This document shows positions 1 to 64,000 of a stretch of 64,000 nt of DNA, piece after piece. A program made the translations under genes and the position numbers. Origin of the DNA: an uncultured Hyphomicrobiales bacterium (GTDB taxonomy: Bacteria > Pseudomonadota > Alphaproteobacteria > Rhizobiales > Xanthobacteraceae); the NCBI GenBank assembly GCA_903839845.1, contig CAIMEA010000181.1, positions 1 through 64,000 on the forward strand, written 5' to 3'. How positions within the stretch are numbered: position 1 is the stretch's first letter; each line of letters begins with the position of its first letter. A model generated the notes under the pieces. The model had not been told where the DNA came from, ran no database searches, and was given only the letters and a program-made list of their open reading frames with translations.

Positions 1-440
1 CCCCGGGCAAGCCGACTCCTGATTTCCTTACCCTCGAAATATCGAGGGTGTGGCGCGCCAAAGGGCGCTCCAGTATTTCCGTGTGTGAGCATCTCATTGC
101 GGAGATGCCCGCGCCTCTCGGCGCGCCACGGCGGCGTCTTTACGGCAGCCGGGCCGCGCTTCTGGCGGCTATTGGCCTTCCCGAAGGACCCTCAAGCCTC
201 GCCCCCTTGCGGAGCAGCGGGCCATTGAGCATCGGGCAAAGCCAAAGGCTTCGCACCATCAGCCAGCTCCTGGCGGGGGATCCTAGTATCCCCGGGCGGA
301 GCCCCGGCACCGCCCGGGCGCATGGAGTGCGTTACTCCACGCCCGCGGGCGCCGCGCCCTGCTCCACCATCCTGACGCCTCATGACAGCGCCCTCGATAA
401 GCAGGACGAGGGAATATAAGCATAGGTTTAAAGGCCTGTC
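1..440. other. Hairpin-rich stretch without a convincing gene
   Basis: No reading frame here looks like a real protein; the longest one is a low-complexity Arg/Pro/Ser-rich string. The stretch contains at least six short perfect hairpins: 30-49 (8-bp stem), 89-108 (7-bp stem), 239-251 (5-bp stem), 276-293 (6-bp stem), 291-318 (9-bp stem) and 323-339 (6-bp stem). It is the left flank of the mobile unit and was joined to position 4107 before insertion. It could be a structured RNA, a multi-copy intergenic element, or the remains of a gene. Nothing more specific can be supported. Confidence 0.5.
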
Positions 441-448
441 AAGGGCTT

Positions 449-469
449 GGTAGTGTCTCAGTTTAAATG
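449..469 (+). repeat. Left terminal inverted repeat
   Basis: This end begins GGTAGTGTCTCAGTTT and matches the right end over 21 bp with one mismatch at the 17th base. The stop codon of the transposase (458-460, read on the minus strand) lies inside it. Confidence 0.9.
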
Positions 470-1387
470 GGAAAGTTTTCTCTCTAGCGCATCGGCGTGA
501 GCAAACACCGCCGCGCGTTTCTCGCCAAGCCTTTCCTCATCGCGCTTGTCGATCAGCCGAACGACATGGGACATATCAAGCGTTTCATCGGTGAGCCCAG
601 CCGCAACGGCTGGGGTGCTGCCGAGCGTCTTGTGCTTCCGCATCCAGTTATACCAAACGAAATACAGCGCCAGCGAATGACAGTGGTTCTCGAATTTCTT
701 AGAGAACGCATTGGTCAGGCGGGTAAAGCGACGCATCGACATGCGCATGGTGAGGTTCTGGCGCTCAATATAAGACGTGCTGATATGCTTCTTGTCGGGC
801 TCGCCATAGATCGGGGTTTTTACCGCGCCGGTGCAGGTCGCGGGGCTGTAGCGGCGCTCTGCTGAGGCGTTTGGGCTTGCGCCGCCAGCGCTGTAGAGTT
901 TGACCAGCATGGCGTAATCGACGTCCTCGGAGCCAAACGACCCGCCAACCGCATCCTTGTAACCAGCGAAGCCGTCAGTGGTCAGTTGAACCTTGTTCGC
1001 AAGACGCTCTCTTAGGTCGCACATGAAATTCCATGCGGTGTCACCGTCGCGGGAGCCGACCAGCCACGACACAATCATCTTGGAGTCGGCATCCAGAGCA
1101 GTGAACGTCCAAACGTTACCAGCGCCTTCGGGAGCGGCTTTGGCGGCCGTTACGTTCTTGGCCTTGGCGTAGCAAAACGACCAAATTTCATCGCACTGGA
1201 TTTTCTGAGATTTGACCTTGCGAACGCTGGCGTCATGGAAAGCGGCGCAAACCTGCCCGGCATCGACCAGCAGCTTGGTCACAGTATTGATCGAAACCCC
1301 GCAGACCCGGGAGATCGAACGGAGGGATGACCCTTCCACCAGCATCGAAAGGATTTGGACGCGCTTGGCTACTGGAAGCTTGTTCAT
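458..1387 (-). CDS. IS1-family-like DDE transposase
   Basis: This 309-residue transposase would cut and join the ends of the surrounding unit. An N-terminal helix-turn-helix (about residues 10-45, rich in SISRVCGVSINTVTK-type residues) is followed by a DDE catalytic core: Asp66 in CDEIWSF, Asp138 in TTDGFAGY and Glu208 in SYIERQN, with the Arg-rich stretch after the Glu typical of IS1-type enzymes. It is one uninterrupted frame, unlike classical IS1, which needs a frameshift to make InsAB. The start ATG at 1387 gives the family-like beginning MNKLPVAKRVQIL. The gene reads toward the left end and its stop lies within the terminal repeat. It looks intact. The family call rests on motif recall and on the 8-bp target duplication; the exact subgroup is uncertain. 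Confidence 0.88.
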   Translation of the reverse strand: MNKLPVAKRVQILSMLVEGSSLRSISRVCGVSINTVTKLLVDAGQVCAAFHDASVRKVKSQKIQCDEIWSFCYAKAKNVTAAKAAPEGAGNVWTFTALDADSKMIVSWLVGSRDGDTAWNFMCDLRERLANKVQLTTDGFAGYKDAVGGSFGSEDVDYAMLVKLYSAGGASPNASAERRYSPATCTGAVKTPIYGEPDKKHISTSYIERQNLTMRMSMRRFTRLTNAFSKKFENHCHSLALYFVWYNWMRKHKTLGSTPAVAAGLTDETLDMSHVVRLIDKRDEERLGEKRAAVFAHADALERKLSHLN

Positions 1388-1443
1388 ACCCTCTTTTCGA
1401 AGAATTTAGCTCTTTTGTCAAGCATAAAGTTCAGATTAAGCCA

Positions 1444-1472
1444 TTGCATTAATCGGCATTGAATACTATAAG
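1444..1472 (+). promoter_or_regulatory. Candidate promoter of the HigBA-like operon
   Basis: TTGCAT (1444-1449) and TATAAG (1467-1472) are separated by 17 bp and lie about 20 bp before the toxin start, in the AT-rich gap between transposase and toxin. The match to a housekeeping promoter is good but is inferred from sequence alone. A HigA-like antitoxin would be expected to repress here. Confidence 0.45.
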
Positions 1473-1493
1473 AATCAAAGATATACGGCGTGG

Positions 1494-1790
1494 ATGGACA
1501 TTGTGTTCGCAGATGGAAGCCTAGCCTTACTGGAGACCGAGGATGCGGGGCAAACCAAGCTCCCTGTCCCGGTAATCAAGTCGGCCCGGCGCAAATTGAC
1601 GGTTCTGCGTGCTGCTACCGACGACCGCTCGTTGCGGAATTGGAAGAGCCTGCACTACGAAAAGCTGAAGGGGGATCGTGACGGTCTGCGTTCAATTCGG
1701 GTGAACGATCAATATCGGATGGTTTTCTCTCTCGACGAGAGCACGACGCCGCAGACGATTACGATAATAGCAATTGAGGACTACCACTAA
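1494..1790 (+). CDS. higB: HigB-like toxin, RelE/ParE superfamily
   Basis: This 98-residue protein matches HigB toxins in length and in its C-terminal half, where LHYEKLKGDRDG, SIRVNDQYRMVF and a final IEDYH follow the HigB pattern of basic and aromatic residues around the active site. Family members are ribosome-dependent mRNA endonucleases that stop growth unless held by HigA. The N-terminus reads MDIVFADGSLALLETED, where family members usually have a charged first strand. The toxin comes first in the operon, the order typical of higBA, and its TAA shares one base with the antitoxin ATG (TAATG), so the two are translationally coupled. That it is active is inferred from the intact frame. Confidence 0.85.
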   Translation: MDIVFADGSLALLETEDAGQTKLPVPVIKSARRKLTVLRAATDDRSLRNWKSLHYEKLKGDRDGLRSIRVNDQYRMVFSLDESTTPQTITIIAIEDYH

Positions 1791-2932
1791 TGGGCCAGAC
1801 AAAAATTATGCCGGTGGATCATCCCGGCACGTTTATCGTGGAGGAGTTGGAAGCCCGTAACTGGCAGCAGGTTGACCTTGCTTACATTCTGGGAATCTCG
1901 CCTCCGCAACTAAGTCCGTTGCTCAACGGGAAGGCTAGTGTCACGCCAGATATGGCCGCTGCGCTTGGCGATGCATTCGATATGCCTGCGGATTTTTTCG
2001 CCAATCTACAAAAAATGTATGACCTGCATAAAGCCAAGCCGGTTGATCCTGGTGTGCGCACACGCGCATCATGGGTTTCTTATTTTCCGGTTCGCGACAT
2101 GATTAAGCGCGGATGGATAGAAGATACCGAACCGGGACTTCTTGACCTTCAAATGATGAGGTTCTTTGGCAAGAATCGGATTGAGGATATTCCGTTTGTT
2201 GGCGGCGGCGAAATTGCCGCGCATGCGGCAAAAAAAAGCAGCAACTACGATTCTATTACGCCGCCGCAGTTTGCTTGGCTGCATCGCGTCATGAAGATCG
2301 CGGAAACGATCCGTGCGCCTTTGTATTCGGAGGATAATTTGCGGAAGAACCTTCCGAAGATTCGCGCGCATCTTCTCGATAAGGACGATCTAATTCACAT
2401 TCCGCAGATTCTACTAACTGCGGGCGTTCGCTTTGTCCTCGTTGAAGCACTGCCGGCGTCGAAAATAGATGGTGTTTGTGTCTGGATCGACGGCCAGCCT
2501 GCAATCGGCATGACCACAAGACTGGATAGACTCGACAATTTTGCATTCGTGCTGAGGCACGAGATTGAGCATGTGCTTCGCGGTGACGGTCGTGATGTAT
2601 CCTTTACTCCAGTGGATGAAATAGGAACTGACTTTGATTCAACGGATGGTCCTGAAGAAGAGGTTGCTGCAAATACTGCCGCAGCAGAGTTCTGCGTTCC
2701 GAAGCAGCAACTATCGTCATTCATAGCGCGTAAGAGTCCGTTTATTTCCGAGCAAGACGTTCTCGCGTTTGCGGCCCGCATGGAAATTCATCCGGCCATC
2801 GTCGTCGGTCAGGTGCAGCACAAGACGAAGAAATACAATTGGCTGCGTAAGTATCAGTCCGGTATTCGACAGTTTTTGTTTGATTGGAAATTCGTCGACG
2901 GCTGGGGCCGTCAATGTCCCACGGGACTTTAG
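1790..2932 (+). CDS. HigA-like antitoxin fused to an ImmA/IrrE-type metallopeptidase
   Basis: The 380-residue protein has two parts. Residues about 10-75 are a HigA/XRE helix-turn-helix, with the HigA-like beginning HPGTFIVEELEARNW and the LNGKASVTPDMA recognition region. The C-terminal half has a zinc-peptidase motif HEIEH at residues 257-261, followed by a Glu-rich segment (EEEVAANTAAAEF, about 285-297) that supplies the third ligand in the ImmA/IrrE (M78) family. Classical HigA is only about 100 residues, so this is a long form. The helix-turn-helix would bind the operon promoter and neutralise the toxin. The peptidase might control turnover of the antitoxin itself or of a repressor, but its substrate is unknown. 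Base composition is visibly more AT-rich than in the chromosome around the unit. Confidence 0.85.
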   Translation: MGQTKIMPVDHPGTFIVEELEARNWQQVDLAYILGISPPQLSPLLNGKASVTPDMAAALGDAFDMPADFFANLQKMYDLHKAKPVDPGVRTRASWVSYFPVRDMIKRGWIEDTEPGLLDLQMMRFFGKNRIEDIPFVGGGEIAAHAAKKSSNYDSITPPQFAWLHRVMKIAETIRAPLYSEDNLRKNLPKIRAHLLDKDDLIHIPQILLTAGVRFVLVEALPASKIDGVCVWIDGQPAIGMTTRLDRLDNFAFVLRHEIEHVLRGDGRDVSFTPVDEIGTDFDSTDGPEEEVAANTAAAEFCVPKQQLSSFIARKSPFISEQDVLAFAARMEIHPAIVVGQVQHKTKKYNWLRKYQSGIRQFLFDWKFVDGWGRQCPTGL

Positions 2933-2941
2933 GAGGCCAGA

Positions 2942-3439
2942 ATGGCTAACTTTGATGAACAGGTATTGCGAGCTTGGGATGAGTGGGAAGAAACCACTGG
3001 AGCGCAAGCGAGCAATCCTGACGATTTCATCACATGGGCGATGGAAAATAAGAAGCTTGTTCCTCGCTTACAGGATTTGCGCAAAATATTCCGGAAGCAA
3101 GTCACTAGCGCACTGCGGCAGGTAACTAGGCAAGATGAGGCTGGCTTTTCGTATCGCGCAAAGCAGTGCGTAACGATACTAGATGATGGTTTGCAGCTTC
3201 GGCTCTGGTTTGACACGGACAAGGGCGGAACAACTAATCTCCGGCAAAAAGCCGTTCGCCAACGCCGTGACGCCATCGTCGCTGACGTGTACAAGGCCGC
3301 GTGCGATGTCGAACACATGAATAAAGCTTTCCCAGAAGATCCTCAGTTGAGTTTTCTCCCAGATTTCAGCGATGATCTTGCAGATCGCCGTGCTGCCGAG
3401 TTAATGGACCACGACAAGGAAGAGGACGAGGCCGCTTAA
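2942..3439 (+). CDS. Unknown protein linked to the HigBA-like module
   Basis: I do not recognise this 165-residue protein. It is acidic at both ends, has an EDPQLSFLPDFSDD segment near the C-terminus, and is mainly charged and helical, with no signal peptide or membrane segment. A GGAGG Shine-Dalgarno sequence (AGGAGGCCAGAATGG) sets the start at 2942, only nine bases after the antitoxin stop. Its own TAA overlaps the next ATG (TAATG at 3436-3440). This tight coupling makes it likely to be a functional part of the operon. It could be a third component of the toxin-antitoxin system, a substrate of the peptidase, or a separate passenger. Confidence 0.7.
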   Translation: MANFDEQVLRAWDEWEETTGAQASNPDDFITWAMENKKLVPRLQDLRKIFRKQVTSALRQVTRQDEAGFSYRAKQCVTILDDGLQLRLWFDTDKGGTTNLRQKAVRQRRDAIVADVYKAACDVEHMNKAFPEDPQLSFLPDFSDDLADRRAAELMDHDKEEDEAA

Positions 3440-3663
3440 TGGCAAAAGGTCCGCGCGGCGAGAAACGGCCATCTGACGTTAATTCGCGAGCGGTGATGAT
3501 CGCGCGGATTGCGACTGGCGAGATCGAAGAGTCCGCTGGGAAAGCCCCCAATCGGGCCAAGGGCGGCCGGAAAGGTGCTAAAGCGCGCTCGGCAAGCTTG
3601 ACTCCACAGCAGCGATCAGAAATCGCCGCAGCCGCCGCTGCCGCCCGGTGGAAGAAAGGCTAG
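3439..3663 (+). CDS. Small basic Ala/Arg/Lys-rich protein
   Basis: This 74-residue protein is strongly basic. It ends in LTPQQRSEIAAAAAAARWKK, a tail seen in small uncharacterised proteins of mobile elements and phages, and its middle (RAKGGRKGAKARSAS) resembles a nucleic-acid-binding linker. The ATG overlaps the previous stop codon, so it is coupled to the upstream unknown gene. Binding of DNA or RNA is plausible from charge alone and is not shown by any domain. A weak hairpin (662-677 in the 3.6-kb region, i.e. 3662-3677) follows the gene. Confidence 0.6.
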   Translation: MAKGPRGEKRPSDVNSRAVMIARIATGEIEESAGKAPNRAKGGRKGAKARSASLTPQQRSEIAAAAAAARWKKG

Positions 3664-3699
3664 CTTAGCGGTAAGCTTGGCAATACAGGGGGAGGAATT

Positions 3700-4089
3700 G
3701 TGCAACCACATCCTATGACATCCGTAATGCAACTGACGATTACAGGGTGCGCAGTCTGTGTGGCGGCGGCGGCTCTTACATTTAGCGCAGTAACGATCAG
3801 GGCTGAGCGTAACGCCGCTTTGGTTTCAATTGGAGTTTCGGTTCTGCGGGCTGACCCAAAAGCGGAGGTGGAAGCCCTTATTGCTCGCAAATGGGCACTC
3901 GATCTAATCGACGCCAATTCGGGGGGCGTCAAATTCTCACCCGAGGCTAGGGCAGAGTTACTCCAAAAACGGCTTACATCGGCCAATAGTTATGATTCTG
4001 GAACGACAGCCGATTATTCCGGTTACACTTATTGCACCGGCAATTGCCCGCTGCCGAGGCGGCCAGCACTTCAGCCACATTCAAACTGA
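3700..4089 (+). CDS. Unknown small protein with one N-terminal membrane helix
   Basis: This 129-residue protein begins at a GTG preceded by a good GGGGGAGG Shine-Dalgarno. Residues about 10-30 form one hydrophobic helix (LTITGCAVCVAAAALTFSAV), which could anchor the protein or act as a signal. The rest is soluble, with a Cys pair in YCTGNCP near the end. The stop TGA (4087-4089) is supplied by the right terminal repeat, mirroring the transposase at the other end, so the last residues are encoded by the element border. I do not recognise a family. It could be a real passenger gene or one truncated and capped when the unit was assembled. Confidence 0.5.
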   Translation: MQPHPMTSVMQLTITGCAVCVAAAALTFSAVTIRAERNAALVSIGVSVLRADPKAEVEALIARKWALDLIDANSGGVKFSPEARAELLQKRLTSANSYDSGTTADYSGYTYCTGNCPLPRRPALQPHSN

Positions 4090-4098
4090 GACACTACC
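4078..4098 (-). repeat. Right terminal inverted repeat
   Basis: The reverse complement begins GGTAGTGTCTCAGTTT, the same as the left end, and the match extends to 21 bp with one mismatch. The direct repeat AAGGGCTT follows at 4099-4106. Confidence 0.9.
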
Positions 4099-4112
4099 AA
4101 GGGCTTGATTTT

Positions 4113-4196
4113 CGTAGGGTGGCGCTGAGCGAAGCGAAGCCCACCGCGGTCAGAAATGGTGGGCTCGGCGCGTACCGCGCCTTAGCCCACCCTACG
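4113..4196. repeat. Palindromic intergenic repeat
   Basis: CGTAGGGTGG at 4113-4122 pairs with CCACCCTACG at 4187-4196, and an inner arm (4158-4166 with 4184-4191) gives an alternative fold. It lies downstream of arfB and just right of the mobile unit insertion point, and it looks like a REP-type element. Confidence 0.65.
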
Positions 4197-4206
4197 CAGC
4201 GATGGC

Positions 4207-4638
4207 TCAATCCATCCCGCCCTTGCCGCCGCGCATCGCCTTGATCTGGCCGCGGTGCTTCTTGCCCTCGACCCGCTTTTTCTTCTGCGCGCGCGGCACC
4301 TTGGTGGCGCGGCGCACGACCGGCTTCACCGCCGCCTGGCGGATCAGGTCGAACAGCCGCTCGCGGGCCTCGACCCGGTTGCGTGACTGGTCACGGTGCT
4401 CCTGCGCGATCAGGACGATGACGCCGTCCTTGGTCAGCCGCGAGCCGGCGAGCTTCATCAGCCGCACGGCGACATCGTTCGGCAATCCCTTCGAGCGGCG
4501 CGCGTCGAAGCGCAACTGCACGGCGGAGGACACCTTGTTGACGTTCTGCCCGCCCGGCCCGGAGGAGCGCACGAAGCTCTCTTCCAGTTCGCTGTCGTCG
4601 ATGGAGATAGAGTCGGTAACGCGGTGCATGGCGGACAA
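4207..4638 (-). CDS. arfB: Ribosome rescue peptidyl-tRNA hydrolase ArfB
   Basis: ArfB frees ribosomes stalled on mRNAs without a stop codon. The GGQ motif that hydrolyses peptidyl-tRNA is at residues 29-31 (SSGPGGQNVNK), and the C-terminal tail is rich in Lys and Arg (PRAQKKKRVEGKKHRGQIK), which is the part that enters the empty mRNA channel. At 143 residues it fits ArfB and is too short for RF1 or RF2, and the stop-codon-reading domain is absent. ATG 4638 is used here; a second ATG three codons later (MHRV) is equally possible. It stands alone, separated from pgi by a REP-like repeat. Confidence 0.93.
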   Translation of the reverse strand: MSAMHRVTDSISIDDSELEESFVRSSGPGGQNVNKVSSAVQLRFDARRSKGLPNDVAVRLMKLAGSRLTKDGVIVLIAQEHRDQSRNRVEARERLFDLIRQAAVKPVVRRATKVPRAQKKKRVEGKKHRGQIKAMRGGKGGMD

Positions 4639-4647
4639 ACCTACCTC

Positions 4648-4732
4648 GTCATGGCCGGGCTTGTCCCGGCCATCCCGCTTAGGAAGGCAATGCGTCCCTT
4701 ATCGGGATCGCCGGGTCAAGCCCGGCGATGAC
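4648..4732. repeat. REP-like double hairpin
   Basis: Two hairpins, ATGGCCGGG/CCCGGCCAT (4651-4673) and ATCGCCGGG/CCCGGCGAT (4707-4729), sit between outer GTCAT and ATGAC. The same ATGGCCGGG arm recurs at 6138-6160, so this is one repeat family. It may help end transcription of pgi. Confidence 0.75.
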
Positions 4733-4734
4733 AA

Positions 4735-6051
4735 TCACTGGCTCAGATACTTCTTCGCCAGTATCTTGCCCTCTTCCACCGCCGGCTGGTCGAAGGCATC
4801 GACGCCGAGCAGCTGCGCGGCGATGATCGTCTCCAGCATGAAATGCATCAGCAGTTCGCCGAGGCTCTCCTCGTCGATGCACGGCAGATGCAGCGTGCGC
4901 ACCGGGCAGCCGTTCTTGATGAGGGTCTCGGCGGTGGCGCGGCCTTGCGCGGCCACCAGATCGCCGATGGTCTTATTTCCGAGGCCCGGCTCGCCGGCGA
5001 CCTTCGCGAGATCCTTGTCGATGCGCGGGCCAAGGCCGGCGCGGTCGGTGGTGATGACGGTGAACAACTTATCGCGCGGGCCGGCGATGAACAATTGTAA
5101 CTGGCTGTGCTGGTCGACGGGACCGAGCGCCGCGATCGGTGTGGTGCCGCGGCCGTCCTTGCCGAGGCTTTCGGCCCAGAGCTGCACATACCAGCGGGTG
5201 AACCGCTCGAGACGGTCGGCATAGGCCATGACGACGCTGATGCCCTTGCCCTTGGTCTCGGCGAGCGCGACCGACAAAGCCGCGCCGAGCGCGGCCGGCA
5301 CGTCCGCCGCTTTTTTCTTGGCCAGCACGGGCGCCAGCGCCAGGCCTGCGCCTTCGCGGATCGCCACGACATCGAGGCCGAGCATCGCCGCCGGCAACAG
5401 GCCGACATTGGTCAGCACCGAGAAGCGGCCGCCGACGCCGGTGTGATGATCGAGCATCGGCACTTTGAACTGGCCGAGCAGGTCGCGCAGGCCGTTGGCC
5501 TTGCCGCCTTTCGACGGCTCGCTGAGACCGAGGACAATATCGGGAATGCGCGGGCCGAGGCTCGCGGCTTTGAGCGCCGACAACACGGCGATGGTCTGCA
5601 TCAGAGTCTCGCCGGTGCCGCCGGATTTCGAGATCGCGACGAAGCGCGCGGTTTGCAGCGGTACGCGCTCGAGCAGCGCGGCAAAGGAATCGGGATCGAG
5701 ATTGTCCATGAAATGCAAACGTGGACCGTTGCGAAAGGCATCGACCCCCGGCACGGCGTGACCGGCAAGCTGCGCCAGGGTCAGGCCGCCAAGGCTCGAG
5801 CCGCCGGTGCCGAGCAACACGATGTCGGTTGCGCGGTCGGCGATTTTCTGCGCGGCGTCGCGCAAAGGCGGCAGATCGGCGTGCGTCTCGGGCAAATTGA
5901 GCAGCGGCAGACTGCCGTCGGCATGGCGCACGCGCAAGGTCTCGAGCGCCTTCTCGGCGCGGTCGAGCGCGCTCTTCAGCGCATCGGCGGAAACGCCGTG
6001 CGGACCGATGTTGTTTTCAAGCGCGCCGTCGATGGATTGAAGAAGGGGCAT
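4735..6051 (-). CDS. pgi: Glucose-6-phosphate isomerase
   Basis: This enzyme interconverts glucose 6-phosphate and fructose 6-phosphate in the cytoplasm. The 438-residue protein has the SIS-type phosphate-binding loops (LLGTGGSSLGG and ISKSGGTGETL), the GVGGRFSVLTNVGLLP segment and the DQHSQLQLF segment that contribute catalytic Glu and His residues. It is shorter than the 550-residue enterobacterial enzyme and belongs to the compact type found in many alphaproteobacteria. REP-like repeats lie on both sides (4648-4732 and 6072-6164), so it is probably transcribed on its own. Confidence 0.95.
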   Translation of the reverse strand: MPLLQSIDGALENNIGPHGVSADALKSALDRAEKALETLRVRHADGSLPLLNLPETHADLPPLRDAAQKIADRATDIVLLGTGGSSLGGLTLAQLAGHAVPGVDAFRNGPRLHFMDNLDPDSFAALLERVPLQTARFVAISKSGGTGETLMQTIAVLSALKAASLGPRIPDIVLGLSEPSKGGKANGLRDLLGQFKVPMLDHHTGVGGRFSVLTNVGLLPAAMLGLDVVAIREGAGLALAPVLAKKKAADVPAALGAALSVALAETKGKGISVVMAYADRLERFTRWYVQLWAESLGKDGRGTTPIAALGPVDQHSQLQLFIAGPRDKLFTVITTDRAGLGPRIDKDLAKVAGEPGLGNKTIGDLVAAQGRATAETLIKNGCPVRTLHLPCIDEESLGELLMHFMLETIIAAQLLGVDAFDQPAVEEGKILAKKYLSQ

Positions 6052-6071
6052 GGCTTCCGATTCTCTCCGCC

Positions 6072-6164
6072 GTCATGCCCGGCCTTGTGCCGGGCATCCA
6101 CGCCTTACTTCAATTCAGCGATGGAAGTAAGACGTGGATGGCCGGGACGAGCCCGGCCATGACG
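6072..6164. repeat. REP-like double hairpin
   Basis: ATGCCCGGC/GCCGGGCAT (6075-6097) and ATGGCCGGG/CCCGGCCAT (6138-6160) form two hairpins in opposite arrangement with GTCAT and ATGAC outside. It belongs to the same family as 4648-4732, so pgi is bracketed by copies. Confidence 0.75.
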
Positions 6165-6202
6165 ATTATTGTCTTGTCTCAACGCGCCAACGCCGCTTCC
6201 GT

Positions 6203-7525
6203 TCACTCGCCGCTTGAAACAAGTCCCTTGGGCCGACCGACGACAGTGACCAGCATGCCGCCGCCGAACAGGCGCTTGGCTACCCGCTTCGCATCGTCCA
6301 GCGTCACCGCGTCGATCATCGCCGAACGGCGCTGCATGTAGTCGATGCCGAGTTTGTCGAGCTGGATTTGCGTCAGCTGGGCGGCGATCTTGGATGAGGT
6401 GTCGAGCGACAGCGCGTAGGCGCCCTTGAGATAGGACTTCGCCGCCGCCAGTTCGTCGGCGGTCGGGCCGTCGTCGGCCATGCGCTTGGTCTCGGCCTCG
6501 ATGATCGCCAGCGCGTCGCCGGTGCGGTCGGCCCGCGTCGCGGTGCCGCCGAGCACGACCGCGGCGCGCTTGAACCAGACCAGGCTGTCGGAGACGCCGT
6601 AGGCCAGCCCGCGCTTCTCGCGCACTTCCTTGTACAGGCGCGAGGAGAACGAGCCGCCGCCGAGAATATGATTGACGATATAGCCGGCCATGAAATCGGG
6701 ATCGTTGCGGGCCAGCCCCAAGCCGCCGAAGGTCACCACCGCCTGCGGCACGTCGAGATTGACGACAATGCGGCGCCCGAGGCCTTCCGGCTTGGCGTCG
6801 GCGACCGGCTTGAGGTCGTTCTTCGCCGGCAATTTGGCGAAGGCGCTATCGATCAGTTCGCCGGCGGTTTTGGCGTCGACGTCGCCGACGATCGAGAGCG
6901 TCAGTTCGTTGCGCGCGAAGACGCGGCGCACATAGTCGCGCAAATCGTCGGCGGTGATGGTCGGCAGGCTTTCCAGCGTGCCCTTGGTTTCGCGGCCATA
7001 CGGATGGCCGGGAAACGCGGTCGACCACCAGCGACGGCTGGCGATATTGTTCGGGTTGGTGGTGTCGCGCTGCAGGCCGGAAATTTCCTGACCGCGCACG
7101 CGCTCGACCGCCTCGGCCTCGAAACGCGGCGCGGTCAGCGCCAGCCGCAGCAGGTCGAAGGCCTCGTCGCGGTGCTCGTTGAGCGAACGCAGCGAGCCGT
7201 GGAATTCGTCGCGCCCGACCTGGAAGCTCAGCTCGATGGCGTGGTTCTCCAGCCGCTTGTGGAAGGTCTCGCCGTCGAGATCGCCGGCGCCTTCGTCGAG
7301 CAGATCGGCGGCGAGATTGGCCGTGCCGGATTTCTCGGCGCCGTCCTGGGTGGAGCCGCCATGGAACGAATAGTTCAGCGTCACCAGCGGCACCGCCTGC
7401 TCGCGCACCAGCCAGGCCTCGATGCCGGACGGGCTGACGATCTTTTCGATATTCATCGCCGATGCCGCCGGCGCGGCGGCGAGCAAAGCGATCATCGGCA
7501 GCATGGCGGCGATAAAACGATTCAT
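6203..7525 (-). CDS. M16 peptidase-family protein, zinc-site-less partner
   Basis: This 440-residue protein starts with a signal peptide (hydrophobic residues about 5-25, ending ASAM) and so is exported. It has the M16 fold but lacks the HxxEH zinc motif; the corresponding place reads AADLLDEG. It keeps the C-terminal GGGSFSSRLYKEVREKRGLAYG segment, with the Arg/Tyr pair that binds substrate. M16B enzymes work as pairs of one zinc-bearing and one non-catalytic subunit, and the neighbour has the zinc site. Its ATG overlaps the neighbour's stop codon (ATGA at 7522-7525), so the two are made together. An upstream in-frame extension exists but would put the signal peptide inside the protein. Confidence 0.9.
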   Translation of the reverse strand: MNRFIAAMLPMIALLAAAPAASAMNIEKIVSPSGIEAWLVREQAVPLVTLNYSFHGGSTQDGAEKSGTANLAADLLDEGAGDLDGETFHKRLENHAIELSFQVGRDEFHGSLRSLNEHRDEAFDLLRLALTAPRFEAEAVERVRGQEISGLQRDTTNPNNIASRRWWSTAFPGHPYGRETKGTLESLPTITADDLRDYVRRVFARNELTLSIVGDVDAKTAGELIDSAFAKLPAKNDLKPVADAKPEGLGRRIVVNLDVPQAVVTFGGLGLARNDPDFMAGYIVNHILGGGSFSSRLYKEVREKRGLAYGVSDSLVWFKRAAVVLGGTATRADRTGDALAIIEAETKRMADDGPTADELAAAKSYLKGAYALSLDTSSKIAAQLTQIQLDKLGIDYMQRRSAMIDAVTLDDAKRVAKRLFGGGMLVTVVGRPKGLVSSGE

Positions 7526-8937
7526 GACCGCTTCTCCGCCTTGACCGGTTGAATGCCGGCGGGCTGTTCGACCCGCGGCGTCGTGTCCTTGATCAGATAA
7601 CCGGTGACCGAGCGCTTCTTGTCGAGCCATTCGCGCGCGACGTCCTGCACCTGCTGCGCGGTCACCGCGCGGATGCGATCGGGCCACTGGCGCACGTCGT
7701 CGACGGTGCTGCCGGTCATCAGCGCCTGGCCGTACCAGCGCGCCATGCTGGCCTGATTGTCCTGGGCATAGATCGCGTCGGCGATCATGCGCGCCTTGGC
7801 GCGCTCCAGCTCTTCATCGGTGACGCCCTTGTCAATGACCTGGGCGATGACCGCGTCGGCCTCCGCTTCCAGCTGCGGCAAGGTCACGCCGGCGCCGGGC
7901 GAGGCGTAGAAAATGAACTTGGCCATGTCGAGCGCCGAACTGTCATAGGAGGCGCCGGCGCTGACCGCGACATGCTTGTCGACCACGAGGGCGCGATACA
8001 TGCGGCTGTTCGAGCCGGTGCCGAGAATATGGCCGAGCACTTCCAGCGCTTCGGACTGGCCGGACAATTTATTGGCTTTGGCGGTGGCGAAAGACGGCAC
8101 CAGATAGCTGCGCTGCACCGCCGGCTGTTCGACGCGCGGGTCGGCCAAAGTCAGCGAGCGCGGCGCGACCTGCGGCGGCTCCTGCGGCCGCTGACGCGTC
8201 TGGATTCCATCGACGCGCTTGACCTTGCCATAGGTGTCCTGCGCCAGCTTGAGCGCGGCATCGGGCTCGATATCGCCGGCGATCACGACGACCGCGTCAT
8301 TCGGTCCGTAGAAGCGCTTGTAGAAGGCGATGGCGTCGTCGCGGCTGAGCTGCTCCATCTCGTGGCGCCAGCCGATGATCGGCTTGCCGTACGGATGATT
8401 GAGAAACAGCGCGGCGTCCATCTGTTCGCCGAGCCGGGAACGCGGATTGTTCTCCATGCGCTGGTTGCGCTCTTCAAGAATGACATCGCGCTCGGGCAGC
8501 ACCACGGCATAGGTGAGTACAAGACCGGTCATGCGGTCGGCCTCGAACTCCATCACCGTCTTGAGCTGCTCGGCCGGCACGCGCTGGTAATAGCCGGTGT
8601 AGTCGCTCGAGGTGAAGGCGTTTTCCTGGCCGCCGATGCGCGCCACCACGGTCGAGAACTGCCCGGCCGGATGTTTGGCGGTGCCCTTGAACATCAAGTG
8701 CTCAAGGAAATGCGCCAGACCGGATTTGCCGGCGGTCTCGTCGGCGGCGCCGACCTTGTACCAGATCATATGGGTGACGACCGGCGCGCGATGGTCGGGG
8801 ATGACGACAAGTTCGAGTCCGTTCGCCAGTTTGAAATCGGCGATCCTGGGACCGGCGGCCTCGGCGATGGCTGGCAGCGACAGCGCGGCGGCGAGGGTCA
8901 CGGCGCCGGCCAGAAAGACGTTGGTTTTGAATGTCAC
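7522..8937 (-). CDS. M16 family zinc metallopeptidase
   Basis: This is the catalytic half of an exported processing-peptidase-like pair. The 471-residue protein starts with a signal peptide (about residues 1-27, ending AEAAG). The inverted zinc motif HFLEH follows KSGLA, near residue 80, and a Glu-rich helix with the third ligand (RDVILEERNQRMEN) comes about 75 residues later. Similar periplasmic pairs in proteobacteria degrade peptides, but the substrate is unknown. It precedes its non-catalytic partner with a 4-base overlap and follows a DUF3035-like gene, a conserved neighbourhood in alphaproteobacteria. Confidence 0.92.
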   Translation of the reverse strand: MTFKTNVFLAGAVTLAAALSLPAIAEAAGPRIADFKLANGLELVVIPDHRAPVVTHMIWYKVGAADETAGKSGLAHFLEHLMFKGTAKHPAGQFSTVVARIGGQENAFTSSDYTGYYQRVPAEQLKTVMEFEADRMTGLVLTYAVVLPERDVILEERNQRMENNPRSRLGEQMDAALFLNHPYGKPIIGWRHEMEQLSRDDAIAFYKRFYGPNDAVVVIAGDIEPDAALKLAQDTYGKVKRVDGIQTRQRPQEPPQVAPRSLTLADPRVEQPAVQRSYLVPSFATAKANKLSGQSEALEVLGHILGTGSNSRMYRALVVDKHVAVSAGASYDSSALDMAKFIFYASPGAGVTLPQLEAEADAVIAQVIDKGVTDEELERAKARMIADAIYAQDNQASMARWYGQALMTGSTVDDVRQWPDRIRAVTAQQVQDVAREWLDKKRSVTGYLIKDTTPRVEQPAGIQPVKAEKRS

Positions 8938-9065
8938 GAGTTGGACCTTGCCGCTTTGCGTTGATGCGCGACCTGCGCGCGATCTGCGTCTGTGTCAGCA
9001 CCATCGACGCTTGCGCTATCGACATGCACAGGAACCGCCGGCGCGACGCGCCAACGTTCCAGCGG

Positions 9066-9785
9066 CTACTTGGTGCCTTCGCCGTGCGTCGTCGCGTAAT
9101 CGATCGCCTTCGGCGCGTTTTCGCTCGCGTTGACTCCGTAAGGCTGGGCCGGCGACGGCGTCCGGTAGCCCGGCGGCGGCTCGGTCAGTGTGGCACGTGG
9201 CGGCTCGCCGGTGAATTTGGCGGTCTCTGTTTCGGTTCCGCCGAACAGGCTGCTGAACAGGCCGCCCTTGTAACCGAGTTCCGACGGCTTGAGACGCGGA
9301 TCGTCGCTCGACCAGTTCGATTCGGACTTGCCCGCCCGGCTGGCGCTGCGCTTGGCGCTCGGTCCCGGTCCCAAATCCTTGCCGCGCAGGACGCTGTCCT
9401 GCTTTTGGGCTTCGTCACCGGCCCAAATGACGGTGGTGCGCTCGCGCGCCGCTTCCGCCTTGGCCCGCTCCACGTCCGGGTCTTTCGGCCAGGCCGGGTT
9501 ATTGGCGATCACCGCATCGGAACGTTCCGGCGGCGGCAGCGACTTGCTGGGCGGAATCACCAGCGGCGGCCGCTCCTGATAATTGATGACGCGGTTTTCT
9601 CTTTGCAGGCCGATGCCTTCGAGAATGCCGCGCATGATCTTGGTATCCAGCGGCGTCTCGTCGTCAGCGGCGCGGGCCGAGCCCGGCGCGGCCAAAACGG
9701 TGACGGCGAGCGTCAGGCCCAAAGCGAGACCGGAAAAGGCGCGGGTGGCCTGGGCGGTCGGACGTGTCGGTCGCAAAGCGATCAT
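9066..9785 (-). CDS. DUF3035-like exported protein, possible BamF-type factor
   Basis: The 239-residue protein has an N-terminal hydrophobic signal (about residues 15-40, ending GSARAADD) and a Pro-rich segment, QERPPLVIPPSKSLPPP, that resembles the signature of DUF3035/BamF proteins of the alphaproteobacterial outer-membrane assembly machinery. BamF is usually a lipoprotein; here I see no clear lipobox Cys, so the match is incomplete. The rest is low-complexity and likely disordered. The order lspA, this gene, then two M16 genes supports the assignment. The family call is tentative. Confidence 0.6.
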   Translation of the reverse strand: MIALRPTRPTAQATRAFSGLALGLTLAVTVLAAPGSARAADDETPLDTKIMRGILEGIGLQRENRVINYQERPPLVIPPSKSLPPPERSDAVIANNPAWPKDPDVERAKAEAARERTTVIWAGDEAQKQDSVLRGKDLGPGPSAKRSASRAGKSESNWSSDDPRLKPSELGYKGGLFSSLFGGTETETAKFTGEPPRATLTEPPPGYRTPSPAQPYGVNASENAPKAIDYATTHGEGTK

Positions 9786-9842
9786 GCGAAACGGACCCTC
9801 ACTGGCGATAACGGCTATAACGTCAGGCCATATTGACGCCGA

Positions 9843-10358
9843 TCAGGGCGCTTTTGCGGCATGCTCCCCGATCACGGATTCATACAGCAGGCCTATGACC
9901 CCGGCAACGATGGCTACGTCAGCAAGGTTAAAAACGTACCAGTTGAAGCGCCAATTTGCCCCGGAAACGTGAAAAAACACGAAATCGACCACCCAGCCAT
10001 AGGCCAGCCGGTCGATGGCGTTGCCGAGCGCCCCGCCGATGATCAGGCCCAAAGCCAGCGCCGTCAGCCGGCTTTCCGCTTTGGACAGCCAGACCCAGAG
10101 CAGGACCACCGCCACGCCTTTAAAGCTGAGCAGGAGCCATTGGCCGGCGGCGCCCTCCGAGGCGAACAGGCCGTAGCTGATGCCGGTGTTGCGGGTCAGG
10201 ACGAAGTCGAAAAACGGGCCCAGCTTCGTTGGATTGGCGGCGAGGTCATAGACAAACAAAAGGTACAGCTTGCTGGCCTGGTCGAGGACGCCCGCGATGA
10301 CCGCGACGGCGAGGCCGAAGACGGTCAGCGGGCCGCGCATATATTGGCGGATATTCAC
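9843..10358 (-). CDS. lspA: Lipoprotein signal peptidase LspA
   Basis: LspA cleaves signal peptides from prolipoproteins in the inner membrane after diacylglyceryl transfer. The protein (171 residues) has four membrane helices and the two catalytic Asp motifs: [10 protein letters not shown] and FNLADVAI. The N-terminal VLDQASKLY segment is also typical. GTG 10358 overlaps the ileS stop codon by four bases (GTGA), so it is coupled to ileS; ATG 10340 (MRGPLTVFG) is an alternative six codons later. An in-frame extension to 10475 would lie inside ileS and is rejected. Confidence 0.94.
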
Positions 10359-13357
10359 TCCGCCGCCTTGCGCATGGTTTCCCATTCGCGCAACGCCTTG
10401 GCATCGCGCGGCGAGACATCGGGATATTGCGGATCGGCGCCGATGGTGTTGAGGATTTTCCACGAGCGCGCACATTTGGTGCCTTCGGCCAAATTCGGCA
10501 CCACGGCGACACCGGCGACATCGGTCTGACTGAACGAACCGGCCGGCCCCTCGCCCTGCACCAAGGTCGCCGCCGAGGTGATGCAGATCTCGGCGAGATC
10601 GACATCGAGCACGGCCTCATAAAGCTCGGCGTTCGACACATGCACGATCGGATGCGCTTCGAGCGACGAGCCGATGCGCTTTTGCGCGCGCTCGCCCTCG
10701 AGCGCGCCGGTGATGACGCGGCGCACGGCGCGAACTTTACGCCACTTCTCGGCCAGCCTGTCGTCGCGCCAGTTCTTCGGCACCTCGGGGAAGGTTTCCA
10801 GATGCACCGACTTGGCATCGTTGCCGTAGCGCGAGATCCAGGTTTCTTCCGCGGTGAAGCACAGCATCGGCGCCAGCCAAACCACCGTGCAGCGGAACAG
10901 ATGGTCGATGACGGTCAGCGACGCCTTGCGCGTCAGCGACGAATAGGGATCGCAGTACAGCGCGTCCTTGCGGATGTCGAAATAGAACGCCGACAGGTCC
11001 GACGTCATGAAGGACGATAGCGCTGCGAAGATGCGCTTGTAGTCGAAATCGGCGTAAGCCTGCCGCACCAGTTCGTCCAACTCAGAGAGCCTGTGCAGCA
11101 TCAACCGCTCCAGCTCCGGCATTTTCTCGAAGGCAACACGCTCGTCGTCGTGGAAATGCGCCAGCGAGCCGAGCATCCAGCGCATGGTGTTGCGCAATTT
11201 GCGATAGGTGTCGGCGGTGGTCTTGAGGATTTCAGGCCCGATGCGCAGATCGTCGGCATAGTCAGAGGCGCAGACCCACATGCGCAGGATGTCGGCGCCG
11301 GACTGCTTGATGACGTCCTGCGGCGCGGTGACGTTGCCGGTCGACTTCGACATCTTGCGGCCCTGCTCGTCGAGCACGAAGCCGTGCGTCAAAACGACAT
11401 CGAACGGCGCGCGGCCGCGCGTGCCGCAGCTTTCGATCAAGGACGAATGAAACCAGCCGCGATGCTGGTCGGAACCTTCCAGATACATAACCGTGTCATT
11501 GCCGCCGACCGCCTTGCGCTTGATGTTGGCGAGTTGCGGGAAATGCACGTCGTCTTCCAGCACGAAGGCATGCGTCGAGCCGGAATCGAACCAGACGTCG
11601 CAGATGTCGTCGACCTTCTTCCACGGCTCGTTGGCGCGCTTGCCGAGGAAGCGCTCGCGCGCGCCCGGCGCGTACCAGGCATCGGCGCCTTCGGCCTCGA
11701 AAGCCTCGACGATGCGCAGCTCGACGTCCGGGTCCTGCAGGATATCGACCGAGCCGTCCGGCTTTTCCATGATGAACACGGCGATCGGCACGCCCCAGGC
11801 GCGCTGGCGCGAGATCACCCAGTCCGGCTTGGCCTCGATCATGCCGGTGATGCGGTTCTCGCCGGCCTTCGGCACCCAGCGCGTTACCTTGATCGCCGAC
11901 AGCGCGCGGTGGCGCAGCGTATCGCCGGGCTTGTCGATGCCCTGGTCCATGGCGATGAACCACTGCGGCGTGTTGCGGAAGATGATCGGCTTCTTCGAGC
12001 GCCACGAATGCGGATATTGATGTTTCAGGCGGCCGCGCGCGATGATGTTGCCGGCCTCGGCCAAAGCGGCGATGACGGCGTTGTTGGCGTCGCCCTTCTC
12101 GCCCTTGTCGTTGATGACGCGCTTGCCCTCGAAGCCGGGCGCTTGCGCGGTCAGCGCGCCATTCTCGTCGACGGTGTAGGGAATGGTCGATGAGATGCCG
12201 CGCGCCTCAAGCGCCACGCGGTTGTCCATCCACACCTCGAAGTCCTCGCGGCCATGGCCCGGCGCGGTGTGCACGAAGCCGGTGCCGGTGTCGTCGGTGA
12301 CATGATCGCCGGCGAGCAGCGGCACCTGGAAGTCGTAGCCTTTGCCGTGCAGCGGGTGCTTGCAGATCATGCCGGCGAGCATCTCGGCGGATACGTCGGC
12401 GATCTTGTCGTAAGCGGCGACCTTGGCCTGTTTGAACACTTCGCCGGCGAGATTCTCCGATAAGATATAGAGATCGCCGAACTTCGCCCAGTTGTCTTGC
12501 GGCGCGTCGGTGACCTTGTAGAGGCCGTAGCTGATCTTCGGCGAGAACGAGATCGCGCGGTTACCCGGCAGCGTCCATGGCGTCGTGGTCCAGATGACAA
12601 CGCTGGCATTGCCAACAAGTTCGAAGGCCGCCGCGACATCGGCCTTGTTGTCGCCTTCGAGCGCAATATTGTCGACCGGAAACTTCACCCACACCGTATC
12701 GCTGGTGTAATCCTCATACTCGATCTCGGCTTCCGCCAGCGCGGTCTTCTCGACCACGCTCCACATCACCGGCTTACTGCCGCGATACAGCAAACCATTG
12801 GCGGCGAATTTCATCAGTTCGCGCGCGATCTGCGCCTCGGCCGGGAAGCTCATGGTCGTGTAAGGGTGATCCCAGTCGCCCTCGACGCCGAGGCGCTTGA
12901 ATTCCTCGCGCTGCACGTCGAGCCATTTTTGCGCATAGGCGCGGCATTCCTGGCGGAACGCGACCATGGCGGCGGGTTCGGAGAAGTTCGGCTTCTGCTT
13001 GTTCTTGGAGCGGTAGTTCTCTTCCTCGATCTTCCATTCGATCGGCAGGCCGTGGCAGTCCCAGCCCGGCACATAATTCGAATCGTAGCCGAGCATCTGC
13101 TGCGAGCGCGTCACCACGTCTTTCAGAATCTTGTTGAGCGCGTGGCCGATATGGATGTTGCCGTTGGCGTAAGGCGGGCCGTCGTGCAGCACGAATTTCT
13201 CGCGGCCTTTCGAGGCGGCGCGCAACTGGGCGTAGAGGTCGCTCTCCTCCCAGCGCTTGAGGAGCTCGGGCTCCTTCTGCGGCAGGCCGGCCCGCATCGG
13301 AAATTCCGTCTGCGGCAGGAACAGGGTCTCGGAGTAGTCGCGTTCTGGCTTGGTCAT
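10355..13357 (-). CDS. ileS: Isoleucyl-tRNA synthetase
   Basis: This class I enzyme charges tRNA-Ile. The 1,000-residue protein has the HIGH motif at residues 69-72 ([10 protein letters not shown]), the editing domain in between, and KMSKSTGN near residue 640. The anticodon-binding region follows. The C-terminal zinc-finger Cys pairs of the E. coli type are not obvious; this is common in alphaproteobacterial enzymes. It heads an operon with lspA, and probably the DUF3035 and M16 genes downstream. Seventy-seven bases separate it from ribF upstream. Confidence 0.97.
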
Positions 13358-13434
13358 GTTTTATGGGTTTCCTGCGGGGGTATGTAGCAGGCAGATTCCG
13401 CAGGGGAAAGGCCGTAAAAGGCGGGATTTACCGG

Positions 13435-14415
13435 CTAAACCTCGCCCAGAACCGGAAACGCCGCCCCGGCGCGCTTGAGCGTGTCGCGCGCCTGCGCCGC
13501 GTCGGCCACCATGTGGCGCTTGAGGTCATCGATCGAGGCGAATTTCAGTTCGGGCCGGATCCAGCCGACGATGGCGACATCGACGCTCTCGCCGTAGAGG
13601 TCGCCGTTGAAATCGAACAAGAACACTTCCAGCAGCGGCGCGCCGGCGTCGAACATCGGCCTTATGCCGAAACTGGCGACGCCGTCATAGCGCTTGCCGG
13701 CGACCGCCATCCGCACCGCATAGATGCCGTGCTTGAGGCCGCAGGCCGGGTCGAGCCGGATATTGGCAGTGGGGAAGCCGAATTCGCGGCCGCGCTTTTC
13801 GCCGTGGATGACCTCGCCGGAAACGAACCAGGGCGCGCCGAGAAGCTCGGCCGCTTCCACCACCTTGCCCTCGCTTAAAGCCGCGCGCACCGCGCCGGAC
13901 GACACCGGCCGGCCCTCGTCCTCGAGCGGCGGCACGATGTCGACCGCGAAACCGAGGCGCGCGCCCTGTTCGGCGAGGTATTGCGGCGAGCCCTGGCGCT
14001 TTTGGCCGAAATGAAAATCGAAGCCGATCGTCGCACCGGCGACGCCGAAGCGGCCGACCAGAATTTTCTCGACGAAATCCTGCGCCGACGTTGCGGCCAG
14101 TTCAGCGTCGAAGCGCATGACAATGGCGCCGTCGAGCCCGGTCGCCGCCAGCAGGCGCAACTTGTCGCGCTCGCTCGACAGATTGAACAGCGGCACGTCG
14201 GGCTGGAAATACCGCCGCGGATGCGGCGCGAAGGTCAAAGCCGCGGCCTTGGTGCCGAGCGCGGCGGCGCGCGCAAGCGCCGCGCCGATGACGGTACGAT
14301 GACCGCGGTGCACGCCATCGAAGTTGCCGATCGCCACGACCGCGCCATAAAGCGCGCCAGGATCACGATCGCGAATGACGGCAAAGGGCTTGGCAGGCGG
14401 CATCGGGTCAATCAT
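13435..14415 (-). CDS. ribF: Bifunctional riboflavin kinase/FAD synthetase
   Basis: RibF makes FMN and then FAD from riboflavin. The N-terminal nucleotidyltransferase domain (about residues 20-190) has the GNFDGVHRGHR motif, and the C-terminal flavokinase domain (about 195-320) has GFPTANIRL and the substrate loop around GIYAVRM. At 326 residues it has the usual length. The gene order ribF-ileS-lspA is widespread in bacteria. No FMN riboswitch is visible in the gap before it. Confidence 0.95.
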   Translation of the reverse strand: MIDPMPPAKPFAVIRDRDPGALYGAVVAIGNFDGVHRGHRTVIGAALARAAALGTKAAALTFAPHPRRYFQPDVPLFNLSSERDKLRLLAATGLDGAIVMRFDAELAATSAQDFVEKILVGRFGVAGATIGFDFHFGQKRQGSPQYLAEQGARLGFAVDIVPPLEDEGRPVSSGAVRAALSEGKVVEAAELLGAPWFVSGEVIHGEKRGREFGFPTANIRLDPACGLKHGIYAVRMAVAGKRYDGVASFGIRPMFDAGAPLLEVFLFDFNGDLYGESVDVAIVGWIRPELKFASIDDLKRHMVADAAQARDTLKRAGAAFPVLGEV

Positions 14416-14610
14416 GTTGGATCGTGCATCGCGAAAAAACGGGCTGGGAGCGACAGCGTTTACGCTTTTGCCCGCTATTAAGGCAACCGCGCTTCTTGCC
14501 GGTGGATATGGTTACCGCGCCGTTAACAAACTTTCAAATTAACGGGTTATTCAAGCGCCGACGATAAAGTCCGGCAACTTCGGGGAGCGCCCTATTGCGG
14601 GCGGTATATC

Positions 14611-15042
14611 ATGGCTATCGACTATTCGATGCCGGTTCTCATTGTCGACGATTACAACACGATGATCCGGATCATCCGCAACCTGCTGAAGCAGTTGGGT
14701 TTCGTCGATATCCACGACGCCAGCGACGGCTCGGCGGCGCTGGCCAAGATGCACGAGCGCAAATTCGGCCTGGTGATTTCCGACTGGAACATGGAGCCGA
14801 TGACCGGCTACGCGCTGCTGCAGGAAGTGCGCAGCGACCCGGCTCTGGCCGACACGCCGTTCATCATGGTTACGGCCGAGTCAAAAACCGAGAACGTCAT
14901 CGCCGCCCGCAAGGCCGGCGTCTCCAATTACATCGTCAAGCCGTTCAACGCGCAGACCTTGCAGAGCAAGATCGAGGCGGTGTTCCGCACGCCGGAAGAA
15001 GCCGCCGCGATGGCCGCCGCCACGCCGGCGCCGGCGGCTTAA
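14611..15042 (+). CDS. Single-domain response regulator, CheY-like
   Basis: This 143-residue protein is one receiver domain with a short Ala/Pro-rich tail. The acidic pair is Asp13-Asp14 (IVDDY), the phosphorylated residue is Asp58 (ISDWNMEP), and Thr88 (MVTAES) and Lys110 (VKPFN) complete the site, so it should be active. There is no output domain, so it acts by protein contact as CheY does. No kinase or chemotaxis cluster is adjacent. A CheZ-like phosphatase is encoded 23 kb away at 37723 and could be its partner, which is inference. The start ATG follows a GC-rich leader after a divergent gap with ribF. Confidence 0.9.
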
Positions 15043-15110
15043 CGCCGCCAGGCTTCTCCTCCCGCCCTTCCGGTTTCCTCCGCGCGCGATATAGTGCCGC
15101 CGGAGGACGT

Positions 15111-16661
15111 ATGATGACCATACCGGTAAAGCCGCCCACCGACGCGCCGCGCTACATCCGGCTGAACGAGGCCGACAATGTCGCGATCATCGTCAACGCC
15201 TTCGGCATGCCGGCCGGCACAAAATTTCCCGGCGGATTGACCTTGCGCGAATTCGTGCCGCAAGGACACAAGGTGGCGCTCACCGATATCGCGAAAGACG
15301 CAGCCATCATCCGCTATGGCGAAGTCATCGGCTATGCGATTGTGGCGCTGCCGGCCGGAAGCTGGGTCGAGGAAGCGCGCGTGCGCATGCCGGCGCCGCC
15401 GTCACTCGACGGCCTCGAACTGGCAACGCGCACGCCGCCAAAACTGCCGCCGCTCGACGGGTATACGTTCGAGGGCTTTCGCAACAAGGACGGCTCGGTC
15501 GGCACCAAGAACATTCTCGCCATCTCGACCAGCGTTCAATGCGTCGCCGGCACGCTCGACATCGCGCTCAAGCGCATCAAGGACGAGCTGCTGCCGAACT
15601 ATCCCAATGTCGATGACGTCGTCGCGGTCACCCATGTCTATGGCTGCGGCGTCGCCATCGACGCGCCGCTGTCGGAAATCCCGATCCGCACGCTGCAAAA
15701 TATCGCCCGCCATCCGAACTACGGCGGCGAGGTCATGATCGTGAGCCTCGGCTGCGAGAAATTGCAGCCGGAGCGGCTCTTGCCCGGCGGCAAAGACAGC
15801 ACCAGCATCATGCGGCTGCAGGACGAGACGCTGACGTCGTTCGGCGCGATGATCGACCTGATCATGCGGATGGCCGACGACCGCCTCAAGCTGCTCAATG
15901 CGCGCCAGCGCGAGACCTGCCCGGCGTCCGATCTTGTCGTCGGCATGCAGTGCGGCGGCAGCGACGCCTTCTCCGGCGTCACCGCCAATCCGGCGCTCGG
16001 CTTTGCCTCCGATCTGCTGGTGCGCGCCGGCGCGACCGTGATGTTTTCCGAAGTCACCGAGGTCCGCGACGCCATTCATTTGCTGACGCCGCGCGCCGTC
16101 AACGAGCAGGTCGCACGCGAGCTGATCCGCGAGATGAAATGGTACGACGATTATCTGGAAAAGGGCGGCGTCGACCGCAGCGCCAATACCTCGCCCGGCA
16201 ACAAGAAGGGCGGGCTCAACAACATTGTCGAGAAGGCGCTCGGCTCGTCGGCCAAATCCGGATCGAGCGCGATTGCCGGCGTGCTGTCGCCGGGCGAACG
16301 CGTGCGCGACAAGGGCCTGATTTTCGCGGCGACCCCGGCGTCCGATTTCGTCTGCGGCACGCTGCAGCTCGCCGCCGGCATGAACGTGCATATCTTCACC
16401 ACCGGACGCGGCACGCCCTACGGATTGTCGTCGGTGCCGGTGATCAAGGTGGCGACGCGCAACGAACTGGCGCAGCGCTGGGCCGACCTGATCGACATCA
16501 ATGCCGGCACCATCGCCACCGGCGAGGCGACCATCGAGGACGTCGGCTGGGACGTGTTCCGCTTCATTCTCGATGTGGCGAGCGGCAAGAAGAAGACCTG
16601 CACGGATAAATGGGGTCTCTATAACGCGCTGGCGTTGTTCAACCCGGCGCCGATAACGTAA
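15111..16661 (+). CDS. garD: Galactarate dehydratase, UxaA family
   Basis: The enzyme removes water from galactarate in hexarate breakdown. The 516-residue protein has an N-terminal SAF domain (about residues 15-95) and the large dehydratase domains, with [27 protein letters not shown] and [11 protein letters not shown]; these match galactarate dehydratase better than altronate dehydratase. An in-frame upstream extension into the response-regulator gene exists, but CGGAGGACGT stands just before ATG 15111 and fixes the start. No other hexarate genes lie nearby, so the physiological substrate is likely but not certain. Confidence 0.86.
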
Positions 16662-16663
16662 CT

Positions 16664-16745
16664 GTCATCCCCGCGAAGGCGGGGATCCATACCCCGTACA
16701 GTATCGATGGTTGACGGCGTATAGGTCCCCGCCTTCGCGGGGACC
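16664..16745. repeat. Palindromic repeat between convergent genes
   Basis: TCCCCGCGAAGGCGGGGA (16668-16685) and GTCCCCGCCTTCGCGGGGAC (16725-16744) each form a hairpin and are also inverted copies of one another. The element lies between the convergent ends of garD and the HAD gene and may stop transcription from both sides. Confidence 0.75.
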
Positions 16746-16753
16746 ACAGCCGG

Positions 16754-17611
16754 CTACCACACCAAATGCTTCATCACCGCGGTCGGCATTTCGCCTGCTG
16801 CCGTGAACACCGTCTTCATCGCCTCGGCATTGGGCGTGCCGCGCCCGCCGAATTCCTCGGCGTGGATGCCGGCCGCCATGAACAGCATGTCGATGCCGAA
16901 GGCGCGCGCGCCCTTGAGATCGGTGCGCACCGAGTCGCCGATCGCCATGACGCGTTTCATGTCGGCTTTGCGGCCCATGATCGCCTCGGCCTTTTTCAGC
17001 GCCATGTCGTAGATCGGCCGGTACGGCTTGCCGGCATAAAGCACCTCGCCGCCCATCGTGGCGTAAAGATCGGCGATCGCGCCGGCGCAATAGACCAGCC
17101 GGTCGCCGCGCTCGACGACGAGATCGGGATTGCCGCACAGCATGAACATCTTGCGCTTGAGCATGGTCTCGAGACGCGGCCGATAGGTCTCGGGCGTTTC
17201 GGTTTCGTCATCCTCGAGACCGGAGCACAAGACGTAGTCCGCGCTCTCGAGCGGCGCGAACTTCGCGTCCAGCTCGGCGAAAATCGAGTGGTCGCGTTCC
17301 GGGCCGATATGGCACAAAGTCTGGCCCTTGCGGTGCGCGATGACGTCGCGGGTGACGTCGCCGGACGAAACGATGCCGTCATAGGCCTCGTGCGGCACGT
17401 GCAGATGATCGATCTGGCGGATTACCGACGCGCCCGGCCGCGGCGCGTTGGTAATGAAGATCACCACTTTGCCCATGGCCCGCGCCCGCATCAGCGCGTC
17501 GCAGGCAGCGGGGAACGACACTTCGCCGTTGTGCACGACGCCCCAGACATCGCACAGGAATATGTCGTAGTCGGGCGCAAGCGCCGAAAAATGCGGAATC
17601 ACGTTGGCCAA
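16754..17611 (-). CDS. HAD-superfamily hydrolase, NagD-like (TIGR01459 type)
   Basis: This 285-residue protein is a HAD class IIA phosphatase. The nucleophile motif is FLCDVWGVVHNG near residue 20, where the second Asp of the usual DxD is replaced by Trp-Gly-Val. The second motif is FITNAPRPG, the Lys is in YAGKPYRPIY, and the acidic motif is AIGDSVRTDLKGA. The first motif DVWGV is characteristic of this subfamily. The substrate is unknown; sugar or nucleotide phosphates are possible. It follows the EAL gene by 12 bases and is probably in its transcript. Confidence 0.87.
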   Translation of the reverse strand: MANVIPHFSALAPDYDIFLCDVWGVVHNGEVSFPAACDALMRARAMGKVVIFITNAPRPGASVIRQIDHLHVPHEAYDGIVSSGDVTRDVIAHRKGQTLCHIGPERDHSIFAELDAKFAPLESADYVLCSGLEDDETETPETYRPRLETMLKRKMFMLCGNPDLVVERGDRLVYCAGAIADLYATMGGEVLYAGKPYRPIYDMALKKAEAIMGRKADMKRVMAIGDSVRTDLKGARAFGIDMLFMAAGIHAEEFGGRGTPNAEAMKTVFTAAGEMPTAVMKHLVW

Positions 17612-17623
17612 GGAAAAAACCGA

Positions 17624-18994
17624 TCAGAAGGAGGGGGCGTTGGCGGACAGATAATCGCTCAACGAATTGCTGACGGCCGGCTTGTCGGACGCGGCCGCCG
17701 CGCCGGCGCCACCATGCAAGGCCTCGGCCCGCACCGGACGCGGCGCGGAGAACAGGAAGCCCTGACCGAAACGCACATCGTAATCCAGGAGATCGACCAC
17801 CATGCTTTCGTTTTCGATTTTCTCGCCGATGAGATCGATGCCGGAGCGCGCCATCAGGTCGGCCAGATCCTCGGCGTGAATGTCGCTCTTCGCCGATGCG
17901 GCGCGGTTGAGCAGCAGCTTGGCCGGGACTTTCAGGAAACGGAACGCGCGGTCGGCCAGTTCCTTGGGCTCCAGGCGCAGGTCGGTAATGTGGTCCATCG
18001 AGAAGTGGAAGCCGCGCTCGGCCAAAGCCGACAGGCTTTCGTATTCGAGCGGACCGAAGGCGCGATAGGCTTCCTGCGTGAACTCGAACACCAGCGCATT
18101 GGACAGCACGCGGTTGGCTTCCATGAAGTCGAGGAACTGGCGGAAGTAGATCGTGTCGGTCAAGGTCGAGGCGCTGATGTTGCAGAACAAGCCGACGTCG
18201 CGGCTTTTCAGCTGAAGGCGACGAACCACCTGCACGCAGCGAAACACCAGCATGTTGTCGATCTTCGGCATCAGGCCGACGCTTTCGGCGACGTCGATGA
18301 AGTCGCCGGCCGGAACGATGTCGCCCTGCTCGGTGCGCAGCCGCGACAGCGCCTCGTAGAAGCGCACCTTGCGCTGCGGCAGCGTGACGATCGGCTGCAG
18401 ATAGAGATCGATGCGGTTTGAATCGGCCGCCTTGGCGACCAGTTCGCCGATGGCGTCGCGGCTCATGCCCTGGAACCGGCGCGAGCCGGGAACGGCATCG
18501 CTTTCGCTCAAGGCCAAAGGCGTATCGGCCTCGGGCTGCGGCTCGGCTGGCGGCGGCGCGACCTCTGCCCGCGGCGGCATGGCGCCGTGCTCGCGGAAAA
18601 TCGTTTCGTGGGCGGCCACGGTTTCGGCGATCTGGCGAACCAGCCCGCCGAGTTCGCCGATTTCGGCGGCCATCGGATCGACGGCGCCGCGCTGGCGGGT
18701 GACGGTGGCCTCCAGCCGGGATTCCGCGGCGGCGACCCTGCGCGACATCTCGGCCATCTGGCGCGACAGGTCGGCGGTGCCGCGCGACAGATCGGCGATC
18801 TGGTCGCCGAGAAACCGGCGGTCCTGCAGCCGCGTGGCCATCATATTGTAGATCGCCATGGCGACGAGAACCGCCAGGCCGATAATGGCGGCGGTGCGCG
18901 GATCGAGATTCAAGATGAGGAAAAGCACCGCGCCGACCGAGATGGCGATGAGCACCATGCAGACTGCGATGAAGATTGCGCCGATCCGAAGCAT
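17624..18994 (-). CDS. Membrane-anchored EAL-domain protein, partly degenerate
   Basis: EAL domains hydrolyse or bind cyclic di-GMP. The 456-residue protein begins with two membrane helices (about residues 4-28 and 34-54), then a coiled-coil region (about 60-140), a variable linker and an EAL domain (about 195-430). The domain keeps YEAL, CNISAST, FEFTQEA, a Glu in LIGEKIEN and GQGFLFSAPRP. The metal-binding DDFG loop reads SMDHITDL instead, so hydrolysis is doubtful and it may be a c-di-GMP sensor. The coiled coil suggests a dimer held at the membrane. It is followed by the HAD gene. Confidence 0.86.
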   Translation of the reverse strand: MLRIGAIFIAVCMVLIAISVGAVLFLILNLDPRTAAIIGLAVLVAMAIYNMMATRLQDRRFLGDQIADLSRGTADLSRQMAEMSRRVAAAESRLEATVTRQRGAVDPMAAEIGELGGLVRQIAETVAAHETIFREHGAMPPRAEVAPPPAEPQPEADTPLALSESDAVPGSRRFQGMSRDAIGELVAKAADSNRIDLYLQPIVTLPQRKVRFYEALSRLRTEQGDIVPAGDFIDVAESVGLMPKIDNMLVFRCVQVVRRLQLKSRDVGLFCNISASTLTDTIYFRQFLDFMEANRVLSNALVFEFTQEAYRAFGPLEYESLSALAERGFHFSMDHITDLRLEPKELADRAFRFLKVPAKLLLNRAASAKSDIHAEDLADLMARSGIDLIGEKIENESMVVDLLDYDVRFGQGFLFSAPRPVRAEALHGGAGAAAASDKPAVSNSLSDYLSANAPSF

Positions 18995-19259
18995 AAAACC
19001 GATCCTGCGAGCCCTTATTTGCGCATGAGCTTATCCGAAAACCGGTACCCACTCTTCGGGATCATGCGTAGCCGCGCCTGATTCGCACGGGCTGGCCCCT
19101 AATGTTCATGAGGCGGCGTGCCCGCGCAACCGCGAATTCCTGCTATGGTAACGAGCCGTCGCCCGTCTTTAACAAGAACCTTCCCAAAGTCACCAAACCT
19201 TTAAGCCCCAGAACCTTAAAGTGTCGGCTCCTTTGGCCAAACTGGAACTCGGAAAACCG

Positions 19260-20792
19260 ATGCAGGCTTCCCCCGCGTCGCCCCGCCTGACATGGATCGC
19301 CGCCTCGCCGGGGCGCGCTCTGGCGGCCATTTTGGCGCTGCACGCGGCCGTCTGGACCGCGCTGCCGACGCTGCTCTACCCTAACCTGCCGCTCGATTTG
19401 ATCGAAGCGCTGCTTTATGGCCGCGAATGGCAACTCGGCTATGACAAGCTGCCGCCACTGCCCTGGTGGCTGGTTGAGATCGTCTATCGCACCATAGGTC
19501 ATGATTTCGGCTATTACCTGTTGGCCCAGGCCGCCGTCGTTTCAGCTCTGGCGATCGTTTATGTCGCAACCCGGCCGCTGACCGGGCCGCTCGGCGCCTT
19601 GGTCGCGGTGCTGGTTGTCGATGGCCTGCATTATCTCAGCTACACCGCCGCCAAATTTAACCATGATGTCGTCCAGCTGCCGTTCTGGGCGCTGGCCGGC
19701 TACGCCCTGCACCGGAGTTTGCGCGGCGGATGGCTCGGCCATTGGGCGCTGCTCGGCGCGGCGGTCGGCCTATCGCTCTGGGCGAAATATTTCGTCGTCG
19801 TCCTGGCGGTGCCGATCGCGCTGTTCGTCCTGATCGATCGCGATGCCCGCAAATCGTTCATGACGCCCGGCCCCTACCTCGCCGTTGCGGTCGCCTTGAT
19901 TATCATGGCGCCGCACCTCCTCTGGCTGGTGCGCAACGACTTTGTCCCCTTCGGTTATGCCGAGCACCGCGCCGTGCTGTCGCGCGGCTGGTTCGACCAC
20001 CTCTGGCACCCGGCCCAGTTCGCCATCGGCCAACTGGCCTTCCTCATTCCGTCGCTGCTGATCGCTTTGCCGCTCTTTCTGCCGCGCCGCGCCGCCAGCG
20101 AGACGCCGATCGCCTCAATGGCCGACGCCTTCGACCGGCGCATCGTCACTTTGTTGGCCTTCGGCCCGGTCGCCGCCGTGCTGGCACTGTCCGCCGTCAC
20201 CGGACGCGGTACGATTGCAATGTGGGGCTATCCGCTGTGGATGTTTGCCGGCACCTGGCTGGTGCTGGTGGCGCGCCGCGCCATCGAGGCGAAACGGCTC
20301 GGACGCATCGCAATCACCTGGACCATCGTCTTCGTCTGCATGGCCGGCGCCTTCATCGCCAATTACGCGGTGTTGCCGCATTACGACCACCGCTACCGCG
20401 CCGTGTTCTTTCCAGGCGAAAAACTGGCGCTCGAACTGTCGCGCCGCGCCCGCGCCGTCACCGGCCAGCCGATCGCCTATGTGATCGGCGACATGTGGAC
20501 CGGCGGCAATGTCGCGCATTACGCGCCAAGTCATCCGCGCGTGCTGATCGACGGCGAGCCGGCGCGCGCGCCGTGGATCGAACTGGCCGATCTCAACGCA
20601 CGCGGCGCGGTCGTGGTGTGGACCGAAGGCGACCTTACCGTCGTGCCGCCGCGCTACCGTAAAGTCGCCAGCGAGGCGGCGGTGCAGCCGCCCTTCCTCA
20701 TTCCCGACCGGCGCGGCGACAGCTTCGTCAATGTCGGCTGGGCGATTTTGTTGCCAAAGCCGGCTTTCGCGGCGGTCAGCCCCGCGCGTTAA
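19260..20792 (+). CDS. GT39/ArnT-type membrane glycosyltransferase
   Basis: This protein of about 510 residues has roughly ten to twelve membrane helices. Its large first loop carries acidic residues in the place where GT39 enzymes bind polyprenyl-phosphate sugar (LIEALLYGREWQLGYDKLPP), and the C-terminal part is periplasmic. Such proteins move a sugar from a lipid carrier to lipid A, a polymer or a protein. The start could be GTG 19221 or ATG 19260; the latter has GGAA at a proper distance. The end overlaps the convergent ABC gene by 17 bp. The acceptor is unknown. GtrA and GtrB types encoded at 33.2-34.9 kb might supply the lipid-linked sugar. Confidence 0.8.
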   Translation: MQASPASPRLTWIAASPGRALAAILALHAAVWTALPTLLYPNLPLDLIEALLYGREWQLGYDKLPPLPWWLVEIVYRTIGHDFGYYLLAQAAVVSALAIVYVATRPLTGPLGALVAVLVVDGLHYLSYTAAKFNHDVVQLPFWALAGYALHRSLRGGWLGHWALLGAAVGLSLWAKYFVVVLAVPIALFVLIDRDARKSFMTPGPYLAVAVALIIMAPHLLWLVRNDFVPFGYAEHRAVLSRGWFDHLWHPAQFAIGQLAFLIPSLLIALPLFLPRRAASETPIASMADAFDRRIVTLLAFGPVAAVLALSAVTGRGTIAMWGYPLWMFAGTWLVLVARRAIEAKRLGRIAITWTIVFVCMAGAFIANYAVLPHYDHRYRAVFFPGEKLALELSRRARAVTGQPIAYVIGDMWTGGNVAHYAPSHPRVLIDGEPARAPWIELADLNARGAVVVWTEGDLTVVPPRYRKVASEAAVQPPFLIPDRRGDSFVNVGWAILLPKPAFAAVSPAR

Positions 20793-21522
20793 TCGTCTTG
20801 TCGGCGACGATGGCGCCGTCGATCAATTCGATCTGGCGATCCATGCGCGCGGCCATGCCGAGATCGTGCGTCACCGCCACCACGGTCTTGCCGTGCCGGC
20901 GCACCAGATCGCGCAGCACTTCGAACACCTGTTCGCTCGCTTTCGAATCGAGCGAGCCGGTCGGCTCGTCGGCGAGGATGACCGGCGGCTCGTTGGCGAG
21001 CGCGCGCGCCACCGCGACGCGCTGTCTTTGCCCACCGGACAATTGATCCGGCCGCTTGTTCATGTGGTCGCCGAGCCCGAGCGAACCTAGCAGCTCGCCG
21101 CCGCGCGTCCGCATACCCGATGCCGACAATTGCCCGAGCGCGCGCATCGGCAGCATCACGTTTTCCAGAACGGTGAACTCGGGCAGCAAGAAGTGAAACT
21201 GGAAGACGAAGCCGAGCATGGTGAGCCGCGCATGGGCGCGGTCCTCTTCCGCCATATGCGTTGTCTCCAGCCCGCGCACCAGCACCTCGCCCGCGGTCGG
21301 CAGATCGAGCAGCCCGAGCAGATACAGAAGCGACGACTTGCCCGAGCCGGACGGCCCGGTGATGGCGACGAATTCATTCTCGCGAATGGCGAGATCGATG
21401 TTATGCACCAATGTCGTCGGCACGACGCCGGACAGGATGCGGGTGACATTGCGCGCTTCGATCAGCGGCGTCCCGGCAATCGCCGCGCCGGCTGTTGCGC
21501 TTTGGGTATCGGCGGCGCTCAT
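20776..21522 (-). CDS. ABC transporter ATP-binding protein, MacB/LolD type
   Basis: The 248-residue ATPase powers the adjacent FtsX-type permease. It has Walker A GPSGSGKSS, signature LSGGQRQRVA, Walker B VILADEPTGSLD and the switch His in AVTHDLG. This is the MacB/LolD/FtsE class, with the HFLLPEFTVLENVMLP segment. ATG 21522 overlaps the permease stop (ATGA), so the genes are coupled; the upstream in-frame extension lies inside the permease. Its 3' end overlaps the convergent glycosyltransferase by 17 bp. Confidence 0.93.
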   Translation of the reverse strand: MSAADTQSATAGAAIAGTPLIEARNVTRILSGVVPTTLVHNIDLAIRENEFVAITGPSGSGKSSLLYLLGLLDLPTAGEVLVRGLETTHMAEEDRAHARLTMLGFVFQFHFLLPEFTVLENVMLPMRALGQLSASGMRTRGGELLGSLGLGDHMNKRPDQLSGGQRQRVAVARALANEPPVILADEPTGSLDSKASEQVFEVLRDLVRRHGKTVVAVTHDLGMAARMDRQIELIDGAIVADKTINARG

Positions 21523-22754
21523 GTCGCACCCCGGATGATCTCGACCGGATGCATGCGCGCCGCCTTGCGCGCCGGCTGGTAGCCGGCGATGACCGATGAC
21601 ACCAGCGCGACAAGACCCGCCATCAGGTAATGCGTATAGGTATAGGCCAGCGGCAGATGATCGGAATCGAGAAACGGATTCTTGATCTCGACCGAACCGA
21701 GCGCCACGCACAACAGATACCCGAGCAGAAAGCCGAGCGCCGCTCCCGCCAGTCCGATGATCATTGCCTCGATCACGAAAATCGAGCGCACCGTATATTC
21801 GCTTAAGCCGAGCGATTTCATGATGGCGATGTCGCGCGCCTTCTCGTGCGTGATGGTCGAGATGATGTTGTAGGTGCCGAAGCTGGCGACCAGCAAAATG
21901 GCGCCGACCACCGTGTACATGATGATATTGCGGATGATGAAGGTCGAGATCAGGTCTTCATTGGCCTCCTGCCAGGACACCGACTTGTAACCGGTGTCAG
22001 TTTCAACGCGAATGGCGATCTCGCGCGAACTCATCGGATCGCGCAGCCGCACGCGCAGTTCGTTGATCAACCCGGTCTGCTTGGACAGGATCTGCCCGGT
22101 CTTGATCAGCACGTAGGCCGTGCTCTCGTCGATCTGACGCACGCCGGAGTGAAAAAAGCCGACGACCTGGGCGTTGAGATGCGCGCCCTCGCTGGTTTGC
22201 AGCGTGATATTGGCGCCGATGCGTGCGCCGATCTTCTCCGACAGACGATCGCCGATGACGATGGCATTGGTGGCGCGGAACAGCGCGTTGAGCGTGGCGC
22301 CGCGCATCTGCTTGGGCAGGTCCGATACTCTTGATTCGCGGCGCGGGTCGATGCCGATGACATTGGTGGCGATATCGTGATTGGCGTAACGGATAATCGC
22401 CTGCACCTTCACCGACGGCCCGACCGCGCCGGGCACCCAGGCCTCCAGCGCCGCCATGCTGGCCAGCGGATTCTTGATGCCGCGCCGGCGCACCTCCGGC
22501 GTCAGGCCGTGAATCTCGGCGGCGGCGTAATGCGTATCGGCCGGTTGCGGCGGCGGCGTGCGACGTTCGTCGGACACGGTGATGTTCGGCAGCGTATTGA
22601 CCAGACGGCTGGTGAAATCGTCCTGCGAACCCTGCATCAGCGCCGCCATCATGATCGAAAAGCCGACCCCGGTGGCAACGCCGGCGACGGCGAAGCCGGT
22701 CTGGCGCACGCGGGCGCGCACATGCGTCCAGGCGATGTCGAGAATGAGGTTCAT
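21519..22754 (-). CDS. ABC transporter permease, FtsX/MacB type
   Basis: The 411-residue permease has one N-terminal membrane helix (about residues 20-40), a large periplasmic domain, and three C-terminal helices of the FtsX core (about 275-300, 320-350 and 370-395) ending in PARKAARMHPVEIIRG, a well-known FtsX end. The ATPase is a separate protein, unlike in E. coli MacB. It works by mechanotransmission from the inner membrane to a periplasmic partner. It lies between the adaptor (7-bp gap) and the ATPase (overlap) in one operon. Confidence 0.92.
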   Translation of the reverse strand: MNLILDIAWTHVRARVRQTGFAVAGVATGVGFSIMMAALMQGSQDDFTSRLVNTLPNITVSDERRTPPPQPADTHYAAAEIHGLTPEVRRRGIKNPLASMAALEAWVPGAVGPSVKVQAIIRYANHDIATNVIGIDPRRESRVSDLPKQMRGATLNALFRATNAIVIGDRLSEKIGARIGANITLQTSEGAHLNAQVVGFFHSGVRQIDESTAYVLIKTGQILSKQTGLINELRVRLRDPMSSREIAIRVETDTGYKSVSWQEANEDLISTFIIRNIIMYTVVGAILLVASFGTYNIISTITHEKARDIAIMKSLGLSEYTVRSIFVIEAMIIGLAGAALGFLLGYLLCVALGSVEIKNPFLDSDHLPLAYTYTHYLMAGLVALVSSVIAGYQPARKAARMHPVEIIRGAT

Positions 22755-22761
22755 ATGACCT

Positions 22762-23769
22762 TCATGGCGCGTCGGGGACGCGGACGTGCGCGCCGTCTTT
22801 AAGATCGGTCGATGCCGGCGATGCGACGCGCTCGCCCTCCTTCAGCCCGTCCAGCACTTCGACCGCGCGCGTGCCGCGAATGCCGATCTTGACCTCGCGC
22901 TTGCGGACGCGGCCGCCATCGATGACGAACACGGCATTGCCCTGCAAGGCGTCGGCCGGGATCAGCAACGCATTCGCCTGCTCCCGCGTGACTATATTGG
23001 CCTCGACACTCATGCCCGGCTTGAGCGGTGTGTCGTCCGGCAGCGCGACCTTGATGCGGTAGGTCTTGGCGACGACGTCGCCCATCGGCGTGATCTCGCG
23101 CACCGTTCCTTCCAGCCGCCGATCGGGGAAGGCATCGGTGCGGAACAGCACGGTCTGCTTGAGCGCGACGCGCGGAATGTCTTCTTCGTTGACCTCGGCG
23201 ACCACCTGCAACGGCAGCGGCACACCGACGCGGAACAATATCTGCCCCGCCTCGGCAATCTCGCCGATCTCGCCGTCGCGGCGCAAAACGACGCCATCCA
23301 TCGGCGCGAGAATGGTGTAGTCGCCGATCTTCTCGAGCTGCACCGAGATCAGGCCCTGCACCTGCTGCAGGTCCATCGAGGCGCGCTCGTAAGATTGGGT
23401 CGTGGCGGCGCCGCGCGTCACCAGATCGCTGACGCGCGTCATCTCGCGCTTGGCGAAATCCTCGCGCGCCTTCAATTCCTTCATCTGCGCCTGCACTTCG
23501 CGGTCGTCGAGGCGCACCAGCACGTCGCCTTTGACGATCGCCTTGCCCTCGCAGTCGCAGATCTCGACGATGCGGTCGCGGACGACGCTGGCGACCTTGG
23601 CCCAGCGCACCGGCTCGACGCCGCCGGTGGCATAGACGATTTCGACCGCGGTGCCGCGCGTGGCGGTGGCAGCGGCGATCTGCGGTCCGCGTCCGTAACG
23701 CCACCAGCCAAGGCCGGCGATCAGCACAAGGACGAACGCGCCGACGATAAGAAGCCGTTGATTTCGCAT
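22762..23769 (-). CDS. HlyD/MacA-type periplasmic adaptor
   Basis: This 335-residue membrane-fusion protein begins with one membrane helix (about residues 5-23). A barrel-sandwich region (around CDCEGKAIVKGDVLVRLDD), a short alpha-hairpin and a beta-barrel with GEIAEAGQILFRVG follow. It would link the FtsX permease to an outer-membrane exit duct, or work without one. No TolC-like gene is nearby. It is first in the operon with the permease and ATPase. What is exported is not known. Confidence 0.9.
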   Translation of the reverse strand: MRNQRLLIVGAFVLVLIAGLGWWRYGRGPQIAAATATRGTAVEIVYATGGVEPVRWAKVASVVRDRIVEICDCEGKAIVKGDVLVRLDDREVQAQMKELKAREDFAKREMTRVSDLVTRGAATTQSYERASMDLQQVQGLISVQLEKIGDYTILAPMDGVVLRRDGEIGEIAEAGQILFRVGVPLPLQVVAEVNEEDIPRVALKQTVLFRTDAFPDRRLEGTVREITPMGDVVAKTYRIKVALPDDTPLKPGMSVEANIVTREQANALLIPADALQGNAVFVIDGGRVRKREVKIGIRGTRAVEVLDGLKEGERVASPASTDLKDGAHVRVPDAP

Positions 23770-23832
23770 TTATCGATGCTAGCAAGCCGGCGGCGGGCTA
23801 CATTGATGTAGCGCAAGGCTCCGTTGTGACGA

Positions 23833-25176
23833 TCACGCCACTTGTTTGATGACCGCGGCGACCTTGTCGAAAATCTCGCCGATCTGCGCCTCGGTGACGA
23901 TCAAGGGCGGGCTCATGGCGATGGCGTCGCCGGAAATCCTGAACATGATGTCGTGGTCATGGAAGGCGTTTTCCAGCGCCTGATAGCCGCGCAGGCCGAC
24001 CGCGTCGGGCTTGCTGGCCAGATCGATGCCGGCCATCAGGCCGACGGTGCGGATGTCCAAGACGTTCGGCAGGCCTTTCAGCCCCATCGCGCCTTGTGCC
24101 CAGATCGGCTCCATCTTCTTGGCGCGCGCGAACAGATCCTCGTCGCGATAAAGATCGAGCGTGGCGAGACCGGCGGCGCAGGCAAGCGGATGCGCCGAAT
24201 AGGTGTAGCCGTGGAACAGTTCGATGACGTGGTCGGGACCTTTCATGAAGGCGTCGTGAATGCCCTTGCGGGCGATGACGCCGCCCATCGGCACCGAGCC
24301 GGAGGTGATGCCTTTGGCGAACGTAATCATGTCCGGCACCACGTCGTAGCGTTCGGCGGCGAAGGCATGGCCGAGGCGGCCATAGCCGGTGATGACCTCA
24401 TCGAAGATCAACAGGATGCCGTGCTTGTCGCAGATCTGGCGCAGCCGCTTGAGATAGCCCTTCGGCGGCGGCAGCACGGCGGTCGAACCGGACACCGGCT
24501 CGACGATGACGGCGGCGATGGTCGATGCATCATGCAGCGCCACCAGACGGTCGAGTTCGTCGGCAAGATGCGCACCCCACTCAGGCTCGCCGACCGAGTA
24601 GGCCTGCTCGGCGCGGTTATAGGTCGTCTGCAAATGATCGGCGCCGGCCAAAGCCACGCCGAACTGCTTGCGGTTGGCGACCATGCCGCCGACCGAGATG
24701 CCGCCGAAGCCGACGCCGTGATAGCCGCGCTCGCGGCCGATCAGCCGCACCCGCGACGCATTGCCGCGCACAGCGTGATAGGCGAGCGCGATCTTCAGCG
24801 CGGTATCGACCGCCTCCGAACCGGAATTGCAAAAAAAGACATGATCGAGATCGCCCGGCGCCAGCTGGGCGATGCGGGAGGCCAGTTCAAACGCCTTCGG
24901 ATGGCCGAACTGGAAGGTCGGCGAGAAATCCATTTCCGCTGCCTGTTTCTGGATCGCGGCGACGATAGGCGCGCGGTTATGCCCGGCGTTGGTGCACCAC
25001 AGGCCGGCGGAAGCGTCGAGGATCTTGCGGCCGTCCGGCGTGAAGTAGTGCATGTCCTTGGCGCTGGATAAAAGCCGCGGCCGCGCCTTGAAGGCGCGGT
25101 TGGACGTGAACGGCATCCAGAACGGCTCGAGATCGTTCGGAACGCTCGTCGATGTGCTCTCGCGGGGCAGCGCCAT
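23833..25176 (-). CDS. Class III aminotransferase, omega-amino acid:pyruvate type
   Basis: This PLP enzyme of 447 residues moves an amino group from an omega-amino acid such as beta-alanine to pyruvate. The PLP-binding Lys lies in ITFAKGITSG, the cofactor-binding Asp in LLIFDEVITGYGR, and SGSEAVDTALKIA binds the phosphate. ATG 25176 is preceded by TTGGAG at a proper distance; an in-frame upstream extension has no such site. The family is diverse, so the true amino donor is unclear. It stands alone between the exporter operon and the Crp-type gene. Confidence 0.88.
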   Translation of the reverse strand: MALPRESTSTSVPNDLEPFWMPFTSNRAFKARPRLLSSAKDMHYFTPDGRKILDASAGLWCTNAGHNRAPIVAAIQKQAAEMDFSPTFQFGHPKAFELASRIAQLAPGDLDHVFFCNSGSEAVDTALKIALAYHAVRGNASRVRLIGRERGYHGVGFGGISVGGMVANRKQFGVALAGADHLQTTYNRAEQAYSVGEPEWGAHLADELDRLVALHDASTIAAVIVEPVSGSTAVLPPPKGYLKRLRQICDKHGILLIFDEVITGYGRLGHAFAAERYDVVPDMITFAKGITSGSVPMGGVIARKGIHDAFMKGPDHVIELFHGYTYSAHPLACAAGLATLDLYRDEDLFARAKKMEPIWAQGAMGLKGLPNVLDIRTVGLMAGIDLASKPDAVGLRGYQALENAFHDHDIMFRISGDAIAMSPPLIVTEAQIGEIFDKVAAVIKQVA

Positions 25177-25471
25177 AGGTATTCTCCAACCTCCGCCGAC
25201 GTTTTGAATGTCGGCTTTGCGCCGGCGATCGCCGGCATTCAAATTTGCTTTCGTCACCGTAGCAGCGAAACCGGGCGGTTTGAAACCGGACAACCGCATA
25301 AGCGCTGTCTATCCGCGTGTCTCCGATTCGTTATCGCAGCCGGCGCGGCGGTTGCGGACGAAACTTCGCGCGCAAGTTGACGATTTATGTATTCTACCAG
25401 ACATAGTGTGATAGTTTAGCAAAACAATCATTTGACCGGAGATGGGCGCGCGGCTCAGGGGGACGAAGCCG

Positions 25472-26167
25472 ATGAGAAAGCCGCCAAAAAGCGAAACCTT
25501 CGATCCGCAGGTTTTCCTGGCCAAGGCAGGAACCGGCAAAGCCAATTTGCGTTTCCGCGCCGGCGGCGAAATCTACGCGCAGGGCGATGCCGCCGATGCG
25601 ATCTACTTCCTGCAAGAGGGCAAGATCAAAATCACTGTCACCGCCGAAAACGGCAAGGAAGCCGTGCTGTCGATCGTCGATGCCGGCGATTTTTTCGGCG
25701 AGGGCTGCCTGAACGGCCAGCCGCTGCGCATGGCCACCGTGACCGCGATGACCGACTGCGCGGTCATGCGCATCGACAAGGCGACCATGCTCGCCGAATT
25801 GCATGACGAGCCGAAATTCGCCGAAATGTTCATCGCCCATCTGGTGCATCGCAACAGCCGCATCGAAGAAGACCTGGTCGATCAGCTGTTCAATTCGTCG
25901 GAGAAGCGTCTGGCCCGCACGCTGCTGCTGCTCGCCAATTTCGGCAAGGAGGGCAAGCCGGAGCCGATCCTGGCCAAGATCAGCCAGGAGACCCTGGCCG
26001 AGATGATCGGCACGACGCGCTCGCGCATCAGCTTTTTCATGAACAAGTTTCGCCGCCTCGGCCTGGTCGAATATAACGGCCGCATCAAGGTCAACAGTTC
26101 GCTGCTCAGTCTGGTGCTCAACGAAGGCCTCAAGGGCGAGCGCAAGTCGCTGTCGGGCGGGCGTTAG
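25472..26167 (+). CDS. Crp/Fnr-family transcriptional regulator
   Basis: The 231-residue protein has a cyclic-nucleotide-type sensor fold (about residues 30-140, with [23 protein letters not shown]) and a C-terminal winged helix (about 165-225, [24 protein letters not shown]). It lacks the Cys cluster of FNR, so it is not an oxygen sensor of that kind. AGGGGGAC before ATG 25472 supports this start over ATG 25442. The effector and targets are unknown. A possible promoter (TTGACG at 25377 with an AT-rich region about 17-19 bp later) lies upstream. Confidence 0.88.
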
Positions 26168-26246
26168 GACAAGCGCCTCGCGATGGGTTGCCGCTGGGCG
26201 GCGGCGCTGCTACCAACCGGCCATACCCCCTCATTCGTTGAGCGCC

Positions 26247-27785
26247 ATGGCCGATTCTCCCAGCAAAAAGCCGCAGAAACTCAAGGCCCGCCTGCCGCGC
26301 GGCCTGGCCGACCGCGGCCCCGCCGATATCGCCGCGACGCGCACCATGGTCGAGACGATCCGCACCGTGTTCGAGCGCTACGGCTTCGATCCAGTGGAGA
26401 CGCCGGCAATCGAATACACCGACGCGCTCGGCAAATTCCTGCCCGATCAGGACCGGCCGAACGAAGGCGTGTTCTCGTTCCAGGACGACGACGAGCAATG
26501 GCTGTCGCTGCGCTACGATTTGACCGCGCCTTTGGCGCGGCATGTGGCGGAGAATTACGGCACCGAGAAATTCGTGCTGCCCTATCGCAGCTATCGCTTC
26601 GGCTGGGTATTCCGCAACGAGAAGCCGGGCCCGGGAAGATTCCGCCAGTTCATGCAGTTCGACGCGGACAGTATCGGCGCGCCGACCATGGCGGCCGATG
26701 CCGAGATGTGCATGCTCGCGGCCGACACGATGGAAGCGCTCGGCATTCCGCGCGGCGATTACGTCGTGAAGGTGAATAACCGCAAGGTGCTGGATGGCGT
26801 GATGGAGGCCATCGGTCTTGGTGGCGGTGAGCATGCGGGCAAGCGGCTGACCGTGCTGCGCGCGATCGACAAACTGGATCGGCTCGGCGCTGATGAAATT
26901 GAAAAATTGCTGGGTACTGGTCGAAAAGACGAATCTGGCGACTTTACTAAAGGCGCCGAACTCAACAACGACCAGATAACTCGAATTATTAACTTCACCG
27001 GCTGGGGTGAACGTGGCTCAGGCACGAAGAGTATCGCTTCTGCGAATGAAGTCACGATTGCCAATTTCGAAAGCGCTGTAGCCGGCAATGCCCTAGGCGA
27101 AAAGGGAGTCGCAGAACTAAACGAAATTAGAGATGTGTTCGCCGCTGCTGGCTACGACGATGGCAGAATCGTCATCGACCCCTCCGTCGTCCGCGGGCTC
27201 GAATATTACACCGGCCCGGTTTACGAGGTCGAACTGACCTTCGAGATCAAGGACGACAAAGGCCGCCCGGTGCGCTTCGGTTCGGTCGGCGGCGGCGGGC
27301 GATACGACGGTCTCGTCTCGCGCTTTCGCGGCGAGCCGGTGCCGGCGACAGGTTTCTCCATCGGTGTCTCACGCCTGCAAGCCGCGCTCACCGCGCTCGG
27401 CAAGCTCTCGACCAAACCGGAGCCCGGCCCGGTCGTCGTGACGATATTCGACCGCGACCGCACCGCCGATTATCAGCGCATGGTCACGTCGCTGCGCAAT
27501 GCCGGCATCCGCGCCGAGCTCTATCTCGGCAATCCGAAGAACATGGGCAATCAGCTTAAATACGCCGACAAGCGCGGCTCACCTTGCGTCATCATGCAGG
27601 GCTCGGACGAAAAAGCGCGTGGCGAAGTCCTGATCAAGGACCTGATTGTCGGTGCCGAGATCGCCGGCCTGTCCACCGAACGCGACGATTACCTGAAGAA
27701 ACAGGCCGAAGCGCAGTTTTCGGTGCCGGAAGCCGAGCTGGTCGCCGCCGTCGCCAAGCTGCTGGCGCGACACAAAGCACCCTAG
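26247..27785 (+). CDS. hisS: Histidyl-tRNA synthetase
   Basis: HisS charges tRNA-His. The 512-residue protein has class II motif 2 ([13 protein letters not shown]), the histidine loops (around [12 protein letters not shown] and [15 protein letters not shown]) and motif 3 ([10 protein letters not shown]), with the anticodon domain at the end. ATG 26247 is chosen; TTG 26238 lies three codons before. Positions 26881-27180 (about residues 212-311, the insertion domain) use codons unlike the rest: by hand count 51% G+C, against 62% in 26581-26640, with ATA, AGA, GTA and CTA present. The protein itself looks normal for the family there, so the difference is in the DNA. Confidence 0.95.
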
Positions 27786-28112
27786 CCGCCCGCTACCACC
27801 GCGAATCGCCTTTTGGCCCCTACAATGGAACCTATCAGGCTCCGTCGCGTTTTTCTGTTGCGAACAACAATCAGAAAAAAAGGGTTCGGGGTGATGGACG
27901 ACCGCTGGCCATATCCAATTTCACAAACCATGCAGCGCCAGACCGGCAGCCGCATCAAGCCGTTGCGCGTGCAAACGCCGCCGACGGCGCCGGCGGACGG
28001 CGGAACCGATGCGACTAAGCCGGCCGATGGGGTAGACTCGATTGAACCAAAACCGCATTGCGATGTTGATCCGAAATCCGAAAATTAGTCCTTTGAACCG
28101 CCCGGTTGCCTC
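27786..28112. other. Intergenic stretch between hisS and the transglutaminase-like gene
   Basis: The 327 bp hold only one small reading frame (27894-28088), described separately. I see no clear terminator; an A-rich run (27875-27882) is preceded by no strong stem. Confidence 0.4.
27894..28088 (+). CDS. Possible small protein of unknown function
   Basis: A frame of 64 residues begins MDDRWPYPISQTMQRQTG and is Pro/Thr/Asp-rich afterwards, with no domain or membrane helix. A purine-rich AAAAAAAGGG lies about 10 bp before the ATG. It reads toward the next gene and ends 24 bp before it. It could be noise, since frames of this size are common in GC-rich DNA. Confidence 0.25.
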   Translation: MDDRWPYPISQTMQRQTGSRIKPLRVQTPPTAPADGGTDATKPADGVDSIEPKPHCDVDPKSEN

Positions 28113-29099
28113 ATGAGACATTTCACGGTCCGTCACGCGACCCGCTACAATTATGCGCAGCCGGCCGCCTTCGGGCCGCATCGCCTGATGATCCGCCCGC
28201 GCGACAGCCACGATCTGCGGCTGGTCGATGCCGAGTTGACCTTGTCGCCGCCCGGCGCGACGCGCTGGATGCATGACGTGTTCGGCAATTCGGTGGCGCT
28301 GGTCGAATTCAACCAGACCGCCACCGAACTCTATATCGAGAGCACTTTGCATCTGGAAAGCTACGGCCTGCCGCGGCTCGCCGTGTCGATCGCGCCGGAA
28401 GCGCAGAACTACCCGTTCGTCTATTCGGCCTCGGACCGCAGCGATCTCGGCCGGTTGGTCGAGCGGCATTACCCCGATCCGCATGGCTTGGTCGATGCCT
28501 GGGCCAAGCGTTTCTTCCCCGGCGATCCGATGCCGACCTACGATCTTCTGGCGAAGCTGAATTCGGCGATCAAGAACGAGTTCACCTACAGCGCGCGCTA
28601 CGAGGAAGGCACGCAGTCGCCGATCGAAACGCTGGAGAAGATGAGCGGCACCTGCCGCGATTTCGCGCTGTTGTTCATCGAGGCGGTGCGCAGTCTCGGC
28701 TTCGGCGCCCGCTTCATCACCGGCTATCTTTACGATCCGGCGCTCGACGGCGCGCAGGGCGGCATTCAGGGCGCCGGCGCGACGCATGCCTGGGCCGATG
28801 TCTATCTGCCCGGCGCCGGCTGGGTCGAATACGATCCGACCAATGGCTTGATCGCCGGCGACAATCTCATCCGCGTCGCGGTGACGCGCGATCCGTCGCA
28901 GGCGATTCCGATTGCCGGCAGCTTCACCGCCGCGCCATCCGATTATCTCGGCATGACCGTCGAAGTCACCGTGACCTCGGGCCGGCCGGAGACCGTTGCG
29001 CCGCCCGCGCCAGCCGTCGAGCCGAGCGCCATCAAAGAGCAGATTGAAATTCAGAACGAGGCGCAGAACAGCAACGCGCCGGAGCGGCTGCCGGCCTAG
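28113..29099 (+). CDS. Transglutaminase-like protease-fold protein
   Basis: The 328-residue protein has an N-terminal beta-rich domain (HFTVRHATRYNYAQP, typical of this group) and a transglutaminase core. The catalytic Cys is in MSGTCRDFA (about residue 181), the His in GATHAWADVYLPG and the Asp in VEYDPTNG, so the triad is complete. There is no signal peptide, so it is cytoplasmic, and its substrate is unknown. In other bacteria such proteins lie near alpha-E and circularly permuted ATP-grasp genes; these are not in this window. The tail after residue 290 is Pro/Ala/Glu-rich. Confidence 0.9.
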   Translation: MRHFTVRHATRYNYAQPAAFGPHRLMIRPRDSHDLRLVDAELTLSPPGATRWMHDVFGNSVALVEFNQTATELYIESTLHLESYGLPRLAVSIAPEAQNYPFVYSASDRSDLGRLVERHYPDPHGLVDAWAKRFFPGDPMPTYDLLAKLNSAIKNEFTYSARYEEGTQSPIETLEKMSGTCRDFALLFIEAVRSLGFGARFITGYLYDPALDGAQGGIQGAGATHAWADVYLPGAGWVEYDPTNGLIAGDNLIRVAVTRDPSQAIPIAGSFTAAPSDYLGMTVEVTVTSGRPETVAPPAPAVEPSAIKEQIEIQNEAQNSNAPERLPA

Positions 29100-29108
29100 A
29101 TTGCCAGC

Positions 29109-29567
29109 CTAGACCGACACCAAATCGGGGCTGGTGGTGCTTTCGCCCAGATCGATGTGGTGGCCGATGAATTGCTCGGCCGCATCCAGACTGTCGCTGA
29201 TCACGCGAAACGAAATGACCTTGTCATCGCAATAGCGCACGAAGTGGGTGGTGCGGTGACTGATGGTCCGGCCGGTGCCGCGATGCAGGCTGGTGATGCG
29301 GCCCAACATCGCGCTTTGATCGCCGTCGACCAGCAGGCATTCGCGCTCGAGCCGTTTGAATTCGATGACTTTCGGTACGACGCGGGCAAACCGGTCGATC
29401 ACCGCGGCTTTGCCACGCCACTGCCCGCAGACCTGTATGAATTCAGCGGGACCGTAGACGCTCCATTCGACATCGTCGTGGAGAAATTCGGCGATCTTGT
29501 CACCATCACGCGTATCGAACGCCCGGTAGAAGGCCTCAACCACCGCCCGTGATACTGTGTAAGCCAT
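29109..29567 (-). CDS. NTF2-like (SnoaL-type) protein
   Basis: The 152-residue protein has a cone-shaped NTF2 fold signature: AVVEAFYRAFDTRDGDKIAEFLHDDVEW at the N-terminus, given here only as the pattern of a helix with FYRAFDTRDGDKIA followed by DDVEWSV. It has no signal peptide. Members include hydrolases, isomerases and binding proteins, so the function cannot be read from the fold. It is convergent with the transglutaminase-like gene, 9 bp apart. Confidence 0.75.
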   Translation of the reverse strand: MAYTVSRAVVEAFYRAFDTRDGDKIAEFLHDDVEWSVYGPAEFIQVCGQWRGKAAVIDRFARVVPKVIEFKRLERECLLVDGDQSAMLGRITSLHRGTGRTISHRTTHFVRYCDDKVISFRVISDSLDAAEQFIGHHIDLGESTTSPDLVSV

Positions 29568-29811
29568 CGGTCCGCCCTCGCCGATACCTATTCAACGCCG
29601 GTTACGTTGAAAATTCATTACCTCCGGGACAATAGTACCAGCTCGATCTCAACCTTGCGCTGCAACAAATTCCGCAGCCCGGCGGCCCGGCTATTTTCAT
29701 TAACGATACCAGAGGTTTGCCGGGACGCCCGGACACGAGCGGCGGCTATTGGACGTCGAAACCTTAAACCTGACGTGCTAAAGGCCCGGCTTGAGACAGG
29801 CGGGCGTTGGG

Positions 29812-30978
29812 ATGGCAATGAACGGCACAGGAAATACACGGGGCACCACCGGTCCGGTGGATACACGCGCCGAGGCGCTGGTCGCATCTTACGAGCGCGC
29901 CGGCTATGGCCGCGTCATGCCCGCCATTTTGCAGCCGGCCGAGCCGTTTCTCGATCTGTCCGGCGAGGACATCCGCAAGCGCATGTATTTGACCGCCGCG
30001 CCGGGCGGCGCCGAACTGTGCCTGCGGCCCGATCTGACCATCCCGGTATCGCGCGATTATCTCGCCTCGCCGCAAGCCGGCCGCGCCGCCGGCTTTTGCT
30101 ATCTCGGCCCGGTCTTCCGCCATCGCGACGACCAGCCGGCCGAATTCCTGCAAGCCGGCATTGAATCGTTCGGCCGGCCCGACCGCGCCGCGGCGGATGC
30201 GGAGATGCTGGCGCTCGGGCTGGAAGCCACCGCCGGTTATGGCCTGGCGACGCCCGACATTCGCACCGGCGACGTCGCGCTGTTTGCCGCGCTGATTGCC
30301 GGGCTCGAACTGGCGCCGGCCTGGAAGCGGCGGCTGGTGAAGGACTTCAACCGCAAGACCAATCTGGCGCTCGATCTCGAACGGCTGATGCTCGGGGGCA
30401 ATAATGCGCGCCCTGAATATCAGGGCGTGCTGGCGGCGCTCGCCGGCTCCGACCCGAAAGGCGCGCACGCTTTGGTCACGGATCTGTTATCGATTGCCGG
30501 CATCAACGCCGTCGGCGGGCGCTCGGTCGCCGAAATCGCCGACCGCTTTCTCGAGCAGTCGGCGCTGGGCGCCTCGACCAAACTGCCGCGCGATGTGCGC
30601 GGCCTGATCGAACGCTTCCTCGCCATTGGCGGCGATCCGGATGAATCCGCCGGCGAACTGCGCGCGCTGGCCGCCGACGCCAACCTGGCGAGCGAACTGG
30701 CGCCCGCGCTCGACCTGTTCGAAAGCCGCAACGGATTTCTCGCCGCGCGCGACATCGATCTCAAGCGCATCAAATTCTCGACCGCCTTCGGCCGCGGCTT
30801 CGATTATTACACCGGCTTCGTCTTTGAATTGACCGATCCGTCGCGCACCGGCGATCCGCTGGTCGCCGGCGGCCGCTATGACGGCTTGCTGACGCGGCTC
30901 GGCAGCGCCGAGCCGATCGCGGCGGTCGGCTTCGCGGCCTGGATCGAGCGGCTTAACGCTTACGGAGCCGCGTCATGA
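29812..30978 (+). CDS. hisZ: ATP phosphoribosyltransferase regulatory subunit HisZ
   Basis: HisZ is a histidyl-tRNA-synthetase-like protein that has lost charging activity and controls HisG, the first step of histidine synthesis. The 388-residue protein keeps a class II fold ([13 protein letters not shown] as motif 2, [14 protein letters not shown] and the C-terminal GGRYDGLL), but has no anticodon domain. ATG 29812 is chosen; TTG 29791 and ATG 29818 are alternatives. Its stop overlaps the hisG ATG by four bases, so the complex is made in balance. Confidence 0.93.
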
Positions 30979-31946
30979 CGCAAAAACTCGTCCTGGCTGT
31001 GCCGGCCAAAGGCCGTCTGCAGGAAAATGCCGAAGCCTTCTTCGCGCGCTCGGGGCTGACTTTGGTCAAGCCGCGCGGCGCGCGCGACTATCGCGGCGCC
31101 GTCGTCGGGCTCGACACGATCGAAGTCGCCTATTTGTCGGCATCGGAAATCACCGCGCAGCTTGGCGCCGGCACCGTGCATCTGGGCGTGACCGGCGAGG
31201 ATCTTGTCCGCGAGCAGATGCCGGACGCGGACGACCGCGTCGTGCTGCTCGAAGGCCTCGGCTTTGGTTCAGCCACCGTCGTGGTGGCGGTGCCACAAGC
31301 CTGGATCGACGTGCGCACCATGGCCGACATCGACGACGTCGCCACCGCGTTCCGTCACACCCATGGCCGGCGCATGCGGGTGGCGACCAAATACATCAAT
31401 CTGACGCGCGATTTCTTCGCCAAACATGGCGTCATCGATTATCGCATTGTCGAAAGCGCCGGCGCCACCGAAGGCGCGCCGGCTTCCGGCTCGGCCGAAC
31501 TGATCGTCGACATCACCACCACCGGCGCGACCTTGGCCGCCAATGGCCTCAAGATCGTCGAGGACGGCGTCATCCTGCGCTCGCAGGCCAATCTGGTGGC
31601 GTCGCGCCGCGCCAATTGGGACGCCGGCTGCCGCGAGACGGCGCGCGTCATTCTCGACCGCATCGCGGCGCAGGGGCGGGCCAAATCGTTTCGCGAAGTC
31701 CGCGCGCGCTTCGCCGCCTGCGATGCTCGGTTGGTTGATAGCGCCAAGGAAAAATTCGGCGTCGCCACGCCGTTCGGCGGGCCGACCTCGTCCGGCATGC
31801 TGACGCTGCACTGCCCGCCGGCGCAGGTTTATGCCCTGACCAGTTACCTGCGCGAGCACGGCGCCGAAGCGGTCGCGGTGGCCGATCTCGATTACGTGTT
31901 CTCGAAGGACAATCCGCTGTACGCAAAGTTAGAGGCCGGCCTTTAA
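30975..31946 (+). CDS. hisG: ATP phosphoribosyltransferase HisG
   Basis: HisG joins ATP and PRPP in the first step of histidine synthesis. The 323-residue protein has the N-terminal [11 protein letters not shown] loop and the PRPP-binding [18 protein letters not shown] segment. It is longer than the 210-230-residue short form that usually needs HisZ, and the added C-terminal domain differs from the ACT-like domain of the long form; this is usual for alphaproteobacteria. It overlaps hisZ by four bases at its start and the convergent MFS gene by four bases at its end. Confidence 0.95.
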
Positions 31947-33127
31947 CTGACGACGGCGCGTGCCGGCGGCTGGCGCAACGTCGCGCTCAACGCCACGGCC
32001 AGCACCGATGCGCCGAGCATGATCGCAAAGGCGATGTCGTATGTGCCGGTGCCGTCGAACACGGCGGCGCCGAGATAGGCGCCGAGCCCGCCGGCGACAT
32101 GATGCACCATGGTGATCAGCCCGGTGAGCGCGCCGAGATGGCGGGTGCCGAAGCTCTGCGACACGAACACGGCCGTCAAAGGCGCCGTCACCATGAAGGT
32201 CGCACCGAACACCAGCGCGAACACGGCGACCGAGAACGCCGACTGATCGACCATCACCAGCGCGAAGACCGCGACGCGCGCGGCGAATGAAATCGCCGTT
32301 GGCCACACCGGGCCGGAGCGGTCGCTGTAAGCGCCGGCAACCACAACGCCGATCAGCCCGGTCAGCCCCATCATCGCCAGCAGGTTGCCGGCGAGATAAG
32401 CGTCGACGCCGCGATCCTGGGCGAACGCGACCACATGCGTGCCGACGAAAAAATCGTCGAAACCGCAAATCGCATAGACCGCCAGCAACAGCCAGAACCG
32501 CCGCGTGCGCGCCGCGGCGGCAATGTCCATGCCCGCGGCCGGCCGCGCCGCCTTCGACTGCGCCGACGTTGTTTTCGGAATACCGAAGATCAGCAGCGGC
32601 ACCAAAGCGAGATGGACGACGCCGAGCAGCATATAGATCGAGCGCCAGCCGACCGTCAGCAGCAGCGCTGCCAGTCCGGCAATCATCACCAGCTGGCCGG
32701 CGCTCATGCCCGACGTCACGACCGCGTTGGCGATTCCTGGGCGCTCGGGAAAGGCGCGCGTAACCATGACGCTGACCGGGATGAGAGAAGCCGCGCCATT
32801 GCCGAGGGCGAAGATCAGGCCATAGAGCACCAGCGCATGCCAGGGCGCCGTCATTACGCTCATCAGGCCGATGCCGATCGCGCTGACGACAAGCCCGCCG
32901 GTCAGCACCAATCGCGGGCCGGTGTGATCGGCCAGATAGCCGGCGGCAAACATCGCCGACGCCGACACCACCTGAAACAAGGCGACGGCGAGACCGAGTT
33001 CGCCGCGGCCCCAGCCGAGATCGTCGACGATCGGCTTGAGCGTCAGGCCGACGGCAAAGCGCGCACCGCCGCCGATGAACAAAGTGAGAAAGCCGGTGGC
33101 GAGTATGAGCGCGGCCCCGGTGGTCAT
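31943..33127 (-). CDS. MFS transporter of unknown substrate
   Basis: The 394-residue protein has twelve predicted membrane helices and the MFS loop motif after helix 2 ([13 protein letters not shown]). It belongs to the oxalate/monocarboxylate-like group by general pattern (the beginning [15 protein letters not shown] and the [13 protein letters not shown] loop). I use ATG 33127; GTG 33169 would add 14 polar residues and would lie in a palindrome (see 33169-33211). The substrate cannot be read from sequence. Confidence 0.85.
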
Positions 33128-33168
33128 CGATTTTCGGAACAAGGAAATTTCACAATCGTGGCGAGACA

Positions 33169-33211
33169 CGATCGTCCCGGCCGGGCGATCGTTGCCATAT
33201 TAACAATGGCA
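33169..33211. promoter_or_regulatory. Two palindromes in front of the MFS gene, possible operator
   Basis: CGATCG at 33169-33174 and 33186-33191 enclose an inverted CCCGG/CCGGG, giving an almost perfect 23-bp palindrome. TGCCAT at 33193-33198 and ATGGCA at 33206-33211 form a second one with a 7-bp spacer. They sit about 40-85 bp before ATG 33127, where a repressor could act. No regulator gene is adjacent. Confidence 0.3.
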
Positions 33212-33240
33212 CGGCGGATTGTAAGGGGGCCTTCGCCGGC

Positions 33241-33687
33241 CTATTGCGCGCGCTTGCGGAAGACGACGAAATGCGACAGCGAGAAATTGATCACGAAGCT
33301 GACCAGGATCGATATCAGCTTCGCCGCCACCACCGGCAACATATAGGACAGCGCGAACAGAGTGGCGGTCGAGCAGATCATGCCGGCGATACCGGAGGCG
33401 GCGAAGGTCGCATAATCGCGCCAGCGCAAGATACGGCCGGACTCCGGCCCGAACGTGATGAACGTGTTCATGCCGTAGGAAAACGACACCGCCACCAGCC
33501 AGGCCAGCACGTTGGACGGCACCAAGGGCCAGTGCAGAAATTCGACGACCGTCCAGAAAACGCTGAAATCGATGGCCGTGTTGACCACGCCGACGAGGGC
33601 AAAACTGATCGCCTTGAGCGCGATGGCGCGCTCGTGCCAGGCCACGCTCAACCGGTTGAATACGCTTTTAATGGACGCCGCGATCAT
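33241..33687 (-). CDS. GtrA-family membrane protein
   Basis: The 148-residue protein has four membrane helices of the GtrA type (FALVGVVNTAIDFSVFW, SYGMNTFITF and INFSLSHFVVFRKR). GtrA proteins are thought to flip polyprenyl-phosphate sugars across the inner membrane, working with a GtrB-type transferase, and one is encoded divergently just beyond at 33860. The C-terminal FRKR is typical of the family. Confidence 0.9.
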   Translation of the reverse strand: MIAASIKSVFNRLSVAWHERAIALKAISFALVGVVNTAIDFSVFWTVVEFLHWPLVPSNVLAWLVAVSFSYGMNTFITFGPESGRILRWRDYATFAASGIAGMICSTATLFALSYMLPVVAAKLISILVSFVINFSLSHFVVFRKRAQ

Positions 33688-33859
33688 CCGGCTTCCATAG
33701 CACTAAGTTGGCGCGCGATCCTACCCGAAATCCGGCGGCTTTTTTCCGAATCGGGCGCTGGGCCGCAGGATGTTCCGGCCGCGCTCCGGCCCCTTTCCGG
33801 GACGCGACAGGGACACCACGTTGCGGTATAGATCGCGGCCCAACCGAGGAATCCTCACC

Positions 33860-34924
33860 TTGACGAAAATGCCGGCAAAAACCGCCAAATCGCCCGTCCG
33901 GGTCGCCAAACCGCGGCCGGACGACGGACTGTCGATTGTCGTGCCGGTGTTCAACGAGGCCAAGGGCCTGCCCGGGCTGCACGAGCGCATCGCCGAGGTG
34001 GCGCGGTTTCTTCACAGCAAGTACGGCCTCGCCGTCGAGGTCGTCTATGTCGACGACGGCTCAAGCGACGCCACCAGCCAGACCGCCAATGCGTTGCCGG
34101 CCATGCCGCTCGACGTCCAGGTGGTGACGCTGTCGCGCAATTTCGGCAAGGAAGCGGCGCTGCTCGCCGGTCTCGATCATGCCCGGCGCGGCGCCATTTT
34201 ATTCATGGACGGCGACGGCCAGCATCCGCCGAGCCTGATCGAGACATTGGTGTCGCGCTGGCTCGATGACGGCTACGACGTGGTCTATACCGCCAAGGCG
34301 CATCGCGAGAACGAACCCTGGCTGCGCCGGACCATGGTGCACTGGTTCTATTGGCTGCTGAATTGGCGGGCGCGGCTGAAAATTCCGGAAGACGCCGGCG
34401 ACTTCCGTTTGCTGTCGCCGCGCGCGGCCAACGCGCTGCGGCAGATGCCGGAGCGCAACCGTTTCTTCAAGGGCCTGTCGAGCTGGATCGGCTTTCGACA
34501 GGTGCGCGTCGATTACGAACCGGCCGAGCGCGAGCACGGCATAAGCACCTGGAACATCTGGTCGCTGGTCGGCCTGTCGGTCGAAGCGCTGACCTCGTTC
34601 TCAGTGGCGCCGCTGCGCGTCGCCAGCCTGCTCGGCGTCATCATGGCGGCGTCGGCGCTGTTGTTCGGCGCCTGGATCGTCATGGAGACGGTTTTGTTCG
34701 GCGAGGATGTGCCGGGCTATCCGTCGCTCGTCGTCGGGCTGATGGTGCTCGGCGGCGTGCAGTTGATGATGATCGGCGTGCTCGGCGAGTATATCGGCAA
34801 GCTCCTGTCCGAGATCAAAGGCCGGCCGGTCTATTTCGTCGCCGAACACACGGTAAAGGCCGCCGACGAGCCGGCGAAAGACAGCGGCAAGACGCGGCCG
34901 TCGCCGGCGCGCGCCGCGGAGTAG
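33860..34924 (+). CDS. GtrB/DPM1-type glycosyltransferase family 2
   Basis: This 354-residue enzyme would put a sugar from a nucleotide donor onto polyprenyl phosphate. The GT2 domain (about residues 25-245) has VVPVFNEAKGLP, YVDDGSSDAT and LFMDGDGQHPP (the DxD-like metal site), and two C-terminal membrane helices (about 255-280 and 290-315) are followed by EIKGRPVYFV, the usual end of GtrB/ArnC-type proteins. TTG 33860 is chosen because GAGGA lies 9 bp before it; ATG 33869 is the alternative. The product would be flipped by GtrA and used by a GT39-type enzyme. Confidence 0.9.
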   Translation: MTKMPAKTAKSPVRVAKPRPDDGLSIVVPVFNEAKGLPGLHERIAEVARFLHSKYGLAVEVVYVDDGSSDATSQTANALPAMPLDVQVVTLSRNFGKEAALLAGLDHARRGAILFMDGDGQHPPSLIETLVSRWLDDGYDVVYTAKAHRENEPWLRRTMVHWFYWLLNWRARLKIPEDAGDFRLLSPRAANALRQMPERNRFFKGLSSWIGFRQVRVDYEPAEREHGISTWNIWSLVGLSVEALTSFSVAPLRVASLLGVIMAASALLFGAWIVMETVLFGEDVPGYPSLVVGLMVLGGVQLMMIGVLGEYIGKLLSEIKGRPVYFVAEHTVKAADEPAKDSGKTRPSPARAAE

Positions 34925-34930
34925 CCCGCC

Positions 34931-35800
34931 ATTTCGCATCATCCCATCCGCCGCATCTGGCTTTGCGCCGACGATTACGGCATGGCGCCGGGCGTCAATA
35001 ACGCAATCCGGCAATTGATCCTGCGCAAGCGCATCAACGCGACGTCGGTGATGATGCCGGCGGCGTATCTCGGCGACGGCGAAGCGCGCGCGCTCGCCGA
35101 TCTCAATGTCGGCGAACAGCGCGCCGCCATCGGCCTGCATGTCACGTTGACCGCGCCGTTCAAGCCGATGAGCGACGGCTTCGTGCCGGCGCGTGACGGC
35201 CGATTTTTGCCGCACCCGGAGCTGATGCGCCTGAGCGTGACCCGGCGCCTTAATCCGGATCTGCTGACCATCGAGATCGCGACGCAGGTGCGCGCCTTTC
35301 TCGAAACATTCGGCCGCCTGCCCGACTTTGTCGACGGCCACCAGCATGTCCAGTTGCTGCCGCAGGTGCGCGACGCCTTCCTCAAGGTCGTCGCCGAGAC
35401 CGCGCCCAATGCCTGGGTGCGGCAATGTGGCAGGCCGCGCGGGGCGCGGCCGCTGCACGATTCAAAAGGGCTGGTGCTCGACATTCTCGCCATGGGCTTT
35501 CGCGGCAAGGCGGAGCGGCTTGGCCTTGCCACCAACCCGGCCTTTGCCGGCGCTTACAGCTTCAGCGCCAAGGCCAAATTCGCCAAGATTTTTCCGCGCT
35601 TTCTCAAAGGCCTGCCGGATGGCGGCCTGATCATGTGTCATCCCGGCTTCGTCGATGCGGCGCTACAAGGCCTCGATTCGCTGACGACCTTGCGTGAGCA
35701 CGAATTCGCCTACTTTAATTCGGAGGCTTACCCGCATGTGCTGGCCACGCACGGCGTCGCATTGGCAGAGCCCACTGGCGAAGCCGGCGGCGGTGCCTAG
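34931..35800 (+). CDS. YdjC/ChbG-family carbohydrate deacetylase with an apparent AUU start
   Basis: These metal enzymes remove acetyl groups from sugars. The 289-residue protein contains LCADDYGMAPGVN near residue 12, whose two Asp are metal or catalytic residues in the family, and a VDGHQHVQLLP His motif (about residue 137). The first ATG in frame (34982) comes after the Asp pair and would delete it, and no ATG, GTG or TTG precedes it before the stop of the upstream gene. ATT 34931 lies nine bases after a GGAG (34918-34921), so AUU is the best start. The gene is in the same frame as the GtrB-type gene, separated by a TAG, so stop-codon read-through is a less likely alternative. Confidence 0.8.
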   Translation: MSHHPIRRIWLCADDYGMAPGVNNAIRQLILRKRINATSVMMPAAYLGDGEARALADLNVGEQRAAIGLHVTLTAPFKPMSDGFVPARDGRFLPHPELMRLSVTRRLNPDLLTIEIATQVRAFLETFGRLPDFVDGHQHVQLLPQVRDAFLKVVAETAPNAWVRQCGRPRGARPLHDSKGLVLDILAMGFRGKAERLGLATNPAFAGAYSFSAKAKFAKIFPRFLKGLPDGGLIMCHPGFVDAALQGLDSLTTLREHEFAYFNSEAYPHVLATHGVALAEPTGEAGGGA

Positions 35801-35840
35801 ATAGAGCTCTACGCTGGTAGCGACTTTTGGGAGGATGCCG

Positions 35841-36551
35841 ATGACCCCGCAGGAACGCCAACTGGTGAGCGATCTGTTCGACCGCCTGGCGCAGCTGGAA
35901 AATTCACCGCGCGACACGGATGCCGAACGCGCGATTGCCGATGGCGCGCGCCGCGCCCCGAACGCGCTCTACGCGCTGGTGCAGACGGCGCTGGTGCAGG
36001 ACGAGGCGCTCAAGCGCGCCGATGCGCGCATTCGCGAACTCAGCGGCGAAAGCGACACCGCGCCGAGCGGCGGCGGCTTTCTCGACACGATGCGCAATGC
36101 ATTGGGCGGCGGCCGCGGCTCGGTGCCGAGCGTGCGCCCCGCCGCAAGCGACAGCCGCTGGAATAAAGGCGGTGCGCTGCCGCCGCAGGGACAGCCGGCC
36201 GCGCCTTACGCGGCGCCCGCGCAAAGTCCCGGCTTTGGCGGATCGTTCCTCGGCACCGCGGCGGCGACGGCGGCCGGCGTCATCGGCGGCGCGATGCTGT
36301 TCAATTCGATCGGCTCGCTGTTCGGCGGCCATCACGGCGGCAGCGCCTTCGGCGACACGCGCGACAATTCGCCGTCACCCTGGGACAGCAACGCGGCCGG
36401 TGGCGATCTGTCGCGCGATGCCGGCTTGAACGATATCGGCGGCGGCGGCCGCGCCGGTCTGTTCGACAGCGGCAATGACGATGATGGCGGCGTCGATCTG
36501 TCGGATTCAGGCGGCGACTTCGGCGGCGGCGATGGCGGCGGCGACGCCTGA
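35841..36551 (+). CDS. DUF2076 protein
   Basis: The 236-residue protein begins MTPQERQLVSDLFDRLAQLE, the DUF2076 signature, and continues with a helical N-terminal region (about residues 1-80), a Pro/Gly-rich middle, a hydrophobic Ala/Gly-rich segment (about 130-155) and an Asp/Gly-rich tail ending GGGDGGGDA. The function is unknown. TGGGAGG lies 6 bp before ATG 35841, which is preferred over ATG 35835. It is transcribed in the same direction as the deacetylase, 40 bp after it. Confidence 0.82.
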   Translation: MTPQERQLVSDLFDRLAQLENSPRDTDAERAIADGARRAPNALYALVQTALVQDEALKRADARIRELSGESDTAPSGGGFLDTMRNALGGGRGSVPSVRPAASDSRWNKGGALPPQGQPAAPYAAPAQSPGFGGSFLGTAAATAAGVIGGAMLFNSIGSLFGGHHGGSAFGDTRDNSPSPWDSNAAGGDLSRDAGLNDIGGGGRAGLFDSGNDDDGGVDLSDSGGDFGGGDGGGDA

Positions 36552-36560
36552 ACTTTGTTC

Positions 36561-36664
36561 GTCATTCCGGGGCGCGTGCGCCGGCGCGCGAACCCGGAAT
36601 CCAGAAAGAAAAAATAGGGTTGCGTCTGGATTCCGGATCGCCACTTTGTGGCGTCCGGAATGAC
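36561..36664. repeat. Palindromic repeat at the end of the DUF2076 gene
   Basis: GTCATTCCGG (36561-36570) is inverted at CCGGAATGAC (36655-36664), with further pairing between. It separates two convergent genes. It differs in core from the pgi repeats but shares the GTCAT edges. Confidence 0.7.
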
Positions 36665-36666
36665 AG

Positions 36667-37428
36667 CTACAGCACGATGACTTTGGCGCCGACCTTGACG
36701 CGACTGTAGAGGTCGATGACGTCCGGATTGCGCATGCGGATGCAGCCGGACGACACGTTGCGGCCGATGGTCCAGGGCTCGTTCGAGCCATGGATGCGGT
36801 ACAGCGTCGAGCCGAGATACATCGCGCGTGCGCCGAGCGGATTGTTCGGCCCGCCAGCCATGAATTTCGGCAGATAAGGCTGGCGCTCGAGCATCTCCTT
36901 CGGCGGCACCCAGTCCGGCCATTCTTTCATCGCCGATACGGTATGCATGCCCGACCAGGTGAAGCCAGGCCGGCCGACGCCGATGCCGTAACGCAACGCG
37001 CGGCCTCCGGGCTGAACCAGAAAAAGAAATTTATTCGGCGTATCGATGACGATCGTGCCGGGCGTTTCCGGGCCCTGATAGATGACTTCCTGGCGCTCAA
37101 AAATCGGATCGATCGGATAAGCGTCCGGCCCCGCCGTCGGATCGATCGCCGGCCCGGTGTTGGCATAGAGCGGCTGCGCCTCGCGCGGCGGCTCGCCATA
37201 GAAGCCCTGCCGCGGCGGCGGCGCATATCGCTGTGGCCGGCCATTGTCGCCGAACAAAAATTCGATGAAGCCGCCGCCAAGATCGGCCTGCATGCGCTGC
37301 GGCTGCGCCACCAGCACCATCGGCGGCGTCGTCGGCTGCTGCGCAATGGCGGGATTTGCGGGCAAACTCGCTATGGCCGTGCCGGCCAACAAACTCACGG
37401 CGAGACTGATCAAGACCGAACGCTGCAT
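36667..37428 (-). CDS. L,D-transpeptidase, YkuD family
   Basis: The enzyme forms 3-3 cross-links in peptidoglycan or links proteins to it. The 253-residue protein has a signal peptide (about residues 1-30, ending AIAQQ) and the YkuD domain (about 120-253), with catalytic SSGCIRM and the preceding His in YRIHGSN. An in-frame upstream extension to 37989 is rejected because it would bury the signal peptide. Its end lies 2 bp from the preceding repeat. Confidence 0.92.
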   Translation of the reverse strand: MQRSVLISLAVSLLAGTAIASLPANPAIAQQPTTPPMVLVAQPQRMQADLGGGFIEFLFGDNGRPQRYAPPPRQGFYGEPPREAQPLYANTGPAIDPTAGPDAYPIDPIFERQEVIYQGPETPGTIVIDTPNKFLFLVQPGGRALRYGIGVGRPGFTWSGMHTVSAMKEWPDWVPPKEMLERQPYLPKFMAGGPNNPLGARAMYLGSTLYRIHGSNEPWTIGRNVSSGCIRMRNPDVIDLYSRVKVGAKVIVL

Positions 37429-37722
37429 AACACTACTCACACGACAGTCGTCAAACACAAGATACGCGTCACGCGCAGTACACGGCCAAACAAACACCGA
37501 TTGGTAAACCATACCGGCCGACGGGCCATATTGCCGCGCGCGACGACGGCGTTCGTCGCCGTAGCGTTTATTTTGGGTAAAGCGCGCGGCGTCATGGTTA
37601 ATGCACCGTATGCGCACCGCGCTTTTTTTACGCGCACATGCACCTGAGCAACCCAGCGTTAATGGGCCATCCGATAGATTGATGCGGGGACTTTCAGCGA
37701 CCAGTTCGCAGGGGACGGTTTC
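37429..37722. other. Divergent intergenic region
   Basis: The 294 bp between the L,D-transpeptidase and CheZ-like genes are AT-richer than the genes and must hold both promoters. I find no clear pair of -35 and -10 boxes and no known operator; two GTTAATG words (37598 and 37661 area) are at unsuitable spacing for a CtrA site. Confidence 0.3.
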
Positions 37723-38340
37723 GTGCAGCGCAAGGTTTTCCGCGTCGAAGCAATGCTGGCCGAGAAACGGCCGATGGCCGCGGCCTATGCCGGCTATCGC
37801 CGCGCCAGCGGCGAACGCCCGCCGCGCGCGCCGGCTTACGCCCCGCCCGATCTGGCGTCGTTGAGCGACACCCTTGCCGGTCACAAACGCGACCTCGGCA
37901 AACTGATCGGTCATGGCGACGAACGCCACATGGCGCGCGCCGCCGACGAGTTGGCCGCGGCGATCGACGGCATGGAAGCGGCGACGCAAACAATTCTCAA
38001 ATCAGTGGAAGCCATCGACGACAGCGCCAAGGCGCTCTCTGCCTCGATCAAGGAAAAGTACAAACGCGGCCTGGCGCAGGATATTCAGGACAATGTGCTG
38101 CGCGTCTACGAGTCGTGCAATTTCCAGGACATTGCCGGCCAGCGCATCGGCAAGGCGATGAAAACTTTGGCGGCGATCGAGCGCCAGGTGGCGGATATGC
38201 TGGCGCGCTGCGACGGCAATTCGGCAAAGCGCGGTGCCGCACCGCCGGCGTCGAACGAACGCGGCCTGCTCAATGGCCCCCGGCTCGGCCGCGACACCGG
38301 CCACGCCAGCCAGAACGACATCGACAGGATGTTCGGCTAG
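37723..38340 (+). CDS. CheZ-like phosphatase
   Basis: CheZ removes phosphate from phosphorylated CheY. The 205-residue protein has a long helical region, the catalytic segment FQDIAGQRIGK with Asp136 and Gln140 at the places of the two E. coli CheZ residues (Asp143 and Gln147), and a C-terminal QNDIDRMFG tail like the CheY-binding end of CheZ. GTG 37723 is chosen because AGGGGAC precedes it. It stands apart from any chemotaxis cluster. The CheY-like protein at 14611 is a possible partner. Confidence 0.82.
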   Translation: MQRKVFRVEAMLAEKRPMAAAYAGYRRASGERPPRAPAYAPPDLASLSDTLAGHKRDLGKLIGHGDERHMARAADELAAAIDGMEAATQTILKSVEAIDDSAKALSASIKEKYKRGLAQDIQDNVLRVYESCNFQDIAGQRIGKAMKTLAAIERQVADMLARCDGNSAKRGAAPPASNERGLLNGPRLGRDTGHASQNDIDRMFG

Positions 38341-38344
38341 TTTT

Positions 38345-39535
38345 TTAACTTGGCCGGCGGATCACGACAAAGCAGATCAGCGCGACGGTGGCAAAACCGC
38401 AGGCCAGCGCCAGCGCCGCGAAGTCCGATGCGCGATCGACCACGAAAGCCATGACCAACGGCGCCGCCGCCTGCACCAACAGGAACGGACCGGCGAGCCG
38501 CCCCATCAACCGTCCGTAACCTTGCGCGCCGAACAGCGCCAGCGGCACCGCGCCGCGCGTGATGGTGACGAGCCCATTGGCGCCGCCGAACATCAGCGCG
38601 AAGGCCGCCGCCGCCGGCACCGAGACGCCGAACAAAGCCAGCATCAGGAAGGCGCACAGCAAGGTGGCGAGCGCGAAGCGCACCACCCACAAGGGATGCA
38701 GATCCTTGCCGAAAGAAAATTCGATGAGCCGCGCGCCGACCTGCGCCGGCCCGAACAGCGCGCCGATCCACACCGCGGTGGCGGCGTCGATGCCGGTGCG
38801 CGAGAAAATCGCCAGCAGATGCGCCGACAGTCCGGACGGCACGAAAGCGTAAGCGGCGAAAGCCGAGGCCACCAGAATGAACGGCAGGCCTTGCGACGGC
38901 AGCAGCTTTTGCGGCGTCTCGACGTCGCCGGCTTTCGGCACGGCGGTTTCGGCGCGGCTGCGCGGCAACAGAAACGCATGCAGCGGCGCGCAGACCAAAG
39001 CGAGCAGCGCGGCGTAAACCAGATAAGTGCTGCGCCAGCCGGCCGCTTCGATGAGGAAATGCGTCGCCGGCCAGCCCGCCGTCGAGGCAAAGCCGCCGGC
39101 GAGCGTCAGCGCCGTGATCGGCCGGCGCGCGGCGGCGCCGAAGATACGGCCGAGCGTGCCGAAGGCGGAATCATACAGGCTCGCCGACATCGCCACGCCG
39201 AGCACGATCCACACCGCGAAATAGGCGACCGGGTGTTCGGCATGGCCGATCAGCACCAGGCCGAGCGCGCCGGTGAGCGAGCCGCAGGTCATCACGACAT
39301 GGCCGCCAAAGCGGTCGATCGACCGGCCGACAAAAGGCGCGACCAGACCGGCGGCCAGAAGCGCGACGGAAAATCCGGCCATTGAGAACGCCATCGACCA
39401 CGAGCGCTCGGCCGCGATCAGCGGCACGATCAGAACCGGCGTGTAGAAGATCGAGCCCCACGCCAGAATTTGCGTGACGCCGAGAACCAGGACGGCGCGC
39501 CAGGGTCCGTAGATGAATTCGCGGGGAGGAATCAT
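38345..39535 (-). CDS. MFS transporter
   Basis: The 396-residue protein has twelve predicted membrane helices and the MFS loop after helix 2 (PFVGRSIDRFGGHVV). The start of helix 1 (TQILAWGSIFYTP) places it in a monocarboxylate-like group of unknown substrates. The gene converges on the CheZ-like gene, 4 bp apart. Confidence 0.85.
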   Translation of the reverse strand: MIPPREFIYGPWRAVLVLGVTQILAWGSIFYTPVLIVPLIAAERSWSMAFSMAGFSVALLAAGLVAPFVGRSIDRFGGHVVMTCGSLTGALGLVLIGHAEHPVAYFAVWIVLGVAMSASLYDSAFGTLGRIFGAAARRPITALTLAGGFASTAGWPATHFLIEAAGWRSTYLVYAALLALVCAPLHAFLLPRSRAETAVPKAGDVETPQKLLPSQGLPFILVASAFAAYAFVPSGLSAHLLAIFSRTGIDAATAVWIGALFGPAQVGARLIEFSFGKDLHPLWVVRFALATLLCAFLMLALFGVSVPAAAAFALMFGGANGLVTITRGAVPLALFGAQGYGRLMGRLAGPFLLVQAAAPLVMAFVVDRASDFAALALACGFATVALICFVVIRRPS

Positions 39536-39568
39536 AAGAAAGAAACTGCCATGGCCCGCAGTCTATCC

Positions 39569-39737
39569 CCTCATGGTGAGGAGCGGCAAAGGCGCGTCTC
39601 GAACCATGAGGCCGATCCACCAATCTCCGGTTTACTGGAGATTGGATTTATAGATGCGTAAGTCGGCCAAGGCCGACTTACGGTGACGCCGCGCCATAGT
39701 GCGTCGAAGACGCGCGTTAACGCACTTATGGCGCGGC
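39569..39737. repeat. Cluster of four palindromes
   Basis: Four hairpins follow one another: CCTCATGGT/ACCATGAGG (39569-39611), CCAATCTCC/GGAGATTGG (39620-39645), CGTAAGTCGGCC/GGCCGACTTACG (39657-39682, a 12-bp stem with a two-base loop) and 39688-39703 with 39721-39737, which encloses a small GCGTC/GACGC hairpin. They lie in the gap after the lipoprotein gene and are likely to end its transcription. Confidence 0.75.
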
Positions 39738-39757
39738 TCCTCAGGATGAGGCCTCGG

Positions 39758-40381
39758 CTACTGCCTCTGGATCGGCGGCTGCACCGGCGCGGGTGCCGGG
39801 CGGGCGGCGGCGGGCCTGGCCGCCGCCGGTTTCGCCGCCGGTTTCGGCTTGGCCGCCGGCCGCGGCTTTTTCACGCCTTCCGGCGGGCAGCGCACATAAA
39901 CCATGGTGCCGTAGCGGCCCTGCACTTCCGCATCGATCCAGCGCAGGATCAGAACGCGGCCGTCGAAGGACATCACCTCGCGGTCCTGCGCGCTGCCCGG
40001 CGGATCCTCGGCCGGGCCGATGAAGTTTTTGCCGCCAGGGGCGCCCTTGAGGCGCAGCTCGGTCGGGGTCGGCTGGTCAGCCAGATGCATCATGACCCCA
40101 CCGGTGCCGCCCAACGTGATGACATAAGGCTGTTTGCACTGGTTGACCGCGGCTGCTTCGGTGCGCTCGCGGTCTTCCGGCTTGTGATAGGCGGCGAGGC
40201 CATAGCTGCCGACCAGATCCTGCGGCGGGAAAGAAGGCGGCAAGCTCTGCGCCACCGGCGGCGGCGGCGGCTCGACCGGTTCACTGGTCGTGGCGCAGCC
40301 GGCCAAGCCAAATCCAAGCCCCAGCGCGAGCAGAGTCATTGCCGGGATCGTCGGCAGTGTGGGACGTTGACGGCGGATCAT
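39758..40381 (-). CDS. Predicted lipoprotein of unknown function
   Basis: The 207-residue protein has a type II signal peptide with lipobox LAGC at about residue 28 (GFGLAGCATT). The mature part has a Pro-rich start, a central region with a Cys pair about 100 residues apart (CKQPYVITLGG and MVYVRCPPEG) and a low-complexity tail rich in KPAAKPAAARPA-type residues, probably spanning peptidoglycan or disordered. I do not recognise a family. ATG 40381 fits the signal; the upstream extension does not. The lipoprotein-processing gene lspA is elsewhere at 9843. Confidence 0.75.
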   Translation of the reverse strand: MIRRQRPTLPTIPAMTLLALGLGFGLAGCATTSEPVEPPPPPVAQSLPPSFPPQDLVGSYGLAAYHKPEDRERTEAAAVNQCKQPYVITLGGTGGVMMHLADQPTPTELRLKGAPGGKNFIGPAEDPPGSAQDREVMSFDGRVLILRWIDAEVQGRYGTMVYVRCPPEGVKKPRPAAKPKPAAKPAAARPAAARPAPAPVQPPIQRQ

Positions 40382-40512
40382 TCGGGCTCCTGCGGCGCGT
40401 TTCCAGCAAACATTGAGTTCATTGGCAGGCCGCGCAAGCGCGGGCCCGCGAGGGGTCTCCTGACCGGCCTTTACGCCAGCATTACGGCCGGCGGCGCAGT
40501 CACCGCCCAAGC

Positions 40513-40541
40513 TTGACACCTAACCGTTAAGGCAATATCTC
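40513..40541 (+). promoter_or_regulatory. groESL promoter
   Basis: TTGACA (40513-40518) and TATCTC (40536-40541) are 17 bp apart, directly before the CIRCE operator. This is a good match to a housekeeping sigma promoter. Confidence 0.75.
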
Positions 40542-40552
40542 CCCACGCATAA

Positions 40553-40579
40553 TTAGCACTCTCCCTTAAAGAGTGCTAA
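40553..40579 (+). promoter_or_regulatory. CIRCE operator
   Basis: TTAGCACTC (40553-40561), a 9-bp spacer and GAGTGCTAA (40571-40579) form a perfect CIRCE element, the binding site of the heat-shock repressor HrcA. It overlaps the expected transcription start. hrcA is not in this window. Confidence 0.97.
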
Positions 40580-40641
40580 GAGACTGCACCAACGAGATTT
40601 TCCGTCTCATAGACGTGTCTTCAAAAGCCGCGAGGAAGCCC

Positions 40642-42727
<2,086 letters not shown>

Positions 42728-42814
42728 AAGAAGCCCATCAGTTGAAATGATCCAAGTCGGGCAAGCCCGAGTTGAATTGGCTTCTAAGCCCGGTCATCTC
42801 TCGCATACGATACG

Positions 42815-42841
42815 AAAAGGCCGCCGAAAGGCGGCCTTTTT
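42815..42841 (+). terminator. Intrinsic terminator of groESL
   Basis: AAAAGGCCGCC and GGCGGCCTTTT form an 11-bp stem with a four-base loop, followed by T residues. It lies 88 bp after groEL. Confidence 0.88.
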
Positions 42842-42903
42842 GCTGAGCGTCTAAATTCGAACCAGGACACCGCTGGGGCGTTACAGTTCCGTAAGGGAGA
42901 CTC

Positions 42904-43896
42904 ATGGCCGCCGCGCATTCCAAATCAGTCGTCTATGCCGCCGCCGCCGGCAATCTCATGGTAGCGCTGACCAAGTTCGCCGCCGCGTGGTGGACCGGGT
43001 CATCGGCGATGTTCAGCGAAGCCATCCACTCGGTGGTCGATACCGGCAATCAGGGTCTGTTGCTGTACGGCATGCGGCAGGCGAAAAAGACGCCAGACGC
43101 CAGCCATCCGCTCGGCTACGGCCGCGAACTGTATTTCTGGAGCTTCATCGTCGCGCTGCTGGTGTTCACGGTTGGCGCCGGCGTTGCCTTTTATGAAGGC
43201 ATCGAGCACATCCTGCATCCCAACGCGATGGTCGATGCGCATGTGAACTACATCGTCTATGGCTGCTCCATCCTGTTTGAAGGCACGACCTGGATCTACG
43301 CGCTGGTGGAATTCGGCAAGGCCAAGGGCGACGCCGGCTATATCGAAGCGATCATCCTCAGCAAGGACCCGCCGGGCTTCATCGTCCTGCTTGAGGATAC
43401 CGCGGCGCTGATCGGCCTTGCCATCGCCGCCGCCGGCACCTTCGCCGCAACATATTATGCGATGCCAATGCTCGATGGCGTCGCCTCGATCGGCATCAGC
43501 ATCGTGCTGGCTTTGACCGCCTTCGCGCTGGCGCGCGAGAGCAAGGGTCTGCTGATCGGCGAACCGGCGCGGCCGGGACTGCGCGACGCCATCGTCAAGG
43601 CCGCGCGCGACATTGACGGCATCGACAGCGCGCAGATCGTCTTCACGGTTCACATGGCGCCGGACCAGGTGATCGCCGCGCTCAGTCTCGAATTTCGCGA
43701 CACTCTGGAAACGCCTGAGATAGAACGCGCCATCACCGCGCTGGAGCGCGCGATCCACGACCGGCATCCGGAGGTGATCGCGATCTTCGTCAAGCCGCAA
43801 GCGGCGGCGACGCAGCCGACCCTGCCGGGACGCTTTCCGGGCCGGGCGAAAAAACCGCCGCTTAGTGACTCGAGCCGCGAAACCGCATCGGCTTAG
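42904..43896 (+). CDS. Cation diffusion facilitator transporter
   Basis: CDF proteins export Zn2+, Co2+, Fe2+ or Mn2+ in exchange for protons. The 330-residue protein has six membrane helices in the N-terminal 210 residues, the first metal site in SEAIHSVVDTGNQ and the second in LLEDTAALIGLAI, and a C-terminal cytoplasmic domain (about 210-300). The metal cannot be told from these motifs. GTAAGGGAGACTC before ATG 42904 supports the start. It overlaps the convergent META-like gene by 35 bp. Confidence 0.88.
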   Translation: MAAAHSKSVVYAAAAGNLMVALTKFAAAWWTGSSAMFSEAIHSVVDTGNQGLLLYGMRQAKKTPDASHPLGYGRELYFWSFIVALLVFTVGAGVAFYEGIEHILHPNAMVDAHVNYIVYGCSILFEGTTWIYALVEFGKAKGDAGYIEAIILSKDPPGFIVLLEDTAALIGLAIAAAGTFAATYYAMPMLDGVASIGISIVLALTAFALARESKGLLIGEPARPGLRDAIVKAARDIDGIDSAQIVFTVHMAPDQVIAALSLEFRDTLETPEIERAITALERAIHDRHPEVIAIFVKPQAAATQPTLPGRFPGRAKKPPLSDSSRETASA

Positions 43897-44326
43897 GCAG
43901 ATCGGGCCCACTCAAGACGACGCCATCGCCTTTGGCCTGCCACTCGGTCGCCTGCGCCAGCGCCGCGAGCATGTCATTGTCGGCGGCAATGCGCGCCTCG
44001 CTGCACTGGCCGGCGCTCATGTATTGCGGCAGCGCTTCCGGCAGCGGCGCGGTTTCGATTCTGATGGCGCTGTCGGCAATCTCCACGCGCGCGGCGACAG
44101 TGCGGCACCACAAATCGATCGTGGCTCGGCCGTCGGCCGACACGGTGATGATCGGCACGCGCTTGACCGGCCGCATCGGCGGCACATCGAGCAGCATTTC
44201 CCGGTCGAACGGAAACTCAGCCGCGGCTCGGACATTTCCGCCAAAACCGGCGGCGATCAACGGCAGGGCCAGCAGGCAAAACGTGGCGACAATCCGGCGG
44301 CCCGGCTCCAGGCGATGACACTTCAT
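43862..44326 (-). CDS. Exported HslJ/META-like protein
   Basis: The 154-residue protein has a signal peptide (about residues 12-37, ending RAAAE) and a C-terminal part that follows the META/HslJ pattern (VSADGRATIDLWCRT, then MLAALAQATEWQAKGDGVVL). META-domain proteins are small envelope or stress proteins. ATG 44326 is chosen over an upstream ATG because it places the signal at the N-terminus. The 3' end overlaps the CDF gene by 35 bp. Confidence 0.65.
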   Translation of the reverse strand: MKCHRLEPGRRIVATFCLLALPLIAAGFGGNVRAAAEFPFDREMLLDVPPMRPVKRVPIITVSADGRATIDLWCRTVAARVEIADSAIRIETAPLPEALPQYMSAGQCSEARIAADNDMLAALAQATEWQAKGDGVVLSGPDLPKPMRFRGSSH

Positions 44327-44443
44327 GACGATCCTCGGAAAAGACTGTCGCGGCCGCGACGGCTGCGCCGCAATTGAAATGATGGACGTTGCCGCGTCAA
44401 GACGGTTTGCCAAATTCCCACACGCTGTGCCGTAAAATGAATC

Positions 44444-45886
44444 TTATTCGGCTGCCTGCGCGGTCGCAGCTTCGACCAATAAATGGGCAATCGAGTTGGC
44501 GTAATAATCCACAACCGGCAGATCCGCCGGGTTGATGCGATAAAGGCCGTCATCGTCACTGACGATGTGCCGCAATCGCAACATCCGCAGGCCCACCTCG
44601 ATGGCGTAATCCTGGTCGCCGCGCGGAATATGGACGTGGCAGCCGGCGGCGGCGAGACGTTGCGCCAAAGCCAGCACGCGGGCCTTGAGTTCCAGCATCG
44701 ACAGCGGCGCATTGGCCTGACGCAGCGCGGTTGCCACCAGCGCCACCGGCAGGACAGGCACCACGGCCCCCACCTTCGCCATCAGCATGTCGGCGAGCCG
44801 CTCGACTTCGGCAAAGCGACTTGCCTGATCGAGAGTACGGAAGTCGATGCCGCGTTCGGTGACATATTGGCGCAGCGATACCGGCGCGCCGAAGCCGACA
44901 CAGGCATAGCCGAAGCGAAACCAGCGGCCGCGCACGGCGAGGAAAAGATGGCGAATAAACGCCGCCAGGAAAATGCGCGCCTTGAAGCGGTAGCGCGAGC
45001 GGCCGCCTTCGGCCTTGGCCGCCAGCACGCCGAGTTGCAGGCGGTCTTCCAGCACGCGGTCGTAATTGATGCCGACCGGCACAAAGACCGCGTCGCGCGC
45101 CGCCTTGGCATCGAAGCCGGCGACCATGTAGCCGATCAGGCCCAATTTGGGTTTCTGCAATTTGCCGTCGCGGGTCAGTCCGCCTTCCGGAAACACCGCT
45201 TGCGCCAGGCCGCCGGCGACCGCCATCGATACATAACGCGCCAGCACCTTGCGATAGAGCGGGTCGTGCGAATCGCGGCGCACGAAATAGGCGCCCATCG
45301 AACGGATGAGGCTCTGCAGCAGCCAGACCCGCGCCCATTCGCCGACCGCGTAACTCAAGGCCGAACTGGACGAGGCCATATAGGTGACCAGCACATAATC
45401 CATATTGGAACGATGATTGATGACGAAGATCACCGACGAATCCGGATCGACGGTTTTCAGCGCATCCTCATCCATGTAGCCGAGGCGAACGCGATACAGC
45501 ATGGTGCAGACCCAGCGCGCCAGCCGCGCGCCGATGCCGAAATAGGCATAAGCCGAGAACGACGGCACGATTTCCCGGGCGTAGCTGCGCGCGATGTCCT
45601 GCGCCACCGTGCGGGTGATGTTGTGCGTCTTGGCGTAGATCTCGATCTCGTGGATCACGTCCGGATCGAACACGAGCTGATCGATCAGCGATTGCCGCTT
45701 GGCCAGCTTGAACGGCTGGATGCGCAGTTTCAGCCGCGTGTTGAGTTCCTCGATGGCGCGGTTGAGGCGGCGGCGCATAACCCAGCGCGCGCTCGGCAGC
45801 AGCAGATGGTCGAGCGCGGCGAGTATCGACAGCACGCCGACGATCAGCACCAGCCAAAGCGGCAGTTCCACCGTTGTCGCCAACAC
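44444..45886 (-). CDS. PlsB-like glycerol-3-phosphate acyltransferase
   Basis: Acyltransferases of this type begin phospholipid synthesis at the membrane. The protein (about 480 residues from GTG 45886) has an N-terminal membrane helix (ELPLWLVLIVGVLSILAA), the HxxxxD motif NHRSNMD (catalytic), FPEGGLTRDGK (substrate binding) and VFVPVGINYDR (PlsB motif 4 pattern). PlsB of E. coli is much longer (over 800 residues), so this is a short form. A longer reading to 46042 would begin over the start of the divergent hydrolase gene, so a start near 45886 is more likely; the exact codon is uncertain. Confidence 0.8.
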   Translation of the reverse strand: MLATTVELPLWLVLIVGVLSILAALDHLLLPSARWVMRRRLNRAIEELNTRLKLRIQPFKLAKRQSLIDQLVFDPDVIHEIEIYAKTHNITRTVAQDIARSYAREIVPSFSAYAYFGIGARLARWVCTMLYRVRLGYMDEDALKTVDPDSSVIFVINHRSNMDYVLVTYMASSSSALSYAVGEWARVWLLQSLIRSMGAYFVRRDSHDPLYRKVLARYVSMAVAGGLAQAVFPEGGLTRDGKLQKPKLGLIGYMVAGFDAKAARDAVFVPVGINYDRVLEDRLQLGVLAAKAEGGRSRYRFKARIFLAAFIRHLFLAVRGRWFRFGYACVGFGAPVSLRQYVTERGIDFRTLDQASRFAEVERLADMLMAKVGAVVPVLPVALVATALRQANAPLSMLELKARVLALAQRLAAAGCHVHIPRGDQDYAIEVGLRMLRLRHIVSDDDGLYRINPADLPVVDYYANSIAHLLVEAATAQAAE

Positions 45887-46040
45887 GCGCCCCCGTCGCC
45901 CACTCCCGGACGTCAGCCTAGCAACCCGCCGCGCGCTTGTCGTGTTGGCCACGACCGATTGCTGCACCGCAACCCGAAGGAATACCGGGGGCCTCTGGCG
46001 TGTTATCATGTGTGCTATCGCATCTGCCAGGAGCGGACCC

Positions 46041-46913
46041 ATGGATCAACGCATCATCGAGCTTTACGACAACTTCACGCATGGCGTTATCCACCGACGC
46101 GATTTCATGGACCGGCTGACGACGATCGCCGGATCGAGCGCGGCGGCGCTTGCATTGTTGCCACTGCTGCAAAACGATTATGCGCGCGCGGCCCTCGTCG
46201 CCGACGACGATGCGCGGCTGGCAACGGACACCGTTTCTTACGATGCCGGCGGCGCGAAGATCAGCGGCTATCTTGCGCGGCTCAAAGCCAAGGGAAAGCG
46301 TCCGGCGGTGATCGTCATTCACGAAAATCGCGGCCTCAATCCACATATCAAGGACGTTGCCCGCCGCATCGCGCTGGAAGGCTATCTCGCGCTCGCCGTC
46401 GACATGCTGTCGCCGCAAGGCGGCACGCCCAGCGACGAGGACAAGGCGCGCGACATGTTCGCGGCCTTGAAGCTTGACGAGACAGCGCAGCAATTGGCTG
46501 GCGCGGTGCCGTTCCTGACCAAACATGGCGAGTCGACCGGCAATGTCGGCGCGGTAGGATTCTGCTGGGGCGGCGGCATGGTCAACCGCATCGCCATATT
46601 GGCGCCGGATCTCAAGGCCGGCGTCGCCTATTACGGTGCGCAGCCGCCGGCCGACAATGTGGCTGCGATCCATGCGCCGCTGCTGCTGCATTATGCCGGG
46701 CTCGACAGCCGCATCAATGCCGGCATCCCGGCCTATGAGGCGGCGCTGAAAGCAGCCGGCAAGCGCTACACGATTCACGTCTATCCGGACGTCAATCATG
46801 CCTTCAACAACGACACGGCCGGCGACCGCTATAACAAGCCGGCGGCCGATCTCGCCTGGAGCCGCACCCTCGCCTTTTTCCGCGAAAACCTCGGCGCGCC
46901 GCCGAAGGCCTAA
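46041..46913 (+). CDS. Dienelactone-hydrolase-family protein with a Tat-like signal
   Basis: The 290-residue protein is an alpha/beta hydrolase of the dienelactone hydrolase type. The catalytic triad is visible: Cys in GFCWGGGM, Asp in YAGLDSR and His in DVNHAF. The N-terminus has HRRDFMDRL followed by a hydrophobic stretch (IAGSSAAALALLPLL), a twin-arginine-type signal, so it is probably exported folded. CAGGAGCG precedes ATG 46041. The substrate is unknown; related proteins open lactone rings. Confidence 0.88.
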   Translation: MDQRIIELYDNFTHGVIHRRDFMDRLTTIAGSSAAALALLPLLQNDYARAALVADDDARLATDTVSYDAGGAKISGYLARLKAKGKRPAVIVIHENRGLNPHIKDVARRIALEGYLALAVDMLSPQGGTPSDEDKARDMFAALKLDETAQQLAGAVPFLTKHGESTGNVGAVGFCWGGGMVNRIAILAPDLKAGVAYYGAQPPADNVAAIHAPLLLHYAGLDSRINAGIPAYEAALKAAGKRYTIHVYPDVNHAFNNDTAGDRYNKPAADLAWSRTLAFFRENLGAPPKA

Positions 46914-46925
46914 GCGACGGTTTCG

Positions 46926-48257
46926 CTAGCCATCGTCCGACAGGATATCGAGCAAGCCACGCGCGGTCCGCAACAGTTTCTCGTCGCGGCCGGGCGCGCC
47001 GACAAGCTGCACACCGATCGGCAGCCCCTCCGTGTCGGCCAGCAGCGGCAAATTGAGCGACGGCATCCCGGTCAGGGTCCAGAACGAACAGAACACCGGA
47101 TCGCCGGTCGCCTCTTGCCCCAAAGGCGCGACGCCGCGCGCCGACAGCGTCAGAATGGCGTCCGCGAATTGCTCGAAAATTTCCATCATGCCATCGGCGT
47201 AGCGCCGCGCATCGCGCAGCGCCGCCAAATATTGCGTGGCGGTGACCGCCCGGCCCTCGGCGATGAGATCGGCGAATTGCTTGCTGACCGCGCCCGCCTC
47301 GACGTGATGGCCGAGATTATGCGCCATATCCGCCGACATGATCGCGCGCAGCGCCGGCCAGGCGGCGTCGTAACCCGGCGGCATGTCGATTTCGCGCGCG
47401 CCAAGTTCCTTGGCGAGCTCTTCCAGGCCTTCCCGCGCCTCGATGTCCGCCTTGTCCCACATCGGCGTGCGCACCAAAGCAAACAGCGGCGGCACCTCCG
47501 CTTCGGCCGCGGCGGCGGCGCTGAAGGCCGGCGCTGCGTAGGGCTTTGTGTCCGGGTCGGCGGCGTCCTGACCGGCGATGACATCGAGCACTAGACCGAT
47601 ATCTTCGAGGCTGCGTGCGAAGGCGCCGACATGGTCGAGTTTGGCCGACAAGGTCAGCGCACCGGCGCGCGACACAAGCCCATGGCTCGGCTTGACGCCG
47701 AACACGCCGCAGAAGGCGGCCGGGCGGATCATCGAACCGTTGGTCTGCGAGCCGATCGCCAGCGGCACCATGCCGGCGGCGACCGCCGCGGCCGATCCGG
47801 ATGACGATCCGCCGGGCGTGCGCGCCAGATCGCGCGGATTGCGCGTCGGTCCGGGATGGAAATAGGCGAACTCGGTCGACACCGTTTTGCCGATAATCAC
47901 GGCGCCCGCTTCGCGCAGTTTGCGCACCACCGTGGCGTCCGTCCCCGGCCGGCGGCCGGCCATTTGCGGCGAGCCATTCTCGGTCGGGTAATCGGCAGTG
48001 TCGTAGATGTCCTTGATGCCGACCGGGACGCCATGCAGCGGGCCGATGCGTCCGCCCTCGGCCTTCAAGCGGTCGAGCGCCCGCGCCTGCGCCAGAGCAT
48101 GGTCGGCGTCGAGATGAACGAAAGCACGCACTTCGCCATCGACCGTGGCGATCCGATCCAGGCAGGCGGCGGTGTATTCCTCGGCGCTCACCAGGCCGCG
48201 CGCGATATTGTCCGCAGCTTCCGCCGCGGTGAGTTCGGTCAGATCGATTCGGGGCAC
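46926..48257 (-). CDS. Amidase-signature family protein
   Basis: The 443-residue protein has the Ser-cisSer-Lys triad of the amidase-signature family: Lys in GVPVGIKDIYD (about residue 85), and the Ser pair in TPGGSSSGSAAAVA. The family includes GatA, but with no gatB or gatC near and 443 residues this is probably a general amidase for small amides. GTG 48257 is preceded by GAGGAATT about 10 bases before. It runs in the direction of the TRAP genes but is separated from them by their terminator. Confidence 0.9.
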   Translation of the reverse strand: MPRIDLTELTAAEAADNIARGLVSAEEYTAACLDRIATVDGEVRAFVHLDADHALAQARALDRLKAEGGRIGPLHGVPVGIKDIYDTADYPTENGSPQMAGRRPGTDATVVRKLREAGAVIIGKTVSTEFAYFHPGPTRNPRDLARTPGGSSSGSAAAVAAGMVPLAIGSQTNGSMIRPAAFCGVFGVKPSHGLVSRAGALTLSAKLDHVGAFARSLEDIGLVLDVIAGQDAADPDTKPYAAPAFSAAAAAEAEVPPLFALVRTPMWDKADIEAREGLEELAKELGAREIDMPPGYDAAWPALRAIMSADMAHNLGHHVEAGAVSKQFADLIAEGRAVTATQYLAALRDARRYADGMMEIFEQFADAILTLSARGVAPLGQEATGDPVFCSFWTLTGMPSLNLPLLADTEGLPIGVQLVGAPGRDEKLLRTARGLLDILSDDG

Positions 48258-48279
48258 TGTCTCAATTCCTCATGAAAAA

Positions 48280-48308
48280 GCGCGCCGATCGAAACACGAT
48301 CGGCGCGC
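48280..48308 (-). terminator. Intrinsic terminator of the TRAP operon
   Basis: GCGCGCCGATCG (48280-48291) pairs perfectly with CGATCGGCGCGC (48297-48308) over 12 bp with a five-base loop, and on the minus strand TTTTT follows. It ends dctM transcription 22 bp after the stop. Confidence 0.9.
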
Positions 48309-48330
48309 CCAATGCAACCCCGGTTGACGA

Positions 48331-50082
48331 TCAGCCGCCGCCGTACAGGTAGTTCGGCAACCAGAGCGTCATGCCCGGCCAGAAATACATGATCACCATA
48401 CAGACGATGACGATGATCATGTACGGCATCATGCCGGCGAAGATCTGGTTGAGCGTGACGTGTTTCGGCGAGACGCCCTTGAGATAGAACGCCGACATCG
48501 CCACGGGCGGCGACAGAAAGGCCGCCTGCAGGTTGACGAAGACCAGCGTGCCCCACAGCACCGGATCGATGTTGAAGTGCTTGAGCAGCGGCAGGAAGAT
48601 GGGCACGAAGATCACGATGATCTCGGTCCATTCCAGCGGCCAGCCGAGCACGAAGATGATCGCCTGCGACAGGATCATGAACTGGATCGGCGTCATGTTC
48701 AGCGACAGGACCCACTGCTCGACCAGCGCCTGGCCGCCGAGAATGGCGAACACGCCGGAGAACAGCGCCGAGCCGACGAACAGCCAGCACACCATCGCGG
48801 TGGTCTTGGCGGTCAGGAACACCGCTTCCTTGGTCCGCTTCCAGTCGAGCGTGCGCGCCTGAACGGCAAGCAGGAAGGCGCCCGCTGCGCCGACGGCGGC
48901 TGACTCGGTCGCCGTCGTGATGCCGAACAGGATGACCGCGAGCACGACGACCGTGAGGACGCCGAGCGGCATGATCGATGACGACAGCAGCTTGATGACT
49001 TGCAGCCGGTCGGCATCGAGCCGCAAGTAGTAGCGCACCTGCAGCAGCCCGCAGACCGCGACAATGCCCCAGAACCAGTAGTAGAAACTCGCAGGCGGTC
49101 CGGACTCAGCCGGCGCCGCCGGTCCCGTGCTGATACCCGGCGTGCCGAGCTGTTGCAGCCCGGAGAAGGTTTCGAGCGCGTCGACCTGCTGGTGAATGAC
49201 GACATACCACCACACCAGCCAAAGCGTACCGCCCACTAGAATGAACGGCACAAGGGTGGCCAAGAAATTCTTGACCAGCATCCAATACCCGATGCGCCCT
49301 TCCTCGGACTGGATTGCCGCGGCGCGGCCGGGCGAAACCAGCGCGGACAGCAAACCGAAAAACATGTTCTTGGAATACGCCGCCTGGAACTGCCGCATCC
49401 AATCCGGAACCGGGACCTTGGTCTGTGATTCCGGCAGCTTCGGCGCGATGCTGGGATTAAGCATCGCCCAACCGATAATATAGACGAGGTAGAGGAACGA
49501 CAGGAAGAAGCCCGGGAACATCGCCGCCGCGTACAGCTTCACCACCGATTGTCCGGCAACCGCCGCATAGACGATGATCATCACCGACGGCGGAATGAGA
49601 ATGCCCAGCGTGCCGCCGGCCGTGATCACGCCGGAGGCGAGCTTGACGTCGTAACCCGCCTTCAACATCGGATTGAAGGCGATAACGCCCATGAGCACGA
49701 CGACGGCGCCGACCAGGCCCGAAGCAATGCCCCAGAAGGTACAGACAATGAGCGTCGCAACGGCGAGCGAGGCCGGCACGTTCCGGAATGCGAGCTGGAT
49801 CGAATAGAACATCTTGTCGACCAGCGCGCCGCGCTCCATCACGTAACCCATTAAGACGAATAACGGGATCGAGATCAGAACGTCGTTGGTCATCGCGCCA
49901 TAGGTGCGCTGGACCATCAGTTCGAACACTTTGTTGTCGGTGAACAGATGGGTCGGATCGTAAAAGGCAATAAAGCCAAAAAACATGCCGAGGCCCATCA
50001 GCGTGAACGCCGTGGGGAACCCCATCATGATGACGACCACGATGAGGCCGAGCATCAATAGTCCGAGTGCGGGGTCGCTCAT
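48331..50082 (-). CDS. dctM: TRAP transporter large permease DctM, with an insertion
   Basis: The large subunit forms the main membrane channel of a TRAP transporter that takes up an organic acid using sodium ions. The 583-residue protein has many membrane helices, with the family motifs GTLGILIPPSVM and, later, TATESAAVGAAGA. It is longer than the usual 425-440 residues. A stretch of about 150 residues from about 235 to 390, with two or three extra membrane helices and a soluble Pro/Gly-rich loop, accounts for this. ATG 50082 overlaps the dctQ stop by four bases; the in-frame extension upstream lies within dctQ. Confidence 0.92.
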   Translation of the reverse strand: MSDPALGLLMLGLIVVVIMMGFPTAFTLMGLGMFFGFIAFYDPTHLFTDNKVFELMVQRTYGAMTNDVLISIPLFVLMGYVMERGALVDKMFYSIQLAFRNVPASLAVATLIVCTFWGIASGLVGAVVVLMGVIAFNPMLKAGYDVKLASGVITAGGTLGILIPPSVMIIVYAAVAGQSVVKLYAAAMFPGFFLSFLYLVYIIGWAMLNPSIAPKLPESQTKVPVPDWMRQFQAAYSKNMFFGLLSALVSPGRAAAIQSEEGRIGYWMLVKNFLATLVPFILVGGTLWLVWWYVVIHQQVDALETFSGLQQLGTPGISTGPAAPAESGPPASFYYWFWGIVAVCGLLQVRYYLRLDADRLQVIKLLSSSIMPLGVLTVVVLAVILFGITTATESAAVGAAGAFLLAVQARTLDWKRTKEAVFLTAKTTAMVCWLFVGSALFSGVFAILGGQALVEQWVLSLNMTPIQFMILSQAIIFVLGWPLEWTEIIVIFVPIFLPLLKHFNIDPVLWGTLVFVNLQAAFLSPPVAMSAFYLKGVSPKHVTLNQIFAGMMPYMIIVIVCMVIMYFWPGMTLWLPNYLYGGG

Positions 50083-50759
50083 TTCTGCAAGTCTCCGCCC
50101 ATACCGCGCTGGCGCGCCACTTCGTCGATCTTGTGCGCGCCCTCGATGGCAATCTTGCGCGATTCTTCGTCGACGTACTCGCTGTGTGCGAGTTGCTCTT
50201 CGATGACGTCGATTTCGGCGACGTCGTGCAGCCGGCTCGGCCATTCGCCGGTCTTGAGACAGACAATGGACCGCAGGATCTCGGCAAATCCTTGCAGCAT
50301 GACCAGCGCACCGGCGATCGGAATGACGGTCTTGAAATGATAGACCGGCGGCCCGTTCGAGGTGACGTTGGAATGCTCGGCGATGCGCCATGAATCGCCG
50401 GCGTAATCGGCGCCGGCATAGACTAGAGCGGCGATGCCGGGAATGAAAAAGACCAGATAGAGGACCAGGTCGAGGGCCGCCTGCGTGCGCGGCTTCATCG
50501 ACGAGTACAGGAAGTCGCCGCGGACATGCGCGTTCTGCGCCAGCGTATAGGCGCCGCACAGCATGAATAGCGTGCCATAGAGCATGTTGGTAATATCGAA
50601 GATAAAGGCTGTCGGCGCGTTGAGCAGGTAACGCTTGATAACCTCGACGCAGACGACAATCATCAACAGCATGATCAGCCAGGCCGCGGCCTTGCCGACC
50701 CAAGTGCTAATGCCGTCAATCGTGTGCAGAACACGTTGCACGTTCATTTGTATCGCCAT
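50079..50759 (-). CDS. dctQ: TRAP transporter small permease DctQ
   Basis: The 226-residue protein has four membrane helices and the small-subunit pattern. The first helix is near residues 22-40, and FLYSSMKPRTQAALDLVLYL is the second loop and helix. It is the partner of DctM. The C-terminus has an extra hydrophilic extension of about 50 residues (from HDVAEIDVIEEQ). It lies between dctP and dctM; ATG 50759 or ATG 50747 (MNVQRVL) may be the start. Confidence 0.9.
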   Translation of the reverse strand: MAIQMNVQRVLHTIDGISTWVGKAAAWLIMLLMIVVCVEVIKRYLLNAPTAFIFDITNMLYGTLFMLCGAYTLAQNAHVRGDFLYSSMKPRTQAALDLVLYLVFFIPGIAALVYAGADYAGDSWRIAEHSNVTSNGPPVYHFKTVIPIAGALVMLQGFAEILRSIVCLKTGEWPSRLHDVAEIDVIEEQLAHSEYVDEESRKIAIEGAHKIDEVARQRGMGGDLQK

Positions 50760-50795
50760 GAATTAGGGTGAGTTCGATCTTGGCTAGGAGGGAGT

Positions 50796-50833
50796 ACAAA
50801 GCACCGTCCCGTATCGCCGGAACGGTGCTTTGT
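50796..50833 (-). terminator. Hairpin between dctP and dctQ
   Basis: ACAAAGCACCGT (50796-50807) and ACGGTGCTTTGT (50822-50833) form a perfect 12-bp stem with a 14-base loop. There is no long T run after it on the minus strand. It probably protects the dctP end of the transcript or lowers expression of dctQM compared with dctP, which is common for TRAP binding proteins. Confidence 0.65.
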
Positions 50834-50848
50834 CTTTTGTCGGCGCCG

Positions 50849-51985
50849 TTAGATTGGCGACTTCGCGTTCGGGCCGAAGTAGTGGTCGAAGGCCATCTTG
50901 CGCGGCGTGATATAGTCCTGCTCCCACTGCGTCGCACGCTTTGCGAAGGCGAGTTGCGACGTAATGATCTCCTTGAAGAGCGGATTGCTTTCAATGTACT
51001 TCTTGGTGATCTCGTCGTAGAGCTCCAGCTGCTTCTTGAGGATCGAATCCGGCGTCTTGAAGAACCGGACCTTGTCCTGGGTTTGCAGCGTGATGTAGTC
51101 CTGCGAGTTGCGGTCGATCGCCTTCCATTGCATGTCCTGCGAACAGGCCTCAACGGCGCCTTCGATGATCGCACGAAGCTTCGGCGGCAACCCGTTCAGC
51201 TTGGTCTTGTTGAAGCTGATTTCGAGCTGTTCCGAGTTCTGGTGGTAGCTCTGCAACATGCAGATCTTGGCGACGTCGGCAAAGCCCAGCGCGCGATCCG
51301 ACGAGGCGTTGTTGAACTCGGCCGCGTCGAGCAGGCCGCGGTCCATCGCCGCGACAATTTCGCCGCCCGGAAGCGCATTCACCGCCGCGCCCATCGCCGT
51401 GAACAAGTCGATCGAGATGCCGACCGTGCGGTACTTCAGACCTTTGAAATCGTCGACGGTCTGCATCGGCTTCTTGAACCAGCCGAGCGGCTGCGAATAG
51501 AGCGGCGCGTACGGGAACGAAACCACGTCGGCGCCGATCGTCGTATAGATCTTCTCGAGCAAGGCTTTGCCGCCGCCGTATTTGTGCCAGGCCAGCAGCA
51601 TGTTGGCGTCCATGGCGTAGCCCGGGCCCGAGCCCCACAAGGCCAACGCCGTGTTCTTGCCGTAGTGATAGACCAGCACGCCATGGCCGCCGTCCAGAAC
51701 ACCCTTGGACACGGCATCGAGCAGACCGAATGCCGGCACCACGGCGCCGGCGGGCAACACCTCGATCTTGAGGTCGCCACCGGTCATGTCGTTGACCTTT
51801 TTGCCGAAGTCGAGCGCGTATTCGTGGAAGATGTCTTTTGACGGCCAGGTGCTCTGGAACCGCATGCTGATCGGGCCCTGCGCCTTGACGACATTCGGCG
51901 CCACGACACTGGCCACGCCTACGACGGCGGCGCCGCCAAGAAATTTACGGCGCGTTGTCGGCTTTGATTGCTTAATCGTTGTCAT
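50849..51985 (-). CDS. dctP: TRAP transporter substrate-binding protein, Tat-exported
   Basis: The 378-residue protein begins with a twin-arginine signal (TTRRKFLGGAAVVGVAS) and so crosses the inner membrane folded. The mature protein has the DctP fold and PGGEIVAAMDRGLLDAAEF, which resembles the alpha-keto-acid (TakP) and mannitol/chloroaromatic groups. An alpha-keto acid or similar carboxylate is a plausible ligand. It is first in the operon, and AAGGGAGGG lies before its ATG. Close binding-residue identity to TakP cannot be judged by eye. Confidence 0.9.
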   Translation of the reverse strand: MTTIKQSKPTTRRKFLGGAAVVGVASVVAPNVVKAQGPISMRFQSTWPSKDIFHEYALDFGKKVNDMTGGDLKIEVLPAGAVVPAFGLLDAVSKGVLDGGHGVLVYHYGKNTALALWGSGPGYAMDANMLLAWHKYGGGKALLEKIYTTIGADVVSFPYAPLYSQPLGWFKKPMQTVDDFKGLKYRTVGISIDLFTAMGAAVNALPGGEIVAAMDRGLLDAAEFNNASSDRALGFADVAKICMLQSYHQNSEQLEISFNKTKLNGLPPKLRAIIEGAVEACSQDMQWKAIDRNSQDYITLQTQDKVRFFKTPDSILKKQLELYDEITKKYIESNPLFKEIITSQLAFAKRATQWEQDYITPRKMAFDHYFGPNAKSPI

Positions 51986-52260
51986 ATTTATCGCCCTCCC
52001 TTGGATTGTTTTCTTGCTAACGTTTTTAGCCGGGTCTTATTCCGCAATCCGGCCGTTTTAGGCAGAATTAGGCAACCCTTACCGGTAATCGTACGGGCTA
52101 CCCGCGCAAGACGCAATATTTGGAACTCGACGGGCAGGCCTGAATACGCGATTTTTATGCACGATTTTTTCGCAAGGGAAGGGAATTTGGCCAACCCTTC
52201 ACTATTTGAAAGCTACGCCTGCCCTACCCCGCCGCTGCCCGCCCCCGACAGGAGCCGCCC
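51986..52260. other. Divergent intergenic region
   Basis: The 275 bp between dctP and the ABC transporter must hold both promoters. The dctP side has a strong AAGGGAGGG ribosome site (on the minus strand). I see no confident -35/-10 pair or operator. Confidence 0.3.
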
Positions 52261-54003
52261 GTGAAAGCCATCATCGCGACACTCGCCACCGTCTGGCGAA
52301 TTGCCAGCCCCTATTTCCGCTCCGAGGAGCGCTGGTCCGGCCGCATCCTGTTGGCGTCGGTGGTGGCGATCGAATTGTCGATCGTGGCTTTGACCGTTCT
52401 GCTCAACAGCTGGAACGCGCGCTTCTATAATGCGCTGCAGGACAAGAACTGGAACGATTTCGTCTATCAGCTCGGCTATTTCTCAATTCTTGCCGCGGTC
52501 TTCGTCGCGCTCGCCGTCTACCAGCTCTATCTCAATCAATGGCTGCAGATTCGCTGGCGGCGCTGGCTGACCCGCGCCTATCTCGATCACTGGATGGCGG
52601 GGTCCAATCACTACCGCATGCAGCTTTTGGGCGACACCGCCGACAACCCGGACCAGCGCATCGCCGAGGACATCAATTCGTTCATCCAGTCGACGCTGAA
52701 CATCGGCCTGCAGTTGCTCAACTCCCTGGTGACCTTGTTCTCGTTCATGATCATCCTGTGGGGCCTGTCGGCGGAAGCGCCGCTGCATCTGTTCGGCATG
52801 AGCGTCAATATTCCGGGCTATCTGCTGTGGGCGGCGCTGATCTATTCCATCATCGGCACCGCGTTCACCCATCTGATCGGCCGGGCCTTGATCGCGTTGA
52901 ATTTCCAGCAGCAGCGCTATGAAGCGGATTTCCGTTTCAGCCTGGTGCGGGTGCGCGAGAATGCCGAACAGATCGCGCTGCTCTCCGGCGAGCCGGCCGA
53001 GCGCCAGCGGCTGCTGATGCGCTTCGGCAATGTCGCGTCCAACTGGCTGGCGATCATGTCGCGGCAGAAGAAACTGACCTTCTTCACCGCCAGCTATTCG
53101 CAAGCCGCGGTGGTGTTTCCTTTCATCATGGTGAGCCCGGCCTATTTCGCCGGCGCGGTGCAGCTCGGCGGCCTGATGCAGACCGCCAATGCCTTCGGCC
53201 AGGTGCAGAGCGCTCTGTCGGTATTTGTGACGCTTTACCGCAGCCTCGCCGACTGGCGCGCGGTGATCGAGCGTCTCGACGGCTTCGACAAATCGGTGGC
53301 CGCCGCGCAGGCGCTGGCGGTGACGCCGCCGCGGGTCACGGTGACGCCGGGCGACGGCGCCGCGATCGCCTTCAAAGACCTGGCGGTGCAGCTTCCGAAT
53401 GGGATGCCGCTGGTCAACGCCGCCGAACTTTCGATCGCAACCGGCGACACGGTACTGGTGAACGGGCCGTCCGGTTCGGGCAAATCGACCTTGTTCCGGG
53501 CGATGGCCGGGATCTGGCCCTTCGGTTCAGGCACCATCACGGTGCCGCGGAACGCCAAGATCATGATGTTGCCGCAGCGGCCCTATTTCCCGATCGCGCC
53601 GCTGGCCGCCGCCGTGGCCTACCCGGCCGAACCCGGCACTTTCGACAGCGCCAGGGTGGCCGAACTGATCGCCGCCGTCGGCCTGCCAGCGCTTGTGTCG
53701 CGAATCGAGGAAGAGGCGCACTGGAACCGCATGCTGTCGCTCGGCGAGCAGCAACGCCTCGGCATTGCGCGGGCGATCCTGCTGGCGCCGGACTATCTGT
53801 TCCTCGACGAGGCCACCGCCTCGCTCGACGAAGAGGCCGAGGCCGCCGTCTATCGGCTGCTCGAGCAGAGGCTGGCGAAAGCCACCATTGTTTCGATCGG
53901 TCACCGCTCGACATTGGCCGCGTTCCATCGCCGCCGTTTGAATTTCACCCGTGAGGGCGACCGATTCTGGCTGCGTGACAGCAAAGCTGCCGCGGCGGAA
54001 TAA
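52261..54003 (+). CDS. SbmA/YddA-type ABC exporter, fused permease-ATPase
   Basis: The 580-residue protein has a membrane domain (about residues 20-330, with WNARFYNALQDKNW, the SbmA/YddA/BacA-related signature) followed by an ABC ATPase (about 360-575): Walker A NGPSGSGKST, signature LSLGEQQRLG and Walker B YLFLDEATASLDEE. In Rhizobiales, related BacA proteins take up peptides and affect very-long-chain fatty acids; BacA itself has no ATPase, so this is the YddA-like ABC form. The GTG start is at 52261. The substrate is unknown. Confidence 0.9.
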   Translation: MKAIIATLATVWRIASPYFRSEERWSGRILLASVVAIELSIVALTVLLNSWNARFYNALQDKNWNDFVYQLGYFSILAAVFVALAVYQLYLNQWLQIRWRRWLTRAYLDHWMAGSNHYRMQLLGDTADNPDQRIAEDINSFIQSTLNIGLQLLNSLVTLFSFMIILWGLSAEAPLHLFGMSVNIPGYLLWAALIYSIIGTAFTHLIGRALIALNFQQQRYEADFRFSLVRVRENAEQIALLSGEPAERQRLLMRFGNVASNWLAIMSRQKKLTFFTASYSQAAVVFPFIMVSPAYFAGAVQLGGLMQTANAFGQVQSALSVFVTLYRSLADWRAVIERLDGFDKSVAAAQALAVTPPRVTVTPGDGAAIAFKDLAVQLPNGMPLVNAAELSIATGDTVLVNGPSGSGKSTLFRAMAGIWPFGSGTITVPRNAKIMMLPQRPYFPIAPLAAAVAYPAEPGTFDSARVAELIAAVGLPALVSRIEEEAHWNRMLSLGEQQRLGIARAILLAPDYLFLDEATASLDEEAEAAVYRLLEQRLAKATIVSIGHRSTLAAFHRRRLNFTREGDRFWLRDSKAAAAE

Positions 54004-54015
54004 ACATCCGGCGCG

Positions 54016-54486
54016 CTACCACCAGCGCGTCGGCCAGTTGAACCGGCGGACCGCCAGGTGCCAGGCGTAAGCAAATAGCGCCAAGGCCAGCGCGCCGGCC
54101 GCCACCGGCACAAGCAGGAACGACCACGGCATGGCGTTGACCACCACCAGCAACGGGTCGATGCCGGCCGGCGGGTGAAAGGTCCGGGTCGCGTGCATCG
54201 CCACCATGGCCAGGCCGACGGCAAGCGCGGCGGCCCAGGGCGTCGGCCCTGCCACCCACAGCACCAGTAGTCCGACCATGGTCGAGATCAGGTGGCCGCC
54301 GATCAGCGCGCGCGGCTGCGCGGCATCGACTTCCGGCGAGCCGAGGACCAGGACGATGGATGTCGCGAACGGCACCGCCATCAACGGGATGGTGTTGCGG
54401 GCGGCGAAATATTCCATCGCGCCGATCGCGACCGCGCCGCCGGCGGCGCCCGCCAAGACCGCAAGCCACTCGCGCCGGTTCATCAT
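54016..54486 (-). CDS. HPP-family membrane protein
   Basis: The protein (about 156 residues) has four membrane helices and the FHPPAGIDPLL motif that names the family. HPP proteins of cyanobacteria and plants carry nitrite; the bacterial substrate is not known. I choose ATG 54486 or 54483, with GGAA upstream, over TTG 54498. It converges on the ABC gene, 12 bp apart. Confidence 0.83.
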   Translation of the reverse strand: MMNRREWLAVLAGAAGGAVAIGAMEYFAARNTIPLMAVPFATSIVLVLGSPEVDAAQPRALIGGHLISTMVGLLVLWVAGPTPWAAALAVGLAMVAMHATRTFHPPAGIDPLLVVVNAMPWSFLLVPVAAGALALALFAYAWHLAVRRFNWPTRWW

Positions 54487-54557
54487 CGGGAATTCCAATT
54501 AACAAATGTACGGACAGACAAATGCATGGCTGGACAAAAAGCAAAGCTCCTGAACGC

Positions 54558-54591
54558 AAAAAGGCGGCGGTCCTTTTAAGGAACCGCCGCC
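54558..54591 (-). terminator. Intrinsic terminator after torF
   Basis: GGCGGCGGTCC (54563-54573) and GGAACCGCCGCC (54580-54591) form a stem with one bulge, and on the minus strand a run of T follows. It lies about 40 bp after the porin gene. Confidence 0.82.
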
Positions 54592-54631
54592 CATCGCAGC
54601 CGAGACATCAATCTCGGCCTAACCGATCAGC

Positions 54632-55510
54632 CTACTTGAGGGCCGAGAAGGTGGTGTCGAACTTGAGCGTCGCGACGAAGCGATTGCCGCAGAAGTTGGT
54701 GCCAGCAGCTGCTGCGCCGCACTGGTTGGCCACGCCACCGATCGGCGCCGCTTTCGCATTGGTGCCCCAGTAGCGCAGGTCGAGGGTGGCGGCCTTGTAC
54801 ACGAAGTCGAGGCCGACATCCCAGTAGGTGTCGCTGACGCTGCCGTAGTTGGCGGTCACGCCGCTGCTGTAGATTTCGCGGCCGATCTCGGGATTGATCG
54901 AGATGGTGATGCCAGCGGGCTGCCACGGCAAAGTGACAACGGCGTTGGCGGCGTAGAACGAGTGGCGCGCATCGCCAACCCAGCCAGCCGCACCGGTAGC
55001 CACGGCCTTGCCGTTGAAGTTGTTGAAGCCGGTTTCGTAGATGCCACCGATGGTCAGGATGTCGTTAAACTTGTAGGTCGGCTTGGCGTAGACTTCGCCA
55101 TAGCTGCCGTTGCCAAAGTTCGGCGTGATGCCGCCCGGATAGCCGTAGTACACGTAGCCAACATCGAGACCGAAGTTGCCAAGGGTCAAGCGAACACCGG
55201 CGTTCGGGTCGATTTCGGCATTGGCCAGACCGGTCCACAGGCTCGAGCCCCAGACGCCGGCATACAGCTGCCACATGTCGTTGATGTTGTAACGGACTTC
55301 GAAATAGCCCTGAACCGCGGGCTTATGGTTCGACTGCGACACGCCGCGAAGCACATAGTCGCTGGTGAGCGCGGTGCCAAAGGCGATATCCCACGGCGAC
55401 ACAACGGCCACCGGGGCTTTCTTCGCCTTCACCGGCATATCGGCCGCGAAGGCCGGCGCGGCCGCGGTAACCGCAAGCGCCGCGATAACTGACAACATAA
55501 CTTTCTTCAT
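54632..55510 (-). CDS. TorF-family outer-membrane porin
   Basis: The 292-residue protein has a clear signal peptide (about residues 1-22, ending PAFAAD) and a beta-barrel pattern of alternating aromatic and polar residues. FGTALTSDYVLRGVSQSNHKP is the usual TorF N-terminal signature. It would form a channel or substrate-specific pore in the outer membrane. It is followed by a terminator and preceded by a long AT-rich leader. A possible promoter (TATAAT on the minus strand at 55724-55729) lies 214 bp before its start. Confidence 0.88.
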   Translation of the reverse strand: MKKVMLSVIAALAVTAAAPAFAADMPVKAKKAPVAVVSPWDIAFGTALTSDYVLRGVSQSNHKPAVQGYFEVRYNINDMWQLYAGVWGSSLWTGLANAEIDPNAGVRLTLGNFGLDVGYVYYGYPGGITPNFGNGSYGEVYAKPTYKFNDILTIGGIYETGFNNFNGKAVATGAAGWVGDARHSFYAANAVVTLPWQPAGITISINPEIGREIYSSGVTANYGSVSDTYWDVGLDFVYKAATLDLRYWGTNAKAAPIGGVANQCGAAAAGTNFCGNRFVATLKFDTTFSALK

Positions 55511-55963
55511 AGGACCCTGCCCCTTTTTCTTCGGTTCGATCGACTTTCAGCCGATACTAAAAAAGCTCGACACCTTTGCGTACTAACCTTCCCAAACACC
55601 GGCTTGGCTGCGACCGACCCATATGCAACAGGGCGTGCATTACCGGATAATTTACATCCTGTGGGGCCTTTCCCAGCAAGGCGAAAACATCAGCAATTGC
55701 TGCCTTTTTGGGCGATTCAGGGAATTATACGAAGAAACTGTCACAGTGTTGCGCGGATATCACATTTTTAGGCTGAGAAGCGGTAGCAAAATGCCGTCAA
55801 TTACCGGCCCTGGGGATGAATCGCGGTTCCCGTCGTCCGTTTCGGTAACCATGTTCCGGCCCCGGAACGCAAAAAGGACCGGGCTGCGGGAAAGGCAAGC
55901 CGGTCCTTTGCACATTTGACGATTCGCGATCGGCGCTGGCGGCCTGTCGGGTTTCGCGACCGC
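55511..55963. other. AT-rich intergenic region with a terminator and possible promoter
   Basis: The 453 bp between torF and the PanE-like gene hold no gene I can support. The minus-strand TATAAT (55724-55729) has a weak candidate -35 17 bp upstream and could serve torF with a long leader. A terminator lies at 55873-55909. The middle part is unusually AT-rich. Confidence 0.4.
55873..55909 (-). terminator. Intrinsic terminator after the PanE-like gene
   Basis: AAAGGACCGG (55873-55882) and CCGGTCCTTT (55900-55909) form a 10-bp stem, with a T run after it on the minus strand (TTTTTGCG). It lies about 55 bp after the PanE-like gene. Confidence 0.82.
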
Positions 55964-57031
55964 TTAGGCGGCGGCCTTCTTGCGGTTGGCCTCAAGACGG
56001 GCATCGACCAGCGCGACCTGGGCATCGATGGCCGCGTTGCTGAGGCCTTTTTGCCGGGCGATCAACTGCACCAGCTTGTCGGCGCGTTCGATATATTGCG
56101 CGCCGTTCTGCAACGCGCGCGCCGCCGAGGCCGGACGCGACAGGCTTTGCGCCGCGGCGGCGTATTTCTCGAACGGCACCAGATCGGCCGGATTGGCGCC
56201 GAGCTTGACGCAGAGATCGAACACGAAATTGTACACCGACTTCGATTCCTCGATGTTGCTGTGGACGGCTTCCTGAGCGGTGCGCATGCCGTCCTTGGTG
56301 ATGCAGCGGTAGTTGCCGGCGAGCAGCATCGACCACTTGGCCAGCGGCACGAACAGCGAATCATAGACGCGCAGCTTCACCGGCAGTTCGATCTTGCCTT
56401 CCGGCACGTCGAAACGGACCGCCTCGATGTCGGCTTCCAGATGACGCAGAATTTGCGTGTACGAGTCGTTGTCGAACTTGGCGACCTTGAAGTTGGTCGG
56501 CAGTGTGACCAGGAGTTCGTTCGCCTTGCCGTCGGGCGGGCGAATCGCCTGCGGGTCGGGGCTGCACAAGGTCAGCAGGCCGGGATCGAAACTGTCCCAC
56601 ACGGTCGGGTCGGTATAGGCCGGCTTGAGCGCTTCGTAATCGAGGCCGGGGATGCGCTTCACATAAGGCAGCGGCGGCATGTTCATGATCGACATGCACG
56701 GCACCTTGGATTTGGCGACCGCGTCGAGCAGTTCGCGCACGCCGGGCGAGCGGTACTGCGGCTCCTGCATGGCCAGCGCGACCAGGTCGTAATCCTTCGG
56801 ATTGACGCCTGCGGCCCCGCCGGCGGTGACCTTGCCAGGCAGCTTCTGCGAATCGAGCAGCACCGGCTCGGCGCGGCCGCGCACCGGCAGCTTCACCTTG
56901 AAGCCCTCGGCATTGATCAGATCAGCCTCCGCCGGCAAACAGACGTGGTGAATCTTGTGGCCACCGAACAGCATTTTCGACGCCAGCAGCGACCCGTAGG
57001 CCGCGCCCAGGACCAGGATGTTATAAGGCAT
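55964..57031 (-). CDS. Ketopantoate-reductase-like (PanE/ApbA) protein
   Basis: The 355-residue protein has an N-terminal Rossmann nucleotide-binding loop (ILVLGAAYGSLLASKML) and the length and layout of ketopantoate reductases. A reducing role with NADPH is likely, but the substrate is unclear because PanE-like enzymes are diverse. ATG 57031 follows GGGAGCACTTCACC, which supports it; an ATG eight codons earlier has weaker context. It is followed by a terminator. Confidence 0.6.
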   Translation of the reverse strand: MPYNILVLGAAYGSLLASKMLFGGHKIHHVCLPAEADLINAEGFKVKLPVRGRAEPVLLDSQKLPGKVTAGGAAGVNPKDYDLVALAMQEPQYRSPGVRELLDAVAKSKVPCMSIMNMPPLPYVKRIPGLDYEALKPAYTDPTVWDSFDPGLLTLCSPDPQAIRPPDGKANELLVTLPTNFKVAKFDNDSYTQILRHLEADIEAVRFDVPEGKIELPVKLRVYDSLFVPLAKWSMLLAGNYRCITKDGMRTAQEAVHSNIEESKSVYNFVFDLCVKLGANPADLVPFEKYAAAAQSLSRPASAARALQNGAQYIERADKLVQLIARQKGLSNAAIDAQVALVDARLEANRKKAAA

Positions 57032-57168
57032 GGTGAAGTGCTCCCTCTCGCTCAACGTGCGAGTTCTTGTGACTCTGCGGCCAGCGGCGACCGACTTGCG
57101 GCCATGGTAGGCGGGCCGACCTAGCGATGCAATCGGCCCTGGACACGGCGCCGTCCCGGCGGCTTGCG

Positions 57169-57867
57169 CTACTGCGGCAAACGAAAAACGGCGATGCTAT
57201 CGAGATGCCCGATATGGTCGTTGCGCGCCAAATGGCGAACGTCGGCCAGTTCGGCGCGGCCGCGCAGCCGCGCGCGATAGTTCCTGATCCAGTAGGTCGT
57301 ATCGGGGTAGTAGTCGGGACGGTCGGTCGCGGCCTCGCTCCACGGCTCGCACAGAACCAGCCACCGGCGGGTGACGCGAATGATTTCGGCGAGGCTGGCG
57401 TCGATTGCCTCGGGTCCGATACAGACCAAGGTCACGCTTGTCAGGCCGATGTCGAAACTCTTATCGCTGAATGGCAAATCATCCGCCGCGGCCAGTTCAA
57501 GCTCCGGCATCAACCCGGCGGCCGCCAATCGTTGCCGCGCCTCGGCAAGTACGCCGGGCGACAAATCGGTTCCAGCGAGCCGCTCAAAGCCGCGCAATTG
57601 CGCGATTGACCACAAGTTTGGGCCGACGTGACATCCAACCTCAAGCAGGGAGTTTCCGTCGAGCGCAGCAACCGTCTCGGCGATGGTACGCCGCGCGGCC
57701 GCGTGCCGGGACTGCCAGTAGAATTCGTACAGGCCGGGGTTCGCCTGATCGCGCGTCTGCCACCAATGTCTGGTGGCGCCACTATCAAATCGCGGCATCC
57801 GCGCCTGCTGAACGTAGCGGGTCAGCCGCCGTCCAATGATGCGCTTAACGACGGCCTTCAGAGACAT
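57169..57867 (-). CDS. Class I SAM-dependent methyltransferase
   Basis: The protein (about 232 residues) has the class I motifs: LLEVGCHVGPNLWSIA (SAM-binding loop), GTDLSP (motif II), LPFSDKSFDIGLT (motif IV) and an N-terminal helical cap. The acceptor is not known. ATG 57867 (MSLKAVV) is chosen over an ATG nine codons earlier. It lies alone between the PanE-like gene and the H1-like gene. Confidence 0.85.
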   Translation of the reverse strand: MSLKAVVKRIIGRRLTRYVQQARMPRFDSGATRHWWQTRDQANPGLYEFYWQSRHAAARRTIAETVAALDGNSLLEVGCHVGPNLWSIAQLRGFERLAGTDLSPGVLAEARQRLAAAGLMPELELAAADDLPFSDKSFDIGLTSVTLVCIGPEAIDASLAEIIRVTRRWLVLCEPWSEAATDRPDYYPDTTYWIRNYRARLRGRAELADVRHLARNDHIGHLDSIAVFRLPQ

Positions 57868-57950
57868 CGGAAATCCGCTGACCGGATCGAACAAGAAAAA
57901 CCATACGACACGCCGGCGATGGTGTGCCGGCTGGAGATGGACTCGGCAAA

Positions 57951-57986
57951 AAGGCGGCTGCGCGCGTTGGTCCCGCGGCAGCCGCC
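57951..57986 (-). terminator. Intrinsic terminator after the H1-like gene
   Basis: GGCGGCTGC (57953-57961) and GCAGCCGCC (57978-57986) form a 9-bp stem, and TTTTT follows on the minus strand. It is 30 bp after the H1-like gene stop. Confidence 0.8.
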
Positions 57987-58014
57987 CCTTTGAGTCAAGC
58001 GATGCGTCTCGGTC

Positions 58015-58275
58015 CTAGTTCTCGGTTTTGCCGCCGCCAAACAGGCTGGAGAAACTCGGCATCACCGAACCGGAACCGGCCGGCGGTGGGACCGGGGCGG
58101 CCGCCGGCTTCGGCGCCGGCTTTTTCGCGGACTTCTTTTTCGCCTTGGCGGGCGCGGCCTTCTTCTTGGCCGGCTTCGCTTTCGCCTTTTTGGTTTTCTT
58201 CAGCGCCTTCTTTTTCGCAGGCGCTGCCTTTTTCGCTTTCTTGGATTTAGTTGCCTTCTTACGCTTCTTCGCCAT
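58015..58275 (-). CDS. Histone H1-like Lys/Ala-rich protein
   Basis: The 86-residue protein is almost all Lys, Ala and Pro in its first 65 residues (MAKKRKKATKSKKAKKAAP and repeated KKAKAKPAKKK-type segments), like eukaryotic H1 tails and bacterial Hc1-type nucleoid proteins. It probably binds and compacts DNA. The end (PSFSSLFGGGKTEN) is hydrophobic and polar. ATG 58275 is chosen; a frame reading further upstream begins with unlike residues. Low-complexity repeats can change in number, so its length may vary among strains. Confidence 0.8.
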   Translation of the reverse strand: MAKKRKKATKSKKAKKAAPAKKKALKKTKKAKAKPAKKKAAPAKAKKKSAKKPAPKPAAAPVPPPAGSGSVMPSFSSLFGGGKTEN

Positions 58276-58401
58276 GATCGACCTCCCGATCGGTTCAGAA
58301 AAAATTCTAGCCCCTCGAAGTCTCGGCCACGCGCCGCGACCTTCCGTCCTTTGCACGCCACCAACTCACCACTGACGGCCTCGCAGCCGCAGCTTGCCGC
58401 C

Positions 58402-59721
58402 TCAGCCGGCGCGGCCTTCACCCTCTCGGGCGAGCTGCTCCGGTATCGGACCGCCCGTGGCCCAGTCGAGCAATTCGACCGTATGGACCACCGGAATGGC
58501 AGAACCGGATGCGATCTGAGTCATGCAGCCGATATTGCCGGCCGCGATCACATCCGGCTTCAGCCGTTCGATGTTGGCAACCTTGCGGTCCCGCAGCCGG
58601 CTCGCGAGATCCGGCTGAAGAATGTTGTACGTGCCCGCCGAGCCGCAACACAAATGGCCTTCCGCGACATCTTTGACGACAAAGCCCAACTTGGAAAGCA
58701 AATCTTTCGGCGCATGCACTATCTTCTGTCCGTGTTGCAGCGAACAGGCCGCGTGATAGGCGACGGTCAGCCCCGGTGGCGTAGCGCCGGGTTGCATGGG
58801 GAGCGTGACGAGATACTCGGTCACGTCCCTGGCCAGCGCGGATACGCGCGCAGCCTTGACGGCATAGGCCGTATCGTTCCGAAACATGAAGCCATAGTCC
58901 TTCACCGTCGTGCCGCAGCCGGAAACAGTGACGAGAATTGCATCGAGGGCGCCACGTTCCGCTTCCGCGGTCCAGGCATCGATCAGGCTTTTCGCCTGCG
59001 CCAGCGCCTGTTCCTCGCGCCCCATATGATGCACCAGCGAGCCGCAACAGGCGTCGCCGGCGGCGATGGTCACCTCGATGCCGTGGCGGTTGAGCAGGCG
59101 AATCGTCGCCTCGTTGGTCGAGGGCCGCAGCACCGGCCCGATGCAGCCGGACAAGAGCGCCACCCGGCCGCGCTTCTCGCCCGTCGCCGGAAATACCTTG
59201 CCGGTGAAATCGCCCGCCGCCGGCAGCCGGCCCGGCGTCAGCCGCAGCATCGCCGCCAAACGTTTTAAACCGAGCGCCCGCAAGGCCGGCGCGAACGGCT
59301 TGCCGAGCCAGCCGCCGACCGCCGCCAGCCGGAACAGCGCCGGGTTCGGCAGCACCCGCGCCAGCAGGCCGCGAATCAGGCGCTCACTCAGCGGGCGCTT
59401 GTAGGTCTGCTCGATATGGTCGCGGGCGTGATCGACCAGATGCATGTAGTTCACGCCGGACGGACAGGTCGTCATGCAGGACAGGCACGACAGGCAGCGG
59501 TCGATATGTTTGACCACCTCCTGGGTCGCCGGCCGCCCCTGCTCGAGCATCTCCTTGATGAGATAGATGCGGCCGCGCGGACTATCGAGTTCGTCGCCGA
59601 GCAGCACATAGGTCGGACAGGTCGCGGTGCAGAAGCCGCAGTGTACGCAGGCGCGCAGGATTTTTTCCGACTCCGCGGTCTGCGGGTCCATCAACTGGGC
59701 GAGGGAAAATGTGGTTTGCAT
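58402..59721 (-). CDS. glcF: Glycolate oxidase iron-sulfur subunit GlcF
   Basis: GlcF is the electron-transfer subunit of glycolate oxidase. The 439-residue protein has two [4Fe-4S] ferredoxin-type clusters: CVHCGFCTATCPTYV near residue 27 and CLSCLSCMTTCPSG near residue 77. The C-terminal part has two CCG-type domains (ACCGSLVHHMG and LCCGSAGTY). It lies after glcE with a 4-bp gap, the last gene of the operon. Confidence 0.95.
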   Translation of the reverse strand: MQTTFSLAQLMDPQTAESEKILRACVHCGFCTATCPTYVLLGDELDSPRGRIYLIKEMLEQGRPATQEVVKHIDRCLSCLSCMTTCPSGVNYMHLVDHARDHIEQTYKRPLSERLIRGLLARVLPNPALFRLAAVGGWLGKPFAPALRALGLKRLAAMLRLTPGRLPAAGDFTGKVFPATGEKRGRVALLSGCIGPVLRPSTNEATIRLLNRHGIEVTIAAGDACCGSLVHHMGREEQALAQAKSLIDAWTAEAERGALDAILVTVSGCGTTVKDYGFMFRNDTAYAVKAARVSALARDVTEYLVTLPMQPGATPPGLTVAYHAACSLQHGQKIVHAPKDLLSKLGFVVKDVAEGHLCCGSAGTYNILQPDLASRLRDRKVANIERLKPDVIAAGNIGCMTQIASGSAIPVVHTVELLDWATGGPIPEQLAREGEGRAG

Positions 59722-59725
59722 GGCG

Positions 59726-60934
59726 CTATACCCCCGCCCACATGCGGCCGGGATTGAGCAGGCCTTTGGGATCGAAACCGTCTTTGACGCGCTTGCTCAA
59801 TGCCGCGAGTCCGGCGCTTTGCGGCTCGAACACCGCGACCGAGGCGCGCAGAGCGGCCGGTGCGCGAATCAATGTGGCGTGGCCGCCGAGGTCGCCCACC
59901 GCGCGGCGGATCGAGCCGGCATCGGGCTCGTCGGCGAAAGGCATCGCCACCCAGATCAGCCCGCCGCCCCAGTCGTAGAACATCTGCGCTGCCGGGGTGA
60001 TCGCAGCGGCGACCTCAAAGCCTTTGCCGGGCGCGGTCGAGATGCGCCATAGCGGCCGCTCCTGCGACACCGCGAAAGGCTTGACCTGACGCACGCTGCG
60101 CCAGAGCGCCTTGGAGTTGGCGTCGTCGAGCAGCGCGACCGGCCCGAACGGCTTCATCAAAGCGGCCAATGTTTCCTTGCGATGCGCCACCGACGGCGCG
60201 ACGCCCTCCAGACGCAGTACCGTGGCTGCTTCGGGCCTCGGCAGGCCGTCGAAATAGGACGCAACGTGATCGGGCAGATGCGCCGCCGCCGACACGTCGC
60301 AGGACGAACCCATCGCCGCCGACATCGCGGCACAGGCGCGTTCGTCGTCGAGGCCTTCGACAACGACCGTCGCCTCGGTTTCCGGCTTGGGCAGGACCTT
60401 GATTGTAATGTCGGTCATGGCCGCCAACGTGCCCCAGGAACCGGCCAGTACCTTGCACATGTCATAGCCGGTGACGTTCTTGACCACGCGGCCGCCCGAC
60501 TTGATGGTTTCGCCGCGGCCGGTCACCGCGGTAACGCCGAGGAAGTGGTCGCGCGCCGCGCCGGCCTTGAGGCGGCGCGGGCCGGACAGATTGGTGGCGA
60601 TGGCGCCACCGAGCGTATCCTGACCCGCTGTGTTGCCGAGCAGCGGCCCGAAATCCATCGGTTCGAAGTCGAGCTGCTGATTATTCTTATCGAGCAGTGC
60701 CTCGATATCGGCGAGCGGCGTGCCGGCTTTCGCCGACAGCACCAGTTCGGCCGGCTCATACAAGGTCACGCCGGAAAGCCCCGACAGATCGAGGGTGATG
60801 TCGGTCTGGCAAGGCCGGCCGAGCGCCCGCTTCGAGCCATGGCCGAGCAGTTCCAGCGTCTTGTCGTTGCCGAGCGCCCATTTGACGGCGTCCTCGACTT
60901 CCTTGGCGTCCCGCGGTTTGAGAATGTCGGTCAT
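59726..60934 (-). CDS. glcE: Glycolate oxidase FAD-binding subunit GlcE
   Basis: The 402-residue protein has the N-terminal FAD-binding domain (ELLGHGSKRALGRP near residue 30) and the GlcE-type GNTAGQDTLGGAIATNLSG segment. It is a partner of GlcD and has its own FAD site. It lies 48 bp after glcD and 4 bp before glcF. Confidence 0.93.
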   Translation of the reverse strand: MTDILKPRDAKEVEDAVKWALGNDKTLELLGHGSKRALGRPCQTDITLDLSGLSGVTLYEPAELVLSAKAGTPLADIEALLDKNNQQLDFEPMDFGPLLGNTAGQDTLGGAIATNLSGPRRLKAGAARDHFLGVTAVTGRGETIKSGGRVVKNVTGYDMCKVLAGSWGTLAAMTDITIKVLPKPETEATVVVEGLDDERACAAMSAAMGSSCDVSAAAHLPDHVASYFDGLPRPEAATVLRLEGVAPSVAHRKETLAALMKPFGPVALLDDANSKALWRSVRQVKPFAVSQERPLWRISTAPGKGFEVAAAITPAAQMFYDWGGGLIWVAMPFADEPDAGSIRRAVGDLGGHATLIRAPAALRASVAVFEPQSAGLAALSKRVKDGFDPKGLLNPGRMWAGV

Positions 60935-60981
60935 GGGCAGGGCTTAACTCGAAAACACAAAAAACGAAAACGCATGACGCC

Positions 60982-62475
60982 CTAAAACCTCGGAATATCC
61001 GGGAACGGCAGCTTGCCGCCGGAGATGTGCATGCGGCCCAGTTCGGCGCAGCGGTGCAGCACCGGAAACACCTTGCCGGGATTGAGCAGGCCCTTGGCGT
61101 CGAAGGCGCATTTGACGCGCTGCTGCGCGGCAAGATCGATTTCGGAGAACATCACCGGCATCAGATCGCGCTTCTCGACGCCGACGCCATGTTCGCCGGT
61201 CAGCACGCCGCCGACCTCGACGCAGAGCCGTAAGATGTCCGAGCCGAAGCTTTCGGCGCGGTCGAGTTCGCCGGGTTTGTTCGAGTCATACAGGATGAGC
61301 GGGTGCAGATTGCCGTCGCCGGCATGAAACACGTTGGCGACCGAGAGACCGTATTTGACCGACAACTCCTTCATGCGCTTGAGCACCAGTGGCAACTGCG
61401 CGCGCGGAATGGTGCCGTCCATGCAATAATAATCCGGCGAAATGCGGCCGACCGCCGGGAACGCCGCCTTGCGTCCGGCCCAAAACAGCAGCCGCTCCTG
61501 TTCGGAATTAGAGACTTTCACCGATACGGCGCGGCAATCGCGTGCGATCTTCTCGACGCGTGCGATCAGATAATCGACTTCCGTCCCCGGTCCGTCCAGT
61601 TCGACGATCAGCAGGGCCTCGACGTCGAGTGGATAGCCGGCATGCACGAAGGCCTCGGCGGCTTTGATTGCCGGACCATCCATCATCTCCATGCCGCCGG
61701 GGATGATGCCGGAGCCGATGATGGTGGAGACGCATTCGCCGGCGTCTTCCGACGAAGGAAATCCGACCAGCACCGCGCGCGCGGTTTCCGGCTTCTTCAA
61801 CAGCCGCACCGTCACTTCGGTGACGACGCCGAGCAGGCCTTCCGAGCCGATAATCAGGCCGAGCAGATCGTAGCCTTCCGAGTCGAGATGTTTGCCGCCG
61901 ATGCGCAGCACCTCGCCGGTGATCAGCACGATCTCGCAGCCGAGCACGTTATTGGTGGTCATGCCGTATTTCAGGCAATGCACGCCACCGGAATTTTCCG
62001 CCACATTGCCGCCGATGGTACAGGCGATCTGCGACGACGGATCGGGCGCGTAATAAAAGCCGGCATGCGCCACCGCGGTCGACACCGCGAGATTGGTGAC
62101 GCCCGGTTCGACCACCGCGACCCGGTTGTCGAAATCGATGTTCTTGATCTTGTTGAACTTGGCCATGCCGAGCAGCACGCCATCGGCGAGCGGCAGCGCG
62201 CCGCCGGACAGCGACGTACCCGCCCCGCGCGGCACCACCTTGATACCTTCGGCGTGGCAATAGGCCAGCACCAGGCTGACCTGCTCGGTGGTTTCCGGCA
62301 GCACCACTACCATCGGCAGTTGATGATAGGCGGTCAGGCCGTCGGTCTCGAACGGCTTCATTTCTCGTTCCGAGGCGATAACGCCTTCGCCCGGCACCAT
62401 GGTGCGCAGCGCCTTGACGATCTGCGCGCGCCTAGCGAGCACTGCGCCATCTGGCTCCGGCATACGAACTGACAT
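60982..62475 (-). CDS. glcD: Glycolate oxidase FAD-binding subunit GlcD
   Basis: GlcD oxidises glycolate to glyoxylate with FAD. The 497-residue protein has the PCMH-type FAD domain (VVPRGAGTSLSGGALPLADG near residue 90 and GGNVAENSGGVHCLKYG near residue 154) and a C-terminal domain with HAGDGNLHP and GVLTGEHGVG, where the His and Glu lie near the active site. D-lactate dehydrogenases are close relatives, but with glcE and glcF downstream glycolate is the likely substrate. Confidence 0.95.
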   Translation of the reverse strand: MSVRMPEPDGAVLARRAQIVKALRTMVPGEGVIASEREMKPFETDGLTAYHQLPMVVVLPETTEQVSLVLAYCHAEGIKVVPRGAGTSLSGGALPLADGVLLGMAKFNKIKNIDFDNRVAVVEPGVTNLAVSTAVAHAGFYYAPDPSSQIACTIGGNVAENSGGVHCLKYGMTTNNVLGCEIVLITGEVLRIGGKHLDSEGYDLLGLIIGSEGLLGVVTEVTVRLLKKPETARAVLVGFPSSEDAGECVSTIIGSGIIPGGMEMMDGPAIKAAEAFVHAGYPLDVEALLIVELDGPGTEVDYLIARVEKIARDCRAVSVKVSNSEQERLLFWAGRKAAFPAVGRISPDYYCMDGTIPRAQLPLVLKRMKELSVKYGLSVANVFHAGDGNLHPLILYDSNKPGELDRAESFGSDILRLCVEVGGVLTGEHGVGVEKRDLMPVMFSEIDLAAQQRVKCAFDAKGLLNPGKVFPVLHRCAELGRMHISGGKLPFPDIPRF

Positions 62476-62625
62476 CTTATGGACTCCCGGCCGTTGTCTT
62501 ATGCGACGATACCAGCCATTTCATGGTTGACACAGCCGGCCGCCGGAAGCATTCACAATTTGGAATGTTGTGGCACTGACCGGCCAAAGGCGGCAGGATA
62601 ACCGGATTGAAGAGGGAGTGACGTG

Positions 62626-63012
62626 ATGAAATTTACTTTCCTTGTCGCGGCGGCGATTGTGGCCGTGACCGCGCCAACCGTACAGGCCCAGGACGTCGCC
62701 GCCGGCGAGCAGTCGTTCAAGAAATGCCTGCCCTGCCACGCTATCGGCATCGACGCCAAGAACAAGGTCGGTCCGGTGCTCAACGGTCTCGACGGCCGCC
62801 ATTCCGGCAGCGTCGCCGACTACAGCTATTCCGATGCCAACAAGAATTCCGGCATCACCTGGAACGAGGCCGAATTCCTCGACTACATCAAGGACCCGCG
62901 CGCCAAGGTCAAAGGCACCAAGATGATCTTCCCCGGCATCAAGAACGAGACCGAGGCCAAGAGCCTGTGGGCCTACCTCAAGCAGTTCGGCGCCGACGGC
63001 AAGCCGAAGTAG
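62626..63012 (+). CDS. Small c-type cytochrome, class I
   Basis: The 128-residue protein has a signal peptide (about residues 1-22, ending VQAQD), a haem motif CLPCH near residue 35 and a distal Met in GTKMIFPGI, the pattern of cytochrome c2/c550. It is a soluble periplasmic electron carrier. GAGGGAG lies just before the start; GTG 62623 is in the same frame, one codon before. It is divergent from glcD, and could accept electrons from it only indirectly. Confidence 0.92.
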   Translation: MKFTFLVAAAIVAVTAPTVQAQDVAAGEQSFKKCLPCHAIGIDAKNKVGPVLNGLDGRHSGSVADYSYSDANKNSGITWNEAEFLDYIKDPRAKVKGTKMIFPGIKNETEAKSLWAYLKQFGADGKPK

Positions 63013-63137
63013 CGGGCACGCTCTCGCGCCGGCAAACCGGCGCGGCAGACATTTGACTTCTGTCAACGCCAAGGCAGGCGCGGCCGGGCAATGTCCGCTC
63101 AACCGGGCGCGCCCGGCCCATCAGGAGGAATGCTGTT

Positions 63138-63965
63138 ATGATCAAGGATATTGTCGTCAGTCTGGGTCTGGGCGCGCGCGATCCCGCCGGCGAATTCGCC
63201 ATTTCGATCGCCGATACCTATGCCGCGCATGTCACCGGTCTCGCCTTTTCCTACGAGCCCATTATTCCCGGCGCGGTGATGGGCGGCATTCCGCCCGAAT
63301 TCATTGAGTCGCAGCGCGTCGAATCCGACAAGAAGGCACGCGCCGCGGTCGCCCGCTTCGAGGCCGCCGCCAAGCGCGCCGGCGTGTCGGCCGAGACCCT
63401 CGTTCAGAGCGCCAGCGTGTCCGGCGCCGCCGACCGCCTGGCGCATATCGCGCGCCGTTTTGATCTGGTCGTCGTCGGTCAGGCCGATCGCGACGATGGC
63501 TTGCCCGATGAAGTGCTCGACGAGGCCGCTCTGTTCGAATCCGGCCGTCCGGTGATTTTCGTGCCGTTCATCCAGAAGGCCGGCCTGAAGCTCGACCGTG
63601 TCATGGTCTGCTGGGACGGTAGCCGCGCCGCCACCCGCGCCGTCGCCGACAGCCTGCCGCTGTTGAAGAAGGCCGGACTGGTCGAAATCGTCATCGTCGC
63701 CAGCAAGCCGGGCAAAGGCGACGAAATCGCCGGCGCCGATCTCGGCCAGCATCTGGCCCGACACGGCCTCAAGGTCGACGTCAAGCGCATCACCTCGACC
63801 GAGATCGACGTGCCGTCGACCATCCTGTCCTATGCCGCCGATTCATCGGCCGACATGATCGTGATGGGCGGCTACGGCCATTCGCGCCTGCGCGAGTTCA
63901 TCCTCGGCGGCGTCACCCGCAGCATTCTCGAGACCATGACCGTGCCGGTCCTGATGTCGCATTGA
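63138..63965 (+). CDS. Tandem universal stress protein
   Basis: The 275-residue protein has two UspA domains (about residues 1-145 and 150-275). The second has the ATP-binding GGYGHSRLREFILGG followed by TRSIL; the first lacks a clear copy of this loop, so probably only one nucleotide site works. AGGAGGAATG before the ATG is a strong ribosome site. Tandem UspA proteins help survival under stress. No regulator or stress gene is next to it here. Confidence 0.9.
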   Translation: MIKDIVVSLGLGARDPAGEFAISIADTYAAHVTGLAFSYEPIIPGAVMGGIPPEFIESQRVESDKKARAAVARFEAAAKRAGVSAETLVQSASVSGAADRLAHIARRFDLVVVGQADRDDGLPDEVLDEAALFESGRPVIFVPFIQKAGLKLDRVMVCWDGSRAATRAVADSLPLLKKAGLVEIVIVASKPGKGDEIAGADLGQHLARHGLKVDVKRITSTEIDVPSTILSYAADSSADMIVMGGYGHSRLREFILGGVTRSILETMTVPVLMSH

Positions 63966-64000
63966 CGGCATCGCCGTCCCGCGCGAGCCTTGCGCCAACG

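Follow-up and report, generated by a model that had tools for sequence, protein, structure and literature searches.

In the DNA analysed here, a window of 64,000 nucleotides that is part of a 240-contig draft assembly of an uncultured Hyphomicrobiales bacterium, a deacetylase gene of the YdjC/ChbG/HpnK type very probably starts at an AUU codon (position 34931). This codon appears to have arisen once, where relatives use TTG, and its use would be coupled to the translation of the glycosyltransferase gene that precedes it. According to the proposed mechanism, the initiator tRNA would be set on the AUU either by a ribosome that ends the glycosyltransferase at its TAG or by a 30S subunit held by the GGAG motif, and initiation there would yield the full enzyme of 289 residues together with its Asp pair. 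In evolutionary terms, the AUU would have arisen a single time, in the ancestor of three species and at the place of the relatives' TTG; since then, purifying selection has continued to act on the gene.

Well-supported AUU genes other than infC are few. To these, the deacetylase adds a probable native case that the usual list of AUU genes does not include; no new mechanism is involved. Annotation that assumes ATG, GTG or TTG as starts misses or truncates AUU genes; in this window, the ORF finder drops the catalytic Asp pair.

Start region of the deacetylase gene

The features of the locus are collected in Table 1. Direct reading of the deacetylase frame (34925-35800) finds no ATG, GTG or TTG from the TAG to ATG 34982, and the catalytic Asp pair lies upstream of this ATG, which is the first canonical start past the TAG. 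Both observations had been made in the initial annotation and are borne out here. In consequence, no in-frame ATG, GTG or TTG is able to start the full domain. A mechanical ORF finder placed the start of the gene at ATG 34982 (272 aa), past the ADDYG motif.

Only two in-frame codons, CCC and GCC, separate the TAG from the ATT (direct reading), so the latter sits 6 nt past the glycosyltransferase stop. The spacer from GGAG to the ATT measures exactly 9 nt, as had also been read initially; this is a usable spacing for a ribosome-binding motif and equals that of infC in the same genome. After the ATT, the frame continues with TCG CAT CAT CCC ATC CGC CGC ATC TGG CTT TGC GCC GAC GAT TAC GGC ATG.

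A special RNA structure at the start was considered and rejected, since folding at the start is weaker than in shuffled versions of the same region (a third folded sequence, downstream of the gene, was left out). Around the locus, terminator-like matches were no more numerous than expected by chance, and a search for a promoter-like site found none.

Table 1. Features of the deacetylase locus (positions refer to the window)
Feature	Position	Strand	Evidence
GtrA/DPMS-type membrane protein, divergent neighbour	33241..33687	-	PF04138, E 2.1e-22
Family 2 glycosyltransferase frame	33770..34924	+	PF00535, E 5.2e-28; ORF-finder start ATG 33770
GGAG, Shine-Dalgarno-like, within the last codons of the glycosyltransferase	34918..34921	+	Direct reading; GGAG/GAG of genus members
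Glycosyltransferase stop TAG (TAA in the sisters)	34922..34924	+	Direct reading; comparison with relatives
Probable AUU start codon	34931..34933	+	Direct reading; sole plausible start from the TAG to the Asp pair; two sister species; TTG/GTG/ATG of relatives nearby
YdjC/ChbG/HpnK-type deacetylase gene read from the ATT, 289 aa plus stop	34931..35800	+	PF04794; PDB relatives; dN/dS within the trio
TGC GCC GAC GAT TAC GGC (CADDYG), catalytic Asp pair GAC 34970 and GAT 34973	34964..34981	+	Reading; alignment; PMC9402603

The deacetylase protein

Read from 34925, the frame matches the PF04794 (YdjC) profile at residues 10-273 (profile positions 1-264 of 266; E 5.9e-48), and its score of 164.5 bits, against a curated cut-off of 29.7, identifies a full-length member of the family. 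Since profile position 1 is already matched at residue 10, the domain begins before ATG 34982. The ADD of the deacetylase aligns with the ADD of two solved relatives (PDB 7vi8 and 2i5i), as do its His regions GLHVTLT and DGHQHV; the catalytic Asp and the metal-binding His residues are thus recognized by sequence only. In ChbG of K. pneumoniae, D10 is a possible general acid/base and D11 is a metal (zinc) ligand (PMC9402603).

The gene in the window has the PF04794 domain and the Asp pair in common with the ChbG, HpnK and YdjC deacetylases, but it differs from ChbG and HpnK proper in scoring below the cut-offs of both NCBIfam equivalog models (72.4 vs 227 for ChbG; 53.7 vs 232.6 for HpnK), and no substrate is assigned to it.

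Start codons of the relatives

Comparing the same start in relatives had been proposed as a check, and for this purpose homologues were drawn from the genus and beyond. Two sister species carry the same ATT with the same spacing: (i) G031 (L009, the same gene as L038), at 92% protein identity, reads GGAG-TAA-ACC-GCC-ATT-TCG; and (ii) G024 (L010, the same gene as L039), at about 90% protein identity, reads GGAG-TAA-GCC-GCC-ATT-TCG. Neither of them has an ATG, GTG or TTG ahead of the Asp pair. The three genes, which come from independent assemblies, share the ATT, the GCC before it, the TCG after it and the 9-nt spacing. The ATT sample consists of one clade with three species, all of them apparently draft metagenome assemblies. 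For a fourth close species (G002), the contig begins at residue 69 of the protein, and the upstream part was looked for and not found.

All other readable homologues, from the genus and from Bradyrhizobium-type relatives, begin with a canonical ATG, GTG or TTG in roughly the same position, and none of the readable loci outside the trio lacks a canonical start. The distance from these canonical starts to the Asp pair is 8 to 22 codons (12 in most genus members), compared with 13 codons for the ATT. The ATT genes of the three species group together as a single clade in the protein tree (SH-aLRT 99). The closest homologue by identity, L011 (84%), has a TTG start and joins at an unresolved fork just below the trio. 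The AUU is therefore kept in three related species of one clade, and deeper relatives have TTG, GTG or ATG. Given that the ATT is found in one clade and the closest relative has TTG, the simplest history is a single gain of the ATT, which would then have persisted across two speciations or more.

The genus thus provides a natural series at the same operon junction, with TTG, GTG and ATG relatives on one side and the AUU trio on the other, so that closely related controls are available for judging what an AUU start costs and what it is used for.

infC of the same organisms as a yardstick

The infC gene was located in this genome (L121/L131, G000:C155:2683) and in ten genus relatives. Each of these 11 genomes (L130-L140) has an ATT start for infC, in the context GAGGAG...GCC-ATT-CGT. 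As in the deacetylase, GGAG stands 9 nt before the ATT: infC reads GGAG-N6-GCC-ATT in this genome and has the same type of spacing in the others. A mechanical start caller would misplace the infC start. In a narrow search, the motif GGAG-N6-GCC-ATT occurred six times in this assembly, and only two of these sites, those of infC and the deacetylase, open a long frame that has no upstream canonical start. In several relatives GCC also precedes the TTG start, and for this reason the infC-like GCC triplet of the deacetylase may be an inherited coincidence rather than an adaptation.

An altered IF3 in the trio was considered as the cause of the AUU start and rejected. The IF3 proteins are ordinary (those of G024 and G031 are 100% and 97% identical, respectively, to that of this genome) and, hence, give no sign of relaxed start selection.

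It is very unlikely that initiation takes place at some other near-cognate codon, for instance AUC 34955 before the Trp, or that it follows termination without any fixed codon. AUC 34955 is a formal alternative that is kept in the trio, and inactivation of the ribosome recycling factor is known to permit random initiation downstream of stop codons (PMC2268962). Nevertheless, AUC 34955 lies 33 nt past GGAG and encodes an Ile that is conserved in relatives which start upstream of it, and another candidate, AUC 34946, is AAC in one sister. The ATT, instead, combines a good spacing with a place near the start position of the relatives and a layout that matches infC. As far as can be deduced from these sequences, initiation would actually take place at the AUU.

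Selection on the gene

Within the ATT trio, the gene is under purifying selection, with dN/dS over the gene body ranging from 0.10 to 0.19, and the stretch ahead of the first ATG is included in this. The eleven codons of RRIWLCADDYG, which lie upstream of ATG 34982, vary in 0 first-position, 0 second-position and 2 third-position columns in the trio, and in 2, 1 and 10, respectively, across the genus. Such variation, at third positions only within the trio, means that the stretch is read as protein in the deacetylase frame. The four codons that lie between TCG and RRIWL do vary in the trio (H/Q, H/P, I/N), a freedom that would be typical of a short tail at the N-terminus. Under neutrality, the chance of finding the ATT unchanged in the trio is about 0.29 (neutral tree length 0.41), and its conservation alone is consequently weak evidence; the argument for the AUU rests on the absent canonical start and the selection together. 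The probable AUU start proposed in the initial annotation is thus supported by the relatives, by the selection on the gene and by the same infC layout in the genus.

These results also bear on the idea that the start has simply been lost, leaving either a decaying pseudogene or a short product from ATG 34982 that lacks the Asp pair. ATG 34982 is indeed the first canonical start and is conserved in the trio. But the loss would predate three species whose coding sequences are intact and under the above-mentioned constraint, the codons ahead of this ATG evolve as coding sequence, and the same Met is internal in many relatives with normal starts. Little probability can be attached to such a loss.

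Known systems with rare start codons

infC encodes IF3, the factor that discriminates against AUU, and this results in feedback control. In E. coli and in this genus, the AUU of infC follows a Shine-Dalgarno-like motif, as does that of the deacetylase. The two genes differ in that (i) the deacetylase cannot control itself through IF3; and (ii) its AUU is present in one clade only, whereas that of infC is kept in all the genus genomes checked.

The pcnB gene of E. coli reportedly has a chromosomal AUU start and is said to be limited by it, as tested experimentally by Binns and Masters in 2002 (cited in PMC13009471 and PMC5601948). It resembles the deacetylase in being an AUU gene that does not encode an initiation factor, and differs from it in function, in lineage and in its experimental testing, the deacetylase start being deduced from comparison. 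The initial annotation described native AUU starts as very rare and named infC as the known case, but infC is not the single one, as pcnB and the cvfC1 gene of S. aureus belong here too.

In S. aureus, cvfC1 (AUU) and ccpN (AUA) give roughly 10% of the AUG output in one medium (PMC13009471). Their non-canonical starts are conserved in a group of species, like the ATT of the trio, but they have extended Shine-Dalgarno motifs instead of a short GGAG, and cvfC1 is the first gene of its own operon (PMC13009471), while the deacetylase follows the glycosyltransferase. In Streptomyces, the GTC start of sigR makes this gene subject to IF3, and a model has been put forward in which repression by IF3 lowers its output (PMC5472188). 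Both sigR and the deacetylase have a rare start codon within a two-gene unit; in the case of sigR, the codon is GTC rather than ATT and belongs to the upstream gene, in a sigma/anti-sigma pair whose ratio is important. A search of the literature for further AUU cases, in alphaproteobacteria and in ribosome profiling, found nothing direct, apart from ainS of V. fischeri, for which ATT starts have been proposed (PMC5601948).

On account of the precedents from E. coli, S. aureus and Streptomyces, the output from the AUU is expected to be lower than from an AUG, that is, less deacetylase would be made per glycosyltransferase. In E. coli, an excess of IF3 lowers re-initiation, and the factor likewise holds down initiation at non-canonical codons (PMC2268962); expression of the deacetylase is possibly IF3-sensitive as well. 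A regulatory meaning of its AUU, by analogy with infC and sigR, is speculative. In particular, it is unlikely that the AUU ties the deacetylase of this clade to the IF3 level or the state of the ribosome, in the manner of the sigR GTC, in which case initiation fidelity would set the level of sugar deacetylation in relation to the glycosyltransferase coupled to it.

Operon and neighbouring genes

The glycosyltransferase and the deacetylase presumably form one operon. Across the genus, wherever both can be placed, the deacetylase start lies between -4 and +24 nt from the glycosyltransferase stop. As it is close to this stop throughout the genus, translational coupling would be the natural mechanism, and we infer that translation of the deacetylase is coupled to the upstream gene. 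GGAG or GAG stands directly before the glycosyltransferase stop in the genus members whose stop was placed (the window, L008-L037 and L118-L120). This C-terminal GGAG/GAG is kept while the gene that follows varies in its start codon and its frame. The trio has 6 nt from stop to ATT, with TAG as the stop of one species and TAA as that of the other two.

The initial annotation noted that the deacetylase is in the same frame as the glycosyltransferase, with only a TAG between them. The observation is correct, but the feature is incidental, as the frame relation across the genus is 0, 1 or 2. With both frames the same and one stop apart, readthrough might be imagined to give a glycosyltransferase-deacetylase fusion in which the deacetylase has no start of its own. 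This was rejected and is very improbable: the stop is kept even though TAG and TAA interchange, the frames of the two genes differ in other genus members, and in every other relative that could be read the deacetylase has a start of its own. An error of sequencing or assembly at the start codon, conceivable in a draft assembly, was likewise rejected and has a negligible probability, since the same ATT occurs in the two sister species, with separate assemblies and different flanking bases.

The true start of the glycosyltransferase is possibly TTG 33860 or ATG 33869 instead of ATG 33770. On the other strand, the gene for the GtrA-type membrane protein diverges from the PgfS/ArnC-like glycosyltransferase and the deacetylase, and the presence of the three genes suggests a lipid-linked sugar modification unit. 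Finally, in two related species (L016 and L026) the gap between the two genes is 24 nt or more, and the sequence ATTGA(A/G)ATTCGC follows the glycosyltransferase stop, with a TTG start further in.
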